Positions 1 to 64,000 of a stretch of DNA of 64,000 nt are shown in pieces. This DNA comes from Anaerolineales bacterium. Lineage in GTDB: Bacteria; Chloroflexota; Anaerolineae; Anaerolineales; Villigracilaceae. Position numbers and translations under genes: made by a program. The stretch spans positions 1 to 64,000 of the forward strand of contig JADLBX010000045.1 in NCBI GenBank assembly GCA_020847435.1. The letters run 5' to 3'. How positions within the stretch are numbered: the stretch's first letter is position 1; every line of letters starts with the position of its first letter. Under the pieces are notes generated by a model, which saw only the letters and a program-made list of their open reading frames with translations, ran no database searches and was not told where the DNA came from.

Positions 1-899
1 GATTGCGCGCCGTGTTGTGTTACGAAGTGACCGACCGCGATGGCGAATCCAAAATGAAAGCGGGGATCAACGAAAACGTCCGCTTCATTAAGAAGACAAA
101 AAGCCCGCTTCTCGCCGCGACGTTCGGTCTGCACGCCAGCCTGACGCTTTCGGACGCATCCCTCGCGTTGTGCCGCCAATCCATCCCCGACGGATTCGGT
201 TTCCACGTCCACGCCGCCGAACACGAATCGGACGAATACGACAGCCTGAACAAATCGGGGATGCGCGTGATAGACCGCCTGCAAAAGCACGGCATCCTCG
301 GACCAAACACCATCACCGCGCACGGAGTCCACTTCGACGCGCACGAAATGGAAATCCTTGCCGAGACGAGCGCCTGGCTCTCGCACCAGCCGCGCTCGAA
401 CATGAACAACGGCGTCGGCGTCGCGCCAATCGAATCCATGCTGCGGATGGGAATCAAAGTCTGCCTCGGCAACGACGGCTTCACGAACGCGATGTGGGAG
501 GAATGGAAAGCCGCGTATCTCCTGCACAAAGTCCATCACCGCGACCCGCGTCGCATGGGCGGCTACGACGTGGCGCAGATGGCGATCTACAACAACGCCG
601 CGCTTGCGAACGTGTTTTTCCAATCTGCAACCATTGGGCAATTGAGCGAAGGCTCATTTGCAGATATTATTTTTGTAGACTATCATCCGAACACGCCCCT
701 CACCGCAGGCAACTTGCCGTGGCACATCATTTTCGGGTTTCAGCAAAGCATGGTCACAACGACGATTGTGGCGGGCAAAGTTCTGATGAAAGACCGCGAG
801 TTACTCACGTTAGATGAAAAAGAAATCTCAGCCAAAGCCCGCGAGATTGCGCCGAAGGTGTGGGAACGATATCAAAAGGAAGTTGCGAAGATTCAATAA
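1..899 (+). CDS. ssnA: SsnA-type amidohydrolase, 3' part
   Basis: Incomplete at the left edge; the frame is open to base 1. About 298 residues of a metal-dependent amidohydrolase TIM barrel are present. Visible metal ligands are HVHAAE (about residue 68), AHGVHF (about 106) and LGNDGF (about 155), matching the later His, His and Asp ligands of the superfamily. The first HxH strand must lie outside the window. The overall pattern, including SHQPRSN, resembles SsnA, a putative aminohydrolase encoded in selenium-dependent purine or xanthine catabolic clusters. The true substrate is unknown. A selA gene lies about 20 kb away, which fits a selenium-using organism. A generic chlorohydrolase or cytosine-deaminase relative is the alternative. 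Confidence 0.75.
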   Translation, partial: LRAVLCYEVTDRDGESKMKAGINENVRFIKKTKSPLLAATFGLHASLTLSDASLALCRQSIPDGFGFHVHAAEHESDEYDSLNKSGMRVIDRLQKHGILGPNTITAHGVHFDAHEMEILAETSAWLSHQPRSNMNNGVGVAPIESMLRMGIKVCLGNDGFTNAMWEEWKAAYLLHKVHHRDPRRMGGYDVAQMAIYNNAALANVFFQSATIGQLSEGSFADIIFVDYHPNTPLTAGNLPWHIIFGFQQSMVTTTIVAGKVLMKDRELLTLDEKEISAKAREIAPKVWERYQKEVAKIQ

Positions 900-900
900 A

Positions 901-931
901 GGTGACAGTCACTTCAAAAGTGACTGTCACC
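901..931. repeat. Perfect palindrome (GTGACNGTCAC family)
   Basis: Two 14-base arms (GGTGACAGTCACTT and its complement) are separated by CAA, directly after the ssnA stop codon. There is no T-run, so this is not a classic intrinsic terminator. A close relative with one base changed in each arm lies at 55009-55039. Confidence 0.75.
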
Positions 932-953
932 TGAAACCAAAAGGTAAAACGAA

Positions 954-1646
954 ATGACAACTGACGGAATCAAAGAACCGCTGTTATTGACCATCGCCGT
1001 CCTCGGCGGGACAGGCAAGGAAGGCAAAGGTCTCGCCTACCGCTGGGCAAAAGCGGGCTACAAAGTGTTGATCGGCTCCCGCTCGGAGGAGCGAGCCGTG
1101 TCCGCCGCGTCCGAAATTATGGAATTGGCGGAAGGTTCCACTTCGATCGTCGGCACCTCGAATCTTGAAGCCGCGCAACTCGCCGACATCGTTGTGCTGA
1201 CCGTCCCCTACGCCGCGCACCGCGAAACGCTCGAAAGCGTGAAAGACACGCTCAAAGGGAAAATCCTCATTGATGTGACCGTCCCGCTCGTGCCGCCGAA
1301 GGTAAGCAAAGTACAAATGCCGCCCGCAGGCTCCGCCGCGCAAGAAGCAAAAGAGATCCTCGGCGAAAACGTGGAAGTGGTCGCCGCATTCCAAAATATT
1401 TCGCATGAACATTTATTGAAAGATGAATACGTCGAGTGTGACGTGCTGGTCACAGGCACGAGTAAGAACGCGCGCGGCGAAGTCCTCAAACTTGTCGAAG
1501 CCGCTGGGCTGACGGGCTGGGACGCGGGTCCCATCGAAAACTCCGTTGTGTTGGAAGGCTTGACGAGCGTGCTGATCAACATCAACAAACAATACGGCTC
1601 GACGCACGCGGGAATAAAAATCACGGGAGCGGCGAACAAATCGTAA
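954..1646 (+). CDS. npdG: F420-dependent NADP reductase
   Basis: 230 residues, the usual size of NpdG/Fno, which transfers hydride between reduced coenzyme F420 and NADP+ in the cytoplasm. A Rossmann nucleotide-binding loop is visible near the N terminus (AVLGGTGKEGKG, about residues 15-26), followed by GSRS at about 41-44, the expected NADP 2'-phosphate site. Later segments such as VVLTVPY and VVAAFQNIS are typical of the family. It starts the F420 gene group, 56 bases before cofE, so it links F420H2 production or use to the NADPH pool. Confidence is high because the neighbours are F420 biosynthesis genes. Confidence 0.9.
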   Translation: MTTDGIKEPLLLTIAVLGGTGKEGKGLAYRWAKAGYKVLIGSRSEERAVSAASEIMELAEGSTSIVGTSNLEAAQLADIVVLTVPYAAHRETLESVKDTLKGKILIDVTVPLVPPKVSKVQMPPAGSAAQEAKEILGENVEVVAAFQNISHEHLLKDEYVECDVLVTGTSKNARGEVLKLVEAAGLTGWDAGPIENSVVLEGLTSVLININKQYGSTHAGIKITGAANKS

Positions 1647-1648
1647 GA

Positions 1649-1705
1649 ATACTGCGTACTACGTAATCCGTACTACGCAGTACGCAATACGAAATACGCA
1701 GTATG
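1649..1705. repeat. Near-tandem TACGCAATACG-type repeat
   Basis: The npdG-cofE gap is almost wholly made of variants of a 9-10 base word (GTACTACGCA, GTACGCAATAC, GAAATACGCA). The last unit runs into the cofE start codon. Related words occur at about 18196-18209 and, in frame, inside ggt at 60696-60724. Confidence 0.7.
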
Positions 1706-2506
1706 CCTCTCGCACTCACTCCCCTCCTCCACATCCCCCTCATCCGCCACGGCGACAACCTGGCGGATATTGTTCTTAATTCGCTCGATAAAAATCAAAT
1801 CACGCTTCAACACGACGACATTTTCGTCTTCGCTCAAAAAGTCGTTTCCAAAGCCGAAGGGCGGACAGTGAATCTTTCAACCGTCACGCCCTCGCAAGGC
1901 GCAATCGAACTTGGCACACAAACAGAAAAAGACCCGCGCCTCGTTGAGTTAATCCTACAAGAAAGCGCCGAAGTCCTACGCACCCGCGTCGGCGCGATCA
2001 TTGTGGAGCACAAACTCGGCTTCGTCTGCGCCAATGCAGGAATTGATCATTCGAATGTAGGCAACCGTAGTGACGACTTTAGTCGTCCCGCAAAAGCGAC
2101 TGAAGTCGCTACTACGGATGATTGGGTCCTCCTCCTCCCCGCCGACCCAGACCGAAGCGCGGAAGAGATGCGGAGCGAAATCCAAACCAAAAGCGGGAAA
2201 CGAGTCGGCATCCTCATCATAGACTCGCACGGGCGCGCCTGGCGCAACGGAACGGTCGGCGTTGCGATTGGCGTTGCGGGAATCCCCGCGCTGGAAGATC
2301 TGCGCGGCAGAGAAGACCTATTCAAATTCAAGTTGCAAGTGACGCAAGTGAGCGTCGCCGATGAACTCGCCGCCGCCGCGTCGCTGATGATGGGACAAGC
2401 CGCCGAAGGAACGCCCGTTATCCATGTGCGCGGCTTTCCATATCCATTGCGTGAAGCGTCGCTCAAAGAAATCATCCGCCCGAAGGATCAGGATTTGTTT
2501 CGATGA
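1703..2506 (+). CDS. cofE: Coenzyme F420-0:L-glutamate ligase
   Basis: 267 residues. CofE adds L-glutamate to F420-0 using GTP, giving the polyglutamate tail. Family features include the metal/substrate region FVFAQKVVSKAEGR (about residues 41-54), CANAGID (about 112-118) and the later GILIIDSHGRAWRNGTVGVAIG segment (cited in part). Between HSNVG and DWVLLLP the protein carries an extra 17 codons encoded exactly by a palindromic repeat (2066-2116). The ATG lies inside a word repeat and has no clear ribosome-binding site, so expression may depend on translation continuing from npdG. Bacterial FbiB fuses this domain to a nitroreductase; here the nitroreductase is a separate gene downstream (3037). 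Confidence 0.9.
   Translation: MPLALTPLLHIPLIRHGDNLADIVLNSLDKNQITLQHDDIFVFAQKVVSKAEGRTVNLSTVTPSQGAIELGTQTEKDPRLVELILQESAEVLRTRVGAIIVEHKLGFVCANAGIDHSNVGNRSDDFSRPAKATEVATTDDWVLLLPADPDRSAEEMRSEIQTKSGKRVGILIIDSHGRAWRNGTVGVAIGVAGIPALEDLRGREDLFKFKLQVTQVSVADELAAAASLMMGQAAEGTPVIHVRGFPYPLREASLKEIIRPKDQDLFR
2066..2116. repeat. In-frame double palindrome inside cofE
   Basis: Two perfect stem-loops lie side by side: GACGACT-tt-AGTCGTC (2072-2087) and AGCGACT-ga-AGTCGCT (2095-2110). They are enclosed by CGTAGT at 2066 and its complement ACTACG at 2111. The 51-base element equals 17 codons and keeps the reading frame. Confidence 0.8.
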
Positions 2507-2517
2507 TCTTCCGTTCA

Positions 2518-2579
2518 TTCCGCAGTTGAACTGCGGAACGATCTCCATTCCAGTACGTCCAGCAGTTCAACTGCTGGAC
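2518..2579. repeat. Two AGTT-n-AACT palindromes after cofE
   Basis: TTCCGCAGTT-g-AACTGCGGAA lies at 2518-2538 and GTCCAGCAGTT-c-AACTGCTGGAC at 2557-2579. Both share the core CAGTT-n-AACTG but have different matched outer bases. A third copy is at 18147-18165. The rest of the 157-base cofE-PPOX gap shows nothing else recognisable. Confidence 0.75.
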
Positions 2580-2663
2580 AAGCGAAAAACATAACTTGAA
2601 CGCTAACAAGAATCTTATTCACACTTGATACACTTGCTTCATCACAACAAGCAAGGAGATTTC

Positions 2664-3056
2664 ATGACCATCCAAACAAAATATCAAGACCTCGTGAGCG
2701 ACGACTCGAAAGCATTCCTCTTTCTCGCCACACTCATGCCCGACGGCTCGCCGCAAGTCACCCCTGTTTGGTTCAGCGTAGACGGCGATACCATCCTCAT
2801 CAACACGGCGAAAGGTCGGCTCAAAGATAAAAACATGAAAGAGCGCGCAAAAGTGGCGATGACCATTCAAGACCCCAACGAGCGTTATCGTTACATCGGC
2901 ATCCGCGGCGAAGTGGTCGGCTCCACGCACGAAGGCGCCGACGAACACATTGACATGCTCTCGCGGCGCTACGACGACAAACCCTGGCAAAGCAAAGCAG
3001 GACAAGTTCGGATCATCTACAAGATCAAGCCGACTCATGTCCACGACCGCGACTGA
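2664..3056 (+). CDS. PPOX-class F420/flavin-dependent oxidoreductase
   Basis: 130 residues from an ATG preceded by AAGGAGAT, a strong ribosome-binding site; an upstream in-frame ATG lacks one. The sequence has the split beta-barrel pattern of pyridoxamine-phosphate-oxidase-like proteins: ATLMPDGSPQVTPVWF near residue 20, then NTAKGR and KNMKERAKVAM. Small bacterial members of this type commonly bind F420 or FMN and reduce unknown substrates, sometimes biliverdin. Its last 20 bases overlap the next gene, so the two are probably co-translated. The F420 setting supports F420 as cofactor, but the substrate cannot be read from the sequence. Confidence 0.8.
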   Translation: MTIQTKYQDLVSDDSKAFLFLATLMPDGSPQVTPVWFSVDGDTILINTAKGRLKDKNMKERAKVAMTIQDPNERYRYIGIRGEVVGSTHEGADEHIDMLSRRYDDKPWQSKAGQVRIIYKIKPTHVHDRD

Positions 3057-3651
3057 CCTGCACAACTTTCTGCGGACTCGCCGCTCGATCCGCCGCTTCA
3101 AATCGGATCGTGTGCCTGATTCAGTCATCCAAACGATTCTCGCCACTGCGACCTTCGCCCCCTCCGCACACAACCGTCAGCCATGGAGATTCGTCATAGT
3201 GGAAGATTCATCCGCCAGAAAAAGACTCGCCGAAGCGATGGCAGTTGACTTTCAACGCGACCTCGAAAGCGACAACGTCCCGCCTGAAAAAATCCAAGCC
3301 CAAGTGACGCGCTCCAAAGAACGAATCACCTCCGCGCCTGTCACCATCCTCCTCTGCCTCGACATGAGCGAGATGGATTCGTACCCCGACAAACGCCGCA
3401 CCAAAGCGGAATTCCGCATGACGGTCCAATCCGTCGCCGCGGCGGGGATGCAACTCCTCCTTGCCGCGCACGCGGAAGGTCTCGGCGGCGTGTGGGCGTG
3501 CTGGCCCCTGTTCACGCAGGAAACGATTCAAAAGACTTTGAGTTTGCCCGAATCGTGGGAGCCGCAAGGAATGGTCTTTTTAGGATTTCCAGCAGTTGTT
3601 CCTGTTGCTAGAGAAAGAAAGCCGCTAGCCGAAATCGTTCGTGAAATTTGA
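3037..3651 (+). CDS. Nitroreductase-family protein, FbiB C-terminal-like
   Basis: 204 residues starting at an ATG inside the end of the PPOX gene. The N-terminal RTRRSIRRFKSDRV motif and FAPSAHNRQPWRFV (about residues 40-53) are the FMN-binding signature of the nitroreductase fold. In mycobacteria the equivalent domain is the C-terminal half of FbiB and reduces dehydro-F420-0 made from phosphoenolpyruvate. Its place between cofE and cofD makes this role likely here, as an unfused version. That function is inferred from context; a general FMN nitroreductase is the alternative. Confidence 0.8.
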   Translation: MSTTATDLHNFLRTRRSIRRFKSDRVPDSVIQTILATATFAPSAHNRQPWRFVIVEDSSARKRLAEAMAVDFQRDLESDNVPPEKIQAQVTRSKERITSAPVTILLCLDMSEMDSYPDKRRTKAEFRMTVQSVAAAGMQLLLAAHAEGLGGVWACWPLFTQETIQKTLSLPESWEPQGMVFLGFPAVVPVARERKPLAEIVREI

Positions 3652-3660
3652 GCCCACCTC

Positions 3661-3682
3661 CGTAACGCGACATTTATGTCGC
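3661..3682. repeat. REP-like palindrome, left flank of RAYT
   Basis: CGTAAC followed by the stem-loop GCGACAT-tt-ATGTCGC. The whole 22-base unit recurs in exact inverted orientation downstream of the transposase gene at 4336-4357. Confidence 0.85.
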
Positions 3683-3696
3683 CATTAGGAACCTCC

Positions 3697-4332
3697 ATGC
3701 CTGATGTTCGCTACAAACGCAATCTGCCGCATATTCATCCAGAAGGTTATCCGCTATTCGTCACAATCCGATTGGCTGATTCCCTGCCGCTTGAGATTCT
3801 CGCCGAACTCAAAGCCCAACGTGAACACGAATTGAACTCAAAGCAGGGCTTATCTGCGTACGATATCGAGAAAAAGCATTTTGGACGATTCGACAAATGG
3901 CTTGATCGTTGTGAGTATGGTCCTCAATGGCTTGCGAGTGACGAGATTGCCAACCTTGTCATGGAGCGCATCCTTGCAATGGATCAGGTTCGCTATACTC
4001 TCTACGCATTTTGCATTATGCCCAATCACGGACATTTACTATTCGACTCGCTCGAAACCTCTCACGGACAACATAAAGGCAGGAGCGCCAAATATCCTGT
4101 CACTGAAACTCTCAGACTATTGAAAGGCAGTACGGCGCGCGCCTGCAATTTGAAACTGCATCGTAACGGCGCATTCTGGCGCCACGAAAGTTACGACCAC
4201 TATGTCCGCGACGATGAAGAATTGGAACGCGTCATCAAATACATCTTACACAATCCTGTAAAGGCAAGTTTGGTAAAAGAATGGACGGAATGGAAATTTA
4301 CTTACATCAATCCCGAACTTGGGTCGTGGTAA
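3697..4332 (+). CDS. REP-associated tyrosine transposase (RAYT, Y1 family)
   Basis: 211 residues from the ATG at 3697, which has AGGA six bases upstream. The HUH-type catalytic motif is PNHGHLL (about residue 109), usually MPNHVHLL in this family. The likely catalytic Tyr lies in ESYDHYV near residue 168, followed by IKYILHNPVKA, a hallmark C-terminal segment. RAYTs are single-copy IS200/IS605-like transposases that cleave REP palindromes. Exact inverted palindromes flank the gene, with an additional copy on the right. It interrupts the F420 cluster between the nitroreductase and cofD and may be active or domesticated. There is no frameshift. Confidence 0.9.
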   Translation: MPDVRYKRNLPHIHPEGYPLFVTIRLADSLPLEILAELKAQREHELNSKQGLSAYDIEKKHFGRFDKWLDRCEYGPQWLASDEIANLVMERILAMDQVRYTLYAFCIMPNHGHLLFDSLETSHGQHKGRSAKYPVTETLRLLKGSTARACNLKLHRNGAFWRHESYDHYVRDDEELERVIKYILHNPVKASLVKEWTEWKFTYINPELGSW

Positions 4333-4335
4333 AAA

Positions 4336-4379
4336 GCGACATAAATGTCGCGTTACGCGTAGCGCGACATTTATGTCGC
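4336..4379. repeat. REP-like palindrome pair, right flank of RAYT
   Basis: An inverted copy of the left flank (4336-4357) is followed by CGTAGC-type spacer bases and another direct copy of the stem GCGACAT-tt-ATGTCGC (4364-4379). Two facing REPs form a BIME-like unit. It ends 17 bases before the cofD start. Confidence 0.85.
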
Positions 4380-4396
4380 CTGCGGCGGAGGCAGGG

Positions 4397-5338
4397 ATGA
4401 AAATCGTCGCACTTGCGGGCGGGGTTGGCGGCGCGAAGTTGGCGCACGGGCTCGCCCAAATTCTCAAACCAGAAGAACTCACCGTCATCGTCAACACGGG
4501 CGATGATTTCGAGCATTACGGCTTGTACATTTGTCCCGATTTGGATACGGTCTGCTACACGCTGGCGGGATTGGCAAACCCCGAAACGGGATGGGGTCGC
4601 GCAGACGAATCGTGGAATGCGATCGAGAACGCGTCCAAACTCGGCGGACCCGCTTGGTTCAAACTCGGAGACCGCGACTTGGGAACTCACCTCGAACGGA
4701 CGCGGCGATTGAAGGCAGGCGATTCGCTCAGCCAGATCACGCAGGATTTTTGCAAAGCTTGGGGAATCCAACACACCGTCCTGCCCATGTCCGACCAACC
4801 GATTCGGACGATGGTGGATACCGATGAGGGCGAGTTGGCTTTTCAGGAGTATTTCGTCCATCGAAGGTGTGAGCCGCGCGTGAAAGGCTTCCGCTTTGAG
4901 GGGGCTGACGAGGCTGAACCAGCCGCAAAGGCGCGCGAAGCGGTCGAATCCGCAGACGCGGTTGTCATCTGCCCGTCGAATCCGTGGGTGAGTGTGGATC
5001 CTGTCTTGAAGATTCTCTCCCTCACCCCCACCCCTCTCCCGCTGGGAGAGGGGAACCGTGTTGTCGCCATCTCCCCAATCATCGGAGGCGAGGCAATCAA
5101 GGGACCCGCCGCGAAGATGTATCGTGAGTTGAGGATCGAGCCTTCGGCGTTGGCGGTGGCGAAACATTATCAAGGATTGGTTACGCATTTTGTGATGGAT
5201 ACGATTGATTCGCAACTTATTGAAAGTGTAAGGGGTTTGAATATGCAGGCGCTCGTAACCAATACGTTGATGAAAAGTCATGTAGATCGCAAGCAGTTGG
5301 CAAGCGAAGTATTACAATTCATCGGAGTTACCGTATGA
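4397..5338 (+). CDS. cofD: 2-phospho-L-lactate (or enolpyruvyl) transferase
   Basis: 313 residues. CofD/FbiA transfers the phospholactyl or enolpyruvyl phosphate group from its GDP-activated form to the deazaflavin Fo. The start is the ATG at 4397 with GGAGG five bases upstream; longer in-frame starts run through the REP repeat and are rejected. Signature segments: ALAGGVGGAKLAHGL at the N terminus, VNTGDDFEHYGLYICPDLD near residue 34 and SPIIGGEAIKGPAAKM near residue 226. Between VLKIL and VVAISP a loop is encoded by a palindromic repeat that reads as SLTPTPLPLGEG, replacing the normal linker. The stop overlaps cofC by four bases. Confidence 0.92.
   Translation: MKIVALAGGVGGAKLAHGLAQILKPEELTVIVNTGDDFEHYGLYICPDLDTVCYTLAGLANPETGWGRADESWNAIENASKLGGPAWFKLGDRDLGTHLERTRRLKAGDSLSQITQDFCKAWGIQHTVLPMSDQPIRTMVDTDEGELAFQEYFVHRRCEPRVKGFRFEGADEAEPAAKAREAVESADAVVICPSNPWVSVDPVLKILSLTPTPLPLGEGNRVVAISPIIGGEAIKGPAAKMYRELRIEPSALAVAKHYQGLVTHFVMDTIDSQLIESVRGLNMQALVTNTLMKSHVDRKQLASEVLQFIGVTV
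5019..5053. repeat. In-frame CTCTCCC-gct-GGGAGAG hairpin in cofD
   Basis: A C-rich lead is followed by a perfect 10-base stem, CCCCTCTCCC-gct-GGGAGAGGGG (5031-5053). It reads through cofD as the peptide PTPLPLGEG. A second copy of the same element lies between pgeF and yggS at 29281-29312. Confidence 0.8.
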
Positions 5339-5946
5339 CTCTCTGGGCGATCGTCCCTGTAAAACCTTTACGGCGGGGGAAGTCCCGTCTGGCGGGAATG
5401 TTAACCGAAGATGAACGAACCGAACTAAATCGTGCGATGTTGGAACACACCCTCGAAACCCTTTCGGAGTTGAAAGAGGTGAATGAGGCGCTGGTAGTCA
5501 GCCGCGACCCTGTGGCGTTGAACATTGCTCGCAATCACGGCGCGCGGACGGTGCAAGAGGACGGTCAGCCGCATTTGAATACAGCCTTGAAACGCGCAAC
5601 GGTCGTCGCGCAGTTGTACGCGACACGTGGCGTGCTGGTCTTGCCCGCCGATTTGCCTCTGGTAACGAGCGATGATATTCGCACGTTGTTGGATCATGCG
5701 ACCAAGCCCCCCGTTGTCGTGATCGCGCCTGACAGGCACAAACGCGGCACGAACGCGCTGGTAATTTCACCAGCGGGGCTGATCGAATATGATTTCGGGG
5801 AGAACTCCTTCCAACGTCACTGCGAATTGGCGAAGAAGGCGGGCGCACGACTTGAGATCGTTGAACTCCCCTCGCTCGGATTGGATTTGGACCTGCCCGA
5901 AGATTTTGAGTTGGTGAAAAATCTGGAAAGCACAATAACTTTCTAG
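5335..5946 (+). CDS. cofC: 2-phospho-L-lactate / PEP guanylyltransferase
   Basis: 203 residues. CofC/FbiD activates 2-phospholactate or phosphoenolpyruvate with GTP, giving the substrate of CofD. The N terminus VPVKPLRRGKSRLAG is the nucleotidyltransferase signature, with VLPADLPLV (about residues 101-109) as the metal-binding Asp motif and DLDLPEDFE near the C terminus. Its ATG overlaps the cofD stop (ATGA), so the two are translationally coupled. With a dehydro-F420 reductase candidate nearby, the PEP-using bacterial route is likely, but the sequence alone does not settle the substrate. Confidence 0.9.
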   Translation: MTLWAIVPVKPLRRGKSRLAGMLTEDERTELNRAMLEHTLETLSELKEVNEALVVSRDPVALNIARNHGARTVQEDGQPHLNTALKRATVVAQLYATRGVLVLPADLPLVTSDDIRTLLDHATKPPVVVIAPDRHKRGTNALVISPAGLIEYDFGENSFQRHCELAKKAGARLEIVELPSLGLDLDLPEDFELVKNLESTITF

Positions 5947-5952
5947 CGGGCG

Positions 5953-5958
5953 TATAAT
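5953..5958 (+). promoter_or_regulatory. TATAAT -10 element before LLM oxidoreductase
   Basis: A consensus -10 hexamer lies just after cofC, about 37 bases before the next start. I see no good -35. It may give the oxidoreductase its own transcript. Confidence 0.4.
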
Positions 5959-5994
5959 CGGGGACAACAACTTCCAACAACCGAGGAGAATGTC

Positions 5995-6993
5995 ATGACC
6001 GAACGAGTTGCCCTCTACTTGCAAGATTCGCACGACCTGCGCGATGGACTTGATTACGTCAGATACGCGGAGGAAAAAGGATTCGAAGCCGTCTGGCAGG
6101 CGGAATCTCGCTTGGTGCGCGATGCGATCGTGCCGATGGCGGCATACGCGGCAGTGACGGAACGAATCAAGGTTGGTTCAGGCGTGATCAACAACTGGAC
6201 GCGCAACATCGGTCTGCTCGCGGCGACGTTGCTCACGCTGGACGACCTCGCGCCAAACCGAATTATCTGCGGCATCGGCGCGTGGTGGGATCCGTTAGCA
6301 AAAAATGTGGGAATCGAACGGAAGAAGCCATTGCTTGCCATGCGCGAGACAGTTGAAGTTCTGCGGAAATTATTAAACATGGAACGCGTCACCTTTCACG
6401 GCGAGTTCCATCACGTGGACGGCATCGAACTGGACGTGGTGCATGGTCGCCGCGAGCCGCGTAACGTGCCGATCATGATCGGCGCGACGGGCGATGTGAT
6501 GATGGAAATGACGGGCGAGATCGCCGACGGCGTGGTGCTGAACTATTGCGTCCCGCCCGATTACAACGACAACGCGCTCGAACTGCTCGAAAAGGGATTG
6601 AAGAAATCAGGCCGCAAGATGGAAAACTTCGACCGCCCGCAACTCATCGTCTGCTCGGTGGATGAAAGTCACGACAAGGCGATTGATTACACCAAAGAAT
6701 TGCTCTGCCAGTATCTGGCGCAACAACCGCACATCGCCAAAGCCTCGCGCGTCTCGCAGGATGTGATCACAGAGATTCAATCCATTTTGGGGTGGCCCGC
6801 CACGAAGGAACAGATCAACCAAGCCAAGCATCTCGTGCCAGACGATCTCGTCCATCGCATCACTGCTTCAGGCACGCCTGTAGAAGCGAAAGCCAAAGTG
6901 GAAGAGTACAAGAAGCGCGGATGTACCTGCCCGATCCTCTACCCCGTCGGCGGGAATTTCAAGTTATTGATTGATACGTTTGCTCAGACATAA
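5995..6993 (+). CDS. LLM-class F420-dependent oxidoreductase
   Basis: 332 residues with the bacterial-luciferase-like TIM-barrel pattern: EAVWQAESR near residue 33, [12 protein letters not shown] near 60, [12 protein letters not shown] near 94 and [20 protein letters not shown] (cited at its limit) near 160. The family uses F420H2 or FMNH2; relatives include methylene-H4MPT reductase and F420-dependent glucose-6-phosphate dehydrogenase. GAGGAG upstream of the ATG is a good ribosome-binding site. Its place at the end of the F420 cluster supports F420 as cofactor. The substrate is unknown. Confidence 0.85.
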
Positions 6994-7012
6994 CGCAAAA
7001 TGGCATTTTGCG
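6994..7012. terminator. Palindrome between convergent genes
   Basis: CGCAAAATG-g-CATTTTGCG fills the 19 bases between the stops of the oxidoreductase and pncC. It could end both transcripts, though no long T-run follows. Confidence 0.45.
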
Positions 7013-7495
7013 CTACAAACTTCTCGCTAAATAATCCAATACAAACTGCAAAGCCGCGTCAGCCGACGCGGCTTTGATCTGTTCGCGATTTCCAAGAAAA
7101 TGAAATTGCCGCGTCCACTCGCCGTCGGCAGTCGCCAGCCCAAGCCAGACCGTGCCCACAGGCTTGGAGTCGGTGCCACCGCCTGGACCCGCTATCCCGG
7201 AGATCGAAGCGGCGAGGTCCGCTTGAAAAATTTTACGCGCGCCGCGCGCCATCTCCAACACAGTCTCTTTGCTCACTGCACCGTGCATGTTCAGGGTTTC
7301 CCAGGCAACGCCCAGCAGGTTCGCCTTGGCTTCATAGGCATACGCAACCAAACTGCCGATAAAGTAAGCCGAGGCGCCCGGCACATTGGTAACCCGGTTG
7401 CCGAGCGCCCCCCCGGTGCACGATTCGGCAAACGCGATCTTCAAACCGCGTTCCTGAAGGAGTTTGCCCATCTGCGCTTCCAGCGTTTGACTCAT
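7013..7495 (-). CDS. pncC: Nicotinamide-nucleotide amidohydrolase (CinA C-terminal family)
   Basis: 160 residues, the usual size of a stand-alone CinA-C/PncC protein, which deamidates NMN to NaMN in pyridine-nucleotide salvage. Recognisable motifs: AFAESCTGGALGNRV (about residues 21-35), ISGIAGPGGGTDSKPVG near 98 and GTVWLG. The N-terminal MoCF-like domain of full CinA is absent, as in E. coli PncC. It converges on the F420 cluster and is divergent from the kinase gene; a TATAAT is visible on its strand just upstream. Confidence 0.88.
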   Translation of the reverse strand: MSQTLEAQMGKLLQERGLKIAFAESCTGGALGNRVTNVPGASAYFIGSLVAYAYEAKANLLGVAWETLNMHGAVSKETVLEMARGARKIFQADLAASISGIAGPGGGTDSKPVGTVWLGLATADGEWTRQFHFLGNREQIKAASADAALQFVLDYLARSL

Positions 7496-7519
7496 CTCGC
7501 CTCGTATAAAAAAGTCATG

Positions 7520-7556
7520 GCATTATACACGGGGCGGGGTTGTTCTAGGTTATAAT
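7520..7556. promoter_or_regulatory. Divergent -10 elements for pncC and the kinase
   Basis: On the minus strand GTATAATGCC lies about 25 bases before pncC. On the plus strand TATAAT (7551-7556) ends seven bases before the kinase ATG, which would give an essentially leaderless mRNA. No clear -35 is seen on either strand. Confidence 0.5.
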
Positions 7557-7563
7557 TTTCCGC

Positions 7564-9651
7564 ATGGCAGACTGGGCTGGTAAAACGCTCGGCAAGGTCC
7601 ATATTGACCGTCTCGTCGCCCGCGGGGGCATGGCTGAGGTATACAAAGGCAGTCACAAAACCCTCGGAGTAGTGGCGATTAAGGTCATGCGCGGCTTGCT
7701 CGACCAGGACTCGGATCAACTCAGCCGCTTCCAACGCGAAGCGGAAGTGATCGCCGAACTCAAGCACTCCAACATTGTTCAACTGATTGATTACAAGATC
7801 GAGAACGAGACCCCGTGCATCGTGATGGAATATGTGCCGGGTCCGTCGCTCTCCACATATCTCAAATCACTGCACGAGAAAAAACAGCGCCTGCCCCTCG
7901 GGACCGTGGCGGCGTTGTTGAAATCCATCGCCAGCGCGCTGGACTACGCCCACAGCAAGGGGATCGTTCATCGCGACGTCAAACCGGCAAATGTGCTCCT
8001 GCGCTCCGCCGCGGAGGATGTCCATTTGGACGTACCGCTTCCTTCCGACGTGGAGCCGGTGCTCACCGACTTCGGCTTGGTACGCCTCCTCGACTCGACC
8101 ATGCACACGACCACCGGCTCCGTTTCGGGTACGCCCGCCTACATGAGCCCGGAACAGGCGCGCGGCGAAAAAGTAGACAAGCGCACAGACATCTACTCGC
8201 TGGGCATCATGCTCTACGAGATGCTGGCAGGCGGCGTGCCTTTTCAGGCAGACACGACCTTCGGCATGTTGATGAAGCACATCAACGAACCGCCGCCCGC
8301 CATAGACGGCATCTCCCCCGACCTGCAAGCCATCCTGGACCGTACGCTCGCCAAAGACCCTTCCCTGCGGTATGACAGCGCCGGCGAACTGGCAAACGAA
8401 TTCCTGGCGGTCTTCAACGGGCAGACAATTTCGCCCGGCACGATCCACATCGCCCAACTGGCGCGCCAAGCCGCGGCGGAAACAGGCAAACCCAAACCCG
8501 CGTCGCAGGAAACGCCCTGGCTCCGGCGATTCAGAATCGGGATCGAGGTGGCGCTTGCGATCGGCTTGGCAGTTCTGCTCTTCCAGTTTTTTCGACCGGG
8601 GGCGTCCAATGTGACGGAAACTCCGCAAGCGACAATAGACCTGAACATCCCCGTCGGCAGACTGCGCTTCAACGACTTCAACGGCGTGCTGGACCGGGTA
8701 ACGATCATTTTGAATAACGTGACCCTGCCCGGCGAGGGTCAACATTACGTCGCGTGGCTCAGGAACAGCGCCAGCGGAGTTGTCCGAAATATCGGTCCCG
8801 TTCGCTTCAACTCCGCAGACACCGGTCAATTGGAATTTACGGATCCTCAGGGGCGGAACCTGCTCGCGTTATTCGACGAAGCGCTGATCACGAAGGAATC
8901 CGATGCCGACACCGCGACCCATCCGTCGGCAGATATCCTTTTTTCATCGCGTTTTCCTCAGGAGGCTTTGGTCGAAGCGCGCTCCCTGCTGGTGGAGAAC
9001 CCGGCTACCCCCGATCATTATGCCCCCATGCAGGGGTTGTACTATTACAGCGGAAGTTACATCACCGGTGCGATCAACGGCGATCCGATCAACCCCAATT
9101 TTGTCGGGCTGGTGGAGGCATACCAAAACGGCAACGAGGCGACCGTCCGCACGCGCACGGAAGAAGTGATCAATTTGATCGTGGGCGATCAGAGCGAAGA
9201 ATATAAGGATTACAACAACGATGGACTCCTCAGCAACAACGACGGCGACGGCTTCGGCAGCCTGCCAAACGGCAAGCGCCTCGGCTATCTCCAGTTGGTG
9301 ACGCTCGGCGCGAAAAAGGTTGCCGACGCGGAAGACTCGACTCCGAACATGCGCGCGTACAGCGAAGACATCCAGATCTGCGTCGAAAACATGAATTTTT
9401 GGACAAATCAGTTGTTGCCGCTCGCCCTGCAATTGACGGAAACGCCGTTCGGACCCGACATGGAACCGATCATCAACGACATGTCGGCGTTGGGCGATCA
9501 TTTACTGCAAGGCTTCGATGTGGACAATAACGGTTTATTTGAATCCATCCCGGGCGAATGCGGCGCGGCGCTGGCGTATGAATACGGGTGGTACCTCATA
9601 GACATGCCGATCTTCATCGGACCCGGTCGGGTTCCGCCGTCTGGCAAATAA
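7564..9651 (+). CDS. Receptor-like Ser/Thr protein kinase with Ca-loop ectodomain
   Basis: 695 residues. The cytoplasmic kinase domain (about 10-285) has a glycine-rich loop, VAIKVM, HRDVKPANVLL, DFG and GTPAYMSPEQA, so all core catalytic residues are present. A single membrane helix at about 324-344 is followed by about 350 extracytoplasmic residues. The ectodomain has no PASTA or other repeat I recognise. It contains acidic loops DYNNDG, NNDGDGFG (about 550-566) and DVDNNG (about 652) that resemble calcium-binding EF-hand or dockerin loops. The start codon has no ribosome-binding site but a -10 close by. The ligand is unknown; a role in sensing envelope state is inference. Confidence 0.88.
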   Translation: MADWAGKTLGKVHIDRLVARGGMAEVYKGSHKTLGVVAIKVMRGLLDQDSDQLSRFQREAEVIAELKHSNIVQLIDYKIENETPCIVMEYVPGPSLSTYLKSLHEKKQRLPLGTVAALLKSIASALDYAHSKGIVHRDVKPANVLLRSAAEDVHLDVPLPSDVEPVLTDFGLVRLLDSTMHTTTGSVSGTPAYMSPEQARGEKVDKRTDIYSLGIMLYEMLAGGVPFQADTTFGMLMKHINEPPPAIDGISPDLQAILDRTLAKDPSLRYDSAGELANEFLAVFNGQTISPGTIHIAQLARQAAAETGKPKPASQETPWLRRFRIGIEVALAIGLAVLLFQFFRPGASNVTETPQATIDLNIPVGRLRFNDFNGVLDRVTIILNNVTLPGEGQHYVAWLRNSASGVVRNIGPVRFNSADTGQLEFTDPQGRNLLALFDEALITKESDADTATHPSADILFSSRFPQEALVEARSLLVENPATPDHYAPMQGLYYYSGSYITGAINGDPINPNFVGLVEAYQNGNEATVRTRTEEVINLIVGDQSEEYKDYNNDGLLSNNDGDGFGSLPNGKRLGYLQLVTLGAKKVADAEDSTPNMRAYSEDIQICVENMNFWTNQLLPLALQLTETPFGPDMEPIINDMSALGDHLLQGFDVDNNGLFESIPGECGAALAYEYGWYLIDMPIFIGPGRVPPSGK

Positions 9652-9680
9652 AATCTCCCATACGCGGGAGATTTTATTTT
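9646..9680 (+). terminator. Intrinsic terminator after the kinase gene
   Basis: A perfect 14-base stem (AAATAAAATCTCCC and complement) with a six-base loop overlaps the kinase stop codon and ends in a T-rich run. Confidence 0.8.
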
Positions 9681-9705
9681 GACGACCAACCCGATGAAGT
9701 ACAAT
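9679..9705 (+). promoter_or_regulatory. Promoter-like TTGACG/TACAAT before uvrC
   Basis: TTGACG at 9679 and TACAAT at 9700-9705 are spaced by 15 bases. The -10 ends eight bases before the uvrC ATG, leaving no room for a ribosome-binding site. Confidence 0.45.
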
Positions 9706-9713
9706 AACGCCTA

Positions 9714-11576
9714 ATGGAAATTTCAGAGAAACTTCAAGGCATCCTCGCTACACTCCCAACAAAACCCGGTTGCTACTTGATGAAGAACGCCGAGGGGAAG
9801 ATCATTTACGTCGGCAAAGCGATCAACCTCAAAAACCGCGTGCGGTCGTACTTCCATGCGGACGCCAGCCACGACAATAAAACGCGGCGGCTGGTGCGCG
9901 AGATCGCCGACATCGAGTGGATCGTCGTCGGTTCGGAACTCGAGGCGCTCATCCTCGAGATGAACCTCATCAAGAAACATCGCCCGAAGTTCAACGTGCG
10001 ATTGAAGGACGACAAGCGCTACCCGTACATCAAAGTCCATTGGGCAGAGGCGTTCCCCAAAGTCACCGTGACGCGGCAAATGGCGGATGACGGCTCGCGC
10101 TATTTCGGTCCGTACACGTCGGCGTGGGCGGTCTATCAAACGCTGGATGTCTTGCGGAAAATCTTCCCCTACCTGACGTGCGACCGCGAAATTACAGGGA
10201 TGGACAAGCGGGCGTGTCTTTACTACGACATCAAACTGTGTCTCGCCCCGTGTATCGGCGCGGCGTCCCAAGCCGCGTACCGCCAAATGATCTCCGACCT
10301 GATGGATTTCCTCAGCGGACAGAGCGAAGGCATTGTGACGCGTTTGCAGGCAGATATGCAAAAAGCCTCGGAGGAGATGCGCTTCGAGAAAGCCGCCGCG
10401 ATCCGCGACCAGCTCAAAGCGATCCAATCCATCATCGAGCGGCAGAAGATCGTCTTCGCGACCGATTACAAAGATTCAGACGTGCTTGCCATGGCACGCA
10501 GCGACGGCGAAGCCTGTGTTCAGGTCTTCTTCATTCGCGGCGGCAAGTTGATCGGACGCGAATACTTCATCCTCGAAGGCACCGAGGACGCGGCTGACGC
10601 CGAGGTGATGGAGCAATTCATCACGCAGTTTTACACCGAAGCGGCGAACATCCCACAGCAGGTGATGCTGCCGAACGAGATCGAAGAGGCGAAGATCATC
10701 GGCGAATGGTTGAGGTCGAAGCGCGGCGGCGAAAAAATGGAATTCTTCGTTCCGAAAGAAGGACAACCGCAAGAGTTGGTGAAGATGGCGGCGGAGAACG
10801 CGACTGAAACGCTCACCGCCTTACGCGCGCAATGGCAAGCGGATACGCATAAACAAGAACAAGCGCTGACCGAATTGCAAGCCGCGCTAAATTTGAAAGA
10901 GCCGCCCAACCGCATCGAATGTTACGATATTTCCAACACCCAAGGGACGGCGATCATCGGCGCGATGGTGGTGTTTACGCAAGGCGTGGCGGATAAAAAG
11001 TTGTACCGCAAGTTCAACATCGAAAGCGTGGTCGGCGCGCCGGACGATTTCGCTTCGATGGAGGAAATGTTGACGAGGCGCTTCCGCAGGTGGCGGTCGG
11101 CTGAGGAATCGGCGGGTCAGGTTGGGGCGAAGAAAGACGCGTCGTTCTCCTTTCTGCCCGATCTCATCATCATTGACGGCGGAAAGGGACAGTTGAGCCG
11201 CGCGGTGGAAGTCCTCGAGAAATTTGAGTTGATGGGCAAAGCGCCGATCGTAGGCTTGGCGAAACAGCAGGAGGAAATTTTCTTCCCACACAAATCGGAT
11301 TCGTTGATGCTGCCTCGTCATTCGCAAGCCCTATATCTGGTCCAGCGCATTCGAGACGAAGCGCACCGTTACGGAATCACCGCGCATCGCAAGAAGCGGC
11401 AGAAACTCGGCATGGCTTCAATTCTCGATTCAATTCCCGGCATTGGTCCGGCGCGGCGCAAGTCCCTCTTGAAACATTTCGGTTCTGTGGATAAGATTAG
11501 AGCCGCTTCGATTGAGGAATTAAAATCGGTCCTGCCGGAAAGCGCGGCGGAATCCATCAAGGCGAATTTGGAATGA
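9714..11576 (+). CDS. uvrC: Excinuclease ABC subunit C
   Basis: 620 residues, normal for UvrC, which makes both incisions around UvrB-bound lesions in nucleotide excision repair. Domain order: GIY-YIG nuclease (KPGCYLMKN, then IYVGKAINLKNRVRSYF, about residues 17-47), a UvrB-interacting UVR motif (MRFEKAAAIRDQLKAI, about 222-237), an RNase-H-like nuclease (ECYDISNTQG near 402 and IIIDGGKGQ near 487) and helix-hairpin-helix motifs at the C terminus (SIPGIGPARRKSLL). The stop overlaps the response-regulator ATG, so the two are co-translated. Confidence 0.95.
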   Translation: MEISEKLQGILATLPTKPGCYLMKNAEGKIIYVGKAINLKNRVRSYFHADASHDNKTRRLVREIADIEWIVVGSELEALILEMNLIKKHRPKFNVRLKDDKRYPYIKVHWAEAFPKVTVTRQMADDGSRYFGPYTSAWAVYQTLDVLRKIFPYLTCDREITGMDKRACLYYDIKLCLAPCIGAASQAAYRQMISDLMDFLSGQSEGIVTRLQADMQKASEEMRFEKAAAIRDQLKAIQSIIERQKIVFATDYKDSDVLAMARSDGEACVQVFFIRGGKLIGREYFILEGTEDAADAEVMEQFITQFYTEAANIPQQVMLPNEIEEAKIIGEWLRSKRGGEKMEFFVPKEGQPQELVKMAAENATETLTALRAQWQADTHKQEQALTELQAALNLKEPPNRIECYDISNTQGTAIIGAMVVFTQGVADKKLYRKFNIESVVGAPDDFASMEEMLTRRFRRWRSAEESAGQVGAKKDASFSFLPDLIIIDGGKGQLSRAVEVLEKFELMGKAPIVGLAKQQEEIFFPHKSDSLMLPRHSQALYLVQRIRDEAHRYGITAHRKKRQKLGMASILDSIPGIGPARRKSLLKHFGSVDKIRAASIEELKSVLPESAAESIKANLE

Positions 11577-11971
11577 GAGAGATCTGGGTCGTTGACGACG
11601 ATGAAGAGATGAGCCGCGCGGTCGGGTTGATGCTCGAACTGCTCGATTGCCGCGTCACTGCGTTCAACAGCGTGCGCCCCGCCGCGCAATCCATCGTCGG
11701 CGGCAAGAAACCCGACTTGATCATTTTGGACGTGAACATGCCCGAAGTCTCTGGGCTGGACATGGTCGAGTTTTTGAGACGGCGGCCTGAATCGAAAGAG
11801 CTGCCCATCATCATGCTCTCCTCCGAGTCGGACGACGATACGATCAACAGGGCGTTGAGCCTCGGCGCGGATTCATATATCCTAAAGCCCATCACCGTGG
11901 AAGAACTCGAAAAGGCGATGGCGACCGCGTTCTACAAACATATCAATTTGAGAGTGAATGATGTCAAATAA
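11573..11971 (+). CDS. Single-domain response regulator
   Basis: 132 residues containing only a receiver domain. The acidic pocket is DDDEE at residues 8-12, the phospho-acceptor is Asp53 in LIILDVNMPE, the switch Ser is in MLSSES near 81-86 and the conserved Lys105 is in YILKPI. There is no output domain, so it must act through a partner, as CheY-like proteins do. It overlaps the end of uvrC and its own stop overlaps a 42-residue membrane-protein gene. No histidine kinase is nearby. Confidence 0.88.
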   Translation: MREIWVVDDDEEMSRAVGLMLELLDCRVTAFNSVRPAAQSIVGGKKPDLIILDVNMPEVSGLDMVEFLRRRPESKELPIIMLSSESDDDTINRALSLGADSYILKPITVEELEKAMATAFYKHINLRVNDVK

Positions 11972-12089
11972 GAAATATCGTAAACCGGAAACATCCACTG
12001 CTACGCGAATCATGCAAATTGTGTTCGCAGTGTTCTCCATTCTGTTGATCCTAACGATGATCCTCTCCGCGTTTGTCATTCCGCGTTAA
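11961..12089 (+). CDS. Small single-pass membrane protein (42 aa)
   Basis: MSNKKYRKPE at the N terminus, a basic stretch, then about 22 hydrophobic residues (IVFAVFSILLILTMILSAFV) and a short PR end. It starts within the stop region of the response regulator in another frame; an ATG three bases upstream is also possible. No function is known to me. Tight overlap with two coding genes and good composition suggest it is real, perhaps anchoring or modulating a membrane complex. Confidence 0.6.
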   Translation: MSNKKYRKPETSTATRIMQIVFAVFSILLILTMILSAFVIPR

Positions 12090-12111
12090 AGAGTATGTTT
12101 GCTGATTGAAG

Positions 12112-12139
12112 GCGCGGCACGGGGAGCCGCGCATTATTT
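12112..12139 (+). terminator. Intrinsic terminator before prfA
   Basis: The GCGCGGC stem with its complement at 12126-12132 is followed by ATTATTTT. It separates the uvrC operon from prfA. A second small palindrome, GCGAGATA-g-TATCTCGC, lies at 12151-12167. Confidence 0.65.
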
Positions 12140-12184
12140 TGAATCGTGGGGCGAGATAGTATCTCGCGCTACTGAAGGAATTGT

Positions 12185-13261
12185 ATGCTCGACAAACTCA
12201 AAGGTATTGAAGACCGTTATACCCAAATTGGAAACGAACTGCTCGAAGTGGGAGCGGACTATCAACGCGCCGCCGAGTTGAACAAGGAGCGCGTGGATTT
12301 GGAGCCCATCGTCGAGAAAGCGCGGGAATATCGTCAGGCGGTGAAAAGCTTGGAGGAGGCAAAAGCGCTCCTCCTGTCCGAGAAAGACGCGGAGTTGGTC
12401 GCGTTGGCGGAATCCGACATCGCCGAATTGAATCCGAAGATCGAAGTCCTCGAAAAAGAGATCAAGGGGATGCTCGTGCCGAAAGACCCGCGCGACGACA
12501 AGAACGTGATCGTCGAAATCCGCGCGGGCGCAGGAGGAGACGAAGCCGCTATTTTCGCGGCGGACTTGTTCCGCATGTACACGCGCTACGCGGATAGATC
12601 ACGCTGGAAAACGGAAATCATGTCGGAGAACGCGATCGGCGTGGGCGGATTCAAAGAAGTGATTTTTGAGATCAAGGGCAAGGGCGCGTACTCGAAATTG
12701 AAATACGAGTCAGGCGTGCATCGCGTGCAACGCGTGCCAGCGACCGAGGCGCAGGGACGAATCCACACCTCCACCGCGACGGTCGCTGTGATGGCTGAGG
12801 TGGACGAGGTGGAGATCGAAATCCCCGAGTCGGATATCGAGATCGAAGTCTATCGTTCGTCAGGCGCGGGCGGACAGAACGTGCAGAAAAATTCGACGGC
12901 TGTGCGTCTGACGCATAAGCCGACAGGGATTGTCGTCACGTGTCAGGACGAGCGCTCGCAATTGCAAAACAAATTGCGCGCCTTGAGCATCTTGCGTGCG
13001 CGGCTGTACGAGATGGCGGAAGAGAAACGCCGCGCCGAGATCGAGTCGGACCGCCGTTCGCAAGTAGGAAGCGGCGATCGCTCGGAGAAGATCCGCACGT
13101 ACAATTATCCGCAGAACCGCGTCACCGATCACCGCATCGGTTTCTCGAATTACAACCTCCCCGCAGTGATGGACGGGGCAATTGATCAGTTTATCGAGGA
13201 GTTGTCGACGCGGGATGAGGCGGATCGGTTGGCGGCTTCGGGGGTAGATGAGGATGAGTAA
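12185..13261 (+). CDS. prfA: Peptide chain release factor 1
   Basis: 358 residues, typical for RF1, which releases peptides at UAA and UAG. The catalytic GGQ lies in [10 protein letters not shown] (about residue 231), the Gln being the site methylated by PrmC, whose gene is about 1 kb downstream. The C-terminal [16 protein letters not shown] is the family signature, which separates it from unrelated GGQ proteins. There is no frameshift, which would mark RF2. A half-copy of a hairpin repeat follows at once (13267). Confidence 0.95.
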
Positions 13262-13266
13262 TTTTT

Positions 13267-13352
13267 TACCGCGAAGAGCGCGAAGAACGCAAAGGAAAGA
13301 AGAAAGAGGAAAGATAAAGGATGAATGATGAAGGGTGAAGGATAAAAGAGGC
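13267..13352. repeat. Half hairpin element plus GATGAAGGATGA words
   Basis: ACCGCGAAGAGCGCGAAGAACG (one arm of the CGAAG family) is followed by AAAGAGGAAAGATAAAGG and repeated ATGAA/GATGAAGG words up to the speB start. The second arm seen at other loci is missing here. Confidence 0.65.
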
Positions 13353-13353
13353 A

Positions 13354-14307
13354 ATGAACGATAATCCTGCATTTGGCGCGGGACTGCAACCCTTCATGGG
13401 AATCCCGTCGTTCATGCGATTGCCTGTGACGCGTGAACTGAAAGACGTGGATGTCGCCATCATGGGAGCGCCTTTCGACAGCGGGACTTCGTATCGGACG
13501 GGGACGCGGTTTGGTCCGAGGAAGATTCGGGAAGCGTCGTTGATGATTTGGGGACACAACTCGACGCTCAACGTCACACCGTTGAAAAAACTCAACGTGG
13601 TGGATTATGGGGATGTGTCCGTCGTCCCAACGTCCATTGAGCACACGATGACGGCGATCACCGACACCGCTAGCGAAATCATCGAAACAGGAACAACACT
13701 GATCACGCTCGGCGGCGATCATTCGATTGCGCTCCCCCTCTTGCGCGCTCATGCGAAAAAGCATGGACCCGTCTCGCTCGTCCACATCGACGCGCACATT
13801 GACACGTGGGAATCCGAGTTCGAGGGCTCGCCGTACAGTCATGGCACGCCATTTCGTTACGCGCTGCAGGAGGGATTAATCCGCGCAGGCGAATACGTGC
13901 AGATCGGCATACGCGGTCCGCTCAGCGGCGAGAACGATTACGCCGATGCGAAACAACTCGGCGCGCGCACGATCACCATCCACGAGGTGATGGAAAAAGG
14001 CGTCGCTGAGATTCTCAAAGAAGTCCATCAACGCATGAAGGGACCGACCTACATCACCGTTGACATTGATTCCGCCGATCCCGCTTTTGCGCCAGGCACG
14101 GGCACGCCCGAAGTCGGCGGGCTGACGAGTTATCAACTCCTCCAACTCGTGCGCGGTCTGCACGGATTGAATCTCATCGGCTTTGATCTCGTCGAAGTCT
14201 CGCCGCCGTTCGATCACGGCGACATCACTGCAATCCTCGCTTCGAATATTGTGTTTGAATATCTTTCTTTGCTGGCGATCAAAGAACCGTCCCGCAGGTT
14301 GGGATGA
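13354..14307 (+). CDS. speB: Agmatinase / arginase-family ureohydrolase
   Basis: 317 residues of the ureohydrolase fold with all manganese-binding motifs: GGDHSI (about residue 127), HIDAHIDTW (about 147) and DIDSADPAFAPGTGTPE (about 233). The family cleaves agmatine to putrescine and urea, or related guanidino compounds; the exact substrate is uncertain. It lies between prfA and prmC, which are usually adjacent, so it may have been inserted. Its last codons and the prmC start share an inverted repeat (14288-14340). Confidence 0.85.
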   Translation: MNDNPAFGAGLQPFMGIPSFMRLPVTRELKDVDVAIMGAPFDSGTSYRTGTRFGPRKIREASLMIWGHNSTLNVTPLKKLNVVDYGDVSVVPTSIEHTMTAITDTASEIIETGTTLITLGGDHSIALPLLRAHAKKHGPVSLVHIDAHIDTWESEFEGSPYSHGTPFRYALQEGLIRAGEYVQIGIRGPLSGENDYADAKQLGARTITIHEVMEKGVAEILKEVHQRMKGPTYITVDIDSADPAFAPGTGTPEVGGLTSYQLLQLVRGLHGLNLIGFDLVEVSPPFDHGDITAILASNIVFEYLSLLAIKEPSRRLG

Positions 14308-14340
14308 AAGAACAATGTCCTCCACAAAACCTGCGGGACG
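14288..14340. repeat. 13-base inverted repeat spanning speB stop and prmC start
   Basis: CGTCCCGCAGGTT at 14288-14300 is mirrored by AACCTGCGGGACG at 14328-14340. It encodes the last residues of SpeB (PSRRLG) and, on the other arm, the first residues of PrmC (KPAGRL). Confidence 0.75.
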
Positions 14341-15232
14341 ATTAACTACATCCCCGCTTCTTTCCGACATTTCGACTCGCCTCGCTTCGGTCAGCGACAC
14401 GCCCGCCCTCGACGCGTCAGCGCTCATTGCCCGCATCGTGGACAAGCCGCGCGGTTGGGTGATGGCGCATCCCGAACTTCCTCTCACGCTGGAACAACAG
14501 AATCAACTCAACGATTCGCTGACACGGTTGGAAAACGGCGAGCCGTTCCCGTACGTGCTTGGTCGCTGGGAATTTTTCGGCTTGGAATTTGAAGTCACCC
14601 CAGATGTTTTGATTCCACGCCCTGAAACGGAACTGCTAGTTGAAAAAGCCATCGCATGGCTGCAAAAACATCCAAGCAAACGAAGCGTCGCCGATATTGG
14701 AACAGGGTCGGGGGCGATTGCGGTTTCAGTCGCGGTCAATGTCGAAGATGCGAGCATTCTCGCCACAGACATTTCATCCAAGGCGTTGGCAGTTGCGAAA
14801 CGAAACGCCAAGAAACACGACGTGAGCAACAGAGTTGAATTTGTTGAATGCGATCTTCTTCCAGAGTCAAAAGTCGAAAAGCCTGCCCTGAGCCCGCCGA
14901 AGGGTCGAAAGTCTGACATGCGACCTTTGACTTTCGACCTGATTTGTTCCAACCTGCCTTACATCCCAACAAAAACTCTGAGCAAACTTCCCATCTTCGG
15001 GCGTGAGCCGACTCTCGCTTTGGATGGCGGCGAGGATGGGCTTCAACTTTTTCGTAAGTTGCTAAACGAAGTCCCATCATGGCTTGCGCCGAACGCTCTG
15101 CTTCTGCTCGAGATCGAAGCGACGCTCGGCGAATCAGCGACGCAACTTGCGCGCCAATATTTTCCAAACGCATCCATCGCATTGCATCGAGACCTCACGG
15201 GTCGCGACCGCTTGCTCGAAATTCAAACATGA
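14315..15232 (+). CDS. prmC: Release factor glutamine methyltransferase
   Basis: 305 residues. PrmC methylates the GGQ glutamine of release factors with S-adenosylmethionine. The SAM-binding loop is VADIGTGSGAIAVS (about residues 126-139). The substrate motif, usually NPPY, reads NLPYIP here (about 212), a variant I believe occurs in relatives but could not check. Before it the protein has an insert (about residues 186-205) encoded by word-like repeats that include PALSPPKGRK. Residues at the start derive from an inverted repeat. Its stop overlaps the tsaC start. Confidence 0.88.
   Translation: MSSTKPAGRLTTSPLLSDISTRLASVSDTPALDASALIARIVDKPRGWVMAHPELPLTLEQQNQLNDSLTRLENGEPFPYVLGRWEFFGLEFEVTPDVLIPRPETELLVEKAIAWLQKHPSKRSVADIGTGSGAIAVSVAVNVEDASILATDISSKALAVAKRNAKKHDVSNRVEFVECDLLPESKVEKPALSPPKGRKSDMRPLTFDLICSNLPYIPTKTLSKLPIFGREPTLALDGGEDGLQLFRKLLNEVPSWLAPNALLLLEIEATLGESATQLARQYFPNASIALHRDLTGRDRLLEIQT
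14863..14940. repeat. In-frame word repeats inside prmC
   Basis: AGAGTCAAAAGTCGAAAAG, then CCCTGAGCCCGCCGAAGGGT, then GAAAGTCTGACATGC and GACTTTCGACCTG. The first and last parts are inverted versions of each other. The same GACTTTCAACTTTCGAC words occur inside pdhC (40565-40590). Confidence 0.6.
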
Positions 15233-15855
15233 AAACCCTCATCGTTTCAGCAAAAGCAGACAACGCCATTCAACACGCGCTCAAAATTCTCAACAACGGC
15301 GGGCTGGTCGCCTTTCCCACCGACACGGTCTATGGCGTCGGCGCGCTGGCGTTTGACGGCAAGGCGATCGAATCCATTTACATCGCAAAGGATCGTCCCA
15401 TCGAAAAAGCGATTCCCATTTTGATTGCGGATGCGGAGGACATGGACAAAGTCGGGAAGAATATTCCAGCCGTCGCGCGCGAGATTGCAAAACGCTTCTT
15501 CCCTGGACCTTTGACCTGCATCATCCCCAAACAGCTGACTCTCCCGTCAGCCGTCTCTGCCACTTCCACCGTCGGCGTACGCGTGCCAGATCATGACGTG
15601 GCGCGCGCCCTGCTCCACGCGGCGGGACCTATGGCTGTGACCTCCGCAAATATTTCAGGTCAGCCGAGTCCATCAACGACGGAAGAAGTCTTTGCTCAAC
15701 TCAACGGACGAATCGAATTGATCATTGATGGAGGAAAAACATCGGGCGGCGTTCCATCCACGGTGGTTGATTGCACGACCGACGAATTGAAAATTTTGCG
15801 AGAAGGACCGATTTCACTTGAAGAAATACGAAAAAAACTCTCATCCCCAATTTAA
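15229..15855 (+). CDS. tsaC: Threonylcarbamoyl-AMP synthase
   Basis: 208 residues of the YrdC/Sua5 family, which makes threonylcarbamoyl-AMP for the t6A37 modification of ANN-decoding tRNAs. The start ATG overlaps the prmC stop. Family segments: GGLVAFPTDTVYGVGALAFD (cited at its limit, about residues 23-42), RPIEKAIPIL, VGVRVPDH and AVTSANISG (about 137). Its partner tsaD lies just downstream on the other strand. The C-terminal extension of full-length Sua5 is absent. Confidence 0.93.
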   Translation: MKTLIVSAKADNAIQHALKILNNGGLVAFPTDTVYGVGALAFDGKAIESIYIAKDRPIEKAIPILIADAEDMDKVGKNIPAVAREIAKRFFPGPLTCIIPKQLTLPSAVSATSTVGVRVPDHDVARALLHAAGPMAVTSANISGQPSPSTTEEVFAQLNGRIELIIDGGKTSGGVPSTVVDCTTDELKILREGPISLEEIRKKLSSPI

Positions 15856-15890
15856 TTCATGTTCAGGTTGGGTTAAACTCGGAGGCTATA

Positions 15891-15959
15891 ATGATGATTG
15901 CATTCTCCTTAACAAACCGCCTGCGGCTCGGGCAAGCCAAAGGCGGTTTGGGTTTTTAA
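15891..15959 (+). other. 22-codon reading frame coinciding with terminator
   Basis: GGAGG lies five bases before ATGATG. The frame reads through the whole terminator hairpin and stops inside the T-run. A TATAAT also overlaps its start. It could be a leader-like peptide or chance. Confidence 0.2.
15913..15957 (+). terminator. Intrinsic terminator after tsaC
   Basis: CAAACCGCCT pairs with AGGCGGTTTG, with an inner GGCT/AGCC stem, followed by GGTTTTT. Confidence 0.75.
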
Positions 15960-15961
15960 GA

Positions 15962-16070
15962 GCGGTAAACAAGTAAAAACGTAAACAGGTACACAGGTCT
16001 TAGAAGACGTGTGTACCTGTATTCTTGTCTACCTGTTTCCTTGTTTACGTGTCTACCTGTCTACGTGTTT
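15962..16070. repeat. Decamer-like GTxxACxTGT array with inverted halves
   Basis: Left half: GTAAACAAG, GTAAAAACG, GTAAACAGG, GTACACAGG. Right half in inverse: GTGTACCTGT, TGTCTACCTGT, TTGTTTACGTG, TGTCTACCTG, TCTACGTG. The halves meet at TCTTAGAAGA and can form a long hairpin. Shorter relatives lie at 48648-48686 and about 57635-57672. Confidence 0.7.
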
Positions 16071-16072
16071 TC

Positions 16073-17101
16073 TCAGGACAACCCCCACGTCGGCTGAACA
16101 TCGATATCCATTTCTGAAACGTGACCGAGGGCGTAGCGATAATATCCTGCCGCGGCGATCATGGCGGCGTTGTCGGTGCAGAGGGAAAATGCGGGGATGT
16201 GAACTTTGAACTCATTCTGTGGTTGAAAAGCGTTTCGCAAGGCTTTGTTGGCGGAAACTCCGCCCGCGACTAAAATCTCTTTGGCGTTGAAATCACGCGC
16301 GGCTTGCATGGTCTTGTTGAAGAGGATGTCAACCGCAGTGGCTTGGAAAGAGGCAGCGAAATCTTCGACAGGAATCGGCTCATTTTTTTTCTTGAAATCG
16401 TTGACTTCGTAAAGAACCGCAGTTTTGAGACCGCTGAACGAGAAGGCATAGGGGCTGTCTAATTTGGGACGAGTGAATTTGAAGCGGGTCGGGTCGCCGT
16501 TTTCCGCCGCTTTTTGAATGGCGGGTCCGCCTGGGAAGGGGAGGCTGAGGAGGCGACCCACTTTATCGAAAGCCTCACCAGCCGCATCGTCGAGAGTGGA
16601 ACCGAGGCGTTTGTACGTCAAATGATCGGTCATCAAGTTCAGTTCGGTGTGTCCGCCTGAGACGAGGAGCGCCATCAATGGGAATTGCGGTTCGGGCGGA
16701 ACCGCGTCGCCCGCGTTATGAATCCATGCCGAGTAGATGTGACCTTCGAGATGATTGACGCCGATGAGCGGCAAGCCAAGTCCGAGCGAGAGACCTTTCG
16801 CCGCGTTCATGCCGACGACGAGCGAGCCCGCCAAGCCAGGACCGCGCGTGACGGCGATTGCGTCCATGTCTTTCAGCGTGAGGTTCGATTTTGCGAGCGC
16901 TTGCTCGATGACGGGGACGACGCTCAACACATGCTGGCGCGAGGCGACTTCGGGGAAGACGCCGCCGTAGCGCGCATGGATGTCCATTTGCGAGGCAACG
17001 GCGGAGGCGATGAGGGCGCGTCCGTTTTCGATGACGGCGCAGGCGGTTTCATCGCAGGAGGATTCGATGCCGAGAATACGGGCGGGAGGAAGTGTTGGCA
17101 T
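16073..17101 (-). CDS. tsaD: tRNA N6-adenosine threonylcarbamoyltransferase
   Basis: 342 residues. TsaD (Kae1/Gcp) moves the threonylcarbamoyl group from TsaC's product to A37 of tRNAs. The N-terminal GIESSCDETACAVI (about residues 10-23), metal-binding NHLEGHIYSAW (about 117) and LVSGGHTELN (about 149) are all intact. The C terminus retains CTDNAAMIAAAG. It is convergent with tsaC, so the two t6A genes are clustered but not in one operon. Confidence 0.95.
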   Translation of the reverse strand: MPTLPPARILGIESSCDETACAVIENGRALIASAVASQMDIHARYGGVFPEVASRQHVLSVVPVIEQALAKSNLTLKDMDAIAVTRGPGLAGSLVVGMNAAKGLSLGLGLPLIGVNHLEGHIYSAWIHNAGDAVPPEPQFPLMALLVSGGHTELNLMTDHLTYKRLGSTLDDAAGEAFDKVGRLLSLPFPGGPAIQKAAENGDPTRFKFTRPKLDSPYAFSFSGLKTAVLYEVNDFKKKNEPIPVEDFAASFQATAVDILFNKTMQAARDFNAKEILVAGGVSANKALRNAFQPQNEFKVHIPAFSLCTDNAAMIAAAGYYRYALGHVSEMDIDVQPTWGLS

Positions 17102-17111
17102 GAAATTTTTT

Positions 17112-17199
17112 TACCACGAAGGACACAAAGTACACAAAGGAAAACTGCGGGGTTGCTTTTCGCTCGTCATTCGACAAACCTTCGTGACCTTCGTAACCT
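17112..17199. repeat. Hairpin element, ACGAAGG/ACAAAG version
   Basis: Left arm ACCACGAAGGACACAAAG... (17113-17140) and right arm CCTTCGTGACCTTCGTAACC (17179-17198) are imperfect inverse copies. The same architecture with other bases occurs at 23283, 41843 and 60384. Confidence 0.75.
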
Positions 17200-17213
17200 G
17201 TCTCGAAAATACC

Positions 17214-17297
17214 ATGTCACTCTGAGGGAGCGGTGTTTGCGACCGAAGAGTCTCTTATTTCGGCGGTAGAGATGCTTCGCTTCGCTCAGCATGACAT
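17214..17297. repeat. ATGTCA...TGACAT palindromic repeat
   Basis: ATGTCACTCTGAG at the left and CTCAGCATGACAT at the right bound about 84 bases with GAGTCTC/GAGATGC-type inner pairing. It belongs to a very widespread bacterial repeat type (flanks read like TGTCATTCTGAGCG). Confidence 0.7.
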
Positions 17298-17317
17298 TTT
17301 TTGGATCAATTTTAGAA

Positions 17318-18124
17318 TTACAAATGTCGCAGAAACGATTCGGGGCTGTTCAAAAAATCTTTCGTGAGTTGGACGTGTTCGAGTTCGTTGTATTGTACTT
17401 CCCGAATCCCGCCGTTTGCAAATTGAAGGATTTGAGCATTGGGCGTGGCGAGAATGATCGGCGAATGGGTGGCGATGATGAATTGCGCATTCTGTTGAAC
17501 CATGTGCATGACCGCCGAGATGAAGGTCAATTGACGGGCGGGCGAAAGCGCGGCTTCGGGTTCGTCGAGCAGGTACAAACCGTCGGGGACGAAGCGGGAT
17601 TGAAATAACGCCAGAAAGGATTCGCCGTGCGAGCGCGTGTCGAGTCCGTCTCCGTAGCGGCGCTGCATCGCATCCAATTGTCCACGATACGGCATACTCG
17701 CCAAGTCTTCGGCGTATTTGGATCGCCCTTGATATTCCTCTTTGACATTATTCAGTTCTCTTTCAAACTCTTCCTTCGTCTGCCGCATGGATTTGGCGTA
17801 GCCGAAGAAATCCTCCGCTCGGAGGAAGAAACCTTTGCGCGTGCGCTTCGTCCATGCGAGGCGGAAATATTGAGCCAATTTGCGAAGCGGCGCGAGCGAC
17901 TTATCCGTCCGCACGCTCTCGCTTCCAACGGCGATCGATTCGGCGGCGCAGGCAATCGTTTCGAGGATCGTTGACTTTCCCGATCCGTTCTCGCCGACAA
18001 AGAACGTGACGGGCGACTGAAACCGAATCTCACGCAGGGATTTGACGATCTCCAAATTGAACGGAAACGAGTCTGCGTCTCTCGAGTTAAATTCACGAAC
18101 GGTGATGGATTGAAGATGAATCAT
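17318..18124 (-). CDS. AAA/ABC-type ATPase (COG3910-like)
   Basis: 268 residues with a full ABC-type ATPase set: Walker A GENGSGKST (about residue 44), a short helical insert (about 105-160), Walker B YLLDEPEAALS (about 188) and an H-loop IIATHSPII (about 218). It matches the stand-alone predicted ATPases related to RecF/OLD-type proteins. No nuclease or partner gene is adjacent, and no function is assigned. A role in DNA repair or defence would be speculation. Confidence 0.8.
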   Translation of the reverse strand: MIHLQSITVREFNSRDADSFPFNLEIVKSLREIRFQSPVTFFVGENGSGKSTILETIACAAESIAVGSESVRTDKSLAPLRKLAQYFRLAWTKRTRKGFFLRAEDFFGYAKSMRQTKEEFERELNNVKEEYQGRSKYAEDLASMPYRGQLDAMQRRYGDGLDTRSHGESFLALFQSRFVPDGLYLLDEPEAALSPARQLTFISAVMHMVQQNAQFIIATHSPIILATPNAQILQFANGGIREVQYNELEHVQLTKDFLNSPESFLRHL

Positions 18125-18146
18125 CTTGCATTGTTCTATCGTTCCA

Positions 18147-18165
18147 TCCGCAGTTCAACTGCGGA
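18147..18165. repeat. TCCGCAGTT-c-AACTGCGGA palindrome
   Basis: Third copy of the AGTT-n-AACT family, in the gap between the ATPase and the peptidase. It is followed by GTACGCAATACG words. Confidence 0.65.
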
Positions 18166-18211
18166 AGGAACATGGACACAGCGGATGGAACTACGGGGTA
18201 CGCAATACGAA

Positions 18212-19465
18212 TTACTTTTGCTTCCACTTCTTCATCGGCAAGACAAAATCATAGGGGTACTCGGCGAGTTTTTCCATCGCCCCATCGGGACGCACATACA
18301 GCGTATCCTCGATCCGCACGCCCATGCCTTTTTCGGGATAATACAATCCAGGCTCGGAGGTGATGATCACGCCAGGCGCAAGCCGTTGATCGTCACTGGC
18401 GGTCAGGTTGCTAAACGGACGCTCGTGGATGTTCAACCCGACGCCATGTCCCAGACTATGCACGTACCCCTCGACGGGCGATTTGGTGTTCATTGGAGAT
18501 AGATGTCCCTTCGACTCAAAAAATTCGCAAGTCATGCGATGATAATCCTTGAACGGCGCGTTCAAGTCGAAGTTGTCCATCAACTGATCGAAAATTTCTT
18601 TGACCTGATCGTACAACGCCTGCGCTTCGGGCGTGGCGTAACCCAAACTCCACGTGCGCGTGAAATCGTAATAATATCCGCCGCCCGCTTCGGCTGGATA
18701 AATGTCAAAGACGATAGTTTGACCAAGCCGCATCAAATCAGACGGGTTGCCCGCCGAGTGCGGGACGCCTGCGTCGCGTCCGATAGCGAAGATAAAACCC
18801 GACGGCAATTCGGCTCCCTGCTCCGACACCCACAAGCGAATCTTTGAATGGACGTCGCCGACTGTCAGCGGAGCGCCGTCTTCATCCAAAAGAACTTCAT
18901 CGTCTCGGACGTCACACGAGATCAGGTATTGTCGGACTTTGTCAACGACAGTTGTTGTCACCTTCCCCATCTTGCGGATGCGGTTCACTTCCGCCTCGTC
19001 TTTGGTTTCCATGGCGCGCATAAAGATCGAATCCTGTTGCGGCTCGCCGACAAATTCGAGCGCGGGCGCCAACTTCCCCAATTGCGTCAACATGCCGAAG
19101 ATCGAACTCAAATCATACATTCCGTACACCCCGACGCGTCCGCTGGTCACGCCTGCGTCTTTGAACATCAATTCACAGCGCATGGCTCCTGCCAGCAAAG
19201 AATCCTGCTTGGCTTTCTTGTACAACTCTTCGTAATCGTAGGTCGTGTATGGGATGCGCTTCAATCCGCTTTTGGCGGCTTCGTCGCGTTCCATGTCCGC
19301 GTGGAAGTAGATCGGTTCTTCGCCGCGCTTCTTGATGATCGTGGCGTGGCTGACGTGTCCGCCGCCTGTGAGGTAATACATCGGCGGGTTGTGCTCGGCG
19401 TTGCCAAAAACAATGAGCGCGTCGAGGTTGCGGGTCTGCATGAGGGCGTCGAGGTCGGATTTCAT
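18212..19465 (-). CDS. M24-family Xaa-Pro aminopeptidase-like protein
   Basis: 417 residues: an N-terminal creatinase-like domain and a C-terminal pita-bread fold. Metal ligands are visible: FDIYPAEAG...YYYDFTRTWS (two Asp, about residues 247-262), SLGHGVGLNIHE (His, about 330), SEPGLYY (Glu, about 362) and RIEDTLYV (Glu, about 377). The family removes N-terminal residues preceding proline, usually in the cytosol. It carries no signal peptide. Substrate and exact subfamily are unclear. Confidence 0.85.
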   Translation of the reverse strand: MKSDLDALMQTRNLDALIVFGNAEHNPPMYYLTGGGHVSHATIIKKRGEEPIYFHADMERDEAAKSGLKRIPYTTYDYEELYKKAKQDSLLAGAMRCELMFKDAGVTSGRVGVYGMYDLSSIFGMLTQLGKLAPALEFVGEPQQDSIFMRAMETKDEAEVNRIRKMGKVTTTVVDKVRQYLISCDVRDDEVLLDEDGAPLTVGDVHSKIRLWVSEQGAELPSGFIFAIGRDAGVPHSAGNPSDLMRLGQTIVFDIYPAEAGGGYYYDFTRTWSLGYATPEAQALYDQVKEIFDQLMDNFDLNAPFKDYHRMTCEFFESKGHLSPMNTKSPVEGYVHSLGHGVGLNIHERPFSNLTASDDQRLAPGVIITSEPGLYYPEKGMGVRIEDTLYVRPDGAMEKLAEYPYDFVLPMKKWKQK

Positions 19466-19477
19466 TTGGCTCCTTGG

Positions 19478-19558
19478 GGTAATTGGTAAATGGTAATTGG
19501 TAATTTGAAGAAAGAGAATTGGAGAATTGGAGAATTAGAGATTGGAGACTAGAGATTT
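19478..19558. repeat. GGTAATTGGTAAAT and GAGAATTGGAGA word repeats
   Basis: Tandem variants of GGTAATT(G), then GAATTGGAGAATTAGAGA and GATTGGAGACTAGAGATT, fill the gap upstream of the peptidase and run into the stop of the next gene. The same words occur at 57358-57416, 57600-57628 and in frame inside pdhC. Confidence 0.7.
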
Positions 19559-20124
19559 AGGGTTTTGAACTCGCGTCCGATTTCGTCATTTTCGAACGTC
19601 ACTTTCAGCGATTTCTTTTTGTCGGTGAATTTGGCTGAGACGCCGATCACGTTTTCCGAGTCGTTGAAGAGGCTGAGGATGGTCAATGGGCGTTTCAGGA
19701 GGAGTTGCCCGTATGCGGGAGCGAACAACAATTTCAAAATGAATTCAACGACCGTCCCGCCGATGAGCCCAACGATGATTCCAGCAAGCGTTCCCACCGT
19801 TGCGGAAAAGCCAATCGTTTGAATCGTCTCGCCATCGGGCGTGATCAGCCAAACGGGAACAAACGTGATCGCGCACAGCGCCAACCCCACGAGCACAAAC
19901 GGCATAAGCGTCACGTTCGTCACCCGCTTTTCTTTTTTCTCGCATTCGGCGCACAGCGGCACAGGGAAATCCATCAACACGCCTTGCCCGCGTTTTTCAA
20001 CGCCCATGTTCAACTTCATCGGCATCACAACATGTTTCGGCTTTCCGCAATTGACGCAACGATCGGGGAACTTCAACGTCGGCGGATTTTTTGCATCATC
20101 AATCGGCGCTTCAACGGTGATCAC
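19549..20124 (-). CDS. Zinc-ribbon membrane protein of unknown function
   Basis: 191 residues. Two CxxC-type pairs, CVNCGK (about residue 22) and CAECEKK (about 58), look like a split zinc ribbon. Two hydrophobic segments follow, with VLVGLALCAITFVPVW near 77 and TVGTLAGIIVGLIGGTV near 108. The rest is a soluble tail with alternating charged residues. It overlaps the end of selA by 14 bases and is the last gene of that operon. No family name is assigned. Confidence 0.65.
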   Translation of the reverse strand: MITVEAPIDDAKNPPTLKFPDRCVNCGKPKHVVMPMKLNMGVEKRGQGVLMDFPVPLCAECEKKEKRVTNVTLMPFVLVGLALCAITFVPVWLITPDGETIQTIGFSATVGTLAGIIVGLIGGTVVEFILKLLFAPAYGQLLLKRPLTILSLFNDSENVIGVSAKFTDKKKSLKVTFENDEIGREFKTLNL

Positions 20125-21466
20125 GCAAAGCCTCCTTCAAAACTCGCAACAACGCGTCGTCATCCAAAACGGTGCGCGGGTCGAGTAACACGCAATCATT
20201 TTCCGTCCGTGCGATGACGGGCGGATTCGCCTCGCGCAATTTCGCTAAAAATTTATCGGGACTTTTCACCCTCAACGACAACACAAACGTCGGCATGGAT
20301 TCTTCGGGCAGGCTTCCGCCGCCCACCGTGGATTCGGACTCCGCCACCTCGCCTTGACTCAACCCCTCCCGCCACGCTTCCGCGCGGACCTTGACCTGCC
20401 TCGCCGTAAGCGACATCATCCGCACGACGGGAATTTCTCGCTCCGCCTCGTCTTTGAGGTAGTGCATCAGCGTCGCGGTAACGCCAGCCAACGACGTTTT
20501 GTCCGCACGCACCGCGCGCGCCAGCGGATGCTTCTTGATTCGGTCGATCAACTCTTTCTTGCCGACGATGATTCCCGCTTGCGGACCGCCCAGCAATTTG
20601 TCGCCCGAAAAGCAGACGATGTCAACTCCTGCCGCAATCGACTCTTGCACGGTCGGCTCGTGAGCGAGACCATACTTCGCCGTGTCAACCAACGCGCCCG
20701 AGCCGAGATCGTCCACGACGGGAACGCCAGCCTTGTGAGCGGCTTCGACAATCTTTGCGAGTTCTGGCTCTTCCGTAAAACCGACGATCTTGAAGTTACT
20801 GCGATGCGCGCGCATGACGAGCGCAGTCGGTTCGGCGAGCGCTTCTTTGAAATCGGAGATTCGCACCTTGTTCGTCGTGCCGATCTCAACCAGTTTCGCG
20901 CCCGATTGCTTCATCACATCAGGGACTCTGAACCCTCCGCCGATCTCGACGAGTTGTGAACGCGGGATGACCACGCGCTTCTTATTCGCTAATGCAGACA
21001 ACACAAGCAAAACCGCCGAAGCGTTGTTGTTGACCACCAACGCAGACTCAACGCCAAGCAATTTTTGCAAAACCGATTCGGCATGAATGAGCCGCGAGCC
21101 GCGCTTGCCAGTTTCCAAGTCAAATTCGAGGTTGGAGTAGTCACGCGCGGCGGCGGTCATGGCGCGGATGGTTGATTCGGATAACGGCGCGCGACCGAGG
21201 TTGGTGTGGAGGATGACGCCTGTCGCGTTGATGACTTGGACGAGCGAGGAACGCGTCCATGCGGCGAGGTGGGATTCGGCGGAGGCGAGAATCGAGTCAA
21301 AGGAGGGCGAGGCAGATTCCCCGTCGTGTTTGATGCGTGCGCGGGCTTCATCCAAAGTTAAACGAAGCGCGTCCAAAGTCAAGGGGCGACCAAATCTTTC
21401 GAGGAGGTCATCCGCATGTTGGAGTAATTTTTCAATCGAGGGGAGGTCACGAAGACTGGTCATCAT
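20111..21466 (-). CDS. selA: L-seryl-tRNA(Sec) selenium transferase
   Basis: 451 residues, the expected size. SelA converts Ser-tRNA(Sec) to Sec-tRNA(Sec) with selenophosphate and PLP. The PLP-binding Lys is in CFSGDKLLGGPQAG (about residue 285). N-terminal LVQVINATGVILHTNLGRAP (about 78-97, cited at its limit) is the family signature. Its start overlaps a membrane-protein gene by 20 bases and its end overlaps the zinc-ribbon gene. selB, selD and selC are not in this window, so the selenocysteine pathway must be completed elsewhere. The ssnA remnant at the left edge fits selenium use. Confidence 0.92.
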   Translation of the reverse strand: MMTSLRDLPSIEKLLQHADDLLERFGRPLTLDALRLTLDEARARIKHDGESASPSFDSILASAESHLAAWTRSSLVQVINATGVILHTNLGRAPLSESTIRAMTAAARDYSNLEFDLETGKRGSRLIHAESVLQKLLGVESALVVNNNASAVLLVLSALANKKRVVIPRSQLVEIGGGFRVPDVMKQSGAKLVEIGTTNKVRISDFKEALAEPTALVMRAHRSNFKIVGFTEEPELAKIVEAAHKAGVPVVDDLGSGALVDTAKYGLAHEPTVQESIAAGVDIVCFSGDKLLGGPQAGIIVGKKELIDRIKKHPLARAVRADKTSLAGVTATLMHYLKDEAEREIPVVRMMSLTARQVKVRAEAWREGLSQGEVAESESTVGGGSLPEESMPTFVLSLRVKSPDKFLAKLREANPPVIARTENDCVLLDPRTVLDDDALLRVLKEALRDHR

Positions 21467-21860
21467 CTACGACGGGTGGTTTCCAGCGCGCTTTTTCGCG
21501 CAGGCGGAGAAAATATTCGATTGCGATGAGTCCGCCTGCCAGCCCGAGGATCACGTAGACCGTGACGAGGCGTCCGAGTTGTAGCCAGGCGAGCGTGGCG
21601 CCGTAGACGCCGAACCAAACGGATTGGCGCACGATGACGTTCGCTTCGGCGGGCGGGTCGGCGGGAAAGCGGCGATGAAAAAAGTAGACGATGGGGAGAA
21701 GCGTGCCCGTGAGCGCGAGGATGATGAGCGCGAACAACATCCAGCGATAACCGACGAGAGGAACGGACATGTATAGCACGGCGATCAATCCGCCCCAGCC
21801 GAGAAGAAAAAGGATGAATGCGGAAACGCCAAAGGGTTTGAACGATAACGGTTCATTCAT
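21447..21860 (-). CDS. Four-helix membrane protein, unknown
   Basis: 137 residues from the ATG at 21860 (MNEPLSFKPFG); longer frames run through a repeat and are rejected. About four hydrophobic helices lie at 12-32, 38-62, 75-100 and 102-120, and the C terminus is acidic. It overlaps the start of selA. No homologous family is recognised. Expression together with selA seems likely, but a link to selenium is not shown. Confidence 0.65.
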   Translation of the reverse strand: MNEPLSFKPFGVSAFILFLLGWGGLIAVLYMSVPLVGYRWMLFALIILALTGTLLPIVYFFHRRFPADPPAEANVIVRQSVWFGVYGATLAWLQLGRLVTVYVILGLAGGLIAIEYFLRLREKARWKPPVVDDDQSS

Positions 21861-21892
21861 TGATTGGATTATACTCGGAGAGGATGGGTGGG

Positions 21893-21945
21893 ACGAATGA
21901 TGAGGGATGAAGGATGAAAGATGAAGAAAGAGGAAAGATGGCTTT
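21893..21945. repeat. GATGAAGGATGAAAGATGA word repeat
   Basis: Tandem variants of GGATGAA, then AGAAAGAGGAAAGATGG, the same words in the same order as at 13290-13345 upstream of speB. Confidence 0.6.
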
Positions 21946-21965
21946 GAGGTTGGAGGTAGATGAAC

Positions 21966-22478
21966 ATGAATGTAGCAGATGCGATTCGATCGAAGCGGGC
22001 GGTGAGAAAATTTAAAGCGGAGGCGCTGCCTGAGGATGTTGTAAAGGCGATTCTGAACGCGGGGCGGCGTTCGCAATCGTCGAAGAACGAGCAGGGTTGG
22101 CAGTTCATCGCCATTCGAGATAAATCAATCTTGAAGGCGTTATCCGAGTGCGGTCAATGGGCGGGACATCTCGCGGGCGCGGCGTTGGGCGTCGCGATCC
22201 TCACGCCCGATCCGCTTGGAAAATTTCAGACGATGTTCGACGCGGGTCAAGCGGCGGCGTTCATGCAACTCGCCGCGTGGGAGTTGGGAGTCGGCTCGTG
22301 CCCCGCTTCGATCTACGACGGCGAACTGGCGCGCCAAATTTTGGGTTTTCCGCCCGACTGGCATTTGCGCGTCGCGCTGTCGTTCGGGTATCCGTTGGAT
22401 GAGGCGAAGTTATCGTCCGCGCCGAAGTCTGGCGGGCGGAGGTCGTTGGAGGAAGTGGCGCATTGGGAGAGGTGGTGA
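21966..22478 (+). CDS. Nitroreductase-family protein
   Basis: 170 residues, or 172 from an ATG six bases upstream; GGAGG is nine bases before the chosen ATG. RSKRAVRKFKAE and RRSQSSKNEQGWQFI are the usual FMN-binding regions, and WELGVGSCP matches the second half of the fold. This is one of three nitroreductase-fold genes in the window and is much diverged from the one in the F420 cluster. It probably works with FMN and NAD(P)H; the substrate is unknown. Confidence 0.8.
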   Translation: MNVADAIRSKRAVRKFKAEALPEDVVKAILNAGRRSQSSKNEQGWQFIAIRDKSILKALSECGQWAGHLAGAALGVAILTPDPLGKFQTMFDAGQAAAFMQLAAWELGVGSCPASIYDGELARQILGFPPDWHLRVALSFGYPLDEAKLSSAPKSGGRRSLEEVAHWERW

Positions 22479-22571
22479 GGCAATTTACGATTTGGGATTG
22501 ACGATTTACGATTGTTGATTTCAAGGTTTGGAAATTCTGCTATACTCCCAACATTGACAAGGAGCGACGCC

Positions 22572-22775
22572 ATGCGATTCAAAATCGTCCTAGAAAAAAG
22601 CGATGAAGGCGGATACACTGCCTATGTGCCGTCTCTGCCAGGGTGTATCAGCGAAGGCGAAACGAAAGAAGATGCGCTGAAGAACATTCACGAAGCAATC
22701 GAATTGTATTTGGAGCCAGTTGAAGACGACTGGGTCATCGAAGAGCAAGACCTCGTGCAGGAAATCGAGGTATGA
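22572..22775 (+). CDS. hicB: HicB-like antitoxin
   Basis: 67 residues from an ATG with AAGGAG upstream. The sequence (SDEGGYTAYVPSLPGCISEGET, then EDALKNIHEAIELYL) is the partial RNase-H-like fold of HicB antitoxins, which block HicA and often repress the operon. There is no C-terminal DNA-binding extension, so autoregulation would need another mechanism. TATACT about 25 bases upstream is a likely -10. It overlaps hicA by four bases. Confidence 0.85.
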   Translation: MRFKIVLEKSDEGGYTAYVPSLPGCISEGETKEDALKNIHEAIELYLEPVEDDWVIEEQDLVQEIEV

Positions 22776-22999
22776 CCAAGGTCCCCAGCCTGTCGTATGC
22801 TGAAATCCTGCGGGCATTACAACGCGACGGCTGGACCATTGTGCGACAGCGCGGAAGTCACATTCGATTACAAAAGCGAGTGGGAAATGAATTGCTCAAG
22901 ATCACCGTGCCTGCTCACCGACCCGTCAAGCGATCAACCTTATCTCACATTTTGAAACAGGCTCGGCTTGAAGTTGATAGATTCCTGGAATTGGTTTGA
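22772..22999 (+). CDS. hicA: HicA-like mRNA interferase toxin
   Basis: 75 residues with the double-stranded-RNA-binding-like fold of HicA, which cleaves mRNA when free of HicB. The catalytic His is in RQRGSHIRLQ (about residue 27), followed by ITVPAHRPVK. The gene order is antitoxin first, a known alternative to hicAB. The next gene, dodecin, follows at 62 bases and may be unrelated. Confidence 0.88.
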   Translation: MTKVPSLSYAEILRALQRDGWTIVRQRGSHIRLQKRVGNELLKITVPAHRPVKRSTLSHILKQARLEVDRFLELV

Positions 23000-23060
23000 G
23001 CAACTCGCAATATTTGCGGAAGAAAAAATATCCGCCTCAAATTGGCAAAGGAGATTCCCC

Positions 23061-23276
23061 ATGTCAGACAGCGTATACAAGATCATCGAGTTGGTCGGCA
23101 CGAGCACGGAGTCGTGGGAGAAAGCCGCGAGCGTGGCAGTGGAGCGCGCGGCGAAGTCCCTGCGCGATCTACGCATTGCGGAGGTCGTACAATTGGACAT
23201 GGTCCTTGACGACGGCAAGATCACCGCGTACCGCGCCAAGGTCAAGGTTTCGTTCAAGTTCGAAGGCGGCGGGTAA
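23061..23276 (+). CDS. Dodecin family flavin-binding protein
   Basis: 71 residues, typical of dodecins, small dodecameric shells that store flavin or CoA. VYKIIELVGTSTESWEKA (residues 5-22) and the C-terminal YRAKVKVSFKFEG are diagnostic. AAAGGAG lies upstream of the ATG. The flavin-stacking aromatic residue sits in the central strand of this family; here that position (VVQLDMVL) does not show an obvious Trp, so ligand choice may differ. Confidence 0.88.
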   Translation: MSDSVYKIIELVGTSTESWEKAASVAVERAAKSLRDLRIAEVVQLDMVLDDGKITAYRAKVKVSFKFEGGG

Positions 23277-23282
23277 AACCGT

Positions 23283-23353
23283 TTACCGCGAAGAACGCGA
23301 AGGTCGCAAAGAAAAAAATAGATCTTCGCGCGCTTTGCGGACTTCGCGGTTAA
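23283..23353. repeat. Hairpin element, CGCGAAG/CGCAAAG version
   Basis: Left arm TTACCGCGAAGAACGCGAAG... and right arm ...CTTTGCGGACTTCGCGGTTAA are inverse copies around an A-rich loop. It is the closest relative of the half element at 13267. Confidence 0.75.
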
Positions 23354-23396
23354 GAAAAGATTGAAGGGGATTGACGCTGTTGAAGTCGCAATGAAG

Positions 23397-23402
23397 TACA
23401 AT
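23397..23402 (+). promoter_or_regulatory. TACAAT -10 element, leaderless context
   Basis: The hexamer ends eight bases before the ATG at 23411, leaving no room for a ribosome-binding site. A TTGACG lies 20 bases upstream, longer than usual spacing. Confidence 0.4.
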
Positions 23403-23410
23403 TGCGGCTT

Positions 23411-24235
23411 ATGTTTCCTGTTGAACAATTCATCGCGCAATTCAGCGGCAAGACCATCGCTCTCTCGGTCTACGACTTGGAATCGGGGCGCGAGATTAAC
23501 GTCAACGCGGACGCGTCCTTTCACCCCGCCAGCACGGTCAAAGTCCATGTGATGATGGAAATCTTCCATCAGGCGGAACAGGGAAAAATTTCGCTTGAAG
23601 AACGGATTCCCATCTACAACTCGTTCGCTAGCGTCGCGGATGGAAGTCCGTTTTCGTTGAGCGTCGAAGACGATTCGGAAAAGTCGCTGTACGAACGAAT
23701 CGGAGAGACTGAAACCGTCCGCGAGTTGACGCGGCTGATGATCGTGCGAAGCGGCAACCTCGCGACGAACATCCTGCTAGACAAAATCGGCGCGGATAAC
23801 GTCAATGCGTTTATCGAATCGCTGAATATTCGCAATGTCGCAGTCAGACGCGGCATGTACGATCTTGCGGCGCTCCGTTCTGGAATCAACAACTCCGCCT
23901 CCGCGCGTGGACTCACCCAAACGATGCGTCTCCTTGCCGAGGGGATTGTCATCTCGAAACAAGCATCCGCTAAAATGATTCGCATTATGTCCGAACAGGA
24001 ATTCAACGAGAGCATTCCAGCCCTGCTTCCCAAGTCAGTCAAAGTTGCGCACAAAACTGGCTGGTCGGACGAGTTCTATCACGACACAGGCATCGTCTAC
24101 CCTGAAAACCGCAAACCATACGCGATCTCGATCATGACTAGCGGCTTTCCCGAAGACAACGAAAACGAAGCGCACGATTGCATGGCAGACCTCTCGCGGC
24201 TGGTCTACGAGGAACTGGTTTCAACGGCGCGCTGA
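23411..24235 (+). CDS. Class A beta-lactamase-fold serine hydrolase
   Basis: 274 residues. The serine beta-lactamase/transpeptidase signatures are present: SxxK in PASTVKVHV (about residue 43), an SGN motif in VRSGNLATN (about 115) and KTG in HKTGW (about 213). No signal peptide or lipobox is visible, unusual for a beta-lactamase, which suggests a cytoplasmic hydrolase or a PBP-like enzyme with other exit. Resistance cannot be claimed from the sequence. The start ATG has no ribosome-binding site. Confidence 0.8.
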   Translation: MFPVEQFIAQFSGKTIALSVYDLESGREINVNADASFHPASTVKVHVMMEIFHQAEQGKISLEERIPIYNSFASVADGSPFSLSVEDDSEKSLYERIGETETVRELTRLMIVRSGNLATNILLDKIGADNVNAFIESLNIRNVAVRRGMYDLAALRSGINNSASARGLTQTMRLLAEGIVISKQASAKMIRIMSEQEFNESIPALLPKSVKVAHKTGWSDEFYHDTGIVYPENRKPYAISIMTSGFPEDNENEAHDCMADLSRLVYEELVSTAR

Positions 24236-24273
24236 AACCGACCCCAGCTCCCACTTTACTTTCAGGTTGCCGA

Positions 24274-24480
24274 TTAAGGCAACGATGAGTTGATTGTGCT
24301 GAAGGTGTTCCCCACCTTTGGGCCCAGCAGTCGCATTACCGCAATCATAACAATTGGGAGACAAACGCACACGGCAATCACAGCTCCGCCTATCGAAGCG
24401 GCAATGACAACGCCGCGGTTGCTTCCATTATTCCCAGGCTCAGACGGCGTCGAGGGCGATTCGTCATCTTTTTCTTCCAT
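24274..24480 (-). CDS. Small membrane protein with Flp-pilin-like end
   Basis: 68 residues from an ATG with GGAGGAACT before it; longer in-frame extensions are antisense to the MOSC gene and are rejected. An acidic N-terminal stretch (EEKDDESPSTPSEPGNNGSN) is followed by one long hydrophobic helix and the end LLGPKVGNTFSTINSSL. That end resembles Flp/Tad pilins of this phylum, but the usual prepilin cleavage site with Glu at +5 is not evident. It could be a divergent minor pilin or an unrelated membrane peptide. Confidence 0.55.
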   Translation of the reverse strand: MEEKDDESPSTPSEPGNNGSNRGVVIAASIGGAVIAVCVCLPIVMIAVMRLLGPKVGNTFSTINSSLP

Positions 24481-24611
24481 AGTTCCTCCATAAACTGTAT
24501 CGGTTGTATGGGCGTCACGTACATGATCCGACATGAAATTTACAACCCACGAACGCCGCAATGGTTTCCATTGAAAATGAACGCGCCTTAATCTCCTAGG
24601 CGGGTATAGGG

Positions 24612-24617
24612 TAAACT
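24612..24617 (+). promoter_or_regulatory. TAAACT -10-like element before the MOSC gene
   Basis: It ends seven bases before the ATG at 24625, again consistent with a leaderless transcript. Confidence 0.3.
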
Positions 24618-24624
24618 TGTTTCC

Positions 24625-25425
24625 ATGTCTATCGAAATTTCTTCGCTGATCTACTATCCCGTCAAAGCGTGCCGCGGATACGAAGTCGAAGCATGGAACG
24701 TCGAACGCATGGGACTGGAACGCGACCGCCGCTTGATGGTCGTCACGCCCGAAGGCGAATTCCTCACCCAACGAGAAATCCCCAAACTGGCGTTGATCAC
24801 ACCCGAATTGAACGACGGCGTCCTCACCCTCTCCGCGCCGAACACGGAGTCGCTTCAAATCGCAATCCGCACATCGGGACATTCATGGCCCGTCAACATT
24901 TGGCACAGCAAAGGCGTGCAAGCCATTGACCAAGGCAACGAAGCGGTGGAATGGCTATCTGAATTTCTCGATCACTCTGTGAGGCTGGTCCACTTTGCCG
25001 ACGGATACAAGCGATACGTCAGCCCGCAATACGCCGTGAATGAAGACGACCACACGGGCTTTGCGGATGGCTACCCGATTCTGTTAATCTCGGAAGCATC
25101 GCTTGAAGACCTCAACTCGCGGCTTGAGTCTCCGCTTCCGATGAACCGCTTCCGTCCGAATCTTGTCGTCCGCGGCTGTGAACCGTTCGCGGAAGACACG
25201 TGGAACCGAATCCAGATCGGCGACGTTAAGTTAGCCATCGTCAAACCGTGCGCGCGGTGCGAAGTCACAACGATTGACAAAGAAACGCTCGAACGCAGGA
25301 AAGAGCCGCTCAAAACGTTGGGCAAATATCGCAAACACGCGCTGGGCGCGATCTTCGGGCAAAACGTCATCCCGTTAAACGGAGGCAGGTTGAAGTTGGG
25401 AATGAACGTCGAAGTCCTTTCCTGA
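24625..25425 (+). CDS. MOSC domain-containing protein
   Basis: 266 residues: an N-terminal MOSC barrel (ISSLIYYPVKACRGYEVE, about residues 5-22) and a C-terminal MOSC domain (PMNRFRPNLVVRG near 172, KPCARCEVTTID near 210). The conserved Cys in CARC is the predicted molybdenum-cofactor sulfide carrier. Relatives include mARC and YcbX, which reduce N-hydroxylated compounds with a redox partner. No ferredoxin-like C-terminal domain is fused here. No molybdopterin genes are nearby. Confidence 0.85.
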   Translation: MSIEISSLIYYPVKACRGYEVEAWNVERMGLERDRRLMVVTPEGEFLTQREIPKLALITPELNDGVLTLSAPNTESLQIAIRTSGHSWPVNIWHSKGVQAIDQGNEAVEWLSEFLDHSVRLVHFADGYKRYVSPQYAVNEDDHTGFADGYPILLISEASLEDLNSRLESPLPMNRFRPNLVVRGCEPFAEDTWNRIQIGDVKLAIVKPCARCEVTTIDKETLERRKEPLKTLGKYRKHALGAIFGQNVIPLNGGRLKLGMNVEVLS

Positions 25426-25481
25426 GATAAATCTAAGCGCCGTCATTGACGTATGAATTTTCATCCAGTATAAAGTTTTTC

Positions 25482-27905
25482 ATGCAACGAAAAAATAAAA
25501 TCATCTGGCTTGGCGCGCTCCTCATCACGTTGGCGTGCCAGTTCATCCCCTCGCAAAACCCCAACCCAACGCAGACTCCAACCATCACGCCCGGCGGACC
25601 GACTCTCACGCCGAGTCCGACGATCACGCCGACGCCGTTCCCGACGCCGGTTCCTGTCGCGCGTATCGAATCGGGCGACGAGGCGTTATTCTTCGGCGAT
25701 TTCGATTCGGCGCGTGCACAATATCGCGCGGCGCTCGACGACTCGACTGACAAAGCGCTGAAAGCCGCCGCGCTCTGGGGGCTGGCACGCACCGAACTCG
25801 CCAATGGGAATTACCAGCCCGCGCTCGACAATTTGAACCTGCTCGTCGGCGAATACCCCGATTCAACCTACGCGGCGCGCGCCTACTTTTTGATGGGGCA
25901 GGCATACGAGGCGCTCGATCAACACCAACAGGCGGCGGACGCGTACAACACATATTCGACGCGCATCCCCGGCGTACTGGACGCCTACGTGCAGGAATTC
26001 CGCGGCGACGCGCTCATTCAGGTGAAGGATTACACCGGGGCGATCAACGCCTACACCGCCGCGCTAAACGCTTCGCGCCTCGACGACGGCCTGCCGCTCC
26101 GCCTCAAGATCGCTCAAGCCCGCGCAGACTTCGGCGACTACGCCGGCGCGTTGACCGCCTACGACGAAATCTTCGCAGCGACGACCAACGATTACCTCCG
26201 CGCCCAAGTGGATTATCTCGCGGGCGCCGCGCACAAAAAACTCGGGCAAACGAACGAGGCGCACACGCGTTACCTGCACACGGTGGAAAATTATCCGCTC
26301 TCGTATTTTTCATATCTCGCGCTCGTCGAACTTGTGGATGCCAACGTCCCCGTGGACGAACTCGACCGCGGATTGGTGGATTATTTCGCGGCGCAATACG
26401 ACGTGGCGCTCGCCGCGTTCGATCGTCACATCGCGGCGACTCGGGATCAAGTCAACGACGGGACCGCGCAATACTATCGCGCCCTCACGCTGAGCGAGAT
26501 GCAACGCACGCAAGAAGCGCTCGACGCGCTCGATAGCTTCATCAAGATTTTTCCCGACCATCCGCGCTGGGCAGACGCATGGGAGGAAAAGTCATTTCTC
26601 GAATGGGCGGCGCAAGGTAACTACGTCGCAGGCGCGCAAACGCTGACCGATTATGTCGCGGCAGCGCCGGGTTCCGCTTCGGCTCCGGAATTCCTCTTCA
26701 CTGCGGCGCGCATTACCGAACGCGACAACCGTCTCGATGAAGCCGCCCAACTGTGGGAACGCGTCGCGACCGAGTACCCCGGCAGTGAGCAGGTTCCATT
26801 GGCGTTGTTTCTGGCGGGCATCGCGCGCTATCGGTTGAACGACCATCAAGGCGCGCTGACCGCGTTCCAACGCGATCTGCTCCTCTCCTCCAGCGCCGAA
26901 GACCGCGCCCGCGCCTATTTTTGGATCGGCAAGACGCAAGCGGCGCTCGGCGACAACGCCGGCGCGCAGGAATCGTGGCAACAGGGACAGGCGGTTGATT
27001 CGTCGAACTATTACAGCCTCCGGTCGCGCGACATGTTGCTGGGGAATCATCCCTTCCAAGCGCCGGCAACCACAGACCTTGAGATTGACCTCGCGCAAGA
27101 ACGAAAAGACGCCGAAGCGTGGGTGCGTCTCACGTTCAACCTGCCCGCGGATACTGATCTCTCGAACCCCGGCGCGCTCGCACAAGACCCGCGCTTTGTG
27201 CGCGGCACCGAGTTATGGGAACTCGGCAGGATGGATGAAGCGCGGCTCGAATTCGAGTCGCTCCGCAAAACGCTCGAAAACAACGCCGTGGATAGTTTCC
27301 GCCTCGCGAACCATTTGCTCGATATCGGCTTGTATCGTTCCGCCATTTTCGCGGCGCGCCAAACGCTGACCCTCGCCGGGCTGGAGAGTCAATCCGCCTC
27401 GCTGACCGCGCCGCCGTATTTCAATCACGTCCGCTATGGGTTGTACTACCACGACTTGATCATCGAACAGGCGCAAACCTACGGACTCGATCCACTTTTC
27501 ATGTTCAGCGTCGTGCGGCAGGAAAGTTTGTTCGAGGGTTTCGTCCGCTCGACGGCGGGCGCGCACGGCTTGATGCAGGTGATCGCCCCCACCGGCGCGC
27601 AGATCGCGGGCGAGCTCGGCTGGCCCCCCGGCTACGGCGAAGAAGACTTGTATCGTCCGTTGGTCAGTATTCGCTTCGGCGCGTATTATCTGGATAAGAA
27701 CCGGGACCAATTAGGCGGAAGTTTGTACGCGGCGCTCGCCGCCTACAACGGCGGACCCGGCAACGCCATCGCCTGGAATCAACTCGCAGGTAATGACCCC
27801 GACCTGTTCCTGGAGGTCGTGCGCTTCGAGGAAACGCGGAATTACATCCGCTTCATTTACGAAATTTTCAACACGTATAAAAATCTGTACGGTCCCCCGC
27901 AATAA
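25482..27905 (+). CDS. Lipoprotein lytic transglycosylase with TPR region
   Basis: 807 residues. Lipoprotein signal (ALLITLACQF, Cys about residue 17), then a Thr/Pro-rich linker (PNPTQTPTITPGG and so on, to about 55), a long helical TPR-like region (about 65-620) and a C-terminal Slt transglycosylase domain (about 660-800). The catalytic Glu is in SVVRQESLFEG (about 677); GLMQV and AAYNGGPGNA complete the family set. It trims peptidoglycan at the cell surface. The start is the ATG before QRKNK, which gives a proper signal peptide; an earlier ATG is rejected. Confidence 0.9.
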   Translation: MQRKNKIIWLGALLITLACQFIPSQNPNPTQTPTITPGGPTLTPSPTITPTPFPTPVPVARIESGDEALFFGDFDSARAQYRAALDDSTDKALKAAALWGLARTELANGNYQPALDNLNLLVGEYPDSTYAARAYFLMGQAYEALDQHQQAADAYNTYSTRIPGVLDAYVQEFRGDALIQVKDYTGAINAYTAALNASRLDDGLPLRLKIAQARADFGDYAGALTAYDEIFAATTNDYLRAQVDYLAGAAHKKLGQTNEAHTRYLHTVENYPLSYFSYLALVELVDANVPVDELDRGLVDYFAAQYDVALAAFDRHIAATRDQVNDGTAQYYRALTLSEMQRTQEALDALDSFIKIFPDHPRWADAWEEKSFLEWAAQGNYVAGAQTLTDYVAAAPGSASAPEFLFTAARITERDNRLDEAAQLWERVATEYPGSEQVPLALFLAGIARYRLNDHQGALTAFQRDLLLSSSAEDRARAYFWIGKTQAALGDNAGAQESWQQGQAVDSSNYYSLRSRDMLLGNHPFQAPATTDLEIDLAQERKDAEAWVRLTFNLPADTDLSNPGALAQDPRFVRGTELWELGRMDEARLEFESLRKTLENNAVDSFRLANHLLDIGLYRSAIFAARQTLTLAGLESQSASLTAPPYFNHVRYGLYYHDLIIEQAQTYGLDPLFMFSVVRQESLFEGFVRSTAGAHGLMQVIAPTGAQIAGELGWPPGYGEEDLYRPLVSIRFGAYYLDKNRDQLGGSLYAALAAYNGGPGNAIAWNQLAGNDPDLFLEVVRFEETRNYIRFIYEIFNTYKNLYGPPQ

Positions 27906-27911
27906 CAAAAA

Positions 27912-27944
27912 AGACCTCACAGGTCTCTGAGACCTGTGAGGTCT
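27912..27944 (-). terminator. Terminator for the yggU operon
   Basis: A perfect 16-base stem, AGACCTCACAGGTCTC and complement, around one base. On the minus strand it is followed by TTTTTTGTT, so it ends the operon that finishes with yggU. Confidence 0.8.
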
Positions 27945-27952
27945 AAATACAC

Positions 27953-28264
27953 TTATCCCAAATGCGCCACGATGCGCGAGTGGGCGGTTTCCACGTCCAT
28001 GTCGAGCACGGCGATCAGTTTGTCGCGACCCGAGGAGCCTGCGACAATATCCAACCGCGACTTTGCCACGCCGAGGATTTCCGCCAGATATTCCACCAGC
28101 GCCGCGTTCGCTTCGTTATCCGCGGGCGGCGCGGCAATGCGGACTTTGATCGTGCCGTCGTCCAACACCTCCACGATCTCGTTGCGGCTGGCACGCGGCG
28201 TCACCCGCACGGCGAGCGCCGAGCCTTTCTTTCCATCGTGCAAATGTATTTTTCGATCGGACAT
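27953..28264 (-). CDS. yggU: DUF167 / YggU family protein
   Basis: 103 residues. Core motifs VRVTPRASRNEI and VRIAAPPADNEANAALVEYLAE (cited in part) and SGRDKLI are those of the DUF167 family, whose structure is known but whose function is not. It is the last gene of a minus-strand series with yggT and yggS, a frequent neighbourhood in bacteria. The gap to yggT is two bases. Confidence 0.85.
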   Translation of the reverse strand: MSDRKIHLHDGKKGSALAVRVTPRASRNEIVEVLDDGTIKVRIAAPPADNEANAALVEYLAEILGVAKSRLDIVAGSSGRDKLIAVLDMDVETAHSRIVAHLG

Positions 28265-28266
28265 TT

Positions 28267-28527
28267 TTACCTCAATGAAAGAAGGAGTGCAATCAGAAAA
28301 CGCGCCCCGAACTGGAGGATCAAGATCAACACCAACGGGCTGAAATCGAACATGCCGACGGTCGGCAGGATGCGGCGGATGGGATTGAGCATCGGCTCGA
28401 CAATATTATCAACCCCGCGGCGGATGGGATGATACGGATCCATGACAAACGAGAGAATCGCGGCAACGATCACCAGCAGAACAAGGATTTGGGATAAGGC
28501 ATTAATGATGAGGATCAGGAGGTCCAT
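28267..28527 (-). CDS. yggT: YggT-family membrane protein
   Basis: 86 residues with two hydrophobic helices around a central IVEPMLNPIRRILP motif, the YggT signature. In Gram-positive bacteria and chloroplasts, relatives (YlmG) affect division-site or nucleoid organisation. It sits between yggS and yggU with tight spacing. Confidence 0.85.
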   Translation of the reverse strand: MDLLILIINALSQILVLLVIVAAILSFVMDPYHPIRRGVDNIVEPMLNPIRRILPTVGMFDFSPLVLILILQFGARFLIALLLSLR

Positions 28528-28534
28528 CTACGCT

Positions 28535-29272
28535 TCATTTCTCCGACGTATACCTGCGTTCGCCGACGATAGCCGTGCCCACGCGGACGAGGGTCGCGCC
28601 CTCCTCCACTGCCACCGCGTAATCGGCGCTGGTGCCCATGGAGAGTTCGCGCCAATCGCCGCCGGGGAGTTGAGTCGCCAGCCGCTCGCGTAACAGCCGC
28701 AATCGGCGAAAGAACCGGCGCGAGTCTTGCGCATCCGTTCCCAACGGGGGCATCGTCATCAAGCCGCGGATTTGCAGATTCGGCAACTCCAAAATCGCGG
28801 CGACGTCGGGCAGGAGCGCGTCCCATTGCGATTCGTCCGACGCCTCCCAGCCCGATTTGCTCGCTTCGCCGCCCACGTTGAATTCGAGCAGGACGGGCAA
28901 TGTGCGCTGCGACTCGGCGGCAAAGCGATCGAGCCTGCGCGCGAGTTTGAGGCTATCGAGCGAGTGTAAAAGTGCAAAGTGTTCAGCCACGAGGCGGGCT
29001 TTGCGACTCTGCACGTGACCGATCATGTGCCATTCTACACCAGTTTGCGCGGCGAGAGATTGAATTTTCGTGACACCTTCTTCGGGATAATTTTCGCCGA
29101 GGATGCGCGCGCCCGCTTCGATGGCGGCTTGCACAATTTCAAGCGGCTGAGATTTTGTGACGACCACGAGGCGGACTTCATGCGGGTCGCGTCCGCTTTT
29201 GCGCGCGGCGGTTGCAATTTGGTCGAGGGTGTGGAGGTATTTTTCGCGGATGGAGGAAACGAGGTTGGACAA
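28535..29272 (-). CDS. yggS: PLP homeostasis protein YggS
   Basis: 245 residues of the alanine-racemase-like fold used by YggS/PLPBP, which buffers pyridoxal phosphate. The PLP Lys is in LVVVTKSQP (about residue 36); GENYPEEG and HMIGHVQSRKA (about 81) and TMPPLG and the GTSADY segment near the end follow the family. The best start is TTG at 29272 with GGGAG upstream; that ribosome-binding site lies next to the palindromic repeat at 29281-29312. Confidence 0.9.
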   Translation of the reverse strand: MSNLVSSIREKYLHTLDQIATAARKSGRDPHEVRLVVVTKSQPLEIVQAAIEAGARILGENYPEEGVTKIQSLAAQTGVEWHMIGHVQSRKARLVAEHFALLHSLDSLKLARRLDRFAAESQRTLPVLLEFNVGGEASKSGWEASDESQWDALLPDVAAILELPNLQIRGLMTMPPLGTDAQDSRRFFRRLRLLRERLATQLPGGDWRELSMGTSADYAVAVEEGATLVRVGTAIVGERRYTSEK

Positions 29273-29280
29273 GAATTCTC

Positions 29281-29312
29281 CCTCACCCCTGCCCTCTCCC
29301 GCTGGGAGAGGG
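29281..29312. repeat. CCCTCTCCC-gct-GGGAGAGGG hairpin
   Basis: Second copy of the element found inside cofD. Here it fills the pgeF-yggS gap. Confidence 0.8.
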
Positions 29313-29314
29313 AG

Positions 29315-30085
29315 TCATAACGCGATCAGCGCGCCGAAGCGACCGGTGCGGGCTTTCTCTGCGCGGTGCGAGAACCAGTCTTCGGTGTGGCAGGCGGTGC
29401 AGAGTCCGGCAACTTCGATCTTGCCGACGCCGGCGCGTTGAAGCAGGATTTCGTTGGTCTTCCACAAATCGAAATGAATTTTGCCGTTGATGGAGTTAAG
29501 GACAAGGTCGGAATCGTCGCCGAATTTTTGCATCACTTGCAGGATCACGTCCGCGCCGATCTCGTAATGGTCGGGTCCGATGGAGGGACCAACGCACGCG
29601 ACGATATCGGCTGAGTTGGAGTTGTATTCTTTTTTCATGGCGCTCACCATCGAGCCGGCAACGTCGCGGATGGTTCCCATCCAACCCGAATGTGCGATGC
29701 CAATTACACCTTTGCGCGGGTCGTGCGCCAGGATGGGCACACAATCGGCAAAGCGCATGAAGAGGGTGACGTTCGATTGGTCGGTGAGGATGATATCCGC
29801 CTGGCGGAGCGATTCGTGTTCGGGTCGCGGGGCGCGGGCGTGGACCACGTCCGCGCTGTGGATCTGCCACACGTCAAAGATGGATTCGGGCGCGCGTCCC
29901 AGCGCCTGAAAAGATAAACGCCGGTTCTTTTTCACGCGTTCGAGATCGTCGCCCACGGTCCCGCCGACGTTCAAACTGCCCCACGGCTTCGGGCTGATGC
30001 CGCCGTGACGCGTGAACACCGCGTGGCGCGCGCTCAACATTTCAAATTGATAGAAGCGGATGCCGTCTCTGCTGTGAAAAGCCAT
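29315..30085 (-). CDS. pgeF: Purine nucleoside phosphorylase PgeF (YfiH/LACC1)
   Basis: 256 residues of the YfiH family, first called laccase-like and later shown to act on purine nucleosides and, in some bacteria, to aid peptidoglycan editing. Zinc-site residues appear in RFADCVPILAHD, GIAHSGWMGT (about residue 131) and CVGPSIGPDHYEIG. The equivalent gene ylmD lies in the division-associated ylm cluster of other bacteria, as here. Confidence 0.88.
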   Translation of the reverse strand: MAFHSRDGIRFYQFEMLSARHAVFTRHGGISPKPWGSLNVGGTVGDDLERVKKNRRLSFQALGRAPESIFDVWQIHSADVVHARAPRPEHESLRQADIILTDQSNVTLFMRFADCVPILAHDPRKGVIGIAHSGWMGTIRDVAGSMVSAMKKEYNSNSADIVACVGPSIGPDHYEIGADVILQVMQKFGDDSDLVLNSINGKIHFDLWKTNEILLQRAGVGKIEVAGLCTACHTEDWFSHRAEKARTGRFGALIAL

Positions 30086-30119
30086 TGCTAGTCAACTTCC
30101 TTTTGCAAAGTGAAAACCA

Positions 30120-31142
30120 TCAGGATTTGTTCTGCTCGATGGCGGCGAATTTTTTGATGAAGAACTGGCGCGTCTCCGCCATGGATTCTTCCATGTTGGG
30201 ATAGGCAAACCAGGCAGTGGCGAAGCCGAAGATGGCGCCGGTGAGCGCACGCAGGAAAGGCGTGCTTTCGCGATACGGGAGGATGTTCGCCAGCCACGCC
30301 CAATCCATTTGGCTGAAGAGTTGCGAGAAGCCGTCCAACCCGATGGGTCCCATGCCGATCACGATCCAGAGCGCCCAATGTAGAGGCTTGAGTTTGCGCC
30401 CGCTGACGGCGTAGAGGATGCCGAAGAGGAAGATCGCGCCGTAGATCGCCATGTCGCGCTCGCAGAGTGCGATCTTGTATCCGACGACATCGTTGCCGAT
30501 GTATTCGCGCGCTTCGAAGCGCGCAACATTGGTTGGGTCGGCGAGTCCGGTGATGCCGGTTGCCTGCTCGAAGGTTTCAACGCCGCTCATGTCCGCTTCT
30601 GCCAATGGATAATAGGACTGTTCGCCGAAGAGGAAGAACGAACGAAACCCGAATTGATGACACAACGGTTTGTAGATCGTGTAAACGATCGCGGCGGGAA
30701 TCGGCGCGCCGATCTTCATGAACACCGGCGCAAGGATGGGCAAGCCGAAATATAAAAGGATAAAGCCGTTGAGGAAGGCGAGGTAATGGCGCGAGAACCA
30801 GTACATCACGCGGTCGCTGGCGCTGACTTGCTGTCCGCGGCGGAGGCGCTCGTGGTGGTCTTCGCGTCCAAGCCGATCCAGTTGTCCCCGTCGGTCTGAA
30901 GCGGCGCCCAACGTCATGCCAAGTTTTTGCTTGTCGAAGGGGTATTTCAAGCTGTACGGTCCGACTTCGACGACCGGCGCGGAATCCCCAAAGTTTTTTT
31001 GAAGGACGGGGTCGGAATCCACATCCACCTCGACAAGGCGGTGCGGGAATTTTTCTTTGAGGGAAAGCAGGTCGGCTTTTGCCGTTGCGCTCTTTTCGTC
31101 ATCCTTGCGGAAGTACAGTGTGACCGTGACGTTGTTTTGCAT
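30120..31142 (-). CDS. Glutaredoxin-like domain fused to DUF2085 membrane region
   Basis: 340 residues. The N-terminal 75 residues (VTVTLYFRKDDEKS...VEVDVDSDPVLQKNF...PVVEVGPY) follow the glutaredoxin-like/DUF836 pattern, but where a CxxC is expected there is KDDEKS, with no cysteine. A linker with many Arg residues leads to about five membrane helices. The membrane part keeps the DUF2085 motifs PLCHQFGFRS (about 174) and ALCERDMAIYGA (about 244). It lies between ccdA and pgeF. Function is unknown; redox activity by the N-terminal domain is unlikely without cysteine. Confidence 0.7.
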   Translation of the reverse strand: MQNNVTVTLYFRKDDEKSATAKADLLSLKEKFPHRLVEVDVDSDPVLQKNFGDSAPVVEVGPYSLKYPFDKQKLGMTLGAASDRRGQLDRLGREDHHERLRRGQQVSASDRVMYWFSRHYLAFLNGFILLYFGLPILAPVFMKIGAPIPAAIVYTIYKPLCHQFGFRSFFLFGEQSYYPLAEADMSGVETFEQATGITGLADPTNVARFEAREYIGNDVVGYKIALCERDMAIYGAIFLFGILYAVSGRKLKPLHWALWIVIGMGPIGLDGFSQLFSQMDWAWLANILPYRESTPFLRALTGAIFGFATAWFAYPNMEESMAETRQFFIKKFAAIEQNKS

Positions 31143-31145
31143 GGT

Positions 31146-31880
31146 TTACAAACCGAAATTGATCCAGAAGAATTGTCCCGCCGCGGCAATGCGTTCGAAG
31201 ATGCCGGTGAACAACATCACGCCGACGATCACGAGAACGACACCCATTGCGACTTCGACGTAACGCATGACCTTGCCGTATTTTTTCAACGTGAGCGAAA
31301 CCCAACCGACGCCCAACGCGGCGATCAGAAATGGAATTCCCAGCCCGGCGGAGTAGGCGCTCAACAATGAAACGCCCTGCGAAACCGAGCCGCCGTTCAA
31401 GACCAGCGTGAGAATTGCGCCGAGCACGGGACCGACACACGGCGACCAGCCCGCGGAGAAGAACACGCCCATCAACGCGGAGGAGAGGTAACCCAACTTC
31501 CGGTCGGGCAATTGTTGGACGCGGGTATCGTATTCGAGGAAGGGGATGCGGAACACGCCGATCATGTGCAAACCGAAGATGACCACGATGATTCCGCCAA
31601 TTTTGGACAGCAGGAAGCGCAGGTCGAACAGCAACCTGCCGAAAGCGCCTAATGCAGATGCGGTGACCCCCAATGTGACAAAAACGAAACTAAAACCAAG
31701 AACGAATGCCAACCCGTGCGTGAAGGTGACAAAGCGATTATTCTCGGTCGCTTCGCCGCCTGCGGCGCGTCCGCCCAAATAGCCGACGTATGCCGGGACA
31801 AGCGAGAAAACGCACGGCGACAGGAAAGAAGCCATGCCGGCGAGGAAAGCGAGACCGAGGGTGATCTGTGTGAAATCCAT
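31146..31880 (-). CDS. ccdA: CcdA-type thiol-disulfide transporter
   Basis: 244 residues with about six membrane helices. The two conserved cysteines are in FLSPCVFSL (about residue 23) and WSPCVGP (about 146), as in CcdA, which carries reducing power from cytoplasmic thioredoxin across the membrane for cytochrome c maturation or extracytoplasmic thiol repair. Its neighbours, a Cys-less thioredoxin-fold protein and an L,D-transpeptidase, suggest envelope maintenance. Confidence 0.9.
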   Translation of the reverse strand: MDFTQITLGLAFLAGMASFLSPCVFSLVPAYVGYLGGRAAGGEATENNRFVTFTHGLAFVLGFSFVFVTLGVTASALGAFGRLLFDLRFLLSKIGGIIVVIFGLHMIGVFRIPFLEYDTRVQQLPDRKLGYLSSALMGVFFSAGWSPCVGPVLGAILTLVLNGGSVSQGVSLLSAYSAGLGIPFLIAALGVGWVSLTLKKYGKVMRYVEVAMGVVLVIVGVMLFTGIFERIAAAGQFFWINFGL

Positions 31881-31884
31881 TGTC

Positions 31885-33120
31885 TTAGAAAGTAACCTCA
31901 GAGGTGACGACGACCGTCCCGTGATCGGGCAGTGAGACGCGCGCTTCGCTTTGCGCCAGCGTCACGTAGGGCGTCGTCCAGCGGAAGATCCATTTGGCGT
32001 CTTCCGGCGTGACGTTGATACAGCCGTGCGAACGTTTCTCGCCGAAGGCGTTGTGCCAGAACGCGCCGTGGATGGCGATGCCGTCGCCGCTGATCATGGT
32101 TGACCACGGCACCGCCGGGGTCGAGTAACCGGATTGGAACGTGCCAGCCGTCATGTTCAACGAGACGATCTTCCAATGCGTCAGCAGGTTGCCCACCGGC
32201 GTGGCGAGTTTGTTGTCAATTGCGCCGGTGGCTGGGTCGAAGATGCCTTTTAATCCGCTGGAGATGCGGCAGAAGTAGACTTCGGCGCTGCCTTCGTAGC
32301 AGGATAACGTCTGGGCGTCGAGGTCAACTTTGATCTGCTTGTCGTCCGGGGCGACATTCGGGCTGATCGGCGCGGCATCCTCTTCGGTGAGAACTTTAAG
32401 CCCGGCGCCATCCGCCCAAAACACTTCATTGCCGTTGCCCATCCCAAAACCATATCCATGCACCGGCTCTTCATTCCAGCGATATTCAACAAAACCGTTA
32501 TTCGTGCGGATTTGATCTATCCATACAACTTGTCCATAATAAAGGCGCGGCGGAAAATTGTGCTCGATGTTGCTTCGCAACCACGGTGAAGCAACGGGCC
32601 CTTCATTCGCGAGATCAACAAACGGCACCGTCACTTCCGCCCAGAAGCCGGGCAAACCGGCGGGCATTTCCGTGATGGGTGTATTCGGAAGATTTCGCGT
32701 TGGCTGAAGGACAGAGCCATATACATATCCATGCGGGATTTCCGATAATATCGAAGTGGGCTGGCCGTATATAGAGCTATACACATATCCCCGCAGGGTT
32801 TCAACATATCGCTGGTTATTCAATCCACCGACCACGTTCCCAATCACCTCCTGCTGCCATTCCACCAATGTATCGGCAGGCAACCGGGCAATGGAAGTGT
32901 TCAACCCGGGGTCATTCGTGGGGCGGCTTCGCAGATCAATATCCGGGTCAACTGTCCGCCCGATGATGTCGCTGGCGGGGAATTGCGGCAAGCGTTTGGG
33001 TCTCGAAAGTTCGTCGAAAAGTTGGTCGAGATTGAATCCTTTACGAGGCATGAACGCCAGCGCGCCCATGCTCGCGCCCGCTAATTTTAGAAAGTCGCGA
33101 CGTGAAATTTTATTACTCAT
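31885..33120 (-). CDS. Tat-exported L,D-transpeptidase (YkuD)
   Basis: 411 residues. The start is set at MSNKISRRDFLKLAGAS, a twin-arginine (Tat) signal; longer frames run into a repeat region. The YkuD domain at the C terminus (about residues 280-405) has the catalytic set: HGAFWHNAFG, then KRSHGCINV (His and Cys). Between them an SH3-like region is probable (ETLRGYVYSSIYGQP, VYGSVL). L,D-transpeptidases cross-link peptidoglycan 3-3 or attach proteins. It lies upstream of ccdA by four bases. Confidence 0.85.
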   Translation of the reverse strand: MSNKISRRDFLKLAGASMGALAFMPRKGFNLDQLFDELSRPKRLPQFPASDIIGRTVDPDIDLRSRPTNDPGLNTSIARLPADTLVEWQQEVIGNVVGGLNNQRYVETLRGYVYSSIYGQPTSILSEIPHGYVYGSVLQPTRNLPNTPITEMPAGLPGFWAEVTVPFVDLANEGPVASPWLRSNIEHNFPPRLYYGQVVWIDQIRTNNGFVEYRWNEEPVHGYGFGMGNGNEVFWADGAGLKVLTEEDAAPISPNVAPDDKQIKVDLDAQTLSCYEGSAEVYFCRISSGLKGIFDPATGAIDNKLATPVGNLLTHWKIVSLNMTAGTFQSGYSTPAVPWSTMISGDGIAIHGAFWHNAFGEKRSHGCINVTPEDAKWIFRWTTPYVTLAQSEARVSLPDHGTVVVTSEVTF

Positions 33121-33249
33121 TTTTGGTTTACCGTTCAAGCAAGGATACTCATAAAGGAAGGCTCCGTCAACTCGCAAATGAGAGATGATTAAGGCGTCGG
33201 CGCTCTTACCGCCTAAGAGAGCGTTTCTTAAGTCCAAACTGTCACTGTT

Positions 33250-33365
33250 TTGTACACGGATACTTCGACAGGCTCAGCACAAGTTTCACGGAACACACGG
33301 AAAAGAACAGATTTTAAAATGGTTTTTTCCGTGAAAATCAGTGTAATCCGTGTTGTCCGTGTCCA
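33250..33365. repeat. ACACGGA / TCCGTGT hairpin element
   Basis: In the 269-base gap before the L,D-transpeptidase, the left part (ACACGGATACTTCGACAGGCTCAGCACAAG, cited only in words) and right part (CCGTGAAAATCAGTGTAATCCGTGT) are inverse-related. It contains the CTTCGACAGGCTCAGC word that is common in environmental genomes. The remaining bases show nothing else. Confidence 0.65.
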
Positions 33366-33389
33366 AAAAAAGAAGTTAAGAAACAGTCT

Positions 33390-34070
33390 CTAAGCCATGA
33401 AGAAATTATTAAGCGCATTCAGGCAACGCGCGCTCACCTTGTGCCCCACTTCATCCTCGCAATACGTCACTTGCGCGCCGGCTGCTTCGAGCAATTGGAT
33501 CGAATGGCGGGCGCGATCGATCGTCACGGTTTCGTCCTTTGTGCCGTGCGCGACGAAAAATTGTTTCCCCGCAAGCGGATGCTGCGGAACCAGTTCCTCC
33601 AACCCGCTGGGGATGAAGCCCGCGAGGACGCCCACCTTGCGGATGCGATGCGGATATAAAAAAGACAGGATGTTGCACATGACCGCCCCTTGACTGAATC
33701 CCATCACGTCCATTGTGTCCGCTTCAATCCCAGTGGAGGCTTGATACGCGTCCGCCAAGCGAATCAACGCCTCAGCGGAGGGGCGGAGTTGGTCGAGGCT
33801 GGGCTTGCCGAAATCCTGGTCGGCGGCGGAGGCGGGGTCGAGGCGTTGAAGAGGTCGCCACGTGTATCCGCCCGACCCGGCGGAAAGAGGCGCACGCGGA
33901 GCGATCATCCAGTAACGGGAGGCGAGTCTGCGCGCGAAGACCCACATCGAGTTTTCGTCGCCGGTGTAGCCGTGGATCAACAGCATCAGCCGCTTGGAAT
34001 TATCCGGGGGCAGAACGCGTAACGTCCAGCCGTTGAATTCAATGAGTTCGGTTTCAATCTGAGTTTGCAC
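33390..34070 (-). CDS. Phospholipase/carboxylesterase-type alpha/beta hydrolase
   Basis: 226 residues. The oxyanion region LIHGYTGDENSM (about residue 32), nucleophile elbow GFSQGAV (Ser about 120), acid Asp in AHGTKDE (about 175) and His in EVGHKVS (about 207) complete a catalytic triad in the carboxylesterase/lysophospholipase subfamily. It is the last gene of the patatin operon, overlapping the small membrane gene by 17 bases. The substrate is probably an acyl ester; it has no signal peptide. Confidence 0.85.
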   Translation of the reverse strand: MQTQIETELIEFNGWTLRVLPPDNSKRLMLLIHGYTGDENSMWVFARRLASRYWMIAPRAPLSAGSGGYTWRPLQRLDPASAADQDFGKPSLDQLRPSAEALIRLADAYQASTGIEADTMDVMGFSQGAVMCNILSFLYPHRIRKVGVLAGFIPSGLEELVPQHPLAGKQFFVAHGTKDETVTIDRARHSIQLLEAAGAQVTYCEDEVGHKVSARCLNALNNFFMA

Positions 34071-34281
34071 GTTTTTGTATCCAATCCAGAAGCGCGAGCG
34101 ATAGAAAGATGAGGAGTATCGGGACCAGCGCGCCGAGCAGGCAGAGGAACGCCATCAGCGCCGCGCCCGCGCCGTAAATGAAATAGATCAGCGCGACGCC
34201 GATCACGAACAGCAAAAGGAACGCGCCCGCGCCGAGGCGGACGTTGGTTTGCTTGGCGTATTTTCTCAGGTCGCGGGTCAT
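34054..34281 (-). CDS. Small two-helix membrane protein
   Basis: 75 residues with two hydrophobic helices (FLLLFVIGVALIYFIYGAG and FLCLLGALVPILLIFLSLAL, about residues 22-66) and a basic N-terminal stretch (MTRDLRKYAKQTNVR). It overlaps the patatin gene by four bases and the esterase by 17. No family is recognised. It may anchor the lipid hydrolases at the membrane. Confidence 0.7.
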   Translation of the reverse strand: MTRDLRKYAKQTNVRLGAGAFLLLFVIGVALIYFIYGAGAALMAFLCLLGALVPILLIFLSLALLDWIQKRANSD

Positions 34282-35144
34282 TGCGCGGCGACTTTCTCTT
34301 CAAACAATTTCAATAACGCGGGCAGCGAGGCGTCTATCGCTTCATCGCCTTTTTCCGCTATGGCGCGCATGTCCACTTTTTCGAGCGTGTTCAGGTGCGC
34401 CACCGGCGGACGAATGATGAGGTCGGGCTTGGAATGCGCGAGGTGATAATTTGTATTGGCGCGGTTCATCATATCCTGCGTGAGAAAAAATATGTCAACG
34501 ATGCGCGCCAAGCGCGTCCGCTTGATCCGCTCCGCCAGCCAGCGCGGCACAAAGCGCGGGAGGATGATCCGTTCCATCGAGGCGGGGACGCCCAGCGGCG
34601 GCGTGAGCGGCGCGGCGACGATCGGCATGTTCGGCTCAGCCAGCGTGCGCGCCGCCTCCACCGGGACCGGGTTCAACATTCCGCCATCCACCAACCCCAT
34701 GTGGTTGATGTATCTCATTGGGAACACGCCGGGGAGCGCGATCGAAGCGAGCAGGGCATCCACCAGCGAGCCTTGATGGAGGTACACCTCCCTGCCATAT
34801 TCCACCCACGCGGCGGTGACGATGAGCGGAATTTTCAGGTCGGCAAACGTTCGAGTCCCGATCAACTCGTTGAGACGACGAGTGAGTCCCGCCAACCCCA
34901 GCAGGGACGGCTCCTGCCCTTTCATCTGTCCGTAAAGCCGCGCTTGCTTAAACTCAACAAAGAGGGTTTCGATCTCGTTCGGTTTATAACCCAAGCCGTA
35001 AAGGACGCCAACGATGGCGCCGATGCTCGTGCCGGCAAGCGCATGGATTTCAAACCCGTGATGTTCGAGCCTGCGCAAGATGCCGATGTGAGCGACGCCT
35101 TTGACGCCCCCGCCTCCGAGCGCGAGCGCGATCCGTTTCTCCAT
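34278..35144 (-). CDS. Patatin-like phospholipase 1
   Basis: 288 residues of the RssA-type patatin family. The oxyanion loop GGGGVKGVAHIG (about residue 10), the serine elbow GTSIGA (about 39) and the Asp dyad partner in VDGGMLNPVPV (about 158) are intact, so it should be a Ser-Asp lipase or acylhydrolase. It has no export signal. It is a tandem paralogue of the next gene upstream, separated by six bases. Confidence 0.88.
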   Translation of the reverse strand: MEKRIALALGGGGVKGVAHIGILRRLEHHGFEIHALAGTSIGAIVGVLYGLGYKPNEIETLFVEFKQARLYGQMKGQEPSLLGLAGLTRRLNELIGTRTFADLKIPLIVTAAWVEYGREVYLHQGSLVDALLASIALPGVFPMRYINHMGLVDGGMLNPVPVEAARTLAEPNMPIVAAPLTPPLGVPASMERIILPRFVPRWLAERIKRTRLARIVDIFFLTQDMMNRANTNYHLAHSKPDLIIRPPVAHLNTLEKVDMRAIAEKGDEAIDASLPALLKLFEEKVAAQ

Positions 35145-35150
35145 GTCGAA

Positions 35151-36029
35151 TCAGTTCCCAAACTTGAGCAGACGCGCCGCCCGGTTGTGCCACGCGAACA
35201 ATTGTTTAAGATCCGGCAGGACTTCATCCACTGCCGCTTCTCCCCGTTTTGCAACTTCGCTCACGTCTACTCTTGACAGGGTTTCGATGTCGGCGACTTG
35301 CGGACGGACGATCACATTGGGTTTGTCAATCGCAAGACGATACGCCGCCACCGCGCGCATCATGATATCCAATGAACGCAAAACGACATCCATGGCTTGG
35401 GCATAACGCGACTGGCTCAACCGTTTGGCAATGGAATGCGGAACCGCATCCATGCCGGGAATAGCCCAGGATTGGGCTGGCTCGCCGATCGGCATATTAA
35501 GCGAAACAGCCACGACCGGTAATTTCGGAGCGAGGGCACGCGCCGGCGCGACAGGGACCGGGTCCAAGACGCCGCCGTCCACCAGTTCCCAGTCGCCGAG
35601 GCGCTGAGCGGGGAAAATCCCCGGGATGGCAATCGTGGCGAGGATGGAATGCAATAGCGAACCTTCGCTGAGATTGATCTGCCTGCCGGAGTTCAAGTCC
35701 ACTGTGGTGACGGTGTAGGGGATTTTTACATCTGCGAACGTTCTCGACCCGATATGCACTTCCAACCACTTGACCACGCCCGCGAACCCGATGAAAGAAG
35801 GTTCGTTTCGCGAAAGCCGCCCATACCACGAAGATTGATCGAAACTGGCAAACACTTCTTCGATCTCGTCCGGTGTGTAGCCCAGCGCGTAGAACGCCGC
35901 AACCAAGCCGCCAAAACTTGTGCCAGCTACGGCGCGGATCTTAAAGCCCTCCTGTTCGAGCCGGCGCAGAACGCCGATATGCGCGTTGCCTTTCGAGCCG
36001 CCGCCGCCGAGCGCGAGTGTAATGTCCAT
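35151..36029 (-). CDS. Patatin-like phospholipase 2
   Basis: 292 residues with the same patatin motifs: GGGGSKGNAHIG, GTSFGG and VDGGVLDPVPV. Similarity to patatin 1 extends over most of the length, indicating an old duplication. It is first in the operon; TATAAT on the minus strand (36061-36056) gives it a short leader. Confidence 0.88.
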   Translation of the reverse strand: MDITLALGGGGSKGNAHIGVLRRLEQEGFKIRAVAGTSFGGLVAAFYALGYTPDEIEEVFASFDQSSWYGRLSRNEPSFIGFAGVVKWLEVHIGSRTFADVKIPYTVTTVDLNSGRQINLSEGSLLHSILATIAIPGIFPAQRLGDWELVDGGVLDPVPVAPARALAPKLPVVAVSLNMPIGEPAQSWAIPGMDAVPHSIAKRLSQSRYAQAMDVVLRSLDIMMRAVAAYRLAIDKPNVIVRPQVADIETLSRVDVSEVAKRGEAAVDEVLPDLKQLFAWHNRAARLLKFGN

Positions 36030-36055
36030 GATTTTGATTTGTGATCCTGCCTCCC

Positions 36056-36061
36056 ATTATA
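36056..36061 (-). promoter_or_regulatory. TATAAT promoter element for the patatin operon
   Basis: GGGTATAATGGG on the minus strand, 26 bases before the patatin-2 ATG. The -35 is not clear. Confidence 0.5.
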
Positions 36062-36091
36062 CCCACAGCAAAATGAGCGCCCTGTGAAAGG

Positions 36092-36901
36092 TTATGGGGT
36101 ATTTGTGACCGTTGGCGTCCCTGTCGGGGTTGCTGTCGGGGACGGCGTTTCGGTTGCAGTGGGCGGGACAGCCGTATTGGTCGGAGGTTGCGGAGTGTTC
36201 GTCGGGTTGGCGACCACGATCGAAACGGTCAATGTGGAGCCGAAGGCGTCTCCGTTTTGTGTGGCAAGCCGCCAACTACTGGTGTAGGCGCCAGGTTGTT
36301 TGGGCGCGACGAATTGCAGGGAGAGTTGCGTCCATTTTTGCGGAGGGATGATCTTTCCCAAACCTGCGGGGTCACTGCCCATCTGGTTGCCGCCGACGAA
36401 AACAAGGCGGTATTGAAGCATCCAATTACACGTGCCGTTGTTTTCGACCTTCCAGGTTTTTGTGAACGCTTCTTGAGGCTGCATGACGGTTCCAGCGGGA
36501 ATCGTTTCATCGCGCAACAGGAACAGGTTGTTGCACCCAAACGCCAGCGTGGAGGCGTTGACCGTCGGAGTGAATGGCGTGCCGGTAACGGAGGGAGTCA
36601 GGTTTAGAGTCCCAACTGCCGGGATGAAAAAAGTTGTCGAGGTGGGTTGCGCGATCTGCGGCGACAACACCAGCGCGGTATCCGTCGGCTGGGTGGTTGG
36701 AGAAGAAGAGGTTGGCGAAGCCGGTGTGACCAGCGCCGTTTGTGTCGCGAAAAAGGACGCGGCGACAGTCCCAACGCTGGAGGTGAGGATCGTGTTTAGG
36801 TCCAGTTCGGCGGGTTCCTGTGTGGCAGGCTGACCAGCGCATGCCGCGAGAAGCAACCCGAAAACGAGGAAGGGGACGATTAATTTTCTTGCAAGATTCA
36901 T
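36092..36901 (-). CDS. NBR1-Ig-like domain lipoprotein
   Basis: 269 residues. Lipobox LLLAACAGQ (Cys about 21), a Ser/Thr/Pro-rich spacer, then an NBR1-like Ig domain at about 130-230 (FTKTWKVENNGTCNW, LVFVGGNQMG, LQFVAPKQPGAYTSSWRL, cited in part), and a Thr/Pro-rich tail. This Ig-type domain is frequent on the surface of Chloroflexota and may bind proteins or glycans. No enzymatic domain is present. It is divergent from nothing nearby; a TATAAT lies 53 bases upstream at 36954-36959. Confidence 0.8.
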   Translation of the reverse strand: MNLARKLIVPFLVFGLLLAACAGQPATQEPAELDLNTILTSSVGTVAASFFATQTALVTPASPTSSSPTTQPTDTALVLSPQIAQPTSTTFFIPAVGTLNLTPSVTGTPFTPTVNASTLAFGCNNLFLLRDETIPAGTVMQPQEAFTKTWKVENNGTCNWMLQYRLVFVGGNQMGSDPAGLGKIIPPQKWTQLSLQFVAPKQPGAYTSSWRLATQNGDAFGSTLTVSIVVANPTNTPQPPTNTAVPPTATETPSPTATPTGTPTVTNTP

Positions 36902-36953
36902 TCAAACCTCATTATTTTATGATGCGCTTCGAACCGTATTCAAAGCGCGCGAG

Positions 36954-36959
36954 ATTATA
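36954..36959 (-). promoter_or_regulatory. TATAAT element for the NBR1-Ig lipoprotein
   Basis: CTATAATCTCG on the minus strand; no convincing -35. Confidence 0.4.
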
Positions 36960-37028
36960 GCCAAAAACCAGCCGCTTCGTTCCAAACCGAAACCTTCAAC
37001 TCCCCTACGCAAAATATACGATTCAACT

Positions 37029-38174
37029 TCAAAGCAGGTGTGCGAGAGCGCGATCCAGAGCCTCCACATCCGCCTCCGTGTTGTAGCCTTGAACGGAAAC
37101 GCGAATCAATTTGTTCCCGTTCCATTCCATGGTCGGGACTTCAATGCAGAATTCATCGTACAGGCGAGTCTTCAGTAGCGCGACATCGGTTTTCGCCGGG
37201 AGCGGCGCGGCAAACATTTGGCTGAACCAGCCGTCCACAGCCGGGTGAAGCGGGTCGAGTCCCGTGAAGCCGCAAATCCGCGCTTGAGATTCTTGCGCAA
37301 GTTGGCGGCAAGCCTCGCGCACGCGAATCCAATTATGTTTTTCTTGAAATTCAATGGCGGCAGGTACCGCTAAAAACGCCGCCGGGTCGCGCGTGCCCCA
37401 CCACTCGTGATGATCCACAAATTCGGAAGCGCCCGGCGTCTCCGCTTCGTAGCCCCACGAAACGACAAACGGCTTGAGCGCTTTTTGCGCTTCGGGACGC
37501 GCGTACAGGAAGCCCGCCCCCTTCGGCGCGCACAGCCACTTGTGCAAATTGCCCGCGTAGAAATCCGCGCCGAGCGCATCCAGTTGAAGCGGGATTTGAC
37601 CGGGCGCGTGGGCGCCGTCTACCATGGCGACGATACCCGCTTCGCGCGCCCGTGCGACGATCTCCGCCACAGGAAATATGATCGCCGTCGGCGAGCTGAT
37701 CTGACTCACGCAAACGACGCGCGTATTTTGTGTGACGCCCGCCCAAAATTCTTCGACGAATCTTTCTTTGGAGGGAATGGGTATCGAGGTCGGTTGATTG
37801 ATGTAGTTGAACCCAAGTTCTTTAGCAAGGAAGCGCCACATGCGGTCAACCGCGCCGTACTCGTGCGCCGTTCCCAGAACTTCGTCGCCTGGTTTCAATT
37901 CGAGTGAACGGGCGACGATGTTGAGCGCAATGGTCGCATTCTGGGTGTAGACCAAATTGTCGGCATGAGCGCCAACGTATTTTCCAAGCGCGGCGCGCGC
38001 CTCTGCCATCAACGAAGTGATGCGCCGTCCCAAAAATTCGACGGGTTGTTTTTCCAACTCCGCCTGCCAGCGCCGATATTCCGTAAAGACGGGTATGGGA
38101 GTCGCGCCGAACGATCCGTGATTCAAGAACACGATAGATGGGTTGAGGAGGAACAGTTTTTCGAGGTTGAACAT
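37029..38174 (-). CDS. Class V aminotransferase (isopenicillin-N-epimerase-like)
   Basis: 381 residues of the fold-type I PLP class V family. FLNHGSFGATPIPV at the N terminus, DGAHAPGQIPL (PLP-binding Asp, about residue 186) and the Schiff-base Lys in AGNLHKWLCAPKG (about 210) are diagnostic. The subfamily includes isopenicillin-N epimerases and cysteine-desulfurase-like enzymes; no Cys loop typical of NifS is obvious, so desulfurase activity is not supported. The start at 38174 follows the conserved N terminus; a longer start would overlap smpB. Confidence 0.82.
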   Translation of the reverse strand: MFNLEKLFLLNPSIVFLNHGSFGATPIPVFTEYRRWQAELEKQPVEFLGRRITSLMAEARAALGKYVGAHADNLVYTQNATIALNIVARSLELKPGDEVLGTAHEYGAVDRMWRFLAKELGFNYINQPTSIPIPSKERFVEEFWAGVTQNTRVVCVSQISSPTAIIFPVAEIVARAREAGIVAMVDGAHAPGQIPLQLDALGADFYAGNLHKWLCAPKGAGFLYARPEAQKALKPFVVSWGYEAETPGASEFVDHHEWWGTRDPAAFLAVPAAIEFQEKHNWIRVREACRQLAQESQARICGFTGLDPLHPAVDGWFSQMFAAPLPAKTDVALLKTRLYDEFCIEVPTMEWNGNKLIRVSVQGYNTEADVEALDRALAHLL

Positions 38175-38229
38175 CCACCAATCGTAACCGATAATCGAAG
38201 AAAGCAAGGGCTTGTGGTAACATAAAATC

Positions 38230-38688
38230 ATGACCGAAGAAGTAAAAGTTGTCGCTAACAATCGCAAGGCAGGTTTCGAATATTTCCTGCTCGAAAGGTT
38301 CGAGGCGGGGTTGGTCTTGCAGGGAAGCGAGATCAAATCCATCCGCGCCGGGCAGATCAGCATCCAGGAAGCGTATGTGGATATCGAAAACGGCGAACAG
38401 GCGTGGCTGATCGAATCGCACATCGCCCCCTACGCGCAAGCCAACCGCTTCAACCACGACCCGAAGCGCAAGCGGAAACTTCTGCTCCACAAGAAACAGA
38501 TCCGCGAGTTGTGGAATAACGTCCGCATCAAAGGGATGACGGTCGTGCCGACGCGCGTCTATCTCAAGCACGGGCGCGCCAAGATCGAGATCGCGCTCGC
38601 CAAAGGCAAGAAGGCATACGACAAACGCGCGACCATCGCCAAACGCGACGAGGCGCGCAGCGCGGAACGTCAGACGAGGGTGAGGTAG
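38230..38688 (+). CDS. smpB: SsrA-binding protein
   Basis: 152 residues. SmpB carries tmRNA into stalled ribosomes. AGFEYFLLERFEAGLVLQGSEIKSIR (cited in part, about 15-40), HIAPYAQAN and YDKRATIAKRDEARSAER near the C terminus match the family. No ssrA gene is seen in the flanking sequence. The start codon follows TAACATAAAATC with no strong ribosome-binding site. Confidence 0.95.
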   Translation: MTEEVKVVANNRKAGFEYFLLERFEAGLVLQGSEIKSIRAGQISIQEAYVDIENGEQAWLIESHIAPYAQANRFNHDPKRKRKLLLHKKQIRELWNNVRIKGMTVVPTRVYLKHGRAKIEIALAKGKKAYDKRATIAKRDEARSAERQTRVR

Positions 38689-38734
38689 TCTGCTAGTTTG
38701 AGAGTTTTGGAATTGGAGAGTTCAATAAACGACC

Positions 38735-39511
38735 ATGCCACCATTTACCATCGGCGGAATCAACAAACTCGCAGAAGCGGAGAAACGGGAAATTTATTCC
38801 CGCTACATTCCGCCGGAACTGCTTGAAAAATTCAATCTCGGCGATCCGACCATGAACCGCGATCTGCTGCGCTTCCGTTTTGCGGAAGGTTCGAGCGACG
38901 TGGAAATGGCGCTGTATCACGAGGTCGGTTTTCCCGACCCATTGCTCTATGCCCATTTGGCTGATTCAATGAACGGGCAGATCTTCGTCCTGCTTTACAT
39001 CTTGAACGATCCCACCGCGCCTCGCTTCGACGTGGATAAAATGCCGGACGGAACCCCCACCCAGTTCGGCTTGCGGAAAAGGAATCTGGAGGCGGAACGG
39101 TCCGCCATGCAGGCTGGCTTGGCGCCCGGACAGATCCGCCGGGGATTGCGCGCGTTGAAATCGGCGATCCAAACCTTCGAGAATTTCATCACCTACCTCG
39201 GGCATGAGATGTATTACATCGAGCCGCTGTATTATCACAACGCGGTCAATTCCGAACGATATGGTTTTAGTTATCAAAAGGGGAAGAAACTAATGAACGA
39301 CATCCACGCCGGCTTTGCAGAGGGCGGAGCGCTGAGACAAAAGTTGGATGATTCGAGTCCGTTCCGCTCCCCCGCCGCCGCAGACAGCGTTCGTCTGCGC
39401 TCATGGGCGATCCACGATGGAATCCTCGGCGAGCCGTTCACCAACGTGACGATGTACAAGCAGATCGGCAAATCTGCAAACGTCAGCACCGCGCCGGGTT
39501 GCGAGTGGTAA
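38735..39511 (+). CDS. Conserved protein of unknown function (258 aa)
   Basis: No known domain is recognised. The protein is soluble and helix-rich, with a Phe/Tyr-rich middle (FITYLGHEMYYIEPLYYHN, about residues 149-167), a basic RRGLRALKSAIQ segment and a terminal VSTAPGCEW. It has no signal peptide or membrane helix. Codon use matches its neighbours and the gene lies between smpB and a terminator, so it is probably real. I suspect a lineage-specific protein. Confidence 0.65.
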   Translation: MPPFTIGGINKLAEAEKREIYSRYIPPELLEKFNLGDPTMNRDLLRFRFAEGSSDVEMALYHEVGFPDPLLYAHLADSMNGQIFVLLYILNDPTAPRFDVDKMPDGTPTQFGLRKRNLEAERSAMQAGLAPGQIRRGLRALKSAIQTFENFITYLGHEMYYIEPLYYHNAVNSERYGFSYQKGKKLMNDIHAGFAEGGALRQKLDDSSPFRSPAAADSVRLRSWAIHDGILGEPFTNVTMYKQIGKSANVSTAPGCEW

Positions 39512-39560
39512 CGGGCGCCGCAATCCGATGGGGTTTCGACAAACACCGATTGCTGTTGAT

Positions 39561-39600
39561 AAAAAAACTTCCGAAGTCAATGTGACTTCGGAAGTTTTTT
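39561..39600. terminator. Bidirectional terminator
   Basis: AAAAAACTTCCGAAGTCA pairs with TGACTTCGGAAGTTTTTT around a three-base loop, between convergent genes (the 258-residue protein and pdhC). It has A-runs and T-runs suitable for both strands. Confidence 0.85.
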
Positions 39601-40853
39601 TATACCAACATCAGCGCAGGCGTTTCCAAATACTTCGCCAGCGACTGCATGAACTGCGCGGCTTCCGCGCCGTCGCTGACGCGGTGGTCAACGGAGACTG
39701 TCGCTTTCATGCGCCAGCCGACTTTGATCTCACCGTTCTCGACAACGGGGACTTCCTTCGCTGAACCGACAGCCAATATCGCCGCTTCGGGCGGGTTGAT
39801 GATGGCGATGAAGTTTTCTACGTCGTACATGCCTAGATTGGAAATGGAGAAGGTCGAGCCTTCGATATCGTCGGGCTTGACTTTGCCGTCACGCGCCCGC
39901 GCCACTTTCTGCTTCACATCTGCCGAGATTTGGCGGAGGGGCAATTGGTCGGTGTTTTTGTTGACGACGGTGAGCAGTCCGCCAGTCACCGCGACGGCGA
40001 CGCCAACGTTCACCGCGCCGTGACGGAGGAGTTTGTCGCCCGCGAAGGTCGCGTTGAGGTTCGGGAACTCGCGCAAAGCAAGCGAGACCGCTTTGACAAT
40101 GAAATCGTTGACCGAAAGTTTTTGGTCGTCGGGCAAATAGGCGTTGACTTGTTTGCGCATCGCCATGACCGCGTCCATTTTGTATTCGTGACTCACGTAG
40201 AAATGCGGGACGGTCGTTTTCGATTCTGCCATGCGGCGCGCGATGGCTTGGCGGAGTTTGGTTAATGGAACGGTCATGTCTTCGACAGAAATTGGTAATT
40301 GGTAATTAGTAAATGGGCGACTGGGAACTTGAGACTGCGTACTGCCAGAAAGCGCGGCTTCTACGTCTTTGCGGACGACGCGACCGCCGGGACCTGTGCC
40401 TTGAAGTTGCGCGAGGTTGATGTTGTTGTCGCGGGCAATCTTCTTTGCAAGCGGGCTGGCTTTAATCTCTGGCGACTGGAGACTGGAGATTGTTTGGGAT
40501 GAGGGAACTGTCGAGGAAACTGAATCAGATTTCCCCTGCGTCTGAACCGCAGGCTTTTCATCCACAGACTTTTGACTTTCAACTTTCGACGGCAAAGCCG
40601 CGTCAACTTTTTCTCCCGCTTGTCCAACTACTGCAATCGCCGCGTTGACGGGAACGATGTCGCCCTGATTGACGATGAGTTGCAAAATCACGCCGCCCGC
40701 AGGCGATTCAACTTCGATGGTCGCCTTGTCGGTTTCGATTTCGGCGAGCACATCGCCCTTGTTGATATTTTCACCGACCTGCTTCACCCAACGGACGAGC
40801 GTGCCTTCCGCCATGTCGAAGCCCAGCTTGGGCATGTTGATCGTTTCAGCCAT
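39600..40853 (-). CDS. pdhC: Pyruvate dehydrogenase E2 (dihydrolipoamide acetyltransferase)
   Basis: 417 residues. N-terminal lipoyl domain with the lipoylated Lys in ETDKATIEV (about residue 43), a peripheral-subunit-binding domain (ASPLAKKIARDNNINLAQL, about 131-149, with GTGPGGRVVRKDVEAAL) and a C-terminal catalytic domain ending with the SVDHRVSDGAEAA His motif (about 390). The linkers between domains are unusual: they read as NYQLPI, ISSLQSPEIK and KVESQKS, which are translations of word repeats seen elsewhere between genes. The start overlaps the pdhB stop by one base. No E3 gene is nearby. Confidence 0.92.
   Translation of the reverse strand: MAETINMPKLGFDMAEGTLVRWVKQVGENINKGDVLAEIETDKATIEVESPAGGVILQLIVNQGDIVPVNAAIAVVGQAGEKVDAALPSKVESQKSVDEKPAVQTQGKSDSVSSTVPSSQTISSLQSPEIKASPLAKKIARDNNINLAQLQGTGPGGRVVRKDVEAALSGSTQSQVPSRPFTNYQLPISVEDMTVPLTKLRQAIARRMAESKTTVPHFYVSHEYKMDAVMAMRKQVNAYLPDDQKLSVNDFIVKAVSLALREFPNLNATFAGDKLLRHGAVNVGVAVAVTGGLLTVVNKNTDQLPLRQISADVKQKVARARDGKVKPDDIEGSTFSISNLGMYDVENFIAIINPPEAAILAVGSAKEVPVVENGEIKVGWRMKATVSVDHRVSDGAEAAQFMQSLAKYLETPALMLV
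40288..40590. repeat. In-frame word repeats in pdhC linkers
   Basis: Three blocks: GAAATTGGTAATTGGTAATTAG at about 40290-40312 (word GGTAATT), GCGACTGGAGACTGGAGATTG at 40477-40497 (word GACTGGA) and GACTTTTGACTTTCAACTTTCG at about 40567-40588 (word GACTTTC). The same words occur between genes at 19478 and 57358 and in prmC. Confidence 0.6.
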
Positions 40854-41827
40854 TATCGCAAAACCTCCTTTGCCGCGGCGACGATGTCTGGCACTTGCGG
40901 CAACGCGGCTTGTTCGAGCGTGCGATTGTATGGGAGCGGCACTTCTTTTTGCGCGACGCGCACGATCGGCGCATCAACGTAATCGAACGCTTCCTCATAA
41001 ATGCGGCTAACCACTTCACTACCGACGCCGTACGACTTCCAACCTTCTTCAACGACGATGGCGCGATTTGTTTTCTTGAACGATTCGAGGACGGGCTCCA
41101 TGTCGAGCGGGCGCAATGTACGCAGGTCAACGATCTCCGCGTCGATTCCGTCTTTGGCTAATTCGTCCGCGGCTTTCATCGAAAGTTCGAGACCTTTGCA
41201 ATAGGTGACGATGGTGAGGTCTTTGCCTGCACGTTGCACTTTGGATTTTCCGATCGGGATGAGATACTCGCCCTCGGGCACTTCGCCGCGCACTTGATAC
41301 ATGGTCGCGTGTTCGATGAAAAGAATCGGGTCATCCGACCTTATGGCTGTCTTCAGTAATCCTTTGGCGTCTTCCGGCGTCCCCGGCGACACGACCTTGA
41401 GCCCGGGGAAATGCGCGAAGACGGCGTCGGGCGTTTGCGAATGTGTCGCGCCGAGTTGACGCCCGCCGCCGCCGACCGCGCGGATCACCAGTGGGACTTT
41501 GAACTGTCCGCCGAACATGTAATGCAATTTCGGCGCTTGATTGACGACATAATCCATTGCGGAGAACGCAAAGTTGATCGTCATCAATTCTGCAATCGGG
41601 CGCTTGCCCGCCATCGCCGCGCCGATCGCTCCACCGACGATGGCGTTTTCTGCAATCGGCGTATCTTTGACGCGGTCGGGACCGTATTTGTCGTAGAAGC
41701 CTTTGGTCACCGCGTACGTTCCGCCCCACACCCCTACTTCTTCGCCCATGATGAAGACGGCGGGGTCGCGGTCCATTTCTTCCATTAAGGCTTGCGAGAT
41801 TGCCTCGCGCATTGTGATTTTTGCCAT
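40853..41827 (-). CDS. pdhB: Pyruvate dehydrogenase E1 beta subunit
   Basis: 324 residues. The start is the ATG before AKITMREAI with AAAGGA upstream. E1 beta binds thiamine diphosphate at the interface with E1 alpha: MGEEVGVWGG (about 28), a conserved ELMTINF, and the PSTPEDAKGLL-type region read here as SPGTPEDAKG. The C-terminal transketolase-like domain includes EIVDLRTLRPLD. With pdhA it forms the decarboxylase of the complex, turning pyruvate to acetyl groups; branched-chain 2-oxoacid specificity cannot be excluded. Confidence 0.9.
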   Translation of the reverse strand: MAKITMREAISQALMEEMDRDPAVFIMGEEVGVWGGTYAVTKGFYDKYGPDRVKDTPIAENAIVGGAIGAAMAGKRPIAELMTINFAFSAMDYVVNQAPKLHYMFGGQFKVPLVIRAVGGGGRQLGATHSQTPDAVFAHFPGLKVVSPGTPEDAKGLLKTAIRSDDPILFIEHATMYQVRGEVPEGEYLIPIGKSKVQRAGKDLTIVTYCKGLELSMKAADELAKDGIDAEIVDLRTLRPLDMEPVLESFKKTNRAIVVEEGWKSYGVGSEVVSRIYEEAFDYVDAPIVRVAQKEVPLPYNRTLEQAALPQVPDIVAAAKEVLR

Positions 41828-41842
41828 GTTTATAAATCCTTT

Positions 41843-41939
41843 AACCACAAAGGACACGAAGCACACTAAGGTTGAACGAATGATGAACGAATAGCATTTC
41901 CTTGGGTTTTCCTTCGAGTACTTTGTGACCTTTGTGTTT
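41843..41939. repeat. Hairpin element, ACAAAGG/ACACGAAG version
   Basis: Left arm AACCACAAAGGACACGAAG and right arm CTTTGTGACCTTTGTG lie in the pdhA-pdhB gap, overlapping the pdhA stop. The core of the gap has GAACGAATGATGAACGAA words. Confidence 0.75.
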
Positions 41940-42897
41940 AATTTTCCACGAACACATTCGTAAACAATTCGTCCAGCGCGGGTTCGGGCGAGGCTTCAGC
42001 GAATTCAACCGCTTTATTCACTTCATCCTCCACGCGCGCTTCGATCTCGTCCAATGCTTTTGCAGTGGCGATCTTCTTGTCGAGCAAAAATTTGCGGAAG
42101 ATGCCAATCGGGTCTTTCGCGTGCCATTGCTTCACTTCGTCCGACGAGCGATAGCGTTCCGGGTCGCCCATTGAGTGACCGCGATAACGATAGGTGACGA
42201 CTTCCATGAAGTAGGGCTTGCCCTCTGTGCGGACTTTTTCGATGGCTTTCTTTGCCGCTTCGTAGACTTGCATTACATCCATGCCGTCCACGCGTTCGTT
42301 GCCCATGCCGTAACCGTCCGCTTTTTGGCGGATCTCATGCACGGCGGAGGCGCGTTCGACGGCTGTGCCCATGCCATAGTTGTTGTTCTCACACACCCAT
42401 AAAACGCGCAAGCCCCACGCTTTCGCCAAATTTAACGCCTCGTGGAAATAACCGATGTTGGTCGCGCCGTCGCCGAACATGCAGATGGTGACGTTGTCGT
42501 TCTTGTCGTATTGGTCGGCGATCGCAAGCCCAGCCGCAATGGGGAGATGCCCGCCGACGATGGCGTGTCCGCCCCAGAAGTTTTTTTCAGCGCTTGCCAT
42601 GTGCATCGAGCCGCCCTTACCCTTCGACATGCCGGTTGACTTGCCAAGCAATTCCGCCATGACCGAGTCAGCCGAAAGTCCGCAGTTGAGGGCAACACCA
42701 TGATCGCGATAGGCGGTGATGACTCGGTCACGCGACTCGCGCGCGGCGATCAATCCCGTGCTGACGGCTTCCTGCCCGATATACAAGTGCATGAATCCGC
42801 CGATCTTGCCCGCTTGATACAGTTCCGCGCCGCGTTCTTCCACGCGGCGGATCAGAACCATTTGGCGATACATATCCAATTGTTGTTCTTTCTTCAT
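41938..42897 (-). CDS. pdhA: Pyruvate dehydrogenase E1 alpha subunit
   Basis: 319 residues. The thiamine-diphosphate motif is MFGDGATNIGYFHEALNLA (about residues 162-180) followed by CENNNYGMGT, the GDG...NN pattern of the family. YRGHSMGDPE matches the phospho-loop region, and the N terminus QEAVSTGL is also typical. It starts the pdhABC operon; a leader with a promoter and an attenuator-like hairpin lies upstream (42942-43001). Confidence 0.92.
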   Translation of the reverse strand: MKKEQQLDMYRQMVLIRRVEERGAELYQAGKIGGFMHLYIGQEAVSTGLIAARESRDRVITAYRDHGVALNCGLSADSVMAELLGKSTGMSKGKGGSMHMASAEKNFWGGHAIVGGHLPIAAGLAIADQYDKNDNVTICMFGDGATNIGYFHEALNLAKAWGLRVLWVCENNNYGMGTAVERASAVHEIRQKADGYGMGNERVDGMDVMQVYEAAKKAIEKVRTEGKPYFMEVVTYRYRGHSMGDPERYRSSDEVKQWHAKDPIGIFRKFLLDKKIATAKALDEIEARVEDEVNKAVEFAEASPEPALDELFTNVFVEN

Positions 42898-42941
42898 TGA
42901 GGCTGCTCCGCAAAAAAAATTTCACGCCGAGAGACGCACAC

Positions 42942-42972
42942 AAAAACAACACCAGAGAGCCTCTGGCGTTGT
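42942..42972 (-). terminator. Attenuator-like hairpin in the pdhA leader
   Basis: Read on the minus strand, ACAACGCCAGAG-gct-CTCTGGTGTTGT forms a 12-pair stem (one G-U) followed by TTTTG. It lies between the candidate promoter and the pdhA ATG, so it could end transcription early. Outer ACGCAC/GTGCGT bases may form a second stem. Confidence 0.6.
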
Positions 42973-42995
42973 GGGGTCTCGTGCGTTCAATCGGC

Positions 42996-43001
42996 ATTAT
43001 A
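42996..43001 (-). promoter_or_regulatory. TATAAT -10 element for pdhABC
   Basis: GATATAATGCC on the minus strand, about 95 bases before the pdhA start. No clear -35. Confidence 0.5.
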
Positions 43002-43142
43002 TCAGGAATTCTTATCCCGTTTTTAGGTTACGCATCAAGGACGCAATCACGGTAGAAGTATTGATATTCAAGAAGTTTTTTGTTATAAGTGACAACGTGG
43101 TCCGCCAATATCACTTTTGATTATATTTTCAAGGAGAATAGA

Positions 43143-43313
43143 ATGAAACTTACCCCCCCCACCACAGTTGTTTTCTGGCTTGGCGTTGTGCTTGGTCTGC
43201 TCGGTTTGCTCGGTCATATCAGTGTACTCGCCTTCGCGACTCCGTTCGCGTTCTGGCTGGCTTTCGCTGGCTTTGCCGTGCTTGTCCTCGGCTTGCTCGT
43301 CAAAGGCATGTAG
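43143..43313 (+). CDS. Small two-helix membrane protein (56 aa)
   Basis: Starts at an ATG preceded by AAGGAG. Two hydrophobic helices (VVFWLGVVLGLLGLLGHISVL and FWLAFAGFAVLVLGLLVKGM, cited in part) are separated by a short loop. A terminator follows at 43340. No function is known; it has good coding signals for a short gene. Confidence 0.65.
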   Translation: MKLTPPTTVVFWLGVVLGLLGLLGHISVLAFATPFAFWLAFAGFAVLVLGLLVKGM

Positions 43314-43339
43314 TTAATTTCCCTTGGCGGGTCACTCGG

Positions 43340-43370
43340 CTCCTCGCGGCAACGCGGGGAGTTTTGATTT
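43340..43370 (+). terminator. Intrinsic terminator
   Basis: CTCCTCGCG pairs with CGCGGGGAG (one T-G pair) and is followed by TTTTGATTTT. Confidence 0.75.
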
Positions 43371-43424
43371 TAGGATACAATCCATCGTAATTCAGCCTTC
43401 GCCATTCGCTCAGGAGCCCCGGCA

Positions 43425-44117
43425 ATGAAACGGATTCACCTGTTACTTGGCATTCAGTCTTTGTTGGCTATCTTTGTTTCCTTCAACCGCCTTACGGACT
43501 GGTTCACGGGTTACGTTTTACCAAATCAGTTTTTACGCTGGGTGGATTTGAACAACGTCATCGTCGCGCTGATCAGTATGATCGCCGTGTATTTGTTGAA
43601 AAAGACTCTTGAATACAATTCGCCCGCCCGCGAGGGAGGCGCGCACACCGCGTGGAATTTGGTTTTCATGATCGGCGTCTTTCTCACCGCAGTCAGTTAC
43701 GGCTTCCATGAATTGGGAAATTACCTGCATTTCCGATTTTGTGAACCGGATCCCGGTTCCGATCTATGCCGCATCGTGATCTTCAACGACGACGAGTTCA
43801 GTCACTGGGTATTCTTTGCGGGGTTCAGCATGGTCAACGCGGCGATTTTATTCATACAAAACATCTTCCCGCATCAGGAAAAACTATCGAATGTAGATGT
43901 CGGTTTGCTGTTATTGAATTCTCTGTTTCTCGGCGCGGGCATCTTTGCAAACCTCGGCTTTGAAACCATCGGGTTGGATCTGTACATCGTCGCTTTCCTT
44001 ACGATCATCGCCGCTTACCTATTATGGAAACGCGGCAGGCAACCGCTGTTCATCTATTACACTGCCGCGTACTGGCTGGGATTCGTTGGAAGCTTGATCG
44101 CACAAGCGGTGAGATAG
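43425..44117 (+). CDS. Multi-pass membrane protein, unknown
   Basis: 230 residues with about seven hydrophobic helices. The middle contains an acidic extracytoplasmic or cytoplasmic loop with two Cys (FCEPDPGSDLCRI, about 108-120). No known family is recognised. It is not strictly coupled to the neighbouring small membrane gene or the acetyltransferase downstream. Confidence 0.6.
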   Translation: MKRIHLLLGIQSLLAIFVSFNRLTDWFTGYVLPNQFLRWVDLNNVIVALISMIAVYLLKKTLEYNSPAREGGAHTAWNLVFMIGVFLTAVSYGFHELGNYLHFRFCEPDPGSDLCRIVIFNDDEFSHWVFFAGFSMVNAAILFIQNIFPHQEKLSNVDVGLLLLNSLFLGAGIFANLGFETIGLDLYIVAFLTIIAAYLLWKRGRQPLFIYYTAAYWLGFVGSLIAQAVR

Positions 44118-44144
44118 TTTTATCATCGTTGAAAGGAGAAAAAC

Positions 44145-45023
44145 ATGGCAACCGATTCGATTTTAGTAAACGCAACCGACGAACAACTGGGATTGGCAGT
44201 GCAAACGAATCTCTTCGATCTGTTCCGCGCAATGATGGCATTACCCAACAGCCAGATTGAGGAGACTTCAACACTTTCGCGCCATCTCGCCTCACCGACT
44301 AACCCTATGTACAAAGGCGCATGGGGGACGAATCTCGCGCCCAATGAAGTGGACACCGCCATTCACGAAACGATTGACTGGTTCAAGTCACGCGACGCGC
44401 CGTTCTTCTTCTGGTGGACGGGTCCCGGCACAACGCCGGAGAAGATCGGCGAGCGCCTCATCGCGCACGGTTTGATTGACATGGAAGGACAGAGCAAGGA
44501 AATGGCAAGCAATATTATCTCCACTGCATCGGGCGCGCCGGGTATGACTGCCGATCTATTCAAGATGAATGAAACTGTCCTCGATAAAGCCCCACAGGAA
44601 CTCGAAATAAATGAGGTGCAAAATGAAAACGATTTGCAGGGCTTCAAACAGGTTTTGATCGAAGGCTACGACATTCCCGCGCCGATGGCAGATGGCTGGG
44701 TGCAAGCCGCGCACGAATTTGGCGTCGGCAAAACTCCGTGGAGAATGGTTCTGGCGCGGCTGAATGGAGAGCCAGCAGGGACCAACATCGTGTTCACTGG
44801 CACGGGCGTTGTCGGCGTCTATGGAATTACTGTGTCGCCCTCTGCACGTGGAAAAGGAATCGGCGCGGCGATCACGCTCAAACCGATCCTCGAAGAGAGA
44901 GACAATCACGGATACAAATACGCAGTTCTCTTCTCCACGGAAATGGGCGCGCCGGTGTACGAGCGCATCGGCTTCCGCATGACGGATGTCCGCATCAACC
45001 GCTACCTGTGGAGGAACGCGTAA
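44145..45023 (+). CDS. GNAT-family N-acetyltransferase
   Basis: 292 residues. The C-terminal half has the GNAT acetyl-CoA loop in SPSARGKGIGAAITLKP (about residue 227; R/Q-x-x-G-x-G/A pattern) and the following FSTEMGAPVYERIGFR is typical of beta-strand 5/6. The N-terminal half is a diverged relative without an obvious loop, so the protein may be a tandem GNAT. GAAAGGAG precedes the ATG. The substrate is unknown. Confidence 0.8.
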   Translation: MATDSILVNATDEQLGLAVQTNLFDLFRAMMALPNSQIEETSTLSRHLASPTNPMYKGAWGTNLAPNEVDTAIHETIDWFKSRDAPFFFWWTGPGTTPEKIGERLIAHGLIDMEGQSKEMASNIISTASGAPGMTADLFKMNETVLDKAPQELEINEVQNENDLQGFKQVLIEGYDIPAPMADGWVQAAHEFGVGKTPWRMVLARLNGEPAGTNIVFTGTGVVGVYGITVSPSARGKGIGAAITLKPILEERDNHGYKYAVLFSTEMGAPVYERIGFRMTDVRINRYLWRNA

Positions 45024-45092
45024 AAGTCTACGCAACGATCGAGTCAACCTCGTGTTTTCAATCCTGAACCATTCTGCTCAAGGAGAAAAACA

Positions 45093-45602
45093 ATGACATA
45101 CCTTATCTGGCTACTTCGCATCATCCATATCGGAGCGGGCATCGTCTGGGTGGGCGGCACATTGGTGATGACGTTCTTCATCGCCCCCTCTACCGGCGCG
45201 ACCGCAGAAGCGGGACAAAAATTTTTGAGGCAACTCATGTTTCCGATGAAGTTCGGTCAGAAGATGGCGGCGGCGGCGGGATTGACGATCCTGGCGGGCG
45301 GAATCTTATATTGGATCGATTCAGACGGCTTCACTTCCGCGTGGATGAGTTCTGGCGCAGGCGCTGGCTTTGGGATCGGGGCGTTGTTTGCGATCATCGG
45401 TTTTGTTTTCGGCATCTTGATCGGGCGCAATACAAGAGCCCTGATTCAACTCCGCGAGAAAACAGAGGGAAAGCCTTCGAATGAACAAATGATGCAAATG
45501 CAGGAACTGGGAAAACAGCTGAAGATATATTCATACACAGCATCAGGTTCTCTCATTCTCTCCGTAATCTTTATGGCCATTGCGCGATACTTCGTGTTTT
45601 AG
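45093..45602 (+). CDS. DUF2269-like membrane protein
   Basis: 169 residues with four hydrophobic helices. Its N-terminal RIIHIGAGIVWVGGTLVM segment with paired His and Trp resembles the CopD/DUF2269 type of integral membrane proteins. The rest has a cytoplasmic KTEGKPSNEQMMQMQELGKQ (20, about 128-147). GGAG lies upstream. The stop overlaps no gene; the phosphodiesterase follows in direct contact. Confidence 0.65.
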   Translation: MTYLIWLLRIIHIGAGIVWVGGTLVMTFFIAPSTGATAEAGQKFLRQLMFPMKFGQKMAAAAGLTILAGGILYWIDSDGFTSAWMSSGAGAGFGIGALFAIIGFVFGILIGRNTRALIQLREKTEGKPSNEQMMQMQELGKQLKIYSYTASGSLILSVIFMAIARYFVF

Positions 45603-46484
45603 ATGAAGCGATTCATCAAGGGGATTCTCGCCCTCTTCTTCGTCGCCTTCGTGGGATCGGTGATTGTCAACCCCAAGACGCCTCCCACCGACTATTACGT
45701 CAGCGCGCCCGCCCCGCTCGTCATCGCGCACCAGGGCGGAGATGGCGTGTGGCCCGGCGACACGCTGTACGCTTTTGAAAACGCCGTCCAGATTGGGGCA
45801 GACGTTCTTGAGATGGACGCGCACATCACCGCAGACGGGCGAATCGTGTTGATGCACGATGAGGAAGTGGATCGCACCACCGACGGCACGGGTCTGATCG
45901 AAGATCTGACGCTGGCGCAGTTGAAACAGCTAGACGCCGCGTACAACTGGTCGAACGACGATGGAGCGACTTTCCCCTATCGCGGGCAGGGCATCCAAGT
46001 CCCGACGCTGGATGAGGTCTTCGAATCTTTTCCGAACATGCGCTACGTGATCGAGATCAAGTTGACGCAAAACCCGATTGACAAGCCGCTGTGCGACTTG
46101 ATTCGCAAATTCGGGATGCAGTCGCGCGTAACGGTCGCGTCGTTCCACGACGATGTGATGAAAAACTTCCGCGCCGTTTGCCCCGAAGTTGCCACCTCCG
46201 CATCGCGCACCGAAGTGCGGAATTACGTCCTGCTCGGCAAGGCGTTTTTGTGGGGCTTTTATTTTCCCAAGTTTCAAACCATCCAACCGCCGTGGAACCC
46301 GGAAGATTCACTGGGCATCCAGATCATGACCGAGCGTTTCATCCGCGAATCGCATGCGAAAAACATCCGCGTCGAACCGTGGACGGTGGACGACCCTGAA
46401 CTGATGCAGCAATATATCGAGTGGGGCGTGGACGGCATCATCACCGATAGACCGGATTTGTTGATCCCAATTCTCAACCGATAG
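45603..46484 (+). CDS. Glycerophosphodiester phosphodiesterase
   Basis: 293 residues with an N-terminal membrane anchor or signal (KRFIKGILALFFVAFVGSVIV). The GDPD motif is present with a small change: VIAHQGGDGVWPGDTLYAFENAV (cited in part; usually HRG), LEMDAHIT and LMHDEEVDRTTDG (about residue 80). The enzyme hydrolyses glycerophosphodiesters to glycerol 3-phosphate and an alcohol. The HQG in place of HRG loses the usual Arg that contacts phosphate, so activity may be altered. Confidence 0.85.
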   Translation: MKRFIKGILALFFVAFVGSVIVNPKTPPTDYYVSAPAPLVIAHQGGDGVWPGDTLYAFENAVQIGADVLEMDAHITADGRIVLMHDEEVDRTTDGTGLIEDLTLAQLKQLDAAYNWSNDDGATFPYRGQGIQVPTLDEVFESFPNMRYVIEIKLTQNPIDKPLCDLIRKFGMQSRVTVASFHDDVMKNFRAVCPEVATSASRTEVRNYVLLGKAFLWGFYFPKFQTIQPPWNPEDSLGIQIMTERFIRESHAKNIRVEPWTVDDPELMQQYIEWGVDGIITDRPDLLIPILNR

Positions 46485-46500
46485 GCGTACGGAGGCCGAA

Positions 46501-48636
46501 ATGAAAAGCATATTTACAGTCTTTTTGGATATCGAGAAACTGATCTACAAAGTCTTGATGTGGTTCATCCTCGTGCCCAAGACGATCGCGAAGATCACGC
46601 TCAACCCCGCCTGGGCGCCGGAGTATGTGAAAGGCGAATTGGAAAACGACGAAACGCCGTTCGATGAATATATTTCCCCCATCATCCTCCTATTGATCGT
46701 GGCGTTGATTCCCGCGCTGGCGTTCAACCTCCTGCCGGCGTACGGCGCGGCGATCAGTTCGCCCGCCGAGACGCAAACCACCACCGATCGCATCCTCTCG
46801 TTCGACGTCCGCACCGATTTCCGCTCATCCTCAACGCAGATGGAATATTTCCACGTGTGGTCGGTCAGCCGGCTCGGCGAACAGCCTGCGCCAGTGGTCC
46901 AGGCGGACGGTTCCGTTTCTTTGGTTTCCGGCGGACTTGCCGTTTTCGAGCCTGAGATTCATTTTCCCACCAGCCCGAAGAACCTCGTTCTCGAAGTGGA
47001 CGACAACACCGTCACCGACAAGTTCATCTTTAACTTCCCGGAGCCGGGCGAATATCTCGTTTCGGTCACCGCCGGGAAATACGACACAGACCGCTTCGAC
47101 CCGCAGAGCGGCGCGGGCGTGCCGACGGAAACATACGCGACCTCCCTGCGCGTGGTTGTGCCGGCGCGGACCGACCAGCCGATTGTGATCACAAATGAGC
47201 AATCGAAAAAAGATGCGGAGGCGGCAAAAAACGTCGGGGTCGAGTCGTTCACCGCGCAAGCGCAACAGGAGAACACGATCTTCATCGCGCTGGCGCTGAT
47301 GTTGCCGCCGTTGCTGTTCGCGCTAGCCACCAAGCTGTTTCTGATCACAGTCGGGGAAGATACGCTCAAAGAAAGTTTCTACACCCAGTGTTATTACTTT
47401 TCACCGCTGAGTTTGGCGATCTGGGCGAGTTATTACGCAAGATATTTCTTTACCTCCGACGCCTATTTCTACGCAGGCGGCAATTTTGCCGTTCAGATCA
47501 TCTGGTTGCCAACGCTGTTAGCCGCGCTCTGGTTCGTACGCGCGGAGGTGAAGACCATCGAAGACGCGCGCACGATCAACGGCATCCGCGCGCTGACCAT
47601 CACCCTGGTCTGCATCGCGTTTCTGTTATTTGCGGCAAACGGCATTTTCCAATTTGCAACCTTGCAAGACGATATTCGCTTGTTTGCCATCCGCATCTTC
47701 CCAATCGTGTCTACGGCGTTTATCGTGGCATTTGGGGTCGCGTGGTATCGCCGGCGCAGGAGCAGGAATGAGTTCATGAAGCCGAGTCACTTCATTGGGA
47801 TCGCGATCAACGCGGTCGTATTGATTGCCCTGCTGGGTTTCGTCTCGGCGCAGTTTAGCGCGCAAAGCCAATCGAATGCGATTTCGCGGACGGTTGCACC
47901 GGCCGCTTCCGTCACTGCCCTGGCAAACGCGACAGAAGCGCCCACCCAGCCGGCTGTGGCTCCATCGCAAACGCCGACTGCCCAGATTTCCGGCGTAGAT
48001 GCGACTCCCTCGCCTGAAGCGACCGCCTCTCCCGCCGCGACCGAAAGCCCGACGCCAAACCCGTTCTTCGTCGAGGATTTCAACACGGACCTCGCCTCGT
48101 GGTTCGAGTTTATGACGAGCGGCGACTCGAGCCTGGTCAAACGGAAGGTGGAACTCGGGGCGCTATCCGTCAGCCTTTTACAGCGGGAAGGGGTCACGTC
48201 GCGCTACTATTTGATCAACAACTCCTTCTCGTATTCGGACGTTAAACTCGAAGCGGTGGTGACCAACCGCGGCAACAACTCGAACGGAGTCGGCTTGATC
48301 TGCCGCTACAGCGACATCGGCTGGTATGAAGCGCAGGTATCGAACTCTCTGGAGTTCGCCCTGTATGTGGTTGACAACGTCGGCGTTTACAGCAAAGGCT
48401 ACAACGAGGTCATGCGCGCCAACTCGAAGCATATCCTTTCTGGGCTGAGGACGAACATCTACACGCTGACCTGCAAGGACAATGTGATCAGCCTGTTCGC
48501 GAACGGCAATTTGCTAGGGGAGTTCACCGACACCCATTATGGATTCACCGATGGCAAGATCGGGCTTTCGGTCTGGTCGCCGCAGACTTTGCCGGTCAAC
48601 GTGGATGTGGAAACGTTGACGATCAGCGCGCCGTGA
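46501..48636 (+). CDS. Large membrane protein with C-terminal jelly-roll domain
   Basis: 711 residues. The first 260 residues hold hydrophobic helices at about 57-80 plus an extracytoplasmic beta-rich region; then about six helices at 260-460. A Pro/Thr/Ala-rich linker (about 470-520) leads to a LamG/concanavalin-like domain from about 523 (FVEDFNTDLASWFEF, VGLICRYSDIGWYEAQVS, FANGNLLGEF). Such a domain often binds sugars. The role is unknown. GGAGG precedes the ATG, 16 bases after the phosphodiesterase stop. Confidence 0.65.
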   Translation: MKSIFTVFLDIEKLIYKVLMWFILVPKTIAKITLNPAWAPEYVKGELENDETPFDEYISPIILLLIVALIPALAFNLLPAYGAAISSPAETQTTTDRILSFDVRTDFRSSSTQMEYFHVWSVSRLGEQPAPVVQADGSVSLVSGGLAVFEPEIHFPTSPKNLVLEVDDNTVTDKFIFNFPEPGEYLVSVTAGKYDTDRFDPQSGAGVPTETYATSLRVVVPARTDQPIVITNEQSKKDAEAAKNVGVESFTAQAQQENTIFIALALMLPPLLFALATKLFLITVGEDTLKESFYTQCYYFSPLSLAIWASYYARYFFTSDAYFYAGGNFAVQIIWLPTLLAALWFVRAEVKTIEDARTINGIRALTITLVCIAFLLFAANGIFQFATLQDDIRLFAIRIFPIVSTAFIVAFGVAWYRRRRSRNEFMKPSHFIGIAINAVVLIALLGFVSAQFSAQSQSNAISRTVAPAASVTALANATEAPTQPAVAPSQTPTAQISGVDATPSPEATASPAATESPTPNPFFVEDFNTDLASWFEFMTSGDSSLVKRKVELGALSVSLLQREGVTSRYYLINNSFSYSDVKLEAVVTNRGNNSNGVGLICRYSDIGWYEAQVSNSLEFALYVVDNVGVYSKGYNEVMRANSKHILSGLRTNIYTLTCKDNVISLFANGNLLGEFTDTHYGFTDGKIGLSVWSPQTLPVNVDVETLTISAP

Positions 48637-48647
48637 AATGTGGGGAA

Positions 48648-48686
48648 GTAGACAGGTAGACACGTAAATAAGTAGACAAGTAGATG
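48648..48686. repeat. GTAGACAGGTAGACACG decamer words
   Basis: Single-orientation copies of the decamer array seen at 15962-16070. Confidence 0.6.
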
Positions 48687-48694
48687 AAAGAAAA

Positions 48695-48730
48695 AGAGCG
48701 GCAGGTTTGAAACCTTGCCGCTCTTTATTT
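48695..48730. terminator. Bidirectional intrinsic terminator
   Basis: AGAGCGGCAGGTTT pairs with AAACCTTGCCGCTCT (one bulged T), followed by TTTATTTT. It separates the large membrane protein from the convergent nitroreductase. Confidence 0.8.
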
Positions 48731-48752
48731 TCCTGCTTATCGTTCACAGATT

Positions 48753-49310
48753 TTACTCGATCCACACTGTCCGATCGTCAAACGAGGGACGCGGCGGGCG
48801 CTCCACCGCCGACTCTGGATAACCGATGTACAAGAACGCGAGCACGTGTTGGTCTGGCGCAAAGCCCAAAAATTCTTTCACCTTCACATCCTCTGCCCAT
48901 TCGCCGGTGCGCCATTTGACGGCGAGTCCTTCCGCTTGCGCGGCGAGCAGGATGTTCTGGCACGCCGCGCCGACGGCGGCAATGTTCTCGATCTCTGAAA
49001 TTTTCGCCTCAGCGGGCTGATCCACGCCGACGGCGATGATGAGCGGCGCGCGGCGGGGCAAGGCGCGGGTTTTGGTGAACGCCTCCGCTGGCGCGGCAGG
49101 ATGACGTTCCGCGAAAGAAGCGGCGAAGACGTCGCCGAGTTTGTCGAGTCCGCCTCCCGTCAAAATCACAAAACGCCACGGTCGTACCTTATGATGGCTC
49201 GGCGCCTGCACGCCGGCAGACAATAACTTTTCGATCAACGCGCGCGGCGGCGCGTCTGGCTTTAGGTTGGCTTGCATGTGTCGTTCATAGATCGCTTCAA
49301 AGACATCCAT
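48753..49310 (-). CDS. Nitroreductase-family protein
   Basis: 185 residues from the ATG of MDVFEAIYERH; a longer open frame upstream is antisense to the next gene and rejected. APSHHKVRPWRFVIL (about residue 41) is the FMN-binding region, and FLYIGYPE the C-terminal signature. The RxRR start motif of most nitroreductases is replaced by YERHMQANLKPDAPP. It is divergent from the histone-deacetylase-family gene with a 45-base shared gap. Confidence 0.8.
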   Translation of the reverse strand: MDVFEAIYERHMQANLKPDAPPRALIEKLLSAGVQAPSHHKVRPWRFVILTGGGLDKLGDVFAASFAERHPAAPAEAFTKTRALPRRAPLIIAVGVDQPAEAKISEIENIAAVGAACQNILLAAQAEGLAVKWRTGEWAEDVKVKEFLGFAPDQHVLAFLYIGYPESAVERPPRPSFDDRTVWIE

Positions 49311-49355
49311 AAAATCCTCCGGACTATTGATACAATTAGCCTGCCGGTTCTTACG

Positions 49356-50378
49356 ATGAAAATTTTTTATTCCGAAACGCACCGTAAACACGACCCGCCG
49401 TTCGAGGTCTTCGACGGCGGCTTGCGCGTGCCGTATCTTGAAAACCCCGACCGCATGGACCGCATCCTGAACGCGCTGAGAGCGACCGCTTGGGCAGAGT
49501 TTAGCGAGCCGACGGATTTTGGACTCGACCCGCTGCTCGCGATCCATGATAAAGAATATCTCGCTTTCCTCGCTTCCTGTTGGACGGAATGGCTGGCAAC
49601 GAATCCCCAAGACCCGTCGGTCTTTTTGCCTGCCACGTTTGCCCTGCGACACCAGCCGAAAAAACCGAAATCGTTGTTGGGACGCGGCGGATATTACATC
49701 ATGGACTTGAGCGCGTGCATCACGGCAGGGACGTATGCCGCCGCGCGCGCTTCCGCCAATTGCGCGTTGAGCGCGGCGGAAGCGGTGTCGAACGGGGAGC
49801 GTTCCGCGTTCGCGTTGTGCCGCCCGCCGGGTCATCATGCAGGCAAGGATTACGCGGGCGGCTATTGCTTCATCAACAATGCGGCGGCGGCGGCGCACCG
49901 GTTATCTTCAAGCGGAAATGTCGGCTTGCTCGACATTGACTATCACTGCGGCAACGGCACGCAGGATATTTTCTACAGCCGCGATAATGTGATGACGATC
50001 TCGATCCACGCCGACCCCGATTTTGAATACCCAAGTTTTTACGGTCACGCCAGCGAACGCGGACGAGGCAGAGGTTTTGGTTTTCATCACAATTTTCCCC
50101 TGCCAAAAGGCATAACCGATGCCGACTACATTGAAACGTTGGAACGCGCGTTGGAAATCCTGCGCAATTACAACCCCAAAGCCCTCGTCGTTTCGGCGGG
50201 CATGGATATTTACACCGACGATCCGCTCGGCGCGATCAACGTGACGACGGAGGGCATCCGCGAGATCGGCAGGCGGATCGCTGGGCTCGCCCTTCCGACG
50301 GTGATCGTCATGGAAGGCGGCTACAACAACGAAGCGCTCGGCGTAAACGTCACAGCCTTTCTTGGAGAATTTCAGTGA
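49356..50378 (+). CDS. Histone deacetylase-family hydrolase
   Basis: 340 residues of the arginase/deacetylase fold. Zinc and catalytic residues: RPPGHHAGKDYAGGYCFINN (cited at its limit, His pair about residue 157), LLDIDYHCGNGTQDIF (Asp and His, about 194) and SAGMDIYTDDPLG (Asp, about 285). Bacterial members include acetylpolyamine amidohydrolases and acetoin-utilisation AcuC. Substrate is unknown. It is followed by a surface lipoprotein whose GTG start overlaps its stop. A TTGATACAAT lies 20 bases upstream of the ATG. Confidence 0.87.
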   Translation: MKIFYSETHRKHDPPFEVFDGGLRVPYLENPDRMDRILNALRATAWAEFSEPTDFGLDPLLAIHDKEYLAFLASCWTEWLATNPQDPSVFLPATFALRHQPKKPKSLLGRGGYYIMDLSACITAGTYAAARASANCALSAAEAVSNGERSAFALCRPPGHHAGKDYAGGYCFINNAAAAAHRLSSSGNVGLLDIDYHCGNGTQDIFYSRDNVMTISIHADPDFEYPSFYGHASERGRGRGFGFHHNFPLPKGITDADYIETLERALEILRNYNPKALVVSAGMDIYTDDPLGAINVTTEGIREIGRRIAGLALPTVIVMEGGYNNEALGVNVTAFLGEFQ

Positions 50379-51142
50379 AACGATTTCAATGCTTGCTGGC
50401 TATTTCGATCGCGCTCACAGCCTGCGGCGCTTCGCCGCAGGAACAGGCAACCATGACGGTAACATCCACCATCGCCGCATGGACGGATACTCCCGTCCCA
50501 ACGCAAACGTCCACCCCGACCGGGACCTTCACGCCCACCGTCACACTCACACCGACCGTCACATTCACACCCACCATCACCGCCACAGCGACATTCTCGT
50601 TCCCGGTTGTCACGGTCAACCAGCAGGCGCATTGCAGGTACGGTCCATCATCAGCCTATCTTCACGCCGCCGATTTGTATCCGGGCGATGTGGGCACGGC
50701 GCGCCAGAGATTCGTCAATAGCAAGTGGCTGTACGTCAAATTCGACAAGTTGAAGTATTTCTGCTGGGTCGCGCCCTCGGTGGTAGACGTGGTCGGAGAC
50801 GTAACCACTCTTGCATACACCGAACTGAACCTGCAAGCCATCGGCAGTAACATGTATGGTCCGCCGAAAAACGTCGCCGCGACGCGCGACGGGAACAAAG
50901 TCACGATCACCTGGGACCAGGTAAGCATGACTACCGACGACGACCGCGGCTACCTGCTTGAATTATTCGTCTGCCAGAATACGGCGTATTACTGGTGGAC
51001 AGACGCGTACCCAAACCAATTCACCACGTCATACACAGTCAAAGACGAAGCAGGTTGCGCGCAACCGTCCTCGGGAAAACTCTACACGGTTGAAAAACAC
51101 GGCTTCTCCGAACCGGCGATCATCCCCTGGCCCCCGCCATAA
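50375..51142 (+). CDS. SH3b / fibronectin-III-like lipoprotein
   Basis: 255 residues from a GTG overlapping the previous stop. Lipobox IALTACGAS (Cys about 17), Thr/Pro-rich linker (about 30-73), a bacterial SH3-like domain (AHCRYGPSSAYLHAADLYPG, about 86-105, at limit) and a fibronectin-III-like C-terminal part (GPPKNVAATRDGNKVTITW, about 161-179). Such proteins bind the envelope outside the cell. No catalytic motif is seen. Confidence 0.75.
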   Translation: MKRFQCLLAISIALTACGASPQEQATMTVTSTIAAWTDTPVPTQTSTPTGTFTPTVTLTPTVTFTPTITATATFSFPVVTVNQQAHCRYGPSSAYLHAADLYPGDVGTARQRFVNSKWLYVKFDKLKYFCWVAPSVVDVVGDVTTLAYTELNLQAIGSNMYGPPKNVAATRDGNKVTITWDQVSMTTDDDRGYLLELFVCQNTAYYWWTDAYPNQFTTSYTVKDEAGCAQPSSGKLYTVEKHGFSEPAIIPWPPP

Positions 51143-51183
51143 AGAAATTTGGCAGTGGGTTACTCCGAGGCATTACTCGAAAT

Positions 51184-51213
51184 TTGATAACGAACCGCAA
51201 ATATTCGTATAAT
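51184..51213 (+). promoter_or_regulatory. Promoter TTGATA-18-TATAAT
   Basis: TTGATA at 51184 and TATAAT at 51208 with 18-base spacing, the best sigma-70-like promoter in the window. It should drive the downstream membrane protein and DUF3048 genes. The spacer and downstream gap (140 bases total) show no other feature. Confidence 0.65.
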
Positions 51214-51282
51214 TGCGTAGTCGTTGTTACGCCCTTGCGATCAGCGTGAAGATCGAAAACCACAGTAATTTGAGGAGAAACC

Positions 51283-51891
51283 ATGACCACCGAAACAAAA
51301 ACCGCGAACCCCTCCGCCGCAAGGCGCGATTTCATCTGGAACTTTCTGCTCGGTTTTTTGATCTCCGCCCTGAGCGTGCTCACCGCCGCCTCGAACTACA
51401 TGGCATTCCAGTCAGAAAAGACGTCCGACGACCTCCAATCCGAAGGCGACCGTTCGCTGGCGCTCTCCAACACCGACTACACCCGCGCCAACCAGTTCAT
51501 CATCCTCGATTACACCATGTACGACGGCGAGTACATCCAGCGCGGCGTAGACGATTTCGCCGCGGACTACTACAAAAACAATTTTTCACAGAGCCTGCAA
51601 TCCAGCATTGATCGCGGCTCCGCCTTCGACGACCAATACTACAACGACATGTACGCCGCGTCCGATCAATCGTTCCAGTCTGCGCTGGATAGTTTCGAAG
51701 CCGCCAATGCCGAAAAAGACCGCGAAGGAGGCTATCAACTCGCCATGCTGGTCGCCTCGGTGGGGCTGGCATTCGCCGCCTATGCCTCCCTGCTGAACAA
51801 TGCCAACTTCATCCGCGCCGTCTTCACCCTGCTTTCCCTGGCGCTACTTGGCCTCGGTTCACTCCAACTCCTCATTACGTGGGCATCCTGA
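51283..51891 (+). CDS. Membrane protein with large extracytoplasmic loop
   Basis: 202 residues. One helix at about 18-38, a long acidic loop (about 40-150) with many Asp, Tyr and Gln and repeated DDxxYYxNxF-like pieces, then two helices at about 152-168 and 176-200. The arrangement resembles DUF4337-type proteins but I could not confirm it. Good ribosome-binding site TTTGAGGAG. It overlaps the DUF3048 gene by 13 bases. Confidence 0.65.
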   Translation: MTTETKTANPSAARRDFIWNFLLGFLISALSVLTAASNYMAFQSEKTSDDLQSEGDRSLALSNTDYTRANQFIILDYTMYDGEYIQRGVDDFAADYYKNNFSQSLQSSIDRGSAFDDQYYNDMYAASDQSFQSALDSFEAANAEKDREGGYQLAMLVASVGLAFAAYASLLNNANFIRAVFTLLSLALLGLGSLQLLITWAS

Positions 51892-53540
51892 AGCGCAACC
51901 TATCCCGTTTCGCAACTGCGTTCGTATTCACCGCCCTGCTCGTTTCATGCAATACGGAGCGGGTTGTTCAAGTCACGCCATCTGTGACCTCCCCTCCGAC
52001 GCGTACTTCAACCTTGACGGAGACCGCCTCCCCAACCTTCACTGCGACTCTACAACCGCATCGCGCGCAGGGTCAGCTTGGTCCTAACCAGACAGATTTT
52101 CCGCCGGGGACAAATCCGCTCACCGGGCTGGAGGCGTTCGACGCGTCACTGCTTGAACTGCCCGCCGTGCTGGTTTCGATCAGCAACATGCCAGTGACCG
52201 CGCGTCCGCAGGCTGGACCTGCGTTCGCGCCATGGATCTTCGAGTTCTACATCGGCAATGGCGCAACGCGCTTCATGAGCGTGTTTTACGGCGACAACCT
52301 GCGCGAAATTCCCAACGTCACCGGCGGATGCAAAGTGCGCGACGAAATTTTGCATCCAACAAATACTTGGATCGGCAACCGCGTTTGGTTCGATGAGAAC
52401 GCGGACGGCGTGCAAGAATCGTGGGAGGCGGGAGTCGGCGGCGTGTGCGTCCGTCTGCTGGACGGGACCAGCCGAAATGTCCTGAGTGAAACGACGACGG
52501 ATTCGAATGGATATTTTGCATTCAAGAATCCGTACGTTGACTCGATCATCCAAATTGTCAAACCCGAGTCGTATCAATTCACGTTGCAAAATATCGGCGA
52601 TGAGGATTCCGATTCGGATGCGGACGCGGGGGGCGAGATAAAAGTTCCCGCTGGCGAATCAACCCTCCCGTATTTTGACGCGGGGTTCGTCCTCAACGAA
52701 GCGCCGACGATGACTCCGAGTCCAGTAGTGACGGGGACTCCTCCAAATTGGTTTTTTCCATTTGAGCCATACATCGGACCCGTGCGCTCAGGGCGATTAA
52801 CGTACAACCAGATCGGCGGGATGTTTCCGAATAGTTGTCTTGTGTATGCGAGCGCGGCGTACGACATCGGCGAACAACTCGACGCGTGTGAAATTGTGTA
52901 CGGCGTGGACAAGACGACGCCCAACAGCGCGCTGTTGACGCGTACGCGTTTGCGAGAACTTGCGCGTGAAGCGTTGAACCCGCGGCAACCCGTGAATTAT
53001 TCGGGTAATGTTTTTTCCGAAACGATTCCAAGCGACGGGCGCGCGGCGAACGTGATCAAAGTTTTCTACAACTCATTCACGCAATCGGGCTGGCAATATG
53101 ATCCCATTTCGCAAAGTTATTTGCGATGGACCGATCAAGCCGACCAAACGGGAAATTTATTTCCCGCAACCGATCGGTTGACGGGGCGGCAAACCGCTTT
53201 TGAAAATGTGATCGCGCTATTTGCGGATTATTCACGCTATCGCCATAACCAGTTCGAAATTTTGCTCGGACCCGGGCAAAAAGGACTCGCCTATCTCTTC
53301 CGCGATGGGCAGGCGTTCCGCATTCAATGGTCAACGTTGAACCGCGAGTGGGAAAAAGAAACTGGTTTGCTTCGCCCAATTTATTTTGTTGACTCATTCA
53401 ACAACCCCATCCCCCTCCACCCAGGCAGAACGTGGATTCACCTCGTCACACAGTTTTCGGGTTTGAATGAAACAAAGCCCGGCGAGTGGTCGGTGAGTTT
53501 TGTCCAGCCGCTCGATCCGTTGGATACGCCAACGCCGTAA
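51879..53540 (+). CDS. DUF3048 (YerB-like) lipoprotein with nested SdrD-B domain
   Basis: 553 residues from a GTG start. Lipobox ALLVSCNTE. The DUF3048 N-terminal domain begins at NPLTGLEAF (about residue 79) with RPQAGPAFAPWIFEFYIG (about 110), stops at VFYGDN, and resumes at IGPVRSGRLTYNQIGGMF (about 300). Between, about 160 residues contain an SdrD-B/Cna-B-like beta-sandwich (WIGNRVWFDENADGVQESW, TTTDSNGYFAFKN) with a Thr/Pro linker. The C-terminal DUF3048 part (VIKVFYNSF, HPGRTWIHLV) is complete. The insertion is in a loop and both halves keep their motifs. Function of YerB-like proteins is unknown. Confidence 0.85.
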   Translation: MGILKRNLSRFATAFVFTALLVSCNTERVVQVTPSVTSPPTRTSTLTETASPTFTATLQPHRAQGQLGPNQTDFPPGTNPLTGLEAFDASLLELPAVLVSISNMPVTARPQAGPAFAPWIFEFYIGNGATRFMSVFYGDNLREIPNVTGGCKVRDEILHPTNTWIGNRVWFDENADGVQESWEAGVGGVCVRLLDGTSRNVLSETTTDSNGYFAFKNPYVDSIIQIVKPESYQFTLQNIGDEDSDSDADAGGEIKVPAGESTLPYFDAGFVLNEAPTMTPSPVVTGTPPNWFFPFEPYIGPVRSGRLTYNQIGGMFPNSCLVYASAAYDIGEQLDACEIVYGVDKTTPNSALLTRTRLRELAREALNPRQPVNYSGNVFSETIPSDGRAANVIKVFYNSFTQSGWQYDPISQSYLRWTDQADQTGNLFPATDRLTGRQTAFENVIALFADYSRYRHNQFEILLGPGQKGLAYLFRDGQAFRIQWSTLNREWEKETGLLRPIYFVDSFNNPIPLHPGRTWIHLVTQFSGLNETKPGEWSVSFVQPLDPLDTPTP

Positions 53541-53603
53541 ATTCGGAAACAGGATGTGTCCACTTGGGGATATAATGTAGCCACACAGGAAAAGGAGCCT
53601 GCA

Positions 53604-53894
53604 ATGAGCGAAACGACCGTTGGCGCCCGCGAATTGAAAAATAATTTGAGCCAATACCTGCGACGCGTGAAAGAGGGTGAAATCATCCTCATCACCGAAC
53701 GAGGCAAAGCCATTGGGCAGATCATGCCTGTGCCAGAAACTCTGGAAGAAAAGATGAAAGCGCTGGCGGCCGCGGGGATTGTGGAATGGAGCGGCAAAAA
53801 ACTGAAACCGCGCAAACCGACCATCGTCAACCGCGGTCCGAAACTGGCTTCGGAAATTGTTTCGGAGGGGCGCGATGTTGACTATCTACCTTGA
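53604..53894 (+). CDS. Phd/YefM-type antitoxin
   Basis: 96 residues with AAGGAG before the ATG. VGARELKNNLSQYLRRVKEGE and ILITERGKAIGQI (cited in parts) are the N-terminal DNA-binding and dimer region of Phd/YefM antitoxins. The C-terminal tail (basic KKLKPRKP, then acidic) should bind the PIN toxin encoded next. TATAAT lies 28 bases upstream. It overlaps the toxin gene by 20 bases. Confidence 0.85.
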   Translation: MSETTVGARELKNNLSQYLRRVKEGEIILITERGKAIGQIMPVPETLEEKMKALAAAGIVEWSGKKLKPRKPTIVNRGPKLASEIVSEGRDVDYLP

Positions 53895-54318
53895 TGCAAG
53901 CGCCTTGTTAAAGCGCTACCTAAACGAAGCGGGAGCCAAAGAGACGCGCCAATTAATTGAGCGCGCGGACGAGATCGCAACAACGACGATCACGCGAGTC
54001 GAAATCGCTTCTGCTCTGGCGCGACTGGCTTTTTCACGATCCATCACCGATGCGGAGGAGAGAAAAGCCTGGGCGGAATTTGAAGAGGATTGGGAAGTTA
54101 TCACACGCTTGCCAGTCGCATCGAGATCTTTAGATAAGGCAGTGGAACATGCGCGTCAATACCGTCTGCGCGGTTACGACGCCGTGCATCTTGGCGGCGC
54201 AACATTATGGCAGGGTGAATTGAATCTGCCCGTTCTGCTCGCAACCTTCGATCGGCATCTTTGGTCGGCGGGAAAAAAGGCGGGGCTAGACGTGTGGCCC
54301 GAGGGTTTCGTCCCGTAA
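53875..54318 (+). CDS. PIN-domain toxin (VapC-like)
   Basis: 147 residues. Acidic active-site residues: YLDASALLKRY (Asp about 6), TRVEIASAL (Glu about 44), GYDAVHLG (Asp about 101) and TFDRHLW (Asp about 125), the PIN nuclease set. VapC toxins cut tRNA or rRNA. GGAGGGG is upstream of the ATG. The preceding Phd-type antitoxin gives a mixed Phd-PIN pair. Confidence 0.87.
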   Translation: MLTIYLDASALLKRYLNEAGAKETRQLIERADEIATTTITRVEIASALARLAFSRSITDAEERKAWAEFEEDWEVITRLPVASRSLDKAVEHARQYRLRGYDAVHLGGATLWQGELNLPVLLATFDRHLWSAGKKAGLDVWPEGFVP

Positions 54319-54339
54319 GAAACACAAAAAGTTGATTCT

Positions 54340-55002
54340 GTGCATTCCTATCTCCTCAATCTCATTTCCAGTTTCGAAAAAAACGCCAACCCAACCCAAG
54401 CCGCGCCGATGAAGAAGTACATGCGCGACCAGTTTGATTATCTCGGAATCAAATCTCCGCAGGTGAAGTTGTTGTTGCGGGAGCATGTGACACGTCACGG
54501 CTTGCCGATGCTGGAAGAAATAGATGAAATCGCCCTCGACTTGTGGAGCCTGCCCCAGCGTGAATTTCAATACGTCGCCATGAGCCTGATGGAACGACTC
54601 GAAAAGAAACTGCCCAAGCCGTCGATCAAGACTCTCGAATTCATGATCACACACAACTCATGGTGGGACACCGTGGACAACATCTCGCACATCGTCGGCG
54701 TCCACTTCCGCCGCTTCCCTGATGTGAAGGGAAAGTATCTGAAAAAGTGGCGCTCATCCAAGAATATTTGGCTGAGGCGGACGGCGATCCTTTTTCAGTT
54801 GGATTACAAAAAGGAAACGGACTTCGACTTGCTGTGCAAGATCATCCGCGAGAACCTCGGCTCGGATGAGTTCTTCATCAACAAAGCCATCGGCTGGGCG
54901 TTGCGTCAATATGCGTATACGGATGCGAAAGCCGTGAAGAAATTTGTGAAAGCGACCGACCTGCATCCCCTCAGTCGGCGCGAGGCGATGAAGCATCTCT
55001 AG
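54340..55002 (+). CDS. AlkD-like DNA alkylation repair protein
   Basis: 220 residues of HEAT-like helical repeats, the AlkD/DUF family of DNA glycosylases. FLxPQREFQYVA-like LPQREFQYVAMSLM (about residue 71), THNSWWDTVDNISHIVG (about 105) and WLRRTAILFQL (about 145) carry the Trp/Asp/Arg active-site arrangement; the THNSWWDTVD region is very characteristic. The start is GTG with no ribosome-binding site, so the exact 5' end is uncertain. It acts on bulky or cationic N3/N7 alkyl purines in the known members. Confidence 0.85.
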   Translation: MHSYLLNLISSFEKNANPTQAAPMKKYMRDQFDYLGIKSPQVKLLLREHVTRHGLPMLEEIDEIALDLWSLPQREFQYVAMSLMERLEKKLPKPSIKTLEFMITHNSWWDTVDNISHIVGVHFRRFPDVKGKYLKKWRSSKNIWLRRTAILFQLDYKKETDFDLLCKIIRENLGSDEFFINKAIGWALRQYAYTDAKAVKKFVKATDLHPLSRREAMKHL

Positions 55003-55008
55003 CAACAA

Positions 55009-55043
55009 GGTGACGGTCACTTTGAAAGTGACCGTCACCTTTT
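55009..55043. terminator. Bidirectional terminator, GTGACNGTCAC family
   Basis: GGTGACGGTCACTTT-g-AAAGTGACCGTCACC followed by TTTT, between convergent genes. Its core is the same as the palindrome at 901-931 apart from one compensated base pair. Confidence 0.8.
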
Positions 55044-55432
55044 CATTCCCTATTCCTCAAAAACTCCGTCGCGTCGGTGAAGTGATTTTTCAAATAATCC
55101 CGCACCTGTTCGGGCATCTCCGCTTCATCGAGCGCTTTGTGCATACACCATTTCCACTGGTCGCGCTCGGCGGGACCGATCGCAAACGGCGCGTGCCGCA
55201 TCCGCAAGGCGGGGTGACCGCGTGATTCGATGTAGAGTTGCGGTCCGCCCGACCAGCCTGTGAGGAACATGAACAGTTTCTCACGCGACTGTTTCAAGTT
55301 CTTCGGGTGAATGGCGCGCAGTTGTGCGGCTTCGGGAGCGGAATCCATCAGGTCATAGAAGCGGTCAACGAGACTGCGTACGCCTGTCTCGCCGCCGATG
55401 AGTTCGTAGAGGGAAGGTTGAGGTTCGTTCAT
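55043..55432 (-). CDS. Group II truncated hemoglobin
   Basis: 129 residues with the 2-over-2 globin pattern: LYELIGGETGVRSLVDRFYDLM at the N terminus (cited in part), LTGWSGGPQLYIESRGHPALR (cited in part) with the proximal His in RGHPALRMRHAPF (about residue 74), and the G8 Trp in DQWKWCM (about 91). Group II members bind O2 or NO and protect respiration. It is convergent with the AlkD-like gene. Confidence 0.9.
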   Translation of the reverse strand: MNEPQPSLYELIGGETGVRSLVDRFYDLMDSAPEAAQLRAIHPKNLKQSREKLFMFLTGWSGGPQLYIESRGHPALRMRHAPFAIGPAERDQWKWCMHKALDEAEMPEQVRDYLKNHFTDATEFLRNRE

Positions 55433-55445
55433 AACTTAGGGCAAA

Positions 55446-55841
55446 TCAGGGGTGTATAACCTGCAATCCCAAAGGCTTTTCGTAGCCGTCGAAATCGCTG
55501 TCATTGTGTAAAAGTTGATGATCGTTCTCAATACAATACGTTGCTATCAAACTGTCAATCGTCTTGCGAACGGTGACTCCTTTTTGACGCAAAAGTCGGA
55601 AATTACGCGCGCTTAGCGCCGCCAAGTCCTCGTTCACCATGTTGACATGAACAAACTTCCCAAAAGCGCGGCGGGCTTTCTCAAAATCCGAATCGCCTCG
55701 AAAGCCCTGCAAGACCTCCGCAAGGATCAGATCGCCAATCAAAATCGGGGTTCGATCCACGTTATCGTGAAGGTAATTGGTTTGTGGATTCACGACGCCG
55801 TTGAAATAATCCACCCAAACGCTGGTATCAACAAGGAGCAT
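55446..55841 (-). CDS. vapC: VapC-type PIN toxin
   Basis: 131 residues. LLVDTSVWVDYFNG (Asp about 4), ILAEVLQGF (Glu about 41), KTIDSLIATYC (Asp about 99) and LHNDSDFDG (Asp about 117) form the PIN active site. It is paired with vapB three bases upstream, giving a standard VapBC module separate from the one at 53604-54318. Confidence 0.9.
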   Translation of the reverse strand: MLLVDTSVWVDYFNGVVNPQTNYLHDNVDRTPILIGDLILAEVLQGFRGDSDFEKARRAFGKFVHVNMVNEDLAALSARNFRLLRQKGVTVRKTIDSLIATYCIENDHQLLHNDSDFDGYEKPLGLQVIHP

Positions 55842-55843
55842 GG

Positions 55844-56050
55844 TCAGTTCGTTGAAACGCGCGAGCGGCGTTGTTCATCGAGATTCCCAACCCAAGTCAT
55901 CTTGCCGCGTAATTCGCGCACGTCAGCCTGCTCGCTCAACAAAATCAACAATCGCAAGGCTTCGTGCACCACCTCACGCTTCGTTTTGATGCCTGTCAAT
56001 TTTTGCGCGCGCCCGACAAGTTTATCGTCCAAGACAATGTTGGTTCGCAT
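55844..56050 (-). CDS. vapB: VapB-type antitoxin
   Basis: 68 residues with an N-terminal ribbon-helix-helix motif (MRTNIVLDDKLVGRAQKLTG, at limit) and a C-terminal tail with ELRGKMTWVGNLDE, a common VapB sequence that binds VapC. Its promoter region carries an inverted repeat (56071-56101) that may be the operator. Confidence 0.88.
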   Translation of the reverse strand: MRTNIVLDDKLVGRAQKLTGIKTKREVVHEALRLLILLSEQADVRELRGKMTWVGNLDEQRRSRVSTN

Positions 56051-56070
56051 TCTTTCCTCATTTCCGTGTG

Positions 56071-56101
56071 TATAAATTTCAATTTGTGTGTGTATTATAC
56101 A
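56071..56101. promoter_or_regulatory. Operator-like inverted repeat before vapB
   Basis: GTATAA at 56071 and TTATAC at 56096 are inverse, and GTGTGTAT words repeat around them. TATAAT on the minus strand (56100-56095) overlaps this site. It lies in the shared region with the thiolase promoter (TATAAT at 56133). Confidence 0.4.
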
Positions 56102-56157
56102 TCAAAGCGATTGCGAGCAAGCGATTGGCTTTATAATTGCCGCAACAGGAGATCGCC

Positions 56158-57357
56158 ATGACCAAAGAAAACGAAGCCGTCATCTTATCTGCCGCGCGGA
56201 CGCCAGTGGGAAAATTTCAGGGCGCGTTGAGTTCCGTCCCCGCGACGCAGTTGGGCGCGGTGGCGGTCAAAGCCGCGGTGGAGCGGGCAGGCATAAATCC
56301 CGAAGAGATCGAAGAAGTCATCATGGGCAATGTGGTGCAGGCGGGCGAGGGTCAGGCTCCCGCGCGGCAATCGGGAATCCTAGGCGGCATCCCCGCGACG
56401 GTCAGCGCGAGCACGATCAACAAAGTCTGCGGCTCGGGCTTGAAAGCGGCGATGATGGCGAGTCAAGCCGTTCGCGCGGGCGACGCGTCGCTCTTCGTCG
56501 CAGGCGGATTTGAATCCATGAGCCGCGCGCCGTATCTCGTCAACGGTCGCATGGGCGAACTCAAATTCGGCAACTCGCAAATGACCGACGCCCTGCTCAA
56601 CGACGGCTTGTGGGATCCGTTCGAAAATTGGAGCATGGGCAACGCGGCGGAATTTATTGCGGATGAATACGAGGTGACGCGCGAGGCGATGGACAACTTT
56701 GCGCTTCGCTCTCACGGGAAGGCTGTTGAGGCGCAAGCGGCGGGCAGATTCAAGCCTGAAATTGTCCCCGTGCGAATCGAGAGCCGAAAAGGTGAAGTGA
56801 TCGTCGTAGACACGGACGAAGGTCCGCGCAAAGATTCGACTCTCGAAGCGCTCGCCAAACTCAAGCCCGCGTTCAAAGAGGGCGGCAAAGTGACGCCAGG
56901 CAATTCATCCCCGATGAACGACGGCGGCGCGGCAGTTGTGATTTCATCTCGTGGATACGCCGAAAAAAATGGATTGAAGCCGATGGCGCGTATCGTCGGT
57001 TATGCCCAAGCCGCGCTCGAACCAAAATTTTTGTTCGCTGCGCCCGCGTATGCGATTCCGAAATTGTTGAAGAAGATTGATTGGAAATTATCCGACGTGG
57101 ATTTGATCGAACTCAACGAAGCCTTCGCCGCGCAAGTTCTCGCAGACGGTTACGCCCTCGCCGACCAAGGCTGGGACTGGGACAAGGTCAACGTGAACGG
57201 CGGGGCAATTGCGTTGGGGCATCCGCTCGGCGCAAGCGGCGCGCGCGTGTTGACCACTCTGCTCTACGCGTTGAAAGATCGCGGCTTGAAAAAGGGAATC
57301 GCTTCGTTGTGCCTAGGAGGCGGCGAGGCGGTGGCGATGGCGGTGGAGGTGGAGTAA
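56158..57357 (+). CDS. Acetyl-CoA acetyltransferase (thiolase)
   Basis: 399 residues. Active-site Cys in [12 protein letters not shown] (about residue 89), His in [17 protein letters not shown] (about 352) and second Cys in SLCLGGGEA (about 382). The ATG is preceded by CAGGAGATC. Thiolase II condenses or cleaves acetoacetyl-CoA; with the downstream 3-hydroxyacyl-CoA dehydrogenase it may support beta-oxidation or butyrate-type metabolism. Which direction is used cannot be read. Confidence 0.92.
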
Positions 57358-57698
57358 TTGGTAAATGGTAATTGGTAATTGAGGAAGATCGAGAATTGGA
57401 GAATTAGAGAATTGAGGTAACTACTCAATCATGTCGTTGCGAGGAGGGCTCTTGCTCTTCCCGACGAAGCAATCTCCTGTTATTGGGAGACTGCTTCGGC
57501 ACACCTGCCCTGGCGGGCGGCGCCAGGGAAAACCAAGAGCGCCACGCAGCGACATGCTCGAGTATGGCTCCTATGCTTGAGCAGTTACGAATTGAAACTA
57601 GAGATTGGAGACTGGAGGCTGGAGATTAATCACGTAGGCAAGTGAGTACGTGCGTACTTGTTTCCGTGTTTACATGTCTACCCCCTCACGGAGACTAC
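57358..57698. repeat. Repeat-filled intergenic region (341 bp)
   Basis: No gene is seen. It contains, in order: GGTAATTGG and GAATTGGAGA words (57358-57416); a palindromic element at 57431-57555 with ATGTCGTTGCG at one end and CGCAGCGACAT at the other; GATTGGAGACTGGAGGCTGG words (about 57602-57625); and decamer words GTACGTGCGTACTTG (57635-57672). Confidence 0.7.
57431..57555. repeat. GTCGTTGCGAGGAG / CTTCGTCG palindromic element
   Basis: About 125 bases with near-inverse ends and an inner GAAGCAATCTCC / GGGAGACTGCTTC pair. A half copy in opposite orientation is at 59969-60020. The family is widespread in bacteria (translations read CEERSDEAI). Confidence 0.7.
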
Positions 57699-58544
57699 AT
57701 GACTATCAAAAACATTTTTGTGATCGGAGCTGGAACAATGGGCAACGGCATCGCGCAGGTCGCGGCGACATCGGGTTATCAAGTCACCTGCATGGACGTT
57801 CAGCCGTCCGCGCTGGAGAAAGCGAAGGCGGCGATTGCCAAGTCCACGAGTAAGTTGCTCGAAAAAGGGACGATCACCAAAGAGGGAAAAGAGTCGGCGG
57901 ACGCAATTCAATTTGTTTCCAACATGGACACGATGAAAGAAGCGGACTTTGTCATCGAAGCCGCGACGGAAAATCCCGACCTCAAATTCAAGATCTTCAA
58001 AGACATGGATGCCACCGCACGGGAGGGCGTGATTTTGGCGAGCAACACTTCGTCCATTTCGATCACGAAAATCGCCGCGCAGACTAGCCGTCCCGACAAA
58101 GTGATCGGGATGCACTTCATGAACCCCGTCCCGTTGATGCGACTCGTCGAAGTCATCAAAGGACTCGCCACCAGCGAAGAAACTCTGTCCGCCACGCTTG
58201 AGTTGTGCAAGGTCATGGGCAAAGAGGCGTGGGAGGCGAACGATTCGCCAGGCTTCATCTCGAACCGTATTTTGTGTCCGATGATCAACGAAGCGATTTT
58301 CGCCCTCCAAGAGGGAGTCGGCACGAAGGAAGCGATTGACGCGGTGATGAAACTGGGAATGAATCACCCGATGGGTCCGCTCACGCTGGCGGATTTGATC
58401 GGTCTCGACGTGGTGCTGTTCATCATGGAAGTCTTGCACCGCGACCTCGGCGAAGACAAATACCGCCCTGCTCCGTTGTTGCGGAAAATGGTCGACGCGG
58501 GGTATTTGGGGAGGAAGACGGGGAGAGGGTTTTATTCGTATTAG
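57699..58544 (+). CDS. 3-hydroxybutyryl-CoA dehydrogenase
   Basis: 281 residues, the size of a stand-alone Hbd/PaaH. The NAD-binding loop is [15 protein letters not shown] (about residues 8-22). [22 protein letters not shown] (His about 135) and [17 protein letters not shown] carry the catalytic residues. It should oxidise 3-hydroxyacyl-CoA (or reduce acetoacetyl-CoA) and pairs functionally with the thiolase upstream. The start ATG has only weak GGAG upstream. Confidence 0.93.
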
Positions 58545-58558
58545 CAACAAGAAAATGG

Positions 58559-58564
58559 TAGAAT
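58559..58564 (+). promoter_or_regulatory. TAGAAT -10-like element, leaderless context
   Basis: It ends six bases before the DUF2442 ATG at 58571. Confidence 0.3.
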
Positions 58565-58570
58565 CAAATC

Positions 58571-58864
58571 ATGGAAGAGAAGATACCCGTTTTGAAGGAA
58601 GTTAAACCGCTAAAAGACTTCCGCCTGCGCGTCAAATATTCGGATGGAACAGAAGGCGAAGTTGACTTGTCTGAATATGCAGGCAAGGGCGTGTTCGCGC
58701 TTTGGGATGATTACAGCCAATTCGAGAAGGTAACAATTGGTTCAAGCGGTGAATTAGTCTGGAATGAAGACGTGGATATGGACGGGCTGGGGATTTACCT
58801 GAAACTCACAGGCAAGAAACCCGAAGATATTTTGCCGAAACTTCAAGAACTTTCTCATGCCTGA
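58571..58864 (+). CDS. DUF2442 family protein
   Basis: 97 residues. PLKDFRLRVKYSDGTEGEVDL and WNEDVDMDGLGIY (cited in part) fit the DUF2442 family of small proteins often paired with DUF4160 proteins, as here, and suspected to be toxin-antitoxin-like modules. Overlaps the next gene by eight bases. No activity is known. Confidence 0.8.
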   Translation: MEEKIPVLKEVKPLKDFRLRVKYSDGTEGEVDLSEYAGKGVFALWDDYSQFEKVTIGSSGELVWNEDVDMDGLGIYLKLTGKKPEDILPKLQELSHA

Positions 58865-59117
58865 AATCAGCCGCTTCTTCGGGGTCAGCGTCAAAATGTT
58901 CTTTGGCGATCACGTCCCGCCGCATTTTCACGCAGAATACGGAGAATACAAGGCGCAGGTAAATATTCGGTCTTATAACATCATCGCGGGAGACTTACCC
59001 CCGCGCGTTCTCGGATTAGTTGTTGAATGGGCATCACAACATCAAAATGAATTGTTAGAGCTATGGGAACTTGCATCGAAGAATCAGCCCCTGCACCGCA
59101 TTGATCCGCTCAAGTAA
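58857..59117 (+). CDS. DUF4160 family protein
   Basis: 86 residues. ISRFFGVSVKMFFGDHVPPHFHAEYG with its HxxPHFHA core (cited in parts) is the DUF4160 signature. Histidine spacing suggests a metal or nuclease site, but no activity has been proven. Forms a pair with DUF2442. Confidence 0.82.
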   Translation: MPEISRFFGVSVKMFFGDHVPPHFHAEYGEYKAQVNIRSYNIIAGDLPPRVLGLVVEWASQHQNELLELWELASKNQPLHRIDPLK

Positions 59118-59369
59118 TCGCCCACTCTGTCCATCGCCCTGTGACACAATGTCTGGGGTGATTTTCTTTACCTCACCAAACATCCGATGATTCTCCATTT
59201 ATATTCATCCCAAATACTCATGCACTTCCCCTCGCGAAGCATCCCTTTGGGACAAATCCGACCCCAGACCATGAATCCGCATCCCAACTTCGGTTGTCGT
59301 ATTTGGGGGAAGATGGAAGGGGGTCCCCATGCCCCATGACCCAGCCTGCCTCCGAGCAGAAAAGAGTAT

Positions 59370-59389
59370 GCTATACTGCCGACTATAGC
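59370..59389. promoter_or_regulatory. Operator-like GCTATA-TATAGC repeat
   Basis: GCTATA at 59370 and TATAGC at 59384 around eight bases, with a TATACT -10 inside it, 12 bases before the antitoxin ATG. Likely autoregulatory site of the pair that follows. Confidence 0.45.
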
Positions 59390-59401
59390 AAGGAGTTTCT
59401 T

Positions 59402-59598
59402 ATGACTGTTAACGAACTCGAGCAAGCCGTGACCCAATTATCGAAAGAGGAGTTAGCCCTCTTCCGCGCCTGGTTTGACGAGTACGATGCTCAACTCTGG
59501 GACAAACAGATCGAGGCGGATGTCAAAGCAGGACGACTCGATAAAATCATCGCGGAAGTGGACGCTGAATACGACGCGGGTTTAAGCAAACCGCTATG
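59402..59598 (+). CDS. Putative antitoxin (65 aa)
   Basis: ATG with AAGGAG upstream. VNELEQAVTQLSKEELALFRAWFDEYDAQLW (cited in part) is typical of short helical antitoxins next to ParE/RelE-fold toxins, with an acidic LDKIIAEVDAEYDAG C terminus. It overlaps the toxin by four bases. Confidence 0.75.
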
Positions 59599-59859
59599 AA
59601 TCATCGCACTCTGCCCCGCTTCTGGCGCCATTATCATCAACTACCGAAAGAGGCGCGCGAGTTGGCAGACAAGAACTTCGAACTTCTCAAATCTGATCCT
59701 TTTCATCCATCGCTTCATTTCAAGAAAGTAGACGAACCTCGAAAATTATGGTCGGTGCGCATTGGCTTACACTATCGCGCCATCGGAAGAGAAAAGCCCG
59801 ATGGTATTGTGTGGTTTTGGATCGGTATTCACTCCGACTATGAAAAGACGATCAGGTAA
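59596..59859 (+). CDS. RelE/ParE-like toxin
   Basis: 87 residues. HPSLHFKKVDEPRKLWSVRIG, then HYRAIGREKPDGIVWFWIG and HSDYEKTIR (cited in parts), match the RelE/ParE cytotoxin fold. Likely mRNA interferase or gyrase poison; the sequence alone does not decide. The preceding small gene is its probable antitoxin. Confidence 0.8.
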   Translation: MNHRTLPRFWRHYHQLPKEARELADKNFELLKSDPFHPSLHFKKVDEPRKLWSVRIGLHYRAIGREKPDGIVWFWIGIHSDYEKTIR

Positions 59860-59968
59860 TTTCAAATTATCCTGCGAAGTCGAATTTGCACGGCAATTTT
59901 GATTTCCCAAACATCTATTTGCTTTCCACCCTATTTCGCCCCAACTTAACTATTGTTTGTAGGTGAGA

Positions 59969-60020
59969 GGAGATTGCTTCGTCGCTCCCCGCGAAGCGTG
60001 TCGCTCCTCGCAACGACATC
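59969..60020. repeat. Half copy of the GTCGTTGCGAGGAG element
   Basis: GGAGATTGCTTCGTCG ... CTCCTCGCAACGACAT, inverse to the left half of the element at 57431. It abuts the end of the gamma-glutamyltransferase gene. Confidence 0.6.
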
Positions 60021-61722
60021 ACGCGAGAGTTCCCGCGCACCCATCCGCCCTCGGATCGCTTCCGCCGCACAGCGCTCCGAATTCATCGCGCAGAATCACC
60101 TGTCCCCTGCCGAACAGGGCGCGCTCATAACCGCTGACCGAATACACGGGGTGACCTAATTTTTCCAATCCAGTAAAAGTTTCCTGCGACATTCCCTCTT
60201 CGATCGCAACCCGCCCGCCCGATTCTTCCGCGTCGATGCAAAAGCGCGGACGATCCAACGCGGCTTGCGGATCGAGCCCATCGTCCACGAGCGCGGAGAG
60301 GACTTGCACGTGTCCCTGCGGTTGCATGAATCCGCCCATCACGCCGTAGGAGGCGTAGAGCGCTTCGTCAAAGTTGTTGTTTGAACCGCTAAGTTCGCTA
60401 AGATCGCTAAGATTTTCTTTATTCTTCGCGCCCTTTGCGAGCTTAGCGGTTAATTTCGTTACCATCGCAGGGATGATCGTATGATACGGTCGCTTGCGAG
60501 GCGCCAGACAATTGGGATGATGTGGGTCGAGGCTAAAGTTGTATCCGCGATTTTGTAATGTGAAGCCCCAGCCTTTCGGAACGATGCCTGTGCCAAAGCC
60601 CATGTAATTGCTGTTGATGAACGAGCAGGCGTTTCCGAATTTGTCCACGACGCTGAGATAAACGGTGTTCGATGAATTTACAGGCGTACCTCGTTCGATA
60701 TTGCGTATTGCGTATTGCGTGTTGATTAACTTGCGGCGGTCGGCGGCATAACTTTTTGACAACAACTCTTTGATTGGAATATTGGAAAACGCGGGGTCGG
60801 TCACGTACCAGCGCGCATCGGCGAAGGCTAAGCGCAATGACTCGATCATCAAGTGAAGTCGCTCTACTGATAGCGAGTTTGATTCAGAGAGATCGAATCC
60901 TTCGAGAATGTTCAAGGCGATCAACGCAGTGATGCCTTGTCCGTTGGGCGGACATTCGTACACACGATAGCCGCGATAATCCACTGAGATCGGCTCCTCC
61001 CACGTGGACGTGTGCGCGGCAAGATCATCCAGCGACAGGCAACCGCCCGCTTCATTCACCACACGGACGATTGATTCGGCAATCTCGCCTTGATAAAACG
61101 CCGACGCGCCGCGCTCGGCAATCGTTTTGAACATGCGCGCCAAGCCGAGGTTGCGGAAGATTTCGCCCGCGTTCGGTCCGCGCCCGTCAATCGTCAACTC
61201 GTGTCCGTTCGGCGCGGACTTCAATTGTCGTTCCACGCCGCGCTTCCAAAAATGCGACGTGATCGGCGCGACGGGAAATCCCTCTTCGGCGAGTCGAATC
61301 GCAGGCGCGAGAATCTCCGTCATCGGGAGCGAACCGTGTTTTTGAATCAGGTCGAACCAGCCCGCGCACGCGCCGGGGACGGTCACCGTGTGAGCATGGA
61401 ATGGAGGAATCGAAGATACGAATCCGTCGCGCTTTAGCCGATCAAGCGTAAGGGCAGAAGGAGCGCGTCCCGATCCGTTCAAAGCGGCGACGCGTTTCGT
61501 ATCCGCAGAAAAATACAGCGCGAACATGTCGCCGCCGATGCCCGTCGAAGTCGGCTCGGTCACGTTGAGCGCCGCGCCCGCCGCCACTGCCGCATCTGCC
61601 GCGTTGCCGCCTTTGGCGAGAATTTCCAAACCAGCGGCAGTCGCAAGCGGTTGCGACGCGGCGACGATTCCGTTTTTTGCATACACAGGTGAATGGTTGA
61701 GTTGGAAAGTGGATTGGGACAT
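60019..61722 (-). CDS. ggt: Gamma-glutamyltransferase-family protein
   Basis: 567 residues of the Ntn-hydrolase GGT family; the nucleophile Thr lies at about residue 350 in SSNTVYLSVVD (usually TTHFSVVD). GGNAADAAVA and GIGGDMFALYF near the N terminus are conserved. No signal peptide is visible, unlike periplasmic GGT, so it may be a cytoplasmic relative. Two repeat-encoded stretches interrupt the protein: NTQYAIRNIER just before the nucleophile and TKLTAKLAKGAKNKENLSDL-type residues near 425. Start at MSQSTF. Confidence 0.85.
   Translation of the reverse strand: MSQSTFQLNHSPVYAKNGIVAASQPLATAAGLEILAKGGNAADAAVAAGAALNVTEPTSTGIGGDMFALYFSADTKRVAALNGSGRAPSALTLDRLKRDGFVSSIPPFHAHTVTVPGACAGWFDLIQKHGSLPMTEILAPAIRLAEEGFPVAPITSHFWKRGVERQLKSAPNGHELTIDGRGPNAGEIFRNLGLARMFKTIAERGASAFYQGEIAESIVRVVNEAGGCLSLDDLAAHTSTWEEPISVDYRGYRVYECPPNGQGITALIALNILEGFDLSESNSLSVERLHLMIESLRLAFADARWYVTDPAFSNIPIKELLSKSYAADRRKLINTQYAIRNIERGTPVNSSNTVYLSVVDKFGNACSFINSNYMGFGTGIVPKGWGFTLQNRGYNFSLDPHHPNCLAPRKRPYHTIIPAMVTKLTAKLAKGAKNKENLSDLSELSGSNNNFDEALYASYGVMGGFMQPQGHVQVLSALVDDGLDPQAALDRPRFCIDAEESGGRVAIEEGMSQETFTGLEKLGHPVYSVSGYERALFGRGQVILRDEFGALCGGSDPRADGCAGTLA
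60384..60453. repeat. In-frame hairpin element inside ggt (GCTAAG version)
   Basis: Left arm AACCGCTAAGTTCGCTAAG and right arm CTTTGCGAGCTTAGCGGTTAA are inverse, with the same layout as 23283-23353 but with GCTAAG in place of GCGAAG. The reading frame of ggt is kept. Confidence 0.75.
60696..60724. repeat. In-frame TTGCGTATTGCGTATT words in ggt
   Basis: Tandem ATTGCGTATTGCGT words, inverse of the word GTACGCAATACG, reading as NTQYAIRNI within ggt. Confidence 0.6.
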
Positions 61723-61866
61723 GGATTCTCTTTTTATTCGTTTTTGTTGGTTACATAGCCGCAACTACCAAATGGAAAATTGTCGCCGCCGATAAAGTAT
61801 AATTCCGCCTGACAAAACAGACGCCAAATCCATCGTTCAAAATCCATCTCCACCGAGGGACATCTC

Positions 61867-63144
61867 ATGGAAACCTCCTCGCAAGCCGTTCCCGAAAATT
61901 GGGCGCCCCGTTTCTTTACCGTCTGGACGGGGCAGGCATTCTCTCTGTTCGGCTCGCAACTTGTACAGTTCGCCCTCGTCTGGTGGCTGACAAAAGAGAC
62001 CGGTTCCGCTACGGTTTTGGCGACCGCCACTACGGTGGCATTGTTACCGCAGATTGTTATCGGCCCGTTCGCCGGCGCGCTCGTGGACCGTTGGAGTCGC
62101 CGCCTCATCATGATCGCAGCCGACTCGTCCATTGCGCTCGCCACGCTCCTCTTATTTTATCTCTTTGCGTCCGATCAAGTGCAGATCTGGCATATCTTTG
62201 CGCTCATGGCGGTCCGTTCGTTGGGCGGCGCATTTCACGGTCCAGCCATGACCGCCTCCACATCCTTGATGGCGCCAGCCAAACACCTCGCCCGCATCGC
62301 CGGCGCGAACCAGACGTTACAAGGTCTGCTCAGCATTTTCGCCCCTCCGCTCGGCGCGCTGCTCCTCGAATTGCTTTCAACGCAACACGTTCTGCTCATT
62401 GATATTGGCACTGCGGCGCTTGCCATCCTGCCCTTGTTCTTCATTCCCATCCCACAGCCCGCGCGCAAGGCACAGCAAGCCAACGACGAAACCGAAAAGA
62501 CCTCCTACCTGCGCGATCTGCGCGAAGGTTTTATTTACATAATCAAGTGGAAAGGCTTGTTAGGGTTGATCATACTCGCGATGCTTCTCAACTTCTTAAT
62601 CGTCCCTGCCTCCTCCTTGCTTCCGCTGCTTATCTCAAAAATATTCAATGGCGGAGCCGCTGAACTCGGTTGGGCTGAATCCCTGCTCGGCATTGGCATG
62701 ATCGCAGGCGGAATCCTGCTCAGCATTTGGGGTGGATTCAAACGCCGCATTATTACCACCCTCGTTGGCATCATCGGCATTGGGTTGGGAGTTGCCCTCG
62801 CTGGTTTCATCCCCGCGAACAAGTTCCCATATTTGCTTGTTGTCACCTTTTTCCTCGGTTTTATGCAAGTATTCGCCAATGGTCCCCTGATGGCGATCAT
62901 GCAAGCCACAGTGACCCCCGATAAGCAAGGACGCGTCTTCTCCCTGCTCTGGGCTGGCGCTACCGCAATGATGCCGCTCAGCCTGCTGATCGCCGGACCC
63001 CTCTCCGACGCCTTCGGTATCCGCTTCTGGTATATCTTCGGCGGCATAGCCTGTATCCTAATGACGATCATCGCCTTTTTCATCCCACCTATTATCCACA
63101 TCGAAGAGAATGTCAATCCAGCTCTTGCAACCGTGACGGAATAA
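61867..63144 (+). CDS. MFS-type transporter
   Basis: 425 residues with about twelve membrane helices. VDRWSRRLIMIAADS (about residues 75-89) fits the MFS inter-helix basic loop DRxxRR-type motif. N-terminal VWTGQAFSLFGSQLVQFALVWWL is typical of the 'MFS_3/enterobactin exporter-like' group. Substrate is unknown; a drug or metabolite exporter is likely. The C-terminal tail is short. The ATG has GAGGGAC upstream. Confidence 0.88.
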   Translation: METSSQAVPENWAPRFFTVWTGQAFSLFGSQLVQFALVWWLTKETGSATVLATATTVALLPQIVIGPFAGALVDRWSRRLIMIAADSSIALATLLLFYLFASDQVQIWHIFALMAVRSLGGAFHGPAMTASTSLMAPAKHLARIAGANQTLQGLLSIFAPPLGALLLELLSTQHVLLIDIGTAALAILPLFFIPIPQPARKAQQANDETEKTSYLRDLREGFIYIIKWKGLLGLIILAMLLNFLIVPASSLLPLLISKIFNGGAAELGWAESLLGIGMIAGGILLSIWGGFKRRIITTLVGIIGIGLGVALAGFIPANKFPYLLVVTFFLGFMQVFANGPLMAIMQATVTPDKQGRVFSLLWAGATAMMPLSLLIAGPLSDAFGIRFWYIFGGIACILMTIIAFFIPPIIHIEENVNPALATVTE

Positions 63145-63180
63145 AAAACATAAGTTCTTGTTTCGGTTCATAAGGCAGAT

Positions 63181-63199
63181 CGATTTGCCTGGCAAATCG
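63181..63199. repeat. CGATTTGCC-t-GGCAAATCG palindrome
   Basis: Perfect nine-base arms between the transporter and the cold-shock gene. No T-run follows on either strand. Confidence 0.55.
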
Positions 63200-63214
63200 T
63201 GCCGCATGAACGCA

Positions 63215-63247
63215 TAAAAAAACAGAGTTACCTCACGGCAACTCTGT
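63215..63247 (-). terminator. Terminator for the cold-shock gene
   Basis: On the minus strand ACAGAGTT pairs with AACTCTGT and is followed by TTTTTTTATG. Confidence 0.7.
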
Positions 63248-63271
63248 TCGGTTCGCAAAACTTAATCAGTC

Positions 63272-63484
63272 TTACGAGACGGGCACCACGTTGGCGGCTT
63301 GCAGACCTTTGGGGCCATCCTCGACGGAAAACTCCACTTTCTGCTCGGCTTCCAACTTGCGGTAGCCATCGGACTGGATGGCGCTGAAATGCACGAACAC
63401 ATCCTCGCCGCCGTCACGGCCGATAAAGCCGTAGCCCTTGGTGGCGTTGAACCACTTGACCGTTCCAACATATCGTTCTGACAT
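63272..63484 (-). CDS. Cold-shock protein (CspA family)
   Basis: 70 residues. RNA-binding motifs RNP1 KGYGFIGRD (about residue 16) and RNP2 DVFVHFSAI (about 28) are intact, with the usual [11 protein letters not shown] start. It binds single-stranded RNA or DNA and melts RNA structure. AGGAG is on the minus strand about ten bases before the ATG. Confidence 0.95.
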
Positions 63485-63566
63485 CGTACAACATCTCCTG
63501 CTGAAAAAATTTTATGCCCGCCGCCTCCACGCTTTCAAGGCAAGCCGGGCAACGAGCGCAAGATTA

Positions 63567-64000
63567 TCACGCCTGATTTTTCATGTCAAGACTCCGATTC
63601 ACCATCTTCCAAAAACTCGCCCAGCGCGAGACAAGATGGATCCACGGCGGCGATTGCCTCACCTGCGGGATGCCGCTGCGGATGACCGCCCGCATCTCCT
63701 CCGGACCTTCAAACTGGTCCAGCCTCAGCAGGCTTCGCCCCAACTCGAACGCCGCGTGCGCGTCCGAACCGACCGTGCCAGCGACGTTGTATTTCTCGGC
63801 AAAGTCTCGCGCCTCGCGATTAAAACGCGGAAGCCAGCACCGCGAGTTGAACACCTCGATCGCGTCCACAAGCGGCAAAATTTTAAGTAAATCGTCTTCA
63901 TTCCAGCCGCCCTCGCGGAAACGGTCAAACGGATGCGAGACGCTGATGAACGCGCCCTGATCCCTCAACCGCCGAATCGTCTCTTGCGGAGTCAGCTGCG
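63567..64000 (-). CDS. PHP-domain protein, 3' part
   Basis: Open to the right edge; about 144 residues seen. VSHPFDRF (about 9 after the first Met-like codon) and GTVGSDAHAAFELG with a later DQF are PHP phosphoesterase motifs (metal-binding His and Asp). C-terminal part of the PHP-fold, probably a predicted metal-dependent phosphoesterase. Upstream residues (LTPQETIRRLRDQGAF) continue the frame. Substrate is unknown. Confidence 0.8.
   Translation of the reverse strand, partial: QLTPQETIRRLRDQGAFISVSHPFDRFREGGWNEDDLLKILPLVDAIEVFNSRCWLPRFNREARDFAEKYNVAGTVGSDAHAAFELGRSLLRLDQFEGPEEMRAVIRSGIPQVRQSPPWIHLVSRWASFWKMVNRSLDMKNQA

Follow-up and report, generated by a model that had tools for sequence, protein, structure and literature searches.

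The 64-kb window (the whole stretch of Anaerolineales DNA that was analysed) contains several hairpins whose arms are built from short repeated words, one of them inside a gamma-glutamyltransferase-like open reading frame (Table 1) that we take to be ggt, a name that comes from the original prediction. The four hairpin loci and the half copy reported in that prediction are all present, and the reading frame bears out its claim that the copy at 60384 lies in frame inside the gene. No curated Rfam family was matched at any window hairpin, nor in seven hairpin loci (two tRNAs lie nearby), and a terminator scan of the ggt hairpin found nothing, which says little since the scan was limited to loops of 3–8 nt. 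Other features of the window include a dispersed repeat of about 125 bp directly after the 17112 hairpin (17195–17320), with many copies across the genus, and a minus-strand match to the cspA thermoregulator at 63218–63549, barely over the gathering score. Additionally, a REP-associated tyrosine transposase-like gene at 3676–4332 (with 4336–4379) has the palindrome GCGACATAAATGTCGC on both sides, and this insert is missing in a near relative (G124).

Table 1. Word hairpins of the window and the open reading frame that hosts one of them.
Feature	Position	Strand	Description
Third word-like hairpin, TACGCA/TACGTA	1649..1704	.	
GC-type hairpin, left arm alone	13267..13294	+	Partner arm absent in the window
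Second word family, GTAGACAG/GTAAACAAG, ~8 nt	15959..16064	.	Inverted arrays; word by eye that of IVP locus L068
AC-type word hairpin	17112..17199	.	Right arm of ~2 units only
GC-type word hairpin	23284..23351	.	Complete, 3 units in each arm, 12-nt loop
AC-type word hairpin	41843..41939	.	Loop of 41 nt
Gamma-glutamyltransferase-like ORF, 581 aa	60019..61764	-	Hosts the 60384 hairpin in an in-frame, insertion-tolerant segment
GC-type word hairpin	60384..60451	.	3 units in each arm, loop of 12 nt, in frame within ggt

The arms of these hairpins follow the layout AACC-RC-N-AAG-NN-CRC-N-AAG-NN-CRC-N-AAG, inverted in the right arm, in which R is G (GC-type) or A (AC-type) and the unit [G/A]C-N-AAG-NNC is repeated three times in each arm. 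The claim that the word differs by locus therefore stands in so far as there are two classes, and falls for CGCGAAG and GCTAAG, which are separated by a letter at a free position. Arms with at least 19 of the 21 fixed letters occur 36 times in 463 kb of the source genome and 0 times in one first-order shuffle (best 18), and the whole genome holds 114 matches to the exact two-word GC-type pattern and 32 to the AC-type pattern, with 0 matches for the reversed-pattern control of each. The copy number of the GC-type pattern ranges from 0 to 114 across 61 genomes of the bacterial family. When copies were folded, as the original prediction had proposed, z-scores between -3.3 and -7.4 were obtained (five hairpins folded as DNA and, for both strands, two as RNA). 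The design implies a ladder of 3-bp helices interrupted by 1x1 and 2x2 loops, and this structure ranks first for L027 and close to first for others. One and the same GC-type hairpin (L013, L014, L023, L029, L039:16185–16252) is found near an end of contigs C8, C10, C13 and C18, as well as at an internal position in C12; since four contigs stop close to it, it may be part of a longer repeat at which the assembly breaks. The loop that separates two GC-type arms at L007 and L035 contains nested hairpins of another word family (ACACGGATT, CACAGAT).

It had also been claimed that the right arm always matches the left arm of its own locus. This holds for the fixed letters and for the G/A class letter, which agrees in 0.894 of comparisons within loci vs 0.688 between them (47 source-genome hairpins; the test is uninformative for 20 hairpins of G124, all GC-type), and it does not hold for the free letters, so the proposed comparison of within- and between-locus identity gives a higher value within loci for the class letter and a match below chance for the free ones. 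In 60 GC-type hairpins (40 from the source genome and 20 from G124, identical-arm hairpins being counted once) the seven free positions match from left to right at a rate of 0.112 vs 0.303 when permuted, with 0 of 3000 deals as low, and 54 of the 60 have at most one matched free letter vs 20 expected. The outermost free letter matches between the arms of all three complete window hairpins, yet in only 17% of the 60. The effect is mainly one of the folded register: in-register comparisons gave z between -1.8 and -4.0, strongest beside the loop (49 hairpins after thinning), with match rates of 0.04–0.08 beside the loop vs 0.14–0.20 at the outside, off-register comparisons gave -0.5 to +2.4, and within-arm comparisons were near expectation save one of ten (z -2.6). 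The depleted in-register pairs are A.T (15 seen vs 36 expected), G.C (8 vs 24), T.A (4 vs 14) and C.G (10 vs 15), and the non-Watson-Crick C.A is also depleted (5 vs 14).

A founder artefact, in which one mismatched founder inserted in both directions, was considered and rejected, as the effect persists in mutually dissimilar representatives (0.101 vs 0.276, n about 31); in one dissimilar set of 14 hairpins the avoidance was reached in 7 of 5000 shuffles. Relatedness and orientation do not explain it. The avoidance is seen again when other genera of the family are sampled (16 hairpins, 0.196 vs 0.316, 8/5000; 16 of 20 stretches gave a hairpin meeting the cut, some with a decayed arm) and is marginal in 14 hairpins from other species of the genus (189/5000). 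For the AC-type it is not significant overall, either in 7 hairpins (226/3000) or in 19 (147/3000, five of them mostly G-class), the latter showing it only at the inner four positions, and this class is weak evidence because a founder effect is visible there by eye (TACACAAAG opposite GTCACGAAG). In 14 viral-contig hairpins, whose free letters are mostly A and whose loops are often longer, the avoidance is absent (0.592 vs 0.562), and thus the generality of avoided pairing to other hosts is not supported. The structure-based selection suggested originally is supported with the opposite sign, since the free positions avoid Watson–Crick pairing in register. The same prediction had argued that the loci are not simple copies of one recent element, and the free letters are indeed nearly randomised between loci. 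That the free letters stay unpaired indicates that the folded state of the hairpin counts: it may serve as a substrate, or it may pose a danger that mismatches soften, or both.

The history of individual sites was followed in relatives. For ggt, 18 genomes of the genus were searched and 11 gave 12 comparable copies, of which three carry this hairpin (the source genome, G135 and G130), two carry almost nothing at the site (G125, G133) and seven carry another insert, four of these a CTCACCCC...GGAGAGGGG repeat (both G134 copies, G055, G128) and three other inserts (G120, G124, G132). The three hairpins differ in their free letters and keep nearly all fixed letters, and since their loops are alike they are probably one old insertion. 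By eye, this one in-frame position has accepted at least four unrelated repeat families across species of the genus (L299–L308, L314), which makes it an insertion-tolerant coding hotspot. The site of the half copy at 13267 holds a complete GC-type hairpin in G121, an AC-type hairpin in G128 and G055 and no hairpin in other relatives; because of the complete hairpin in G121, the half copy is probably a decayed one. Site 23284 has a GC-type hairpin in G124, G130 and G135 and an AC-type one in G128. In G124, the spacer of the 17112 hairpin contains a different word array (CAGTNAT, 7 nt) and that of the 1649 hairpin contains a hairpin of another word. At the 17112 site, CAGTNAT arrays in G127 and G130 are accompanied by a short gene cassette (about 0.6 kb), by eye a putative toxin–antitoxin-like pair.

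Eleven source-genome hairpins were placed in G124 stretches, part of which had been chosen for carrying hairpins: four are inherited with few changes, two are rewritten inside (one of them at C12:24837), two lie in a tandem duplication of which G124 has one, two sites are without such a hairpin in G124, and at the eleventh G124 carries an element of the AC-type some 0.3 kb long. In each of the two rewritten inner hairpins 8 of 14 free letters changed, with 0 and 1 of 42 fixed letters changed and flanks 92–98% identical. Taken with the contents of the other sites, these comparisons indicate that the content of a site changes through insertion or loss, through duplication and through exchange. 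In the spacers compared, neither a precise insertion end nor a target duplication could be made out. Upstream of the hairpin at 970, the G124 stretch (L295) has several tandem units containing the end of the adjoining tRNA (GCGGAGGGGATCGAA), which are absent at that site in the window's genome; a tRNA was found in L016 by the Rfam scan.

Relatives of the hairpins that carry a gene were found in the source genome, where one tandem cluster of window-type hairpins encloses a GxxExxY gene (L065). This genome has six PF13366 (GxxExxY) and five PF05635 (IVP) matches, named GxxExxY and four helix bundle protein in NCBIfam, and by eye inverted word arrays lie around 10 of the 11 genes, the word being each locus's own; at the eleventh (L066) the right array alone was seen. 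Example words are CACAGAG, CGCAGATGAA, GATTAGCGAA, ACACGGATAA and CGCTAAG at GxxExxY loci and GTGAGGC, GTAGACAGG, GTAATTGG, AAGGATGA and GTAGAAA at IVP loci. By eye the IVP gene, which in one case has an internal stop, lies between inverted repeats at all five IVP loci, with words other than those of the window hairpins. None of the 11 loci (L061–L071) has an Rfam match at the gathering score. For 7 of 10 gene-bearing loci the word recurs, over 543 kb of the genome, at 5 to 12 separate sites beyond its own locus, recurrence being low for L063 (2 sites) and for L067 and L071 (1 each), and reversed-sequence controls gave 0 to 2 pairs. Among 121 sampled genomes of the phylum, 29 have GxxExxY and 45 have IVP.

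The agreement of the two arrays was scored by local alignment of the left flank with the inverted right flank, the own pairing being ranked against pairings with other loci. It comes first in its row at 9 of the 11 source-genome loci. In a phylum sample, which left out loci shorter than 3200 bases (3/35 GxxExxY, 2/34 IVP), it is top in both row and column at 12/32 GxxExxY and 14/32 IVP loci, with about 1 expected by chance, and exceeds the 99th percentile of between-locus scores at 9/32 and 0/32 respectively, numbers that are low because the flanks of some different loci are alike. A many-phyla set began with 80 GxxExxY loci, two of which are archaeal; three were dropped for a short flank, and in the remaining 77 the own pairing is first in its row at 31 (chance about 1) and above the 95th percentile of between-locus scores at 43. 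Additionally, 43 of 50 GxxExxY loci of the family (three shared with the phylum sample) reach an arm score of at least 15 in a comparison run with no null. All own-pairing counts are rough both ways, as some words are common to several loci and a few scores reflect coding sequence; high scores at L110 and L086 in the phylum sample and at L205 and L233 in the many-phyla set come from coding or low-complexity matches and not from words. The wider claim that arm words differ between loci yet agree within them thus holds for gene-bearing relatives that were invisible to its author.

The spacing of the words follows the gene family. Among loci with an arm score of at least 15, which leaves out 6/32 in each class, the word lag is 9/10 nt at 21/26 GxxExxY loci and 7/14 nt at 20/26 IVP loci; a lag of 9 or 10 is also found at 35/65 GxxExxY loci of the many-phyla set, which has side peaks at 8 and 12. 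Word similarity also correlates with protein identity in three sets (r = 0.347, 0.352 and 0.223, with 0 of 1000 permutations as high in each). Pairs with more than 50% identity account for most of the correlation, and the IVP set, which includes one wrongly picked ORF (L085, not IVP), has 13 such pairs among 299.

Fifteen diverse GxxExxY sequences share invariant residues D67, E77-x-K79 and Q91-x3-Y95, and the motif D, ExK, QxxxY is the signature of PD-(D/E)XK nucleases of the Cas4/lambda-exonuclease group. The predicted structure of a many-phyla relative (pLDDT 94.6, pTM 0.87) has as its nearest Foldseek matches the Cas4 protein SSO0001 (E 2.1e-3, TM up to 0.51) and LHK-Exo/lambda exonuclease, the best matches spanning E values of 2.1e-3 to 9.5e-3 and TM of 0.45–0.51; no Foldseek match to the model had E below 0.001 and no PDB match to the sequence had E below 0.2. 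On the model and the motif, GxxExxY is a predicted minimal PD-(D/E)XK nuclease with a Cas4/lambda-exonuclease-like fold.

Dependence of the hairpins on a resident matching GxxExxY gene was considered and is not supported. GC-word arms on both sides of GxxExxY were found in the source genome, G140 and G154. A survey of GC-type arms covered 12 genomes with at least 19 GC-type matches and part of their GxxExxY loci, and in 9 of the 12 no such arms were found at the loci examined (one locus in G124, four in G064, four in G168, four in G176, four in G169, two in G139, two in G177, one in G157 and two in G018). In another genome (G183) the GC-type pattern matches 28 times and the AC-type pattern 91 times, with no GxxExxY match; this genome, together with those nine, indicates that a resident matching gene is not needed. 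GxxExxY is present and GC-type hairpins are absent in G046 and others, and G165 and G096 have neither the gene nor either hairpin pattern. For a simple scheme of masters and copies, G183 and the nine genomes count against and G165 and G096 count for; the driver may be a lost, foreign or another protein.

Hairpins with arms of one repeated short word, inserted in many bacterial genomes, look like a little-described class of mobile element. The reading we prefer, to which we give about an even chance, is that they are the gene-less miniature form of widespread small insertion elements whose ends would be inverted arrays of a short degenerate word. It is supported by arrays that flank genes and agree within a locus, a word spacing that differs by gene family, a word that tracks the protein and gene-less hairpins that are numerous, patchy between species and located where relatives have an empty site or another repeat. 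The recurrence of gene-locus words elsewhere in the genome, the Cas4-like fold, the two genomes lacking both gene and hairpins and, in this family, the unpaired free letters also count for it. Long forms would carry one small gene between the arrays, either the GxxExxY nuclease or the IVP four-helix-bundle protein. One protein or complex would read both ends, hence the same word at both, and each element lineage would read its own word, hence the differences between loci; reading through the fixed letters, as recognition letters, would account for both of these and for a protein-dependent spacing. The free letters would be kept mismatched so that the folded hairpin stays an irregular ladder of 3-bp helices that the machinery can manage and that would be a poorer target for host enzymes that attack perfect palindromes (SbcCD for DNA, RNase III for RNA). 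Copies would spread to tolerated sites, in-frame ones included, and now and then overwrite each other. A stronger form of this reading is tentative and somewhat more doubtful than not: a mobile element class with word-array ends in which spacing is set by the encoded protein (9–10 nt for the Cas4-like mini-nuclease, 7–8 nt for the four-helix bundle, with its pentameric known relative), in which the letters between recognition letters are barred from pairing in the folded ends, at least in this family, and in which specificity would be written in the word as a readable code.

The alternative that survives best, a serious contender that we rate somewhat short of even, is survivorship: hairpins with perfect arms would be lost, through SbcCD-type nucleases or through deletion during replication, leaving only mismatched copies, the words would be read on duplex DNA and the hairpin would be a liability and not a tool. 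That avoidance weakens from the loop outwards and is absent from the viral-contig hairpins with their often longer loops fits a danger to be softened; survivorship alone leaves unexplained the near-perfect state of the other 21 pairs of each hairpin. It is compatible with the preferred reading, and both can hold. Use by the host is unlikely by comparison. The hairpins would then be terminators, stabilisers of mRNA 3' ends or nucleoid sites acting as RNA or DNA, host selection would keep the fixed letters and the enclosed genes would be passengers, in line with orthologous sites that keep fixed letters while free letters change, with strong folding on both strands and with a placement, in a simple ORF picture, of 6 of 9 hairpins between ORFs and 3 inside one. 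Against this stand the range in copy number among related genomes, orthologous sites that are empty or hold another word or repeat, the in-frame copy inside ggt and a gene-family-specific word spacing that host use does not explain.

Copying between the arms of one locus, by gene conversion or template switching as first proposed, is very improbable. Class and fixed letters agree within loci and two of the 11 hairpins placed in G124 are rewritten inside, the latter supporting exchange between loci; arm-to-arm copying would equalise the free letters, and these avoid matching, mainly in the folded register. Least probable of all is that these are REP elements moved by resident RAYT-type (Y1) transposases, for although the genome has five Y1_Tnp matches, one of them in the window (best model a REP-associated tyrosine transposase, below its cut-off), up to 500 bp from each of the five the best inverted match is another palindrome or a weak match and not a word array, and by eye no word hairpin ends in GTAG or CGTC.

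If the preferred reading is true, GxxExxY and IVP, widespread small families of unclear role, would be given a testable function at the ends of the elements that carry them, and many of the hairpin repeats in public genomes would share one explanation. Locus-specific word–protein pairs, which number hundreds or more (at least 591 candidates), would then be a natural data set for protein–DNA specificity, and if the word is a specificity code, the way in which each protein reads it could emerge from a comparison of many loci. Avoided pairing is a negative covariation, in which structure is revealed by what stays unpaired, and the ggt site is a coding position that repeatedly accepts different repeats in frame. 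No paper tying GxxExxY or IVP genes to word arrays was found in a literature search with incomplete coverage of subscription journals and preprints.

Among known systems, MITEs resemble the hairpins in being short and gene-less with inverted ends, a patchy copy number and insertion differences between species. The ends of a MITE are letter-by-letter copies of those of a transposon, whereas the copies described here have only part of their letters in common; as for ends shared with an autonomous element, a word common to hairpins and GxxExxY arms is found in the source genome, G140 and G154 and was not seen at the examined loci of the nine other hairpin-bearing genomes. GxxExxY keeps the D, ExK and QxxxY residues of the Cas4/RecB/lambda-exonuclease nucleases and has its nearest fold among them, and it differs from them in a length of only about 120 residues and in the lack of a close sequence or fold match. 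REP/REPIN elements with RAYT and TIRtrons with TIRYT are dispersed hairpins with gene-less and gene-bearing forms in which stem pairing matters for cleavage (PMC3733652), and the word hairpins are likewise numerous and dispersed, with and without a gene. REP/REPIN elements have a GTAG/CGTC tag and a Y1 transposase; here no such tags were seen, the aligned word hairpins beginning with AACC and ending with GGTT by eye, copies flank none of the five Y1_Tnp matches, another gene lies between the arms and the arms consist of three degenerate words. The intervening sequences (IVSs) of 23S rRNA have inverted repeats that form a stem around a small four-helix-bundle gene (S23p/IVP), occur sporadically and have been proposed to be selfish elements (PMC4990558). 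The IVP loci share with them the protein family and a gene between inverted repeats; known IVSs lie inside rRNA genes, unlike the 11 loci without an Rfam match described here, where the arms are tandem arrays of a locus-specific word and many copies are gene-less.
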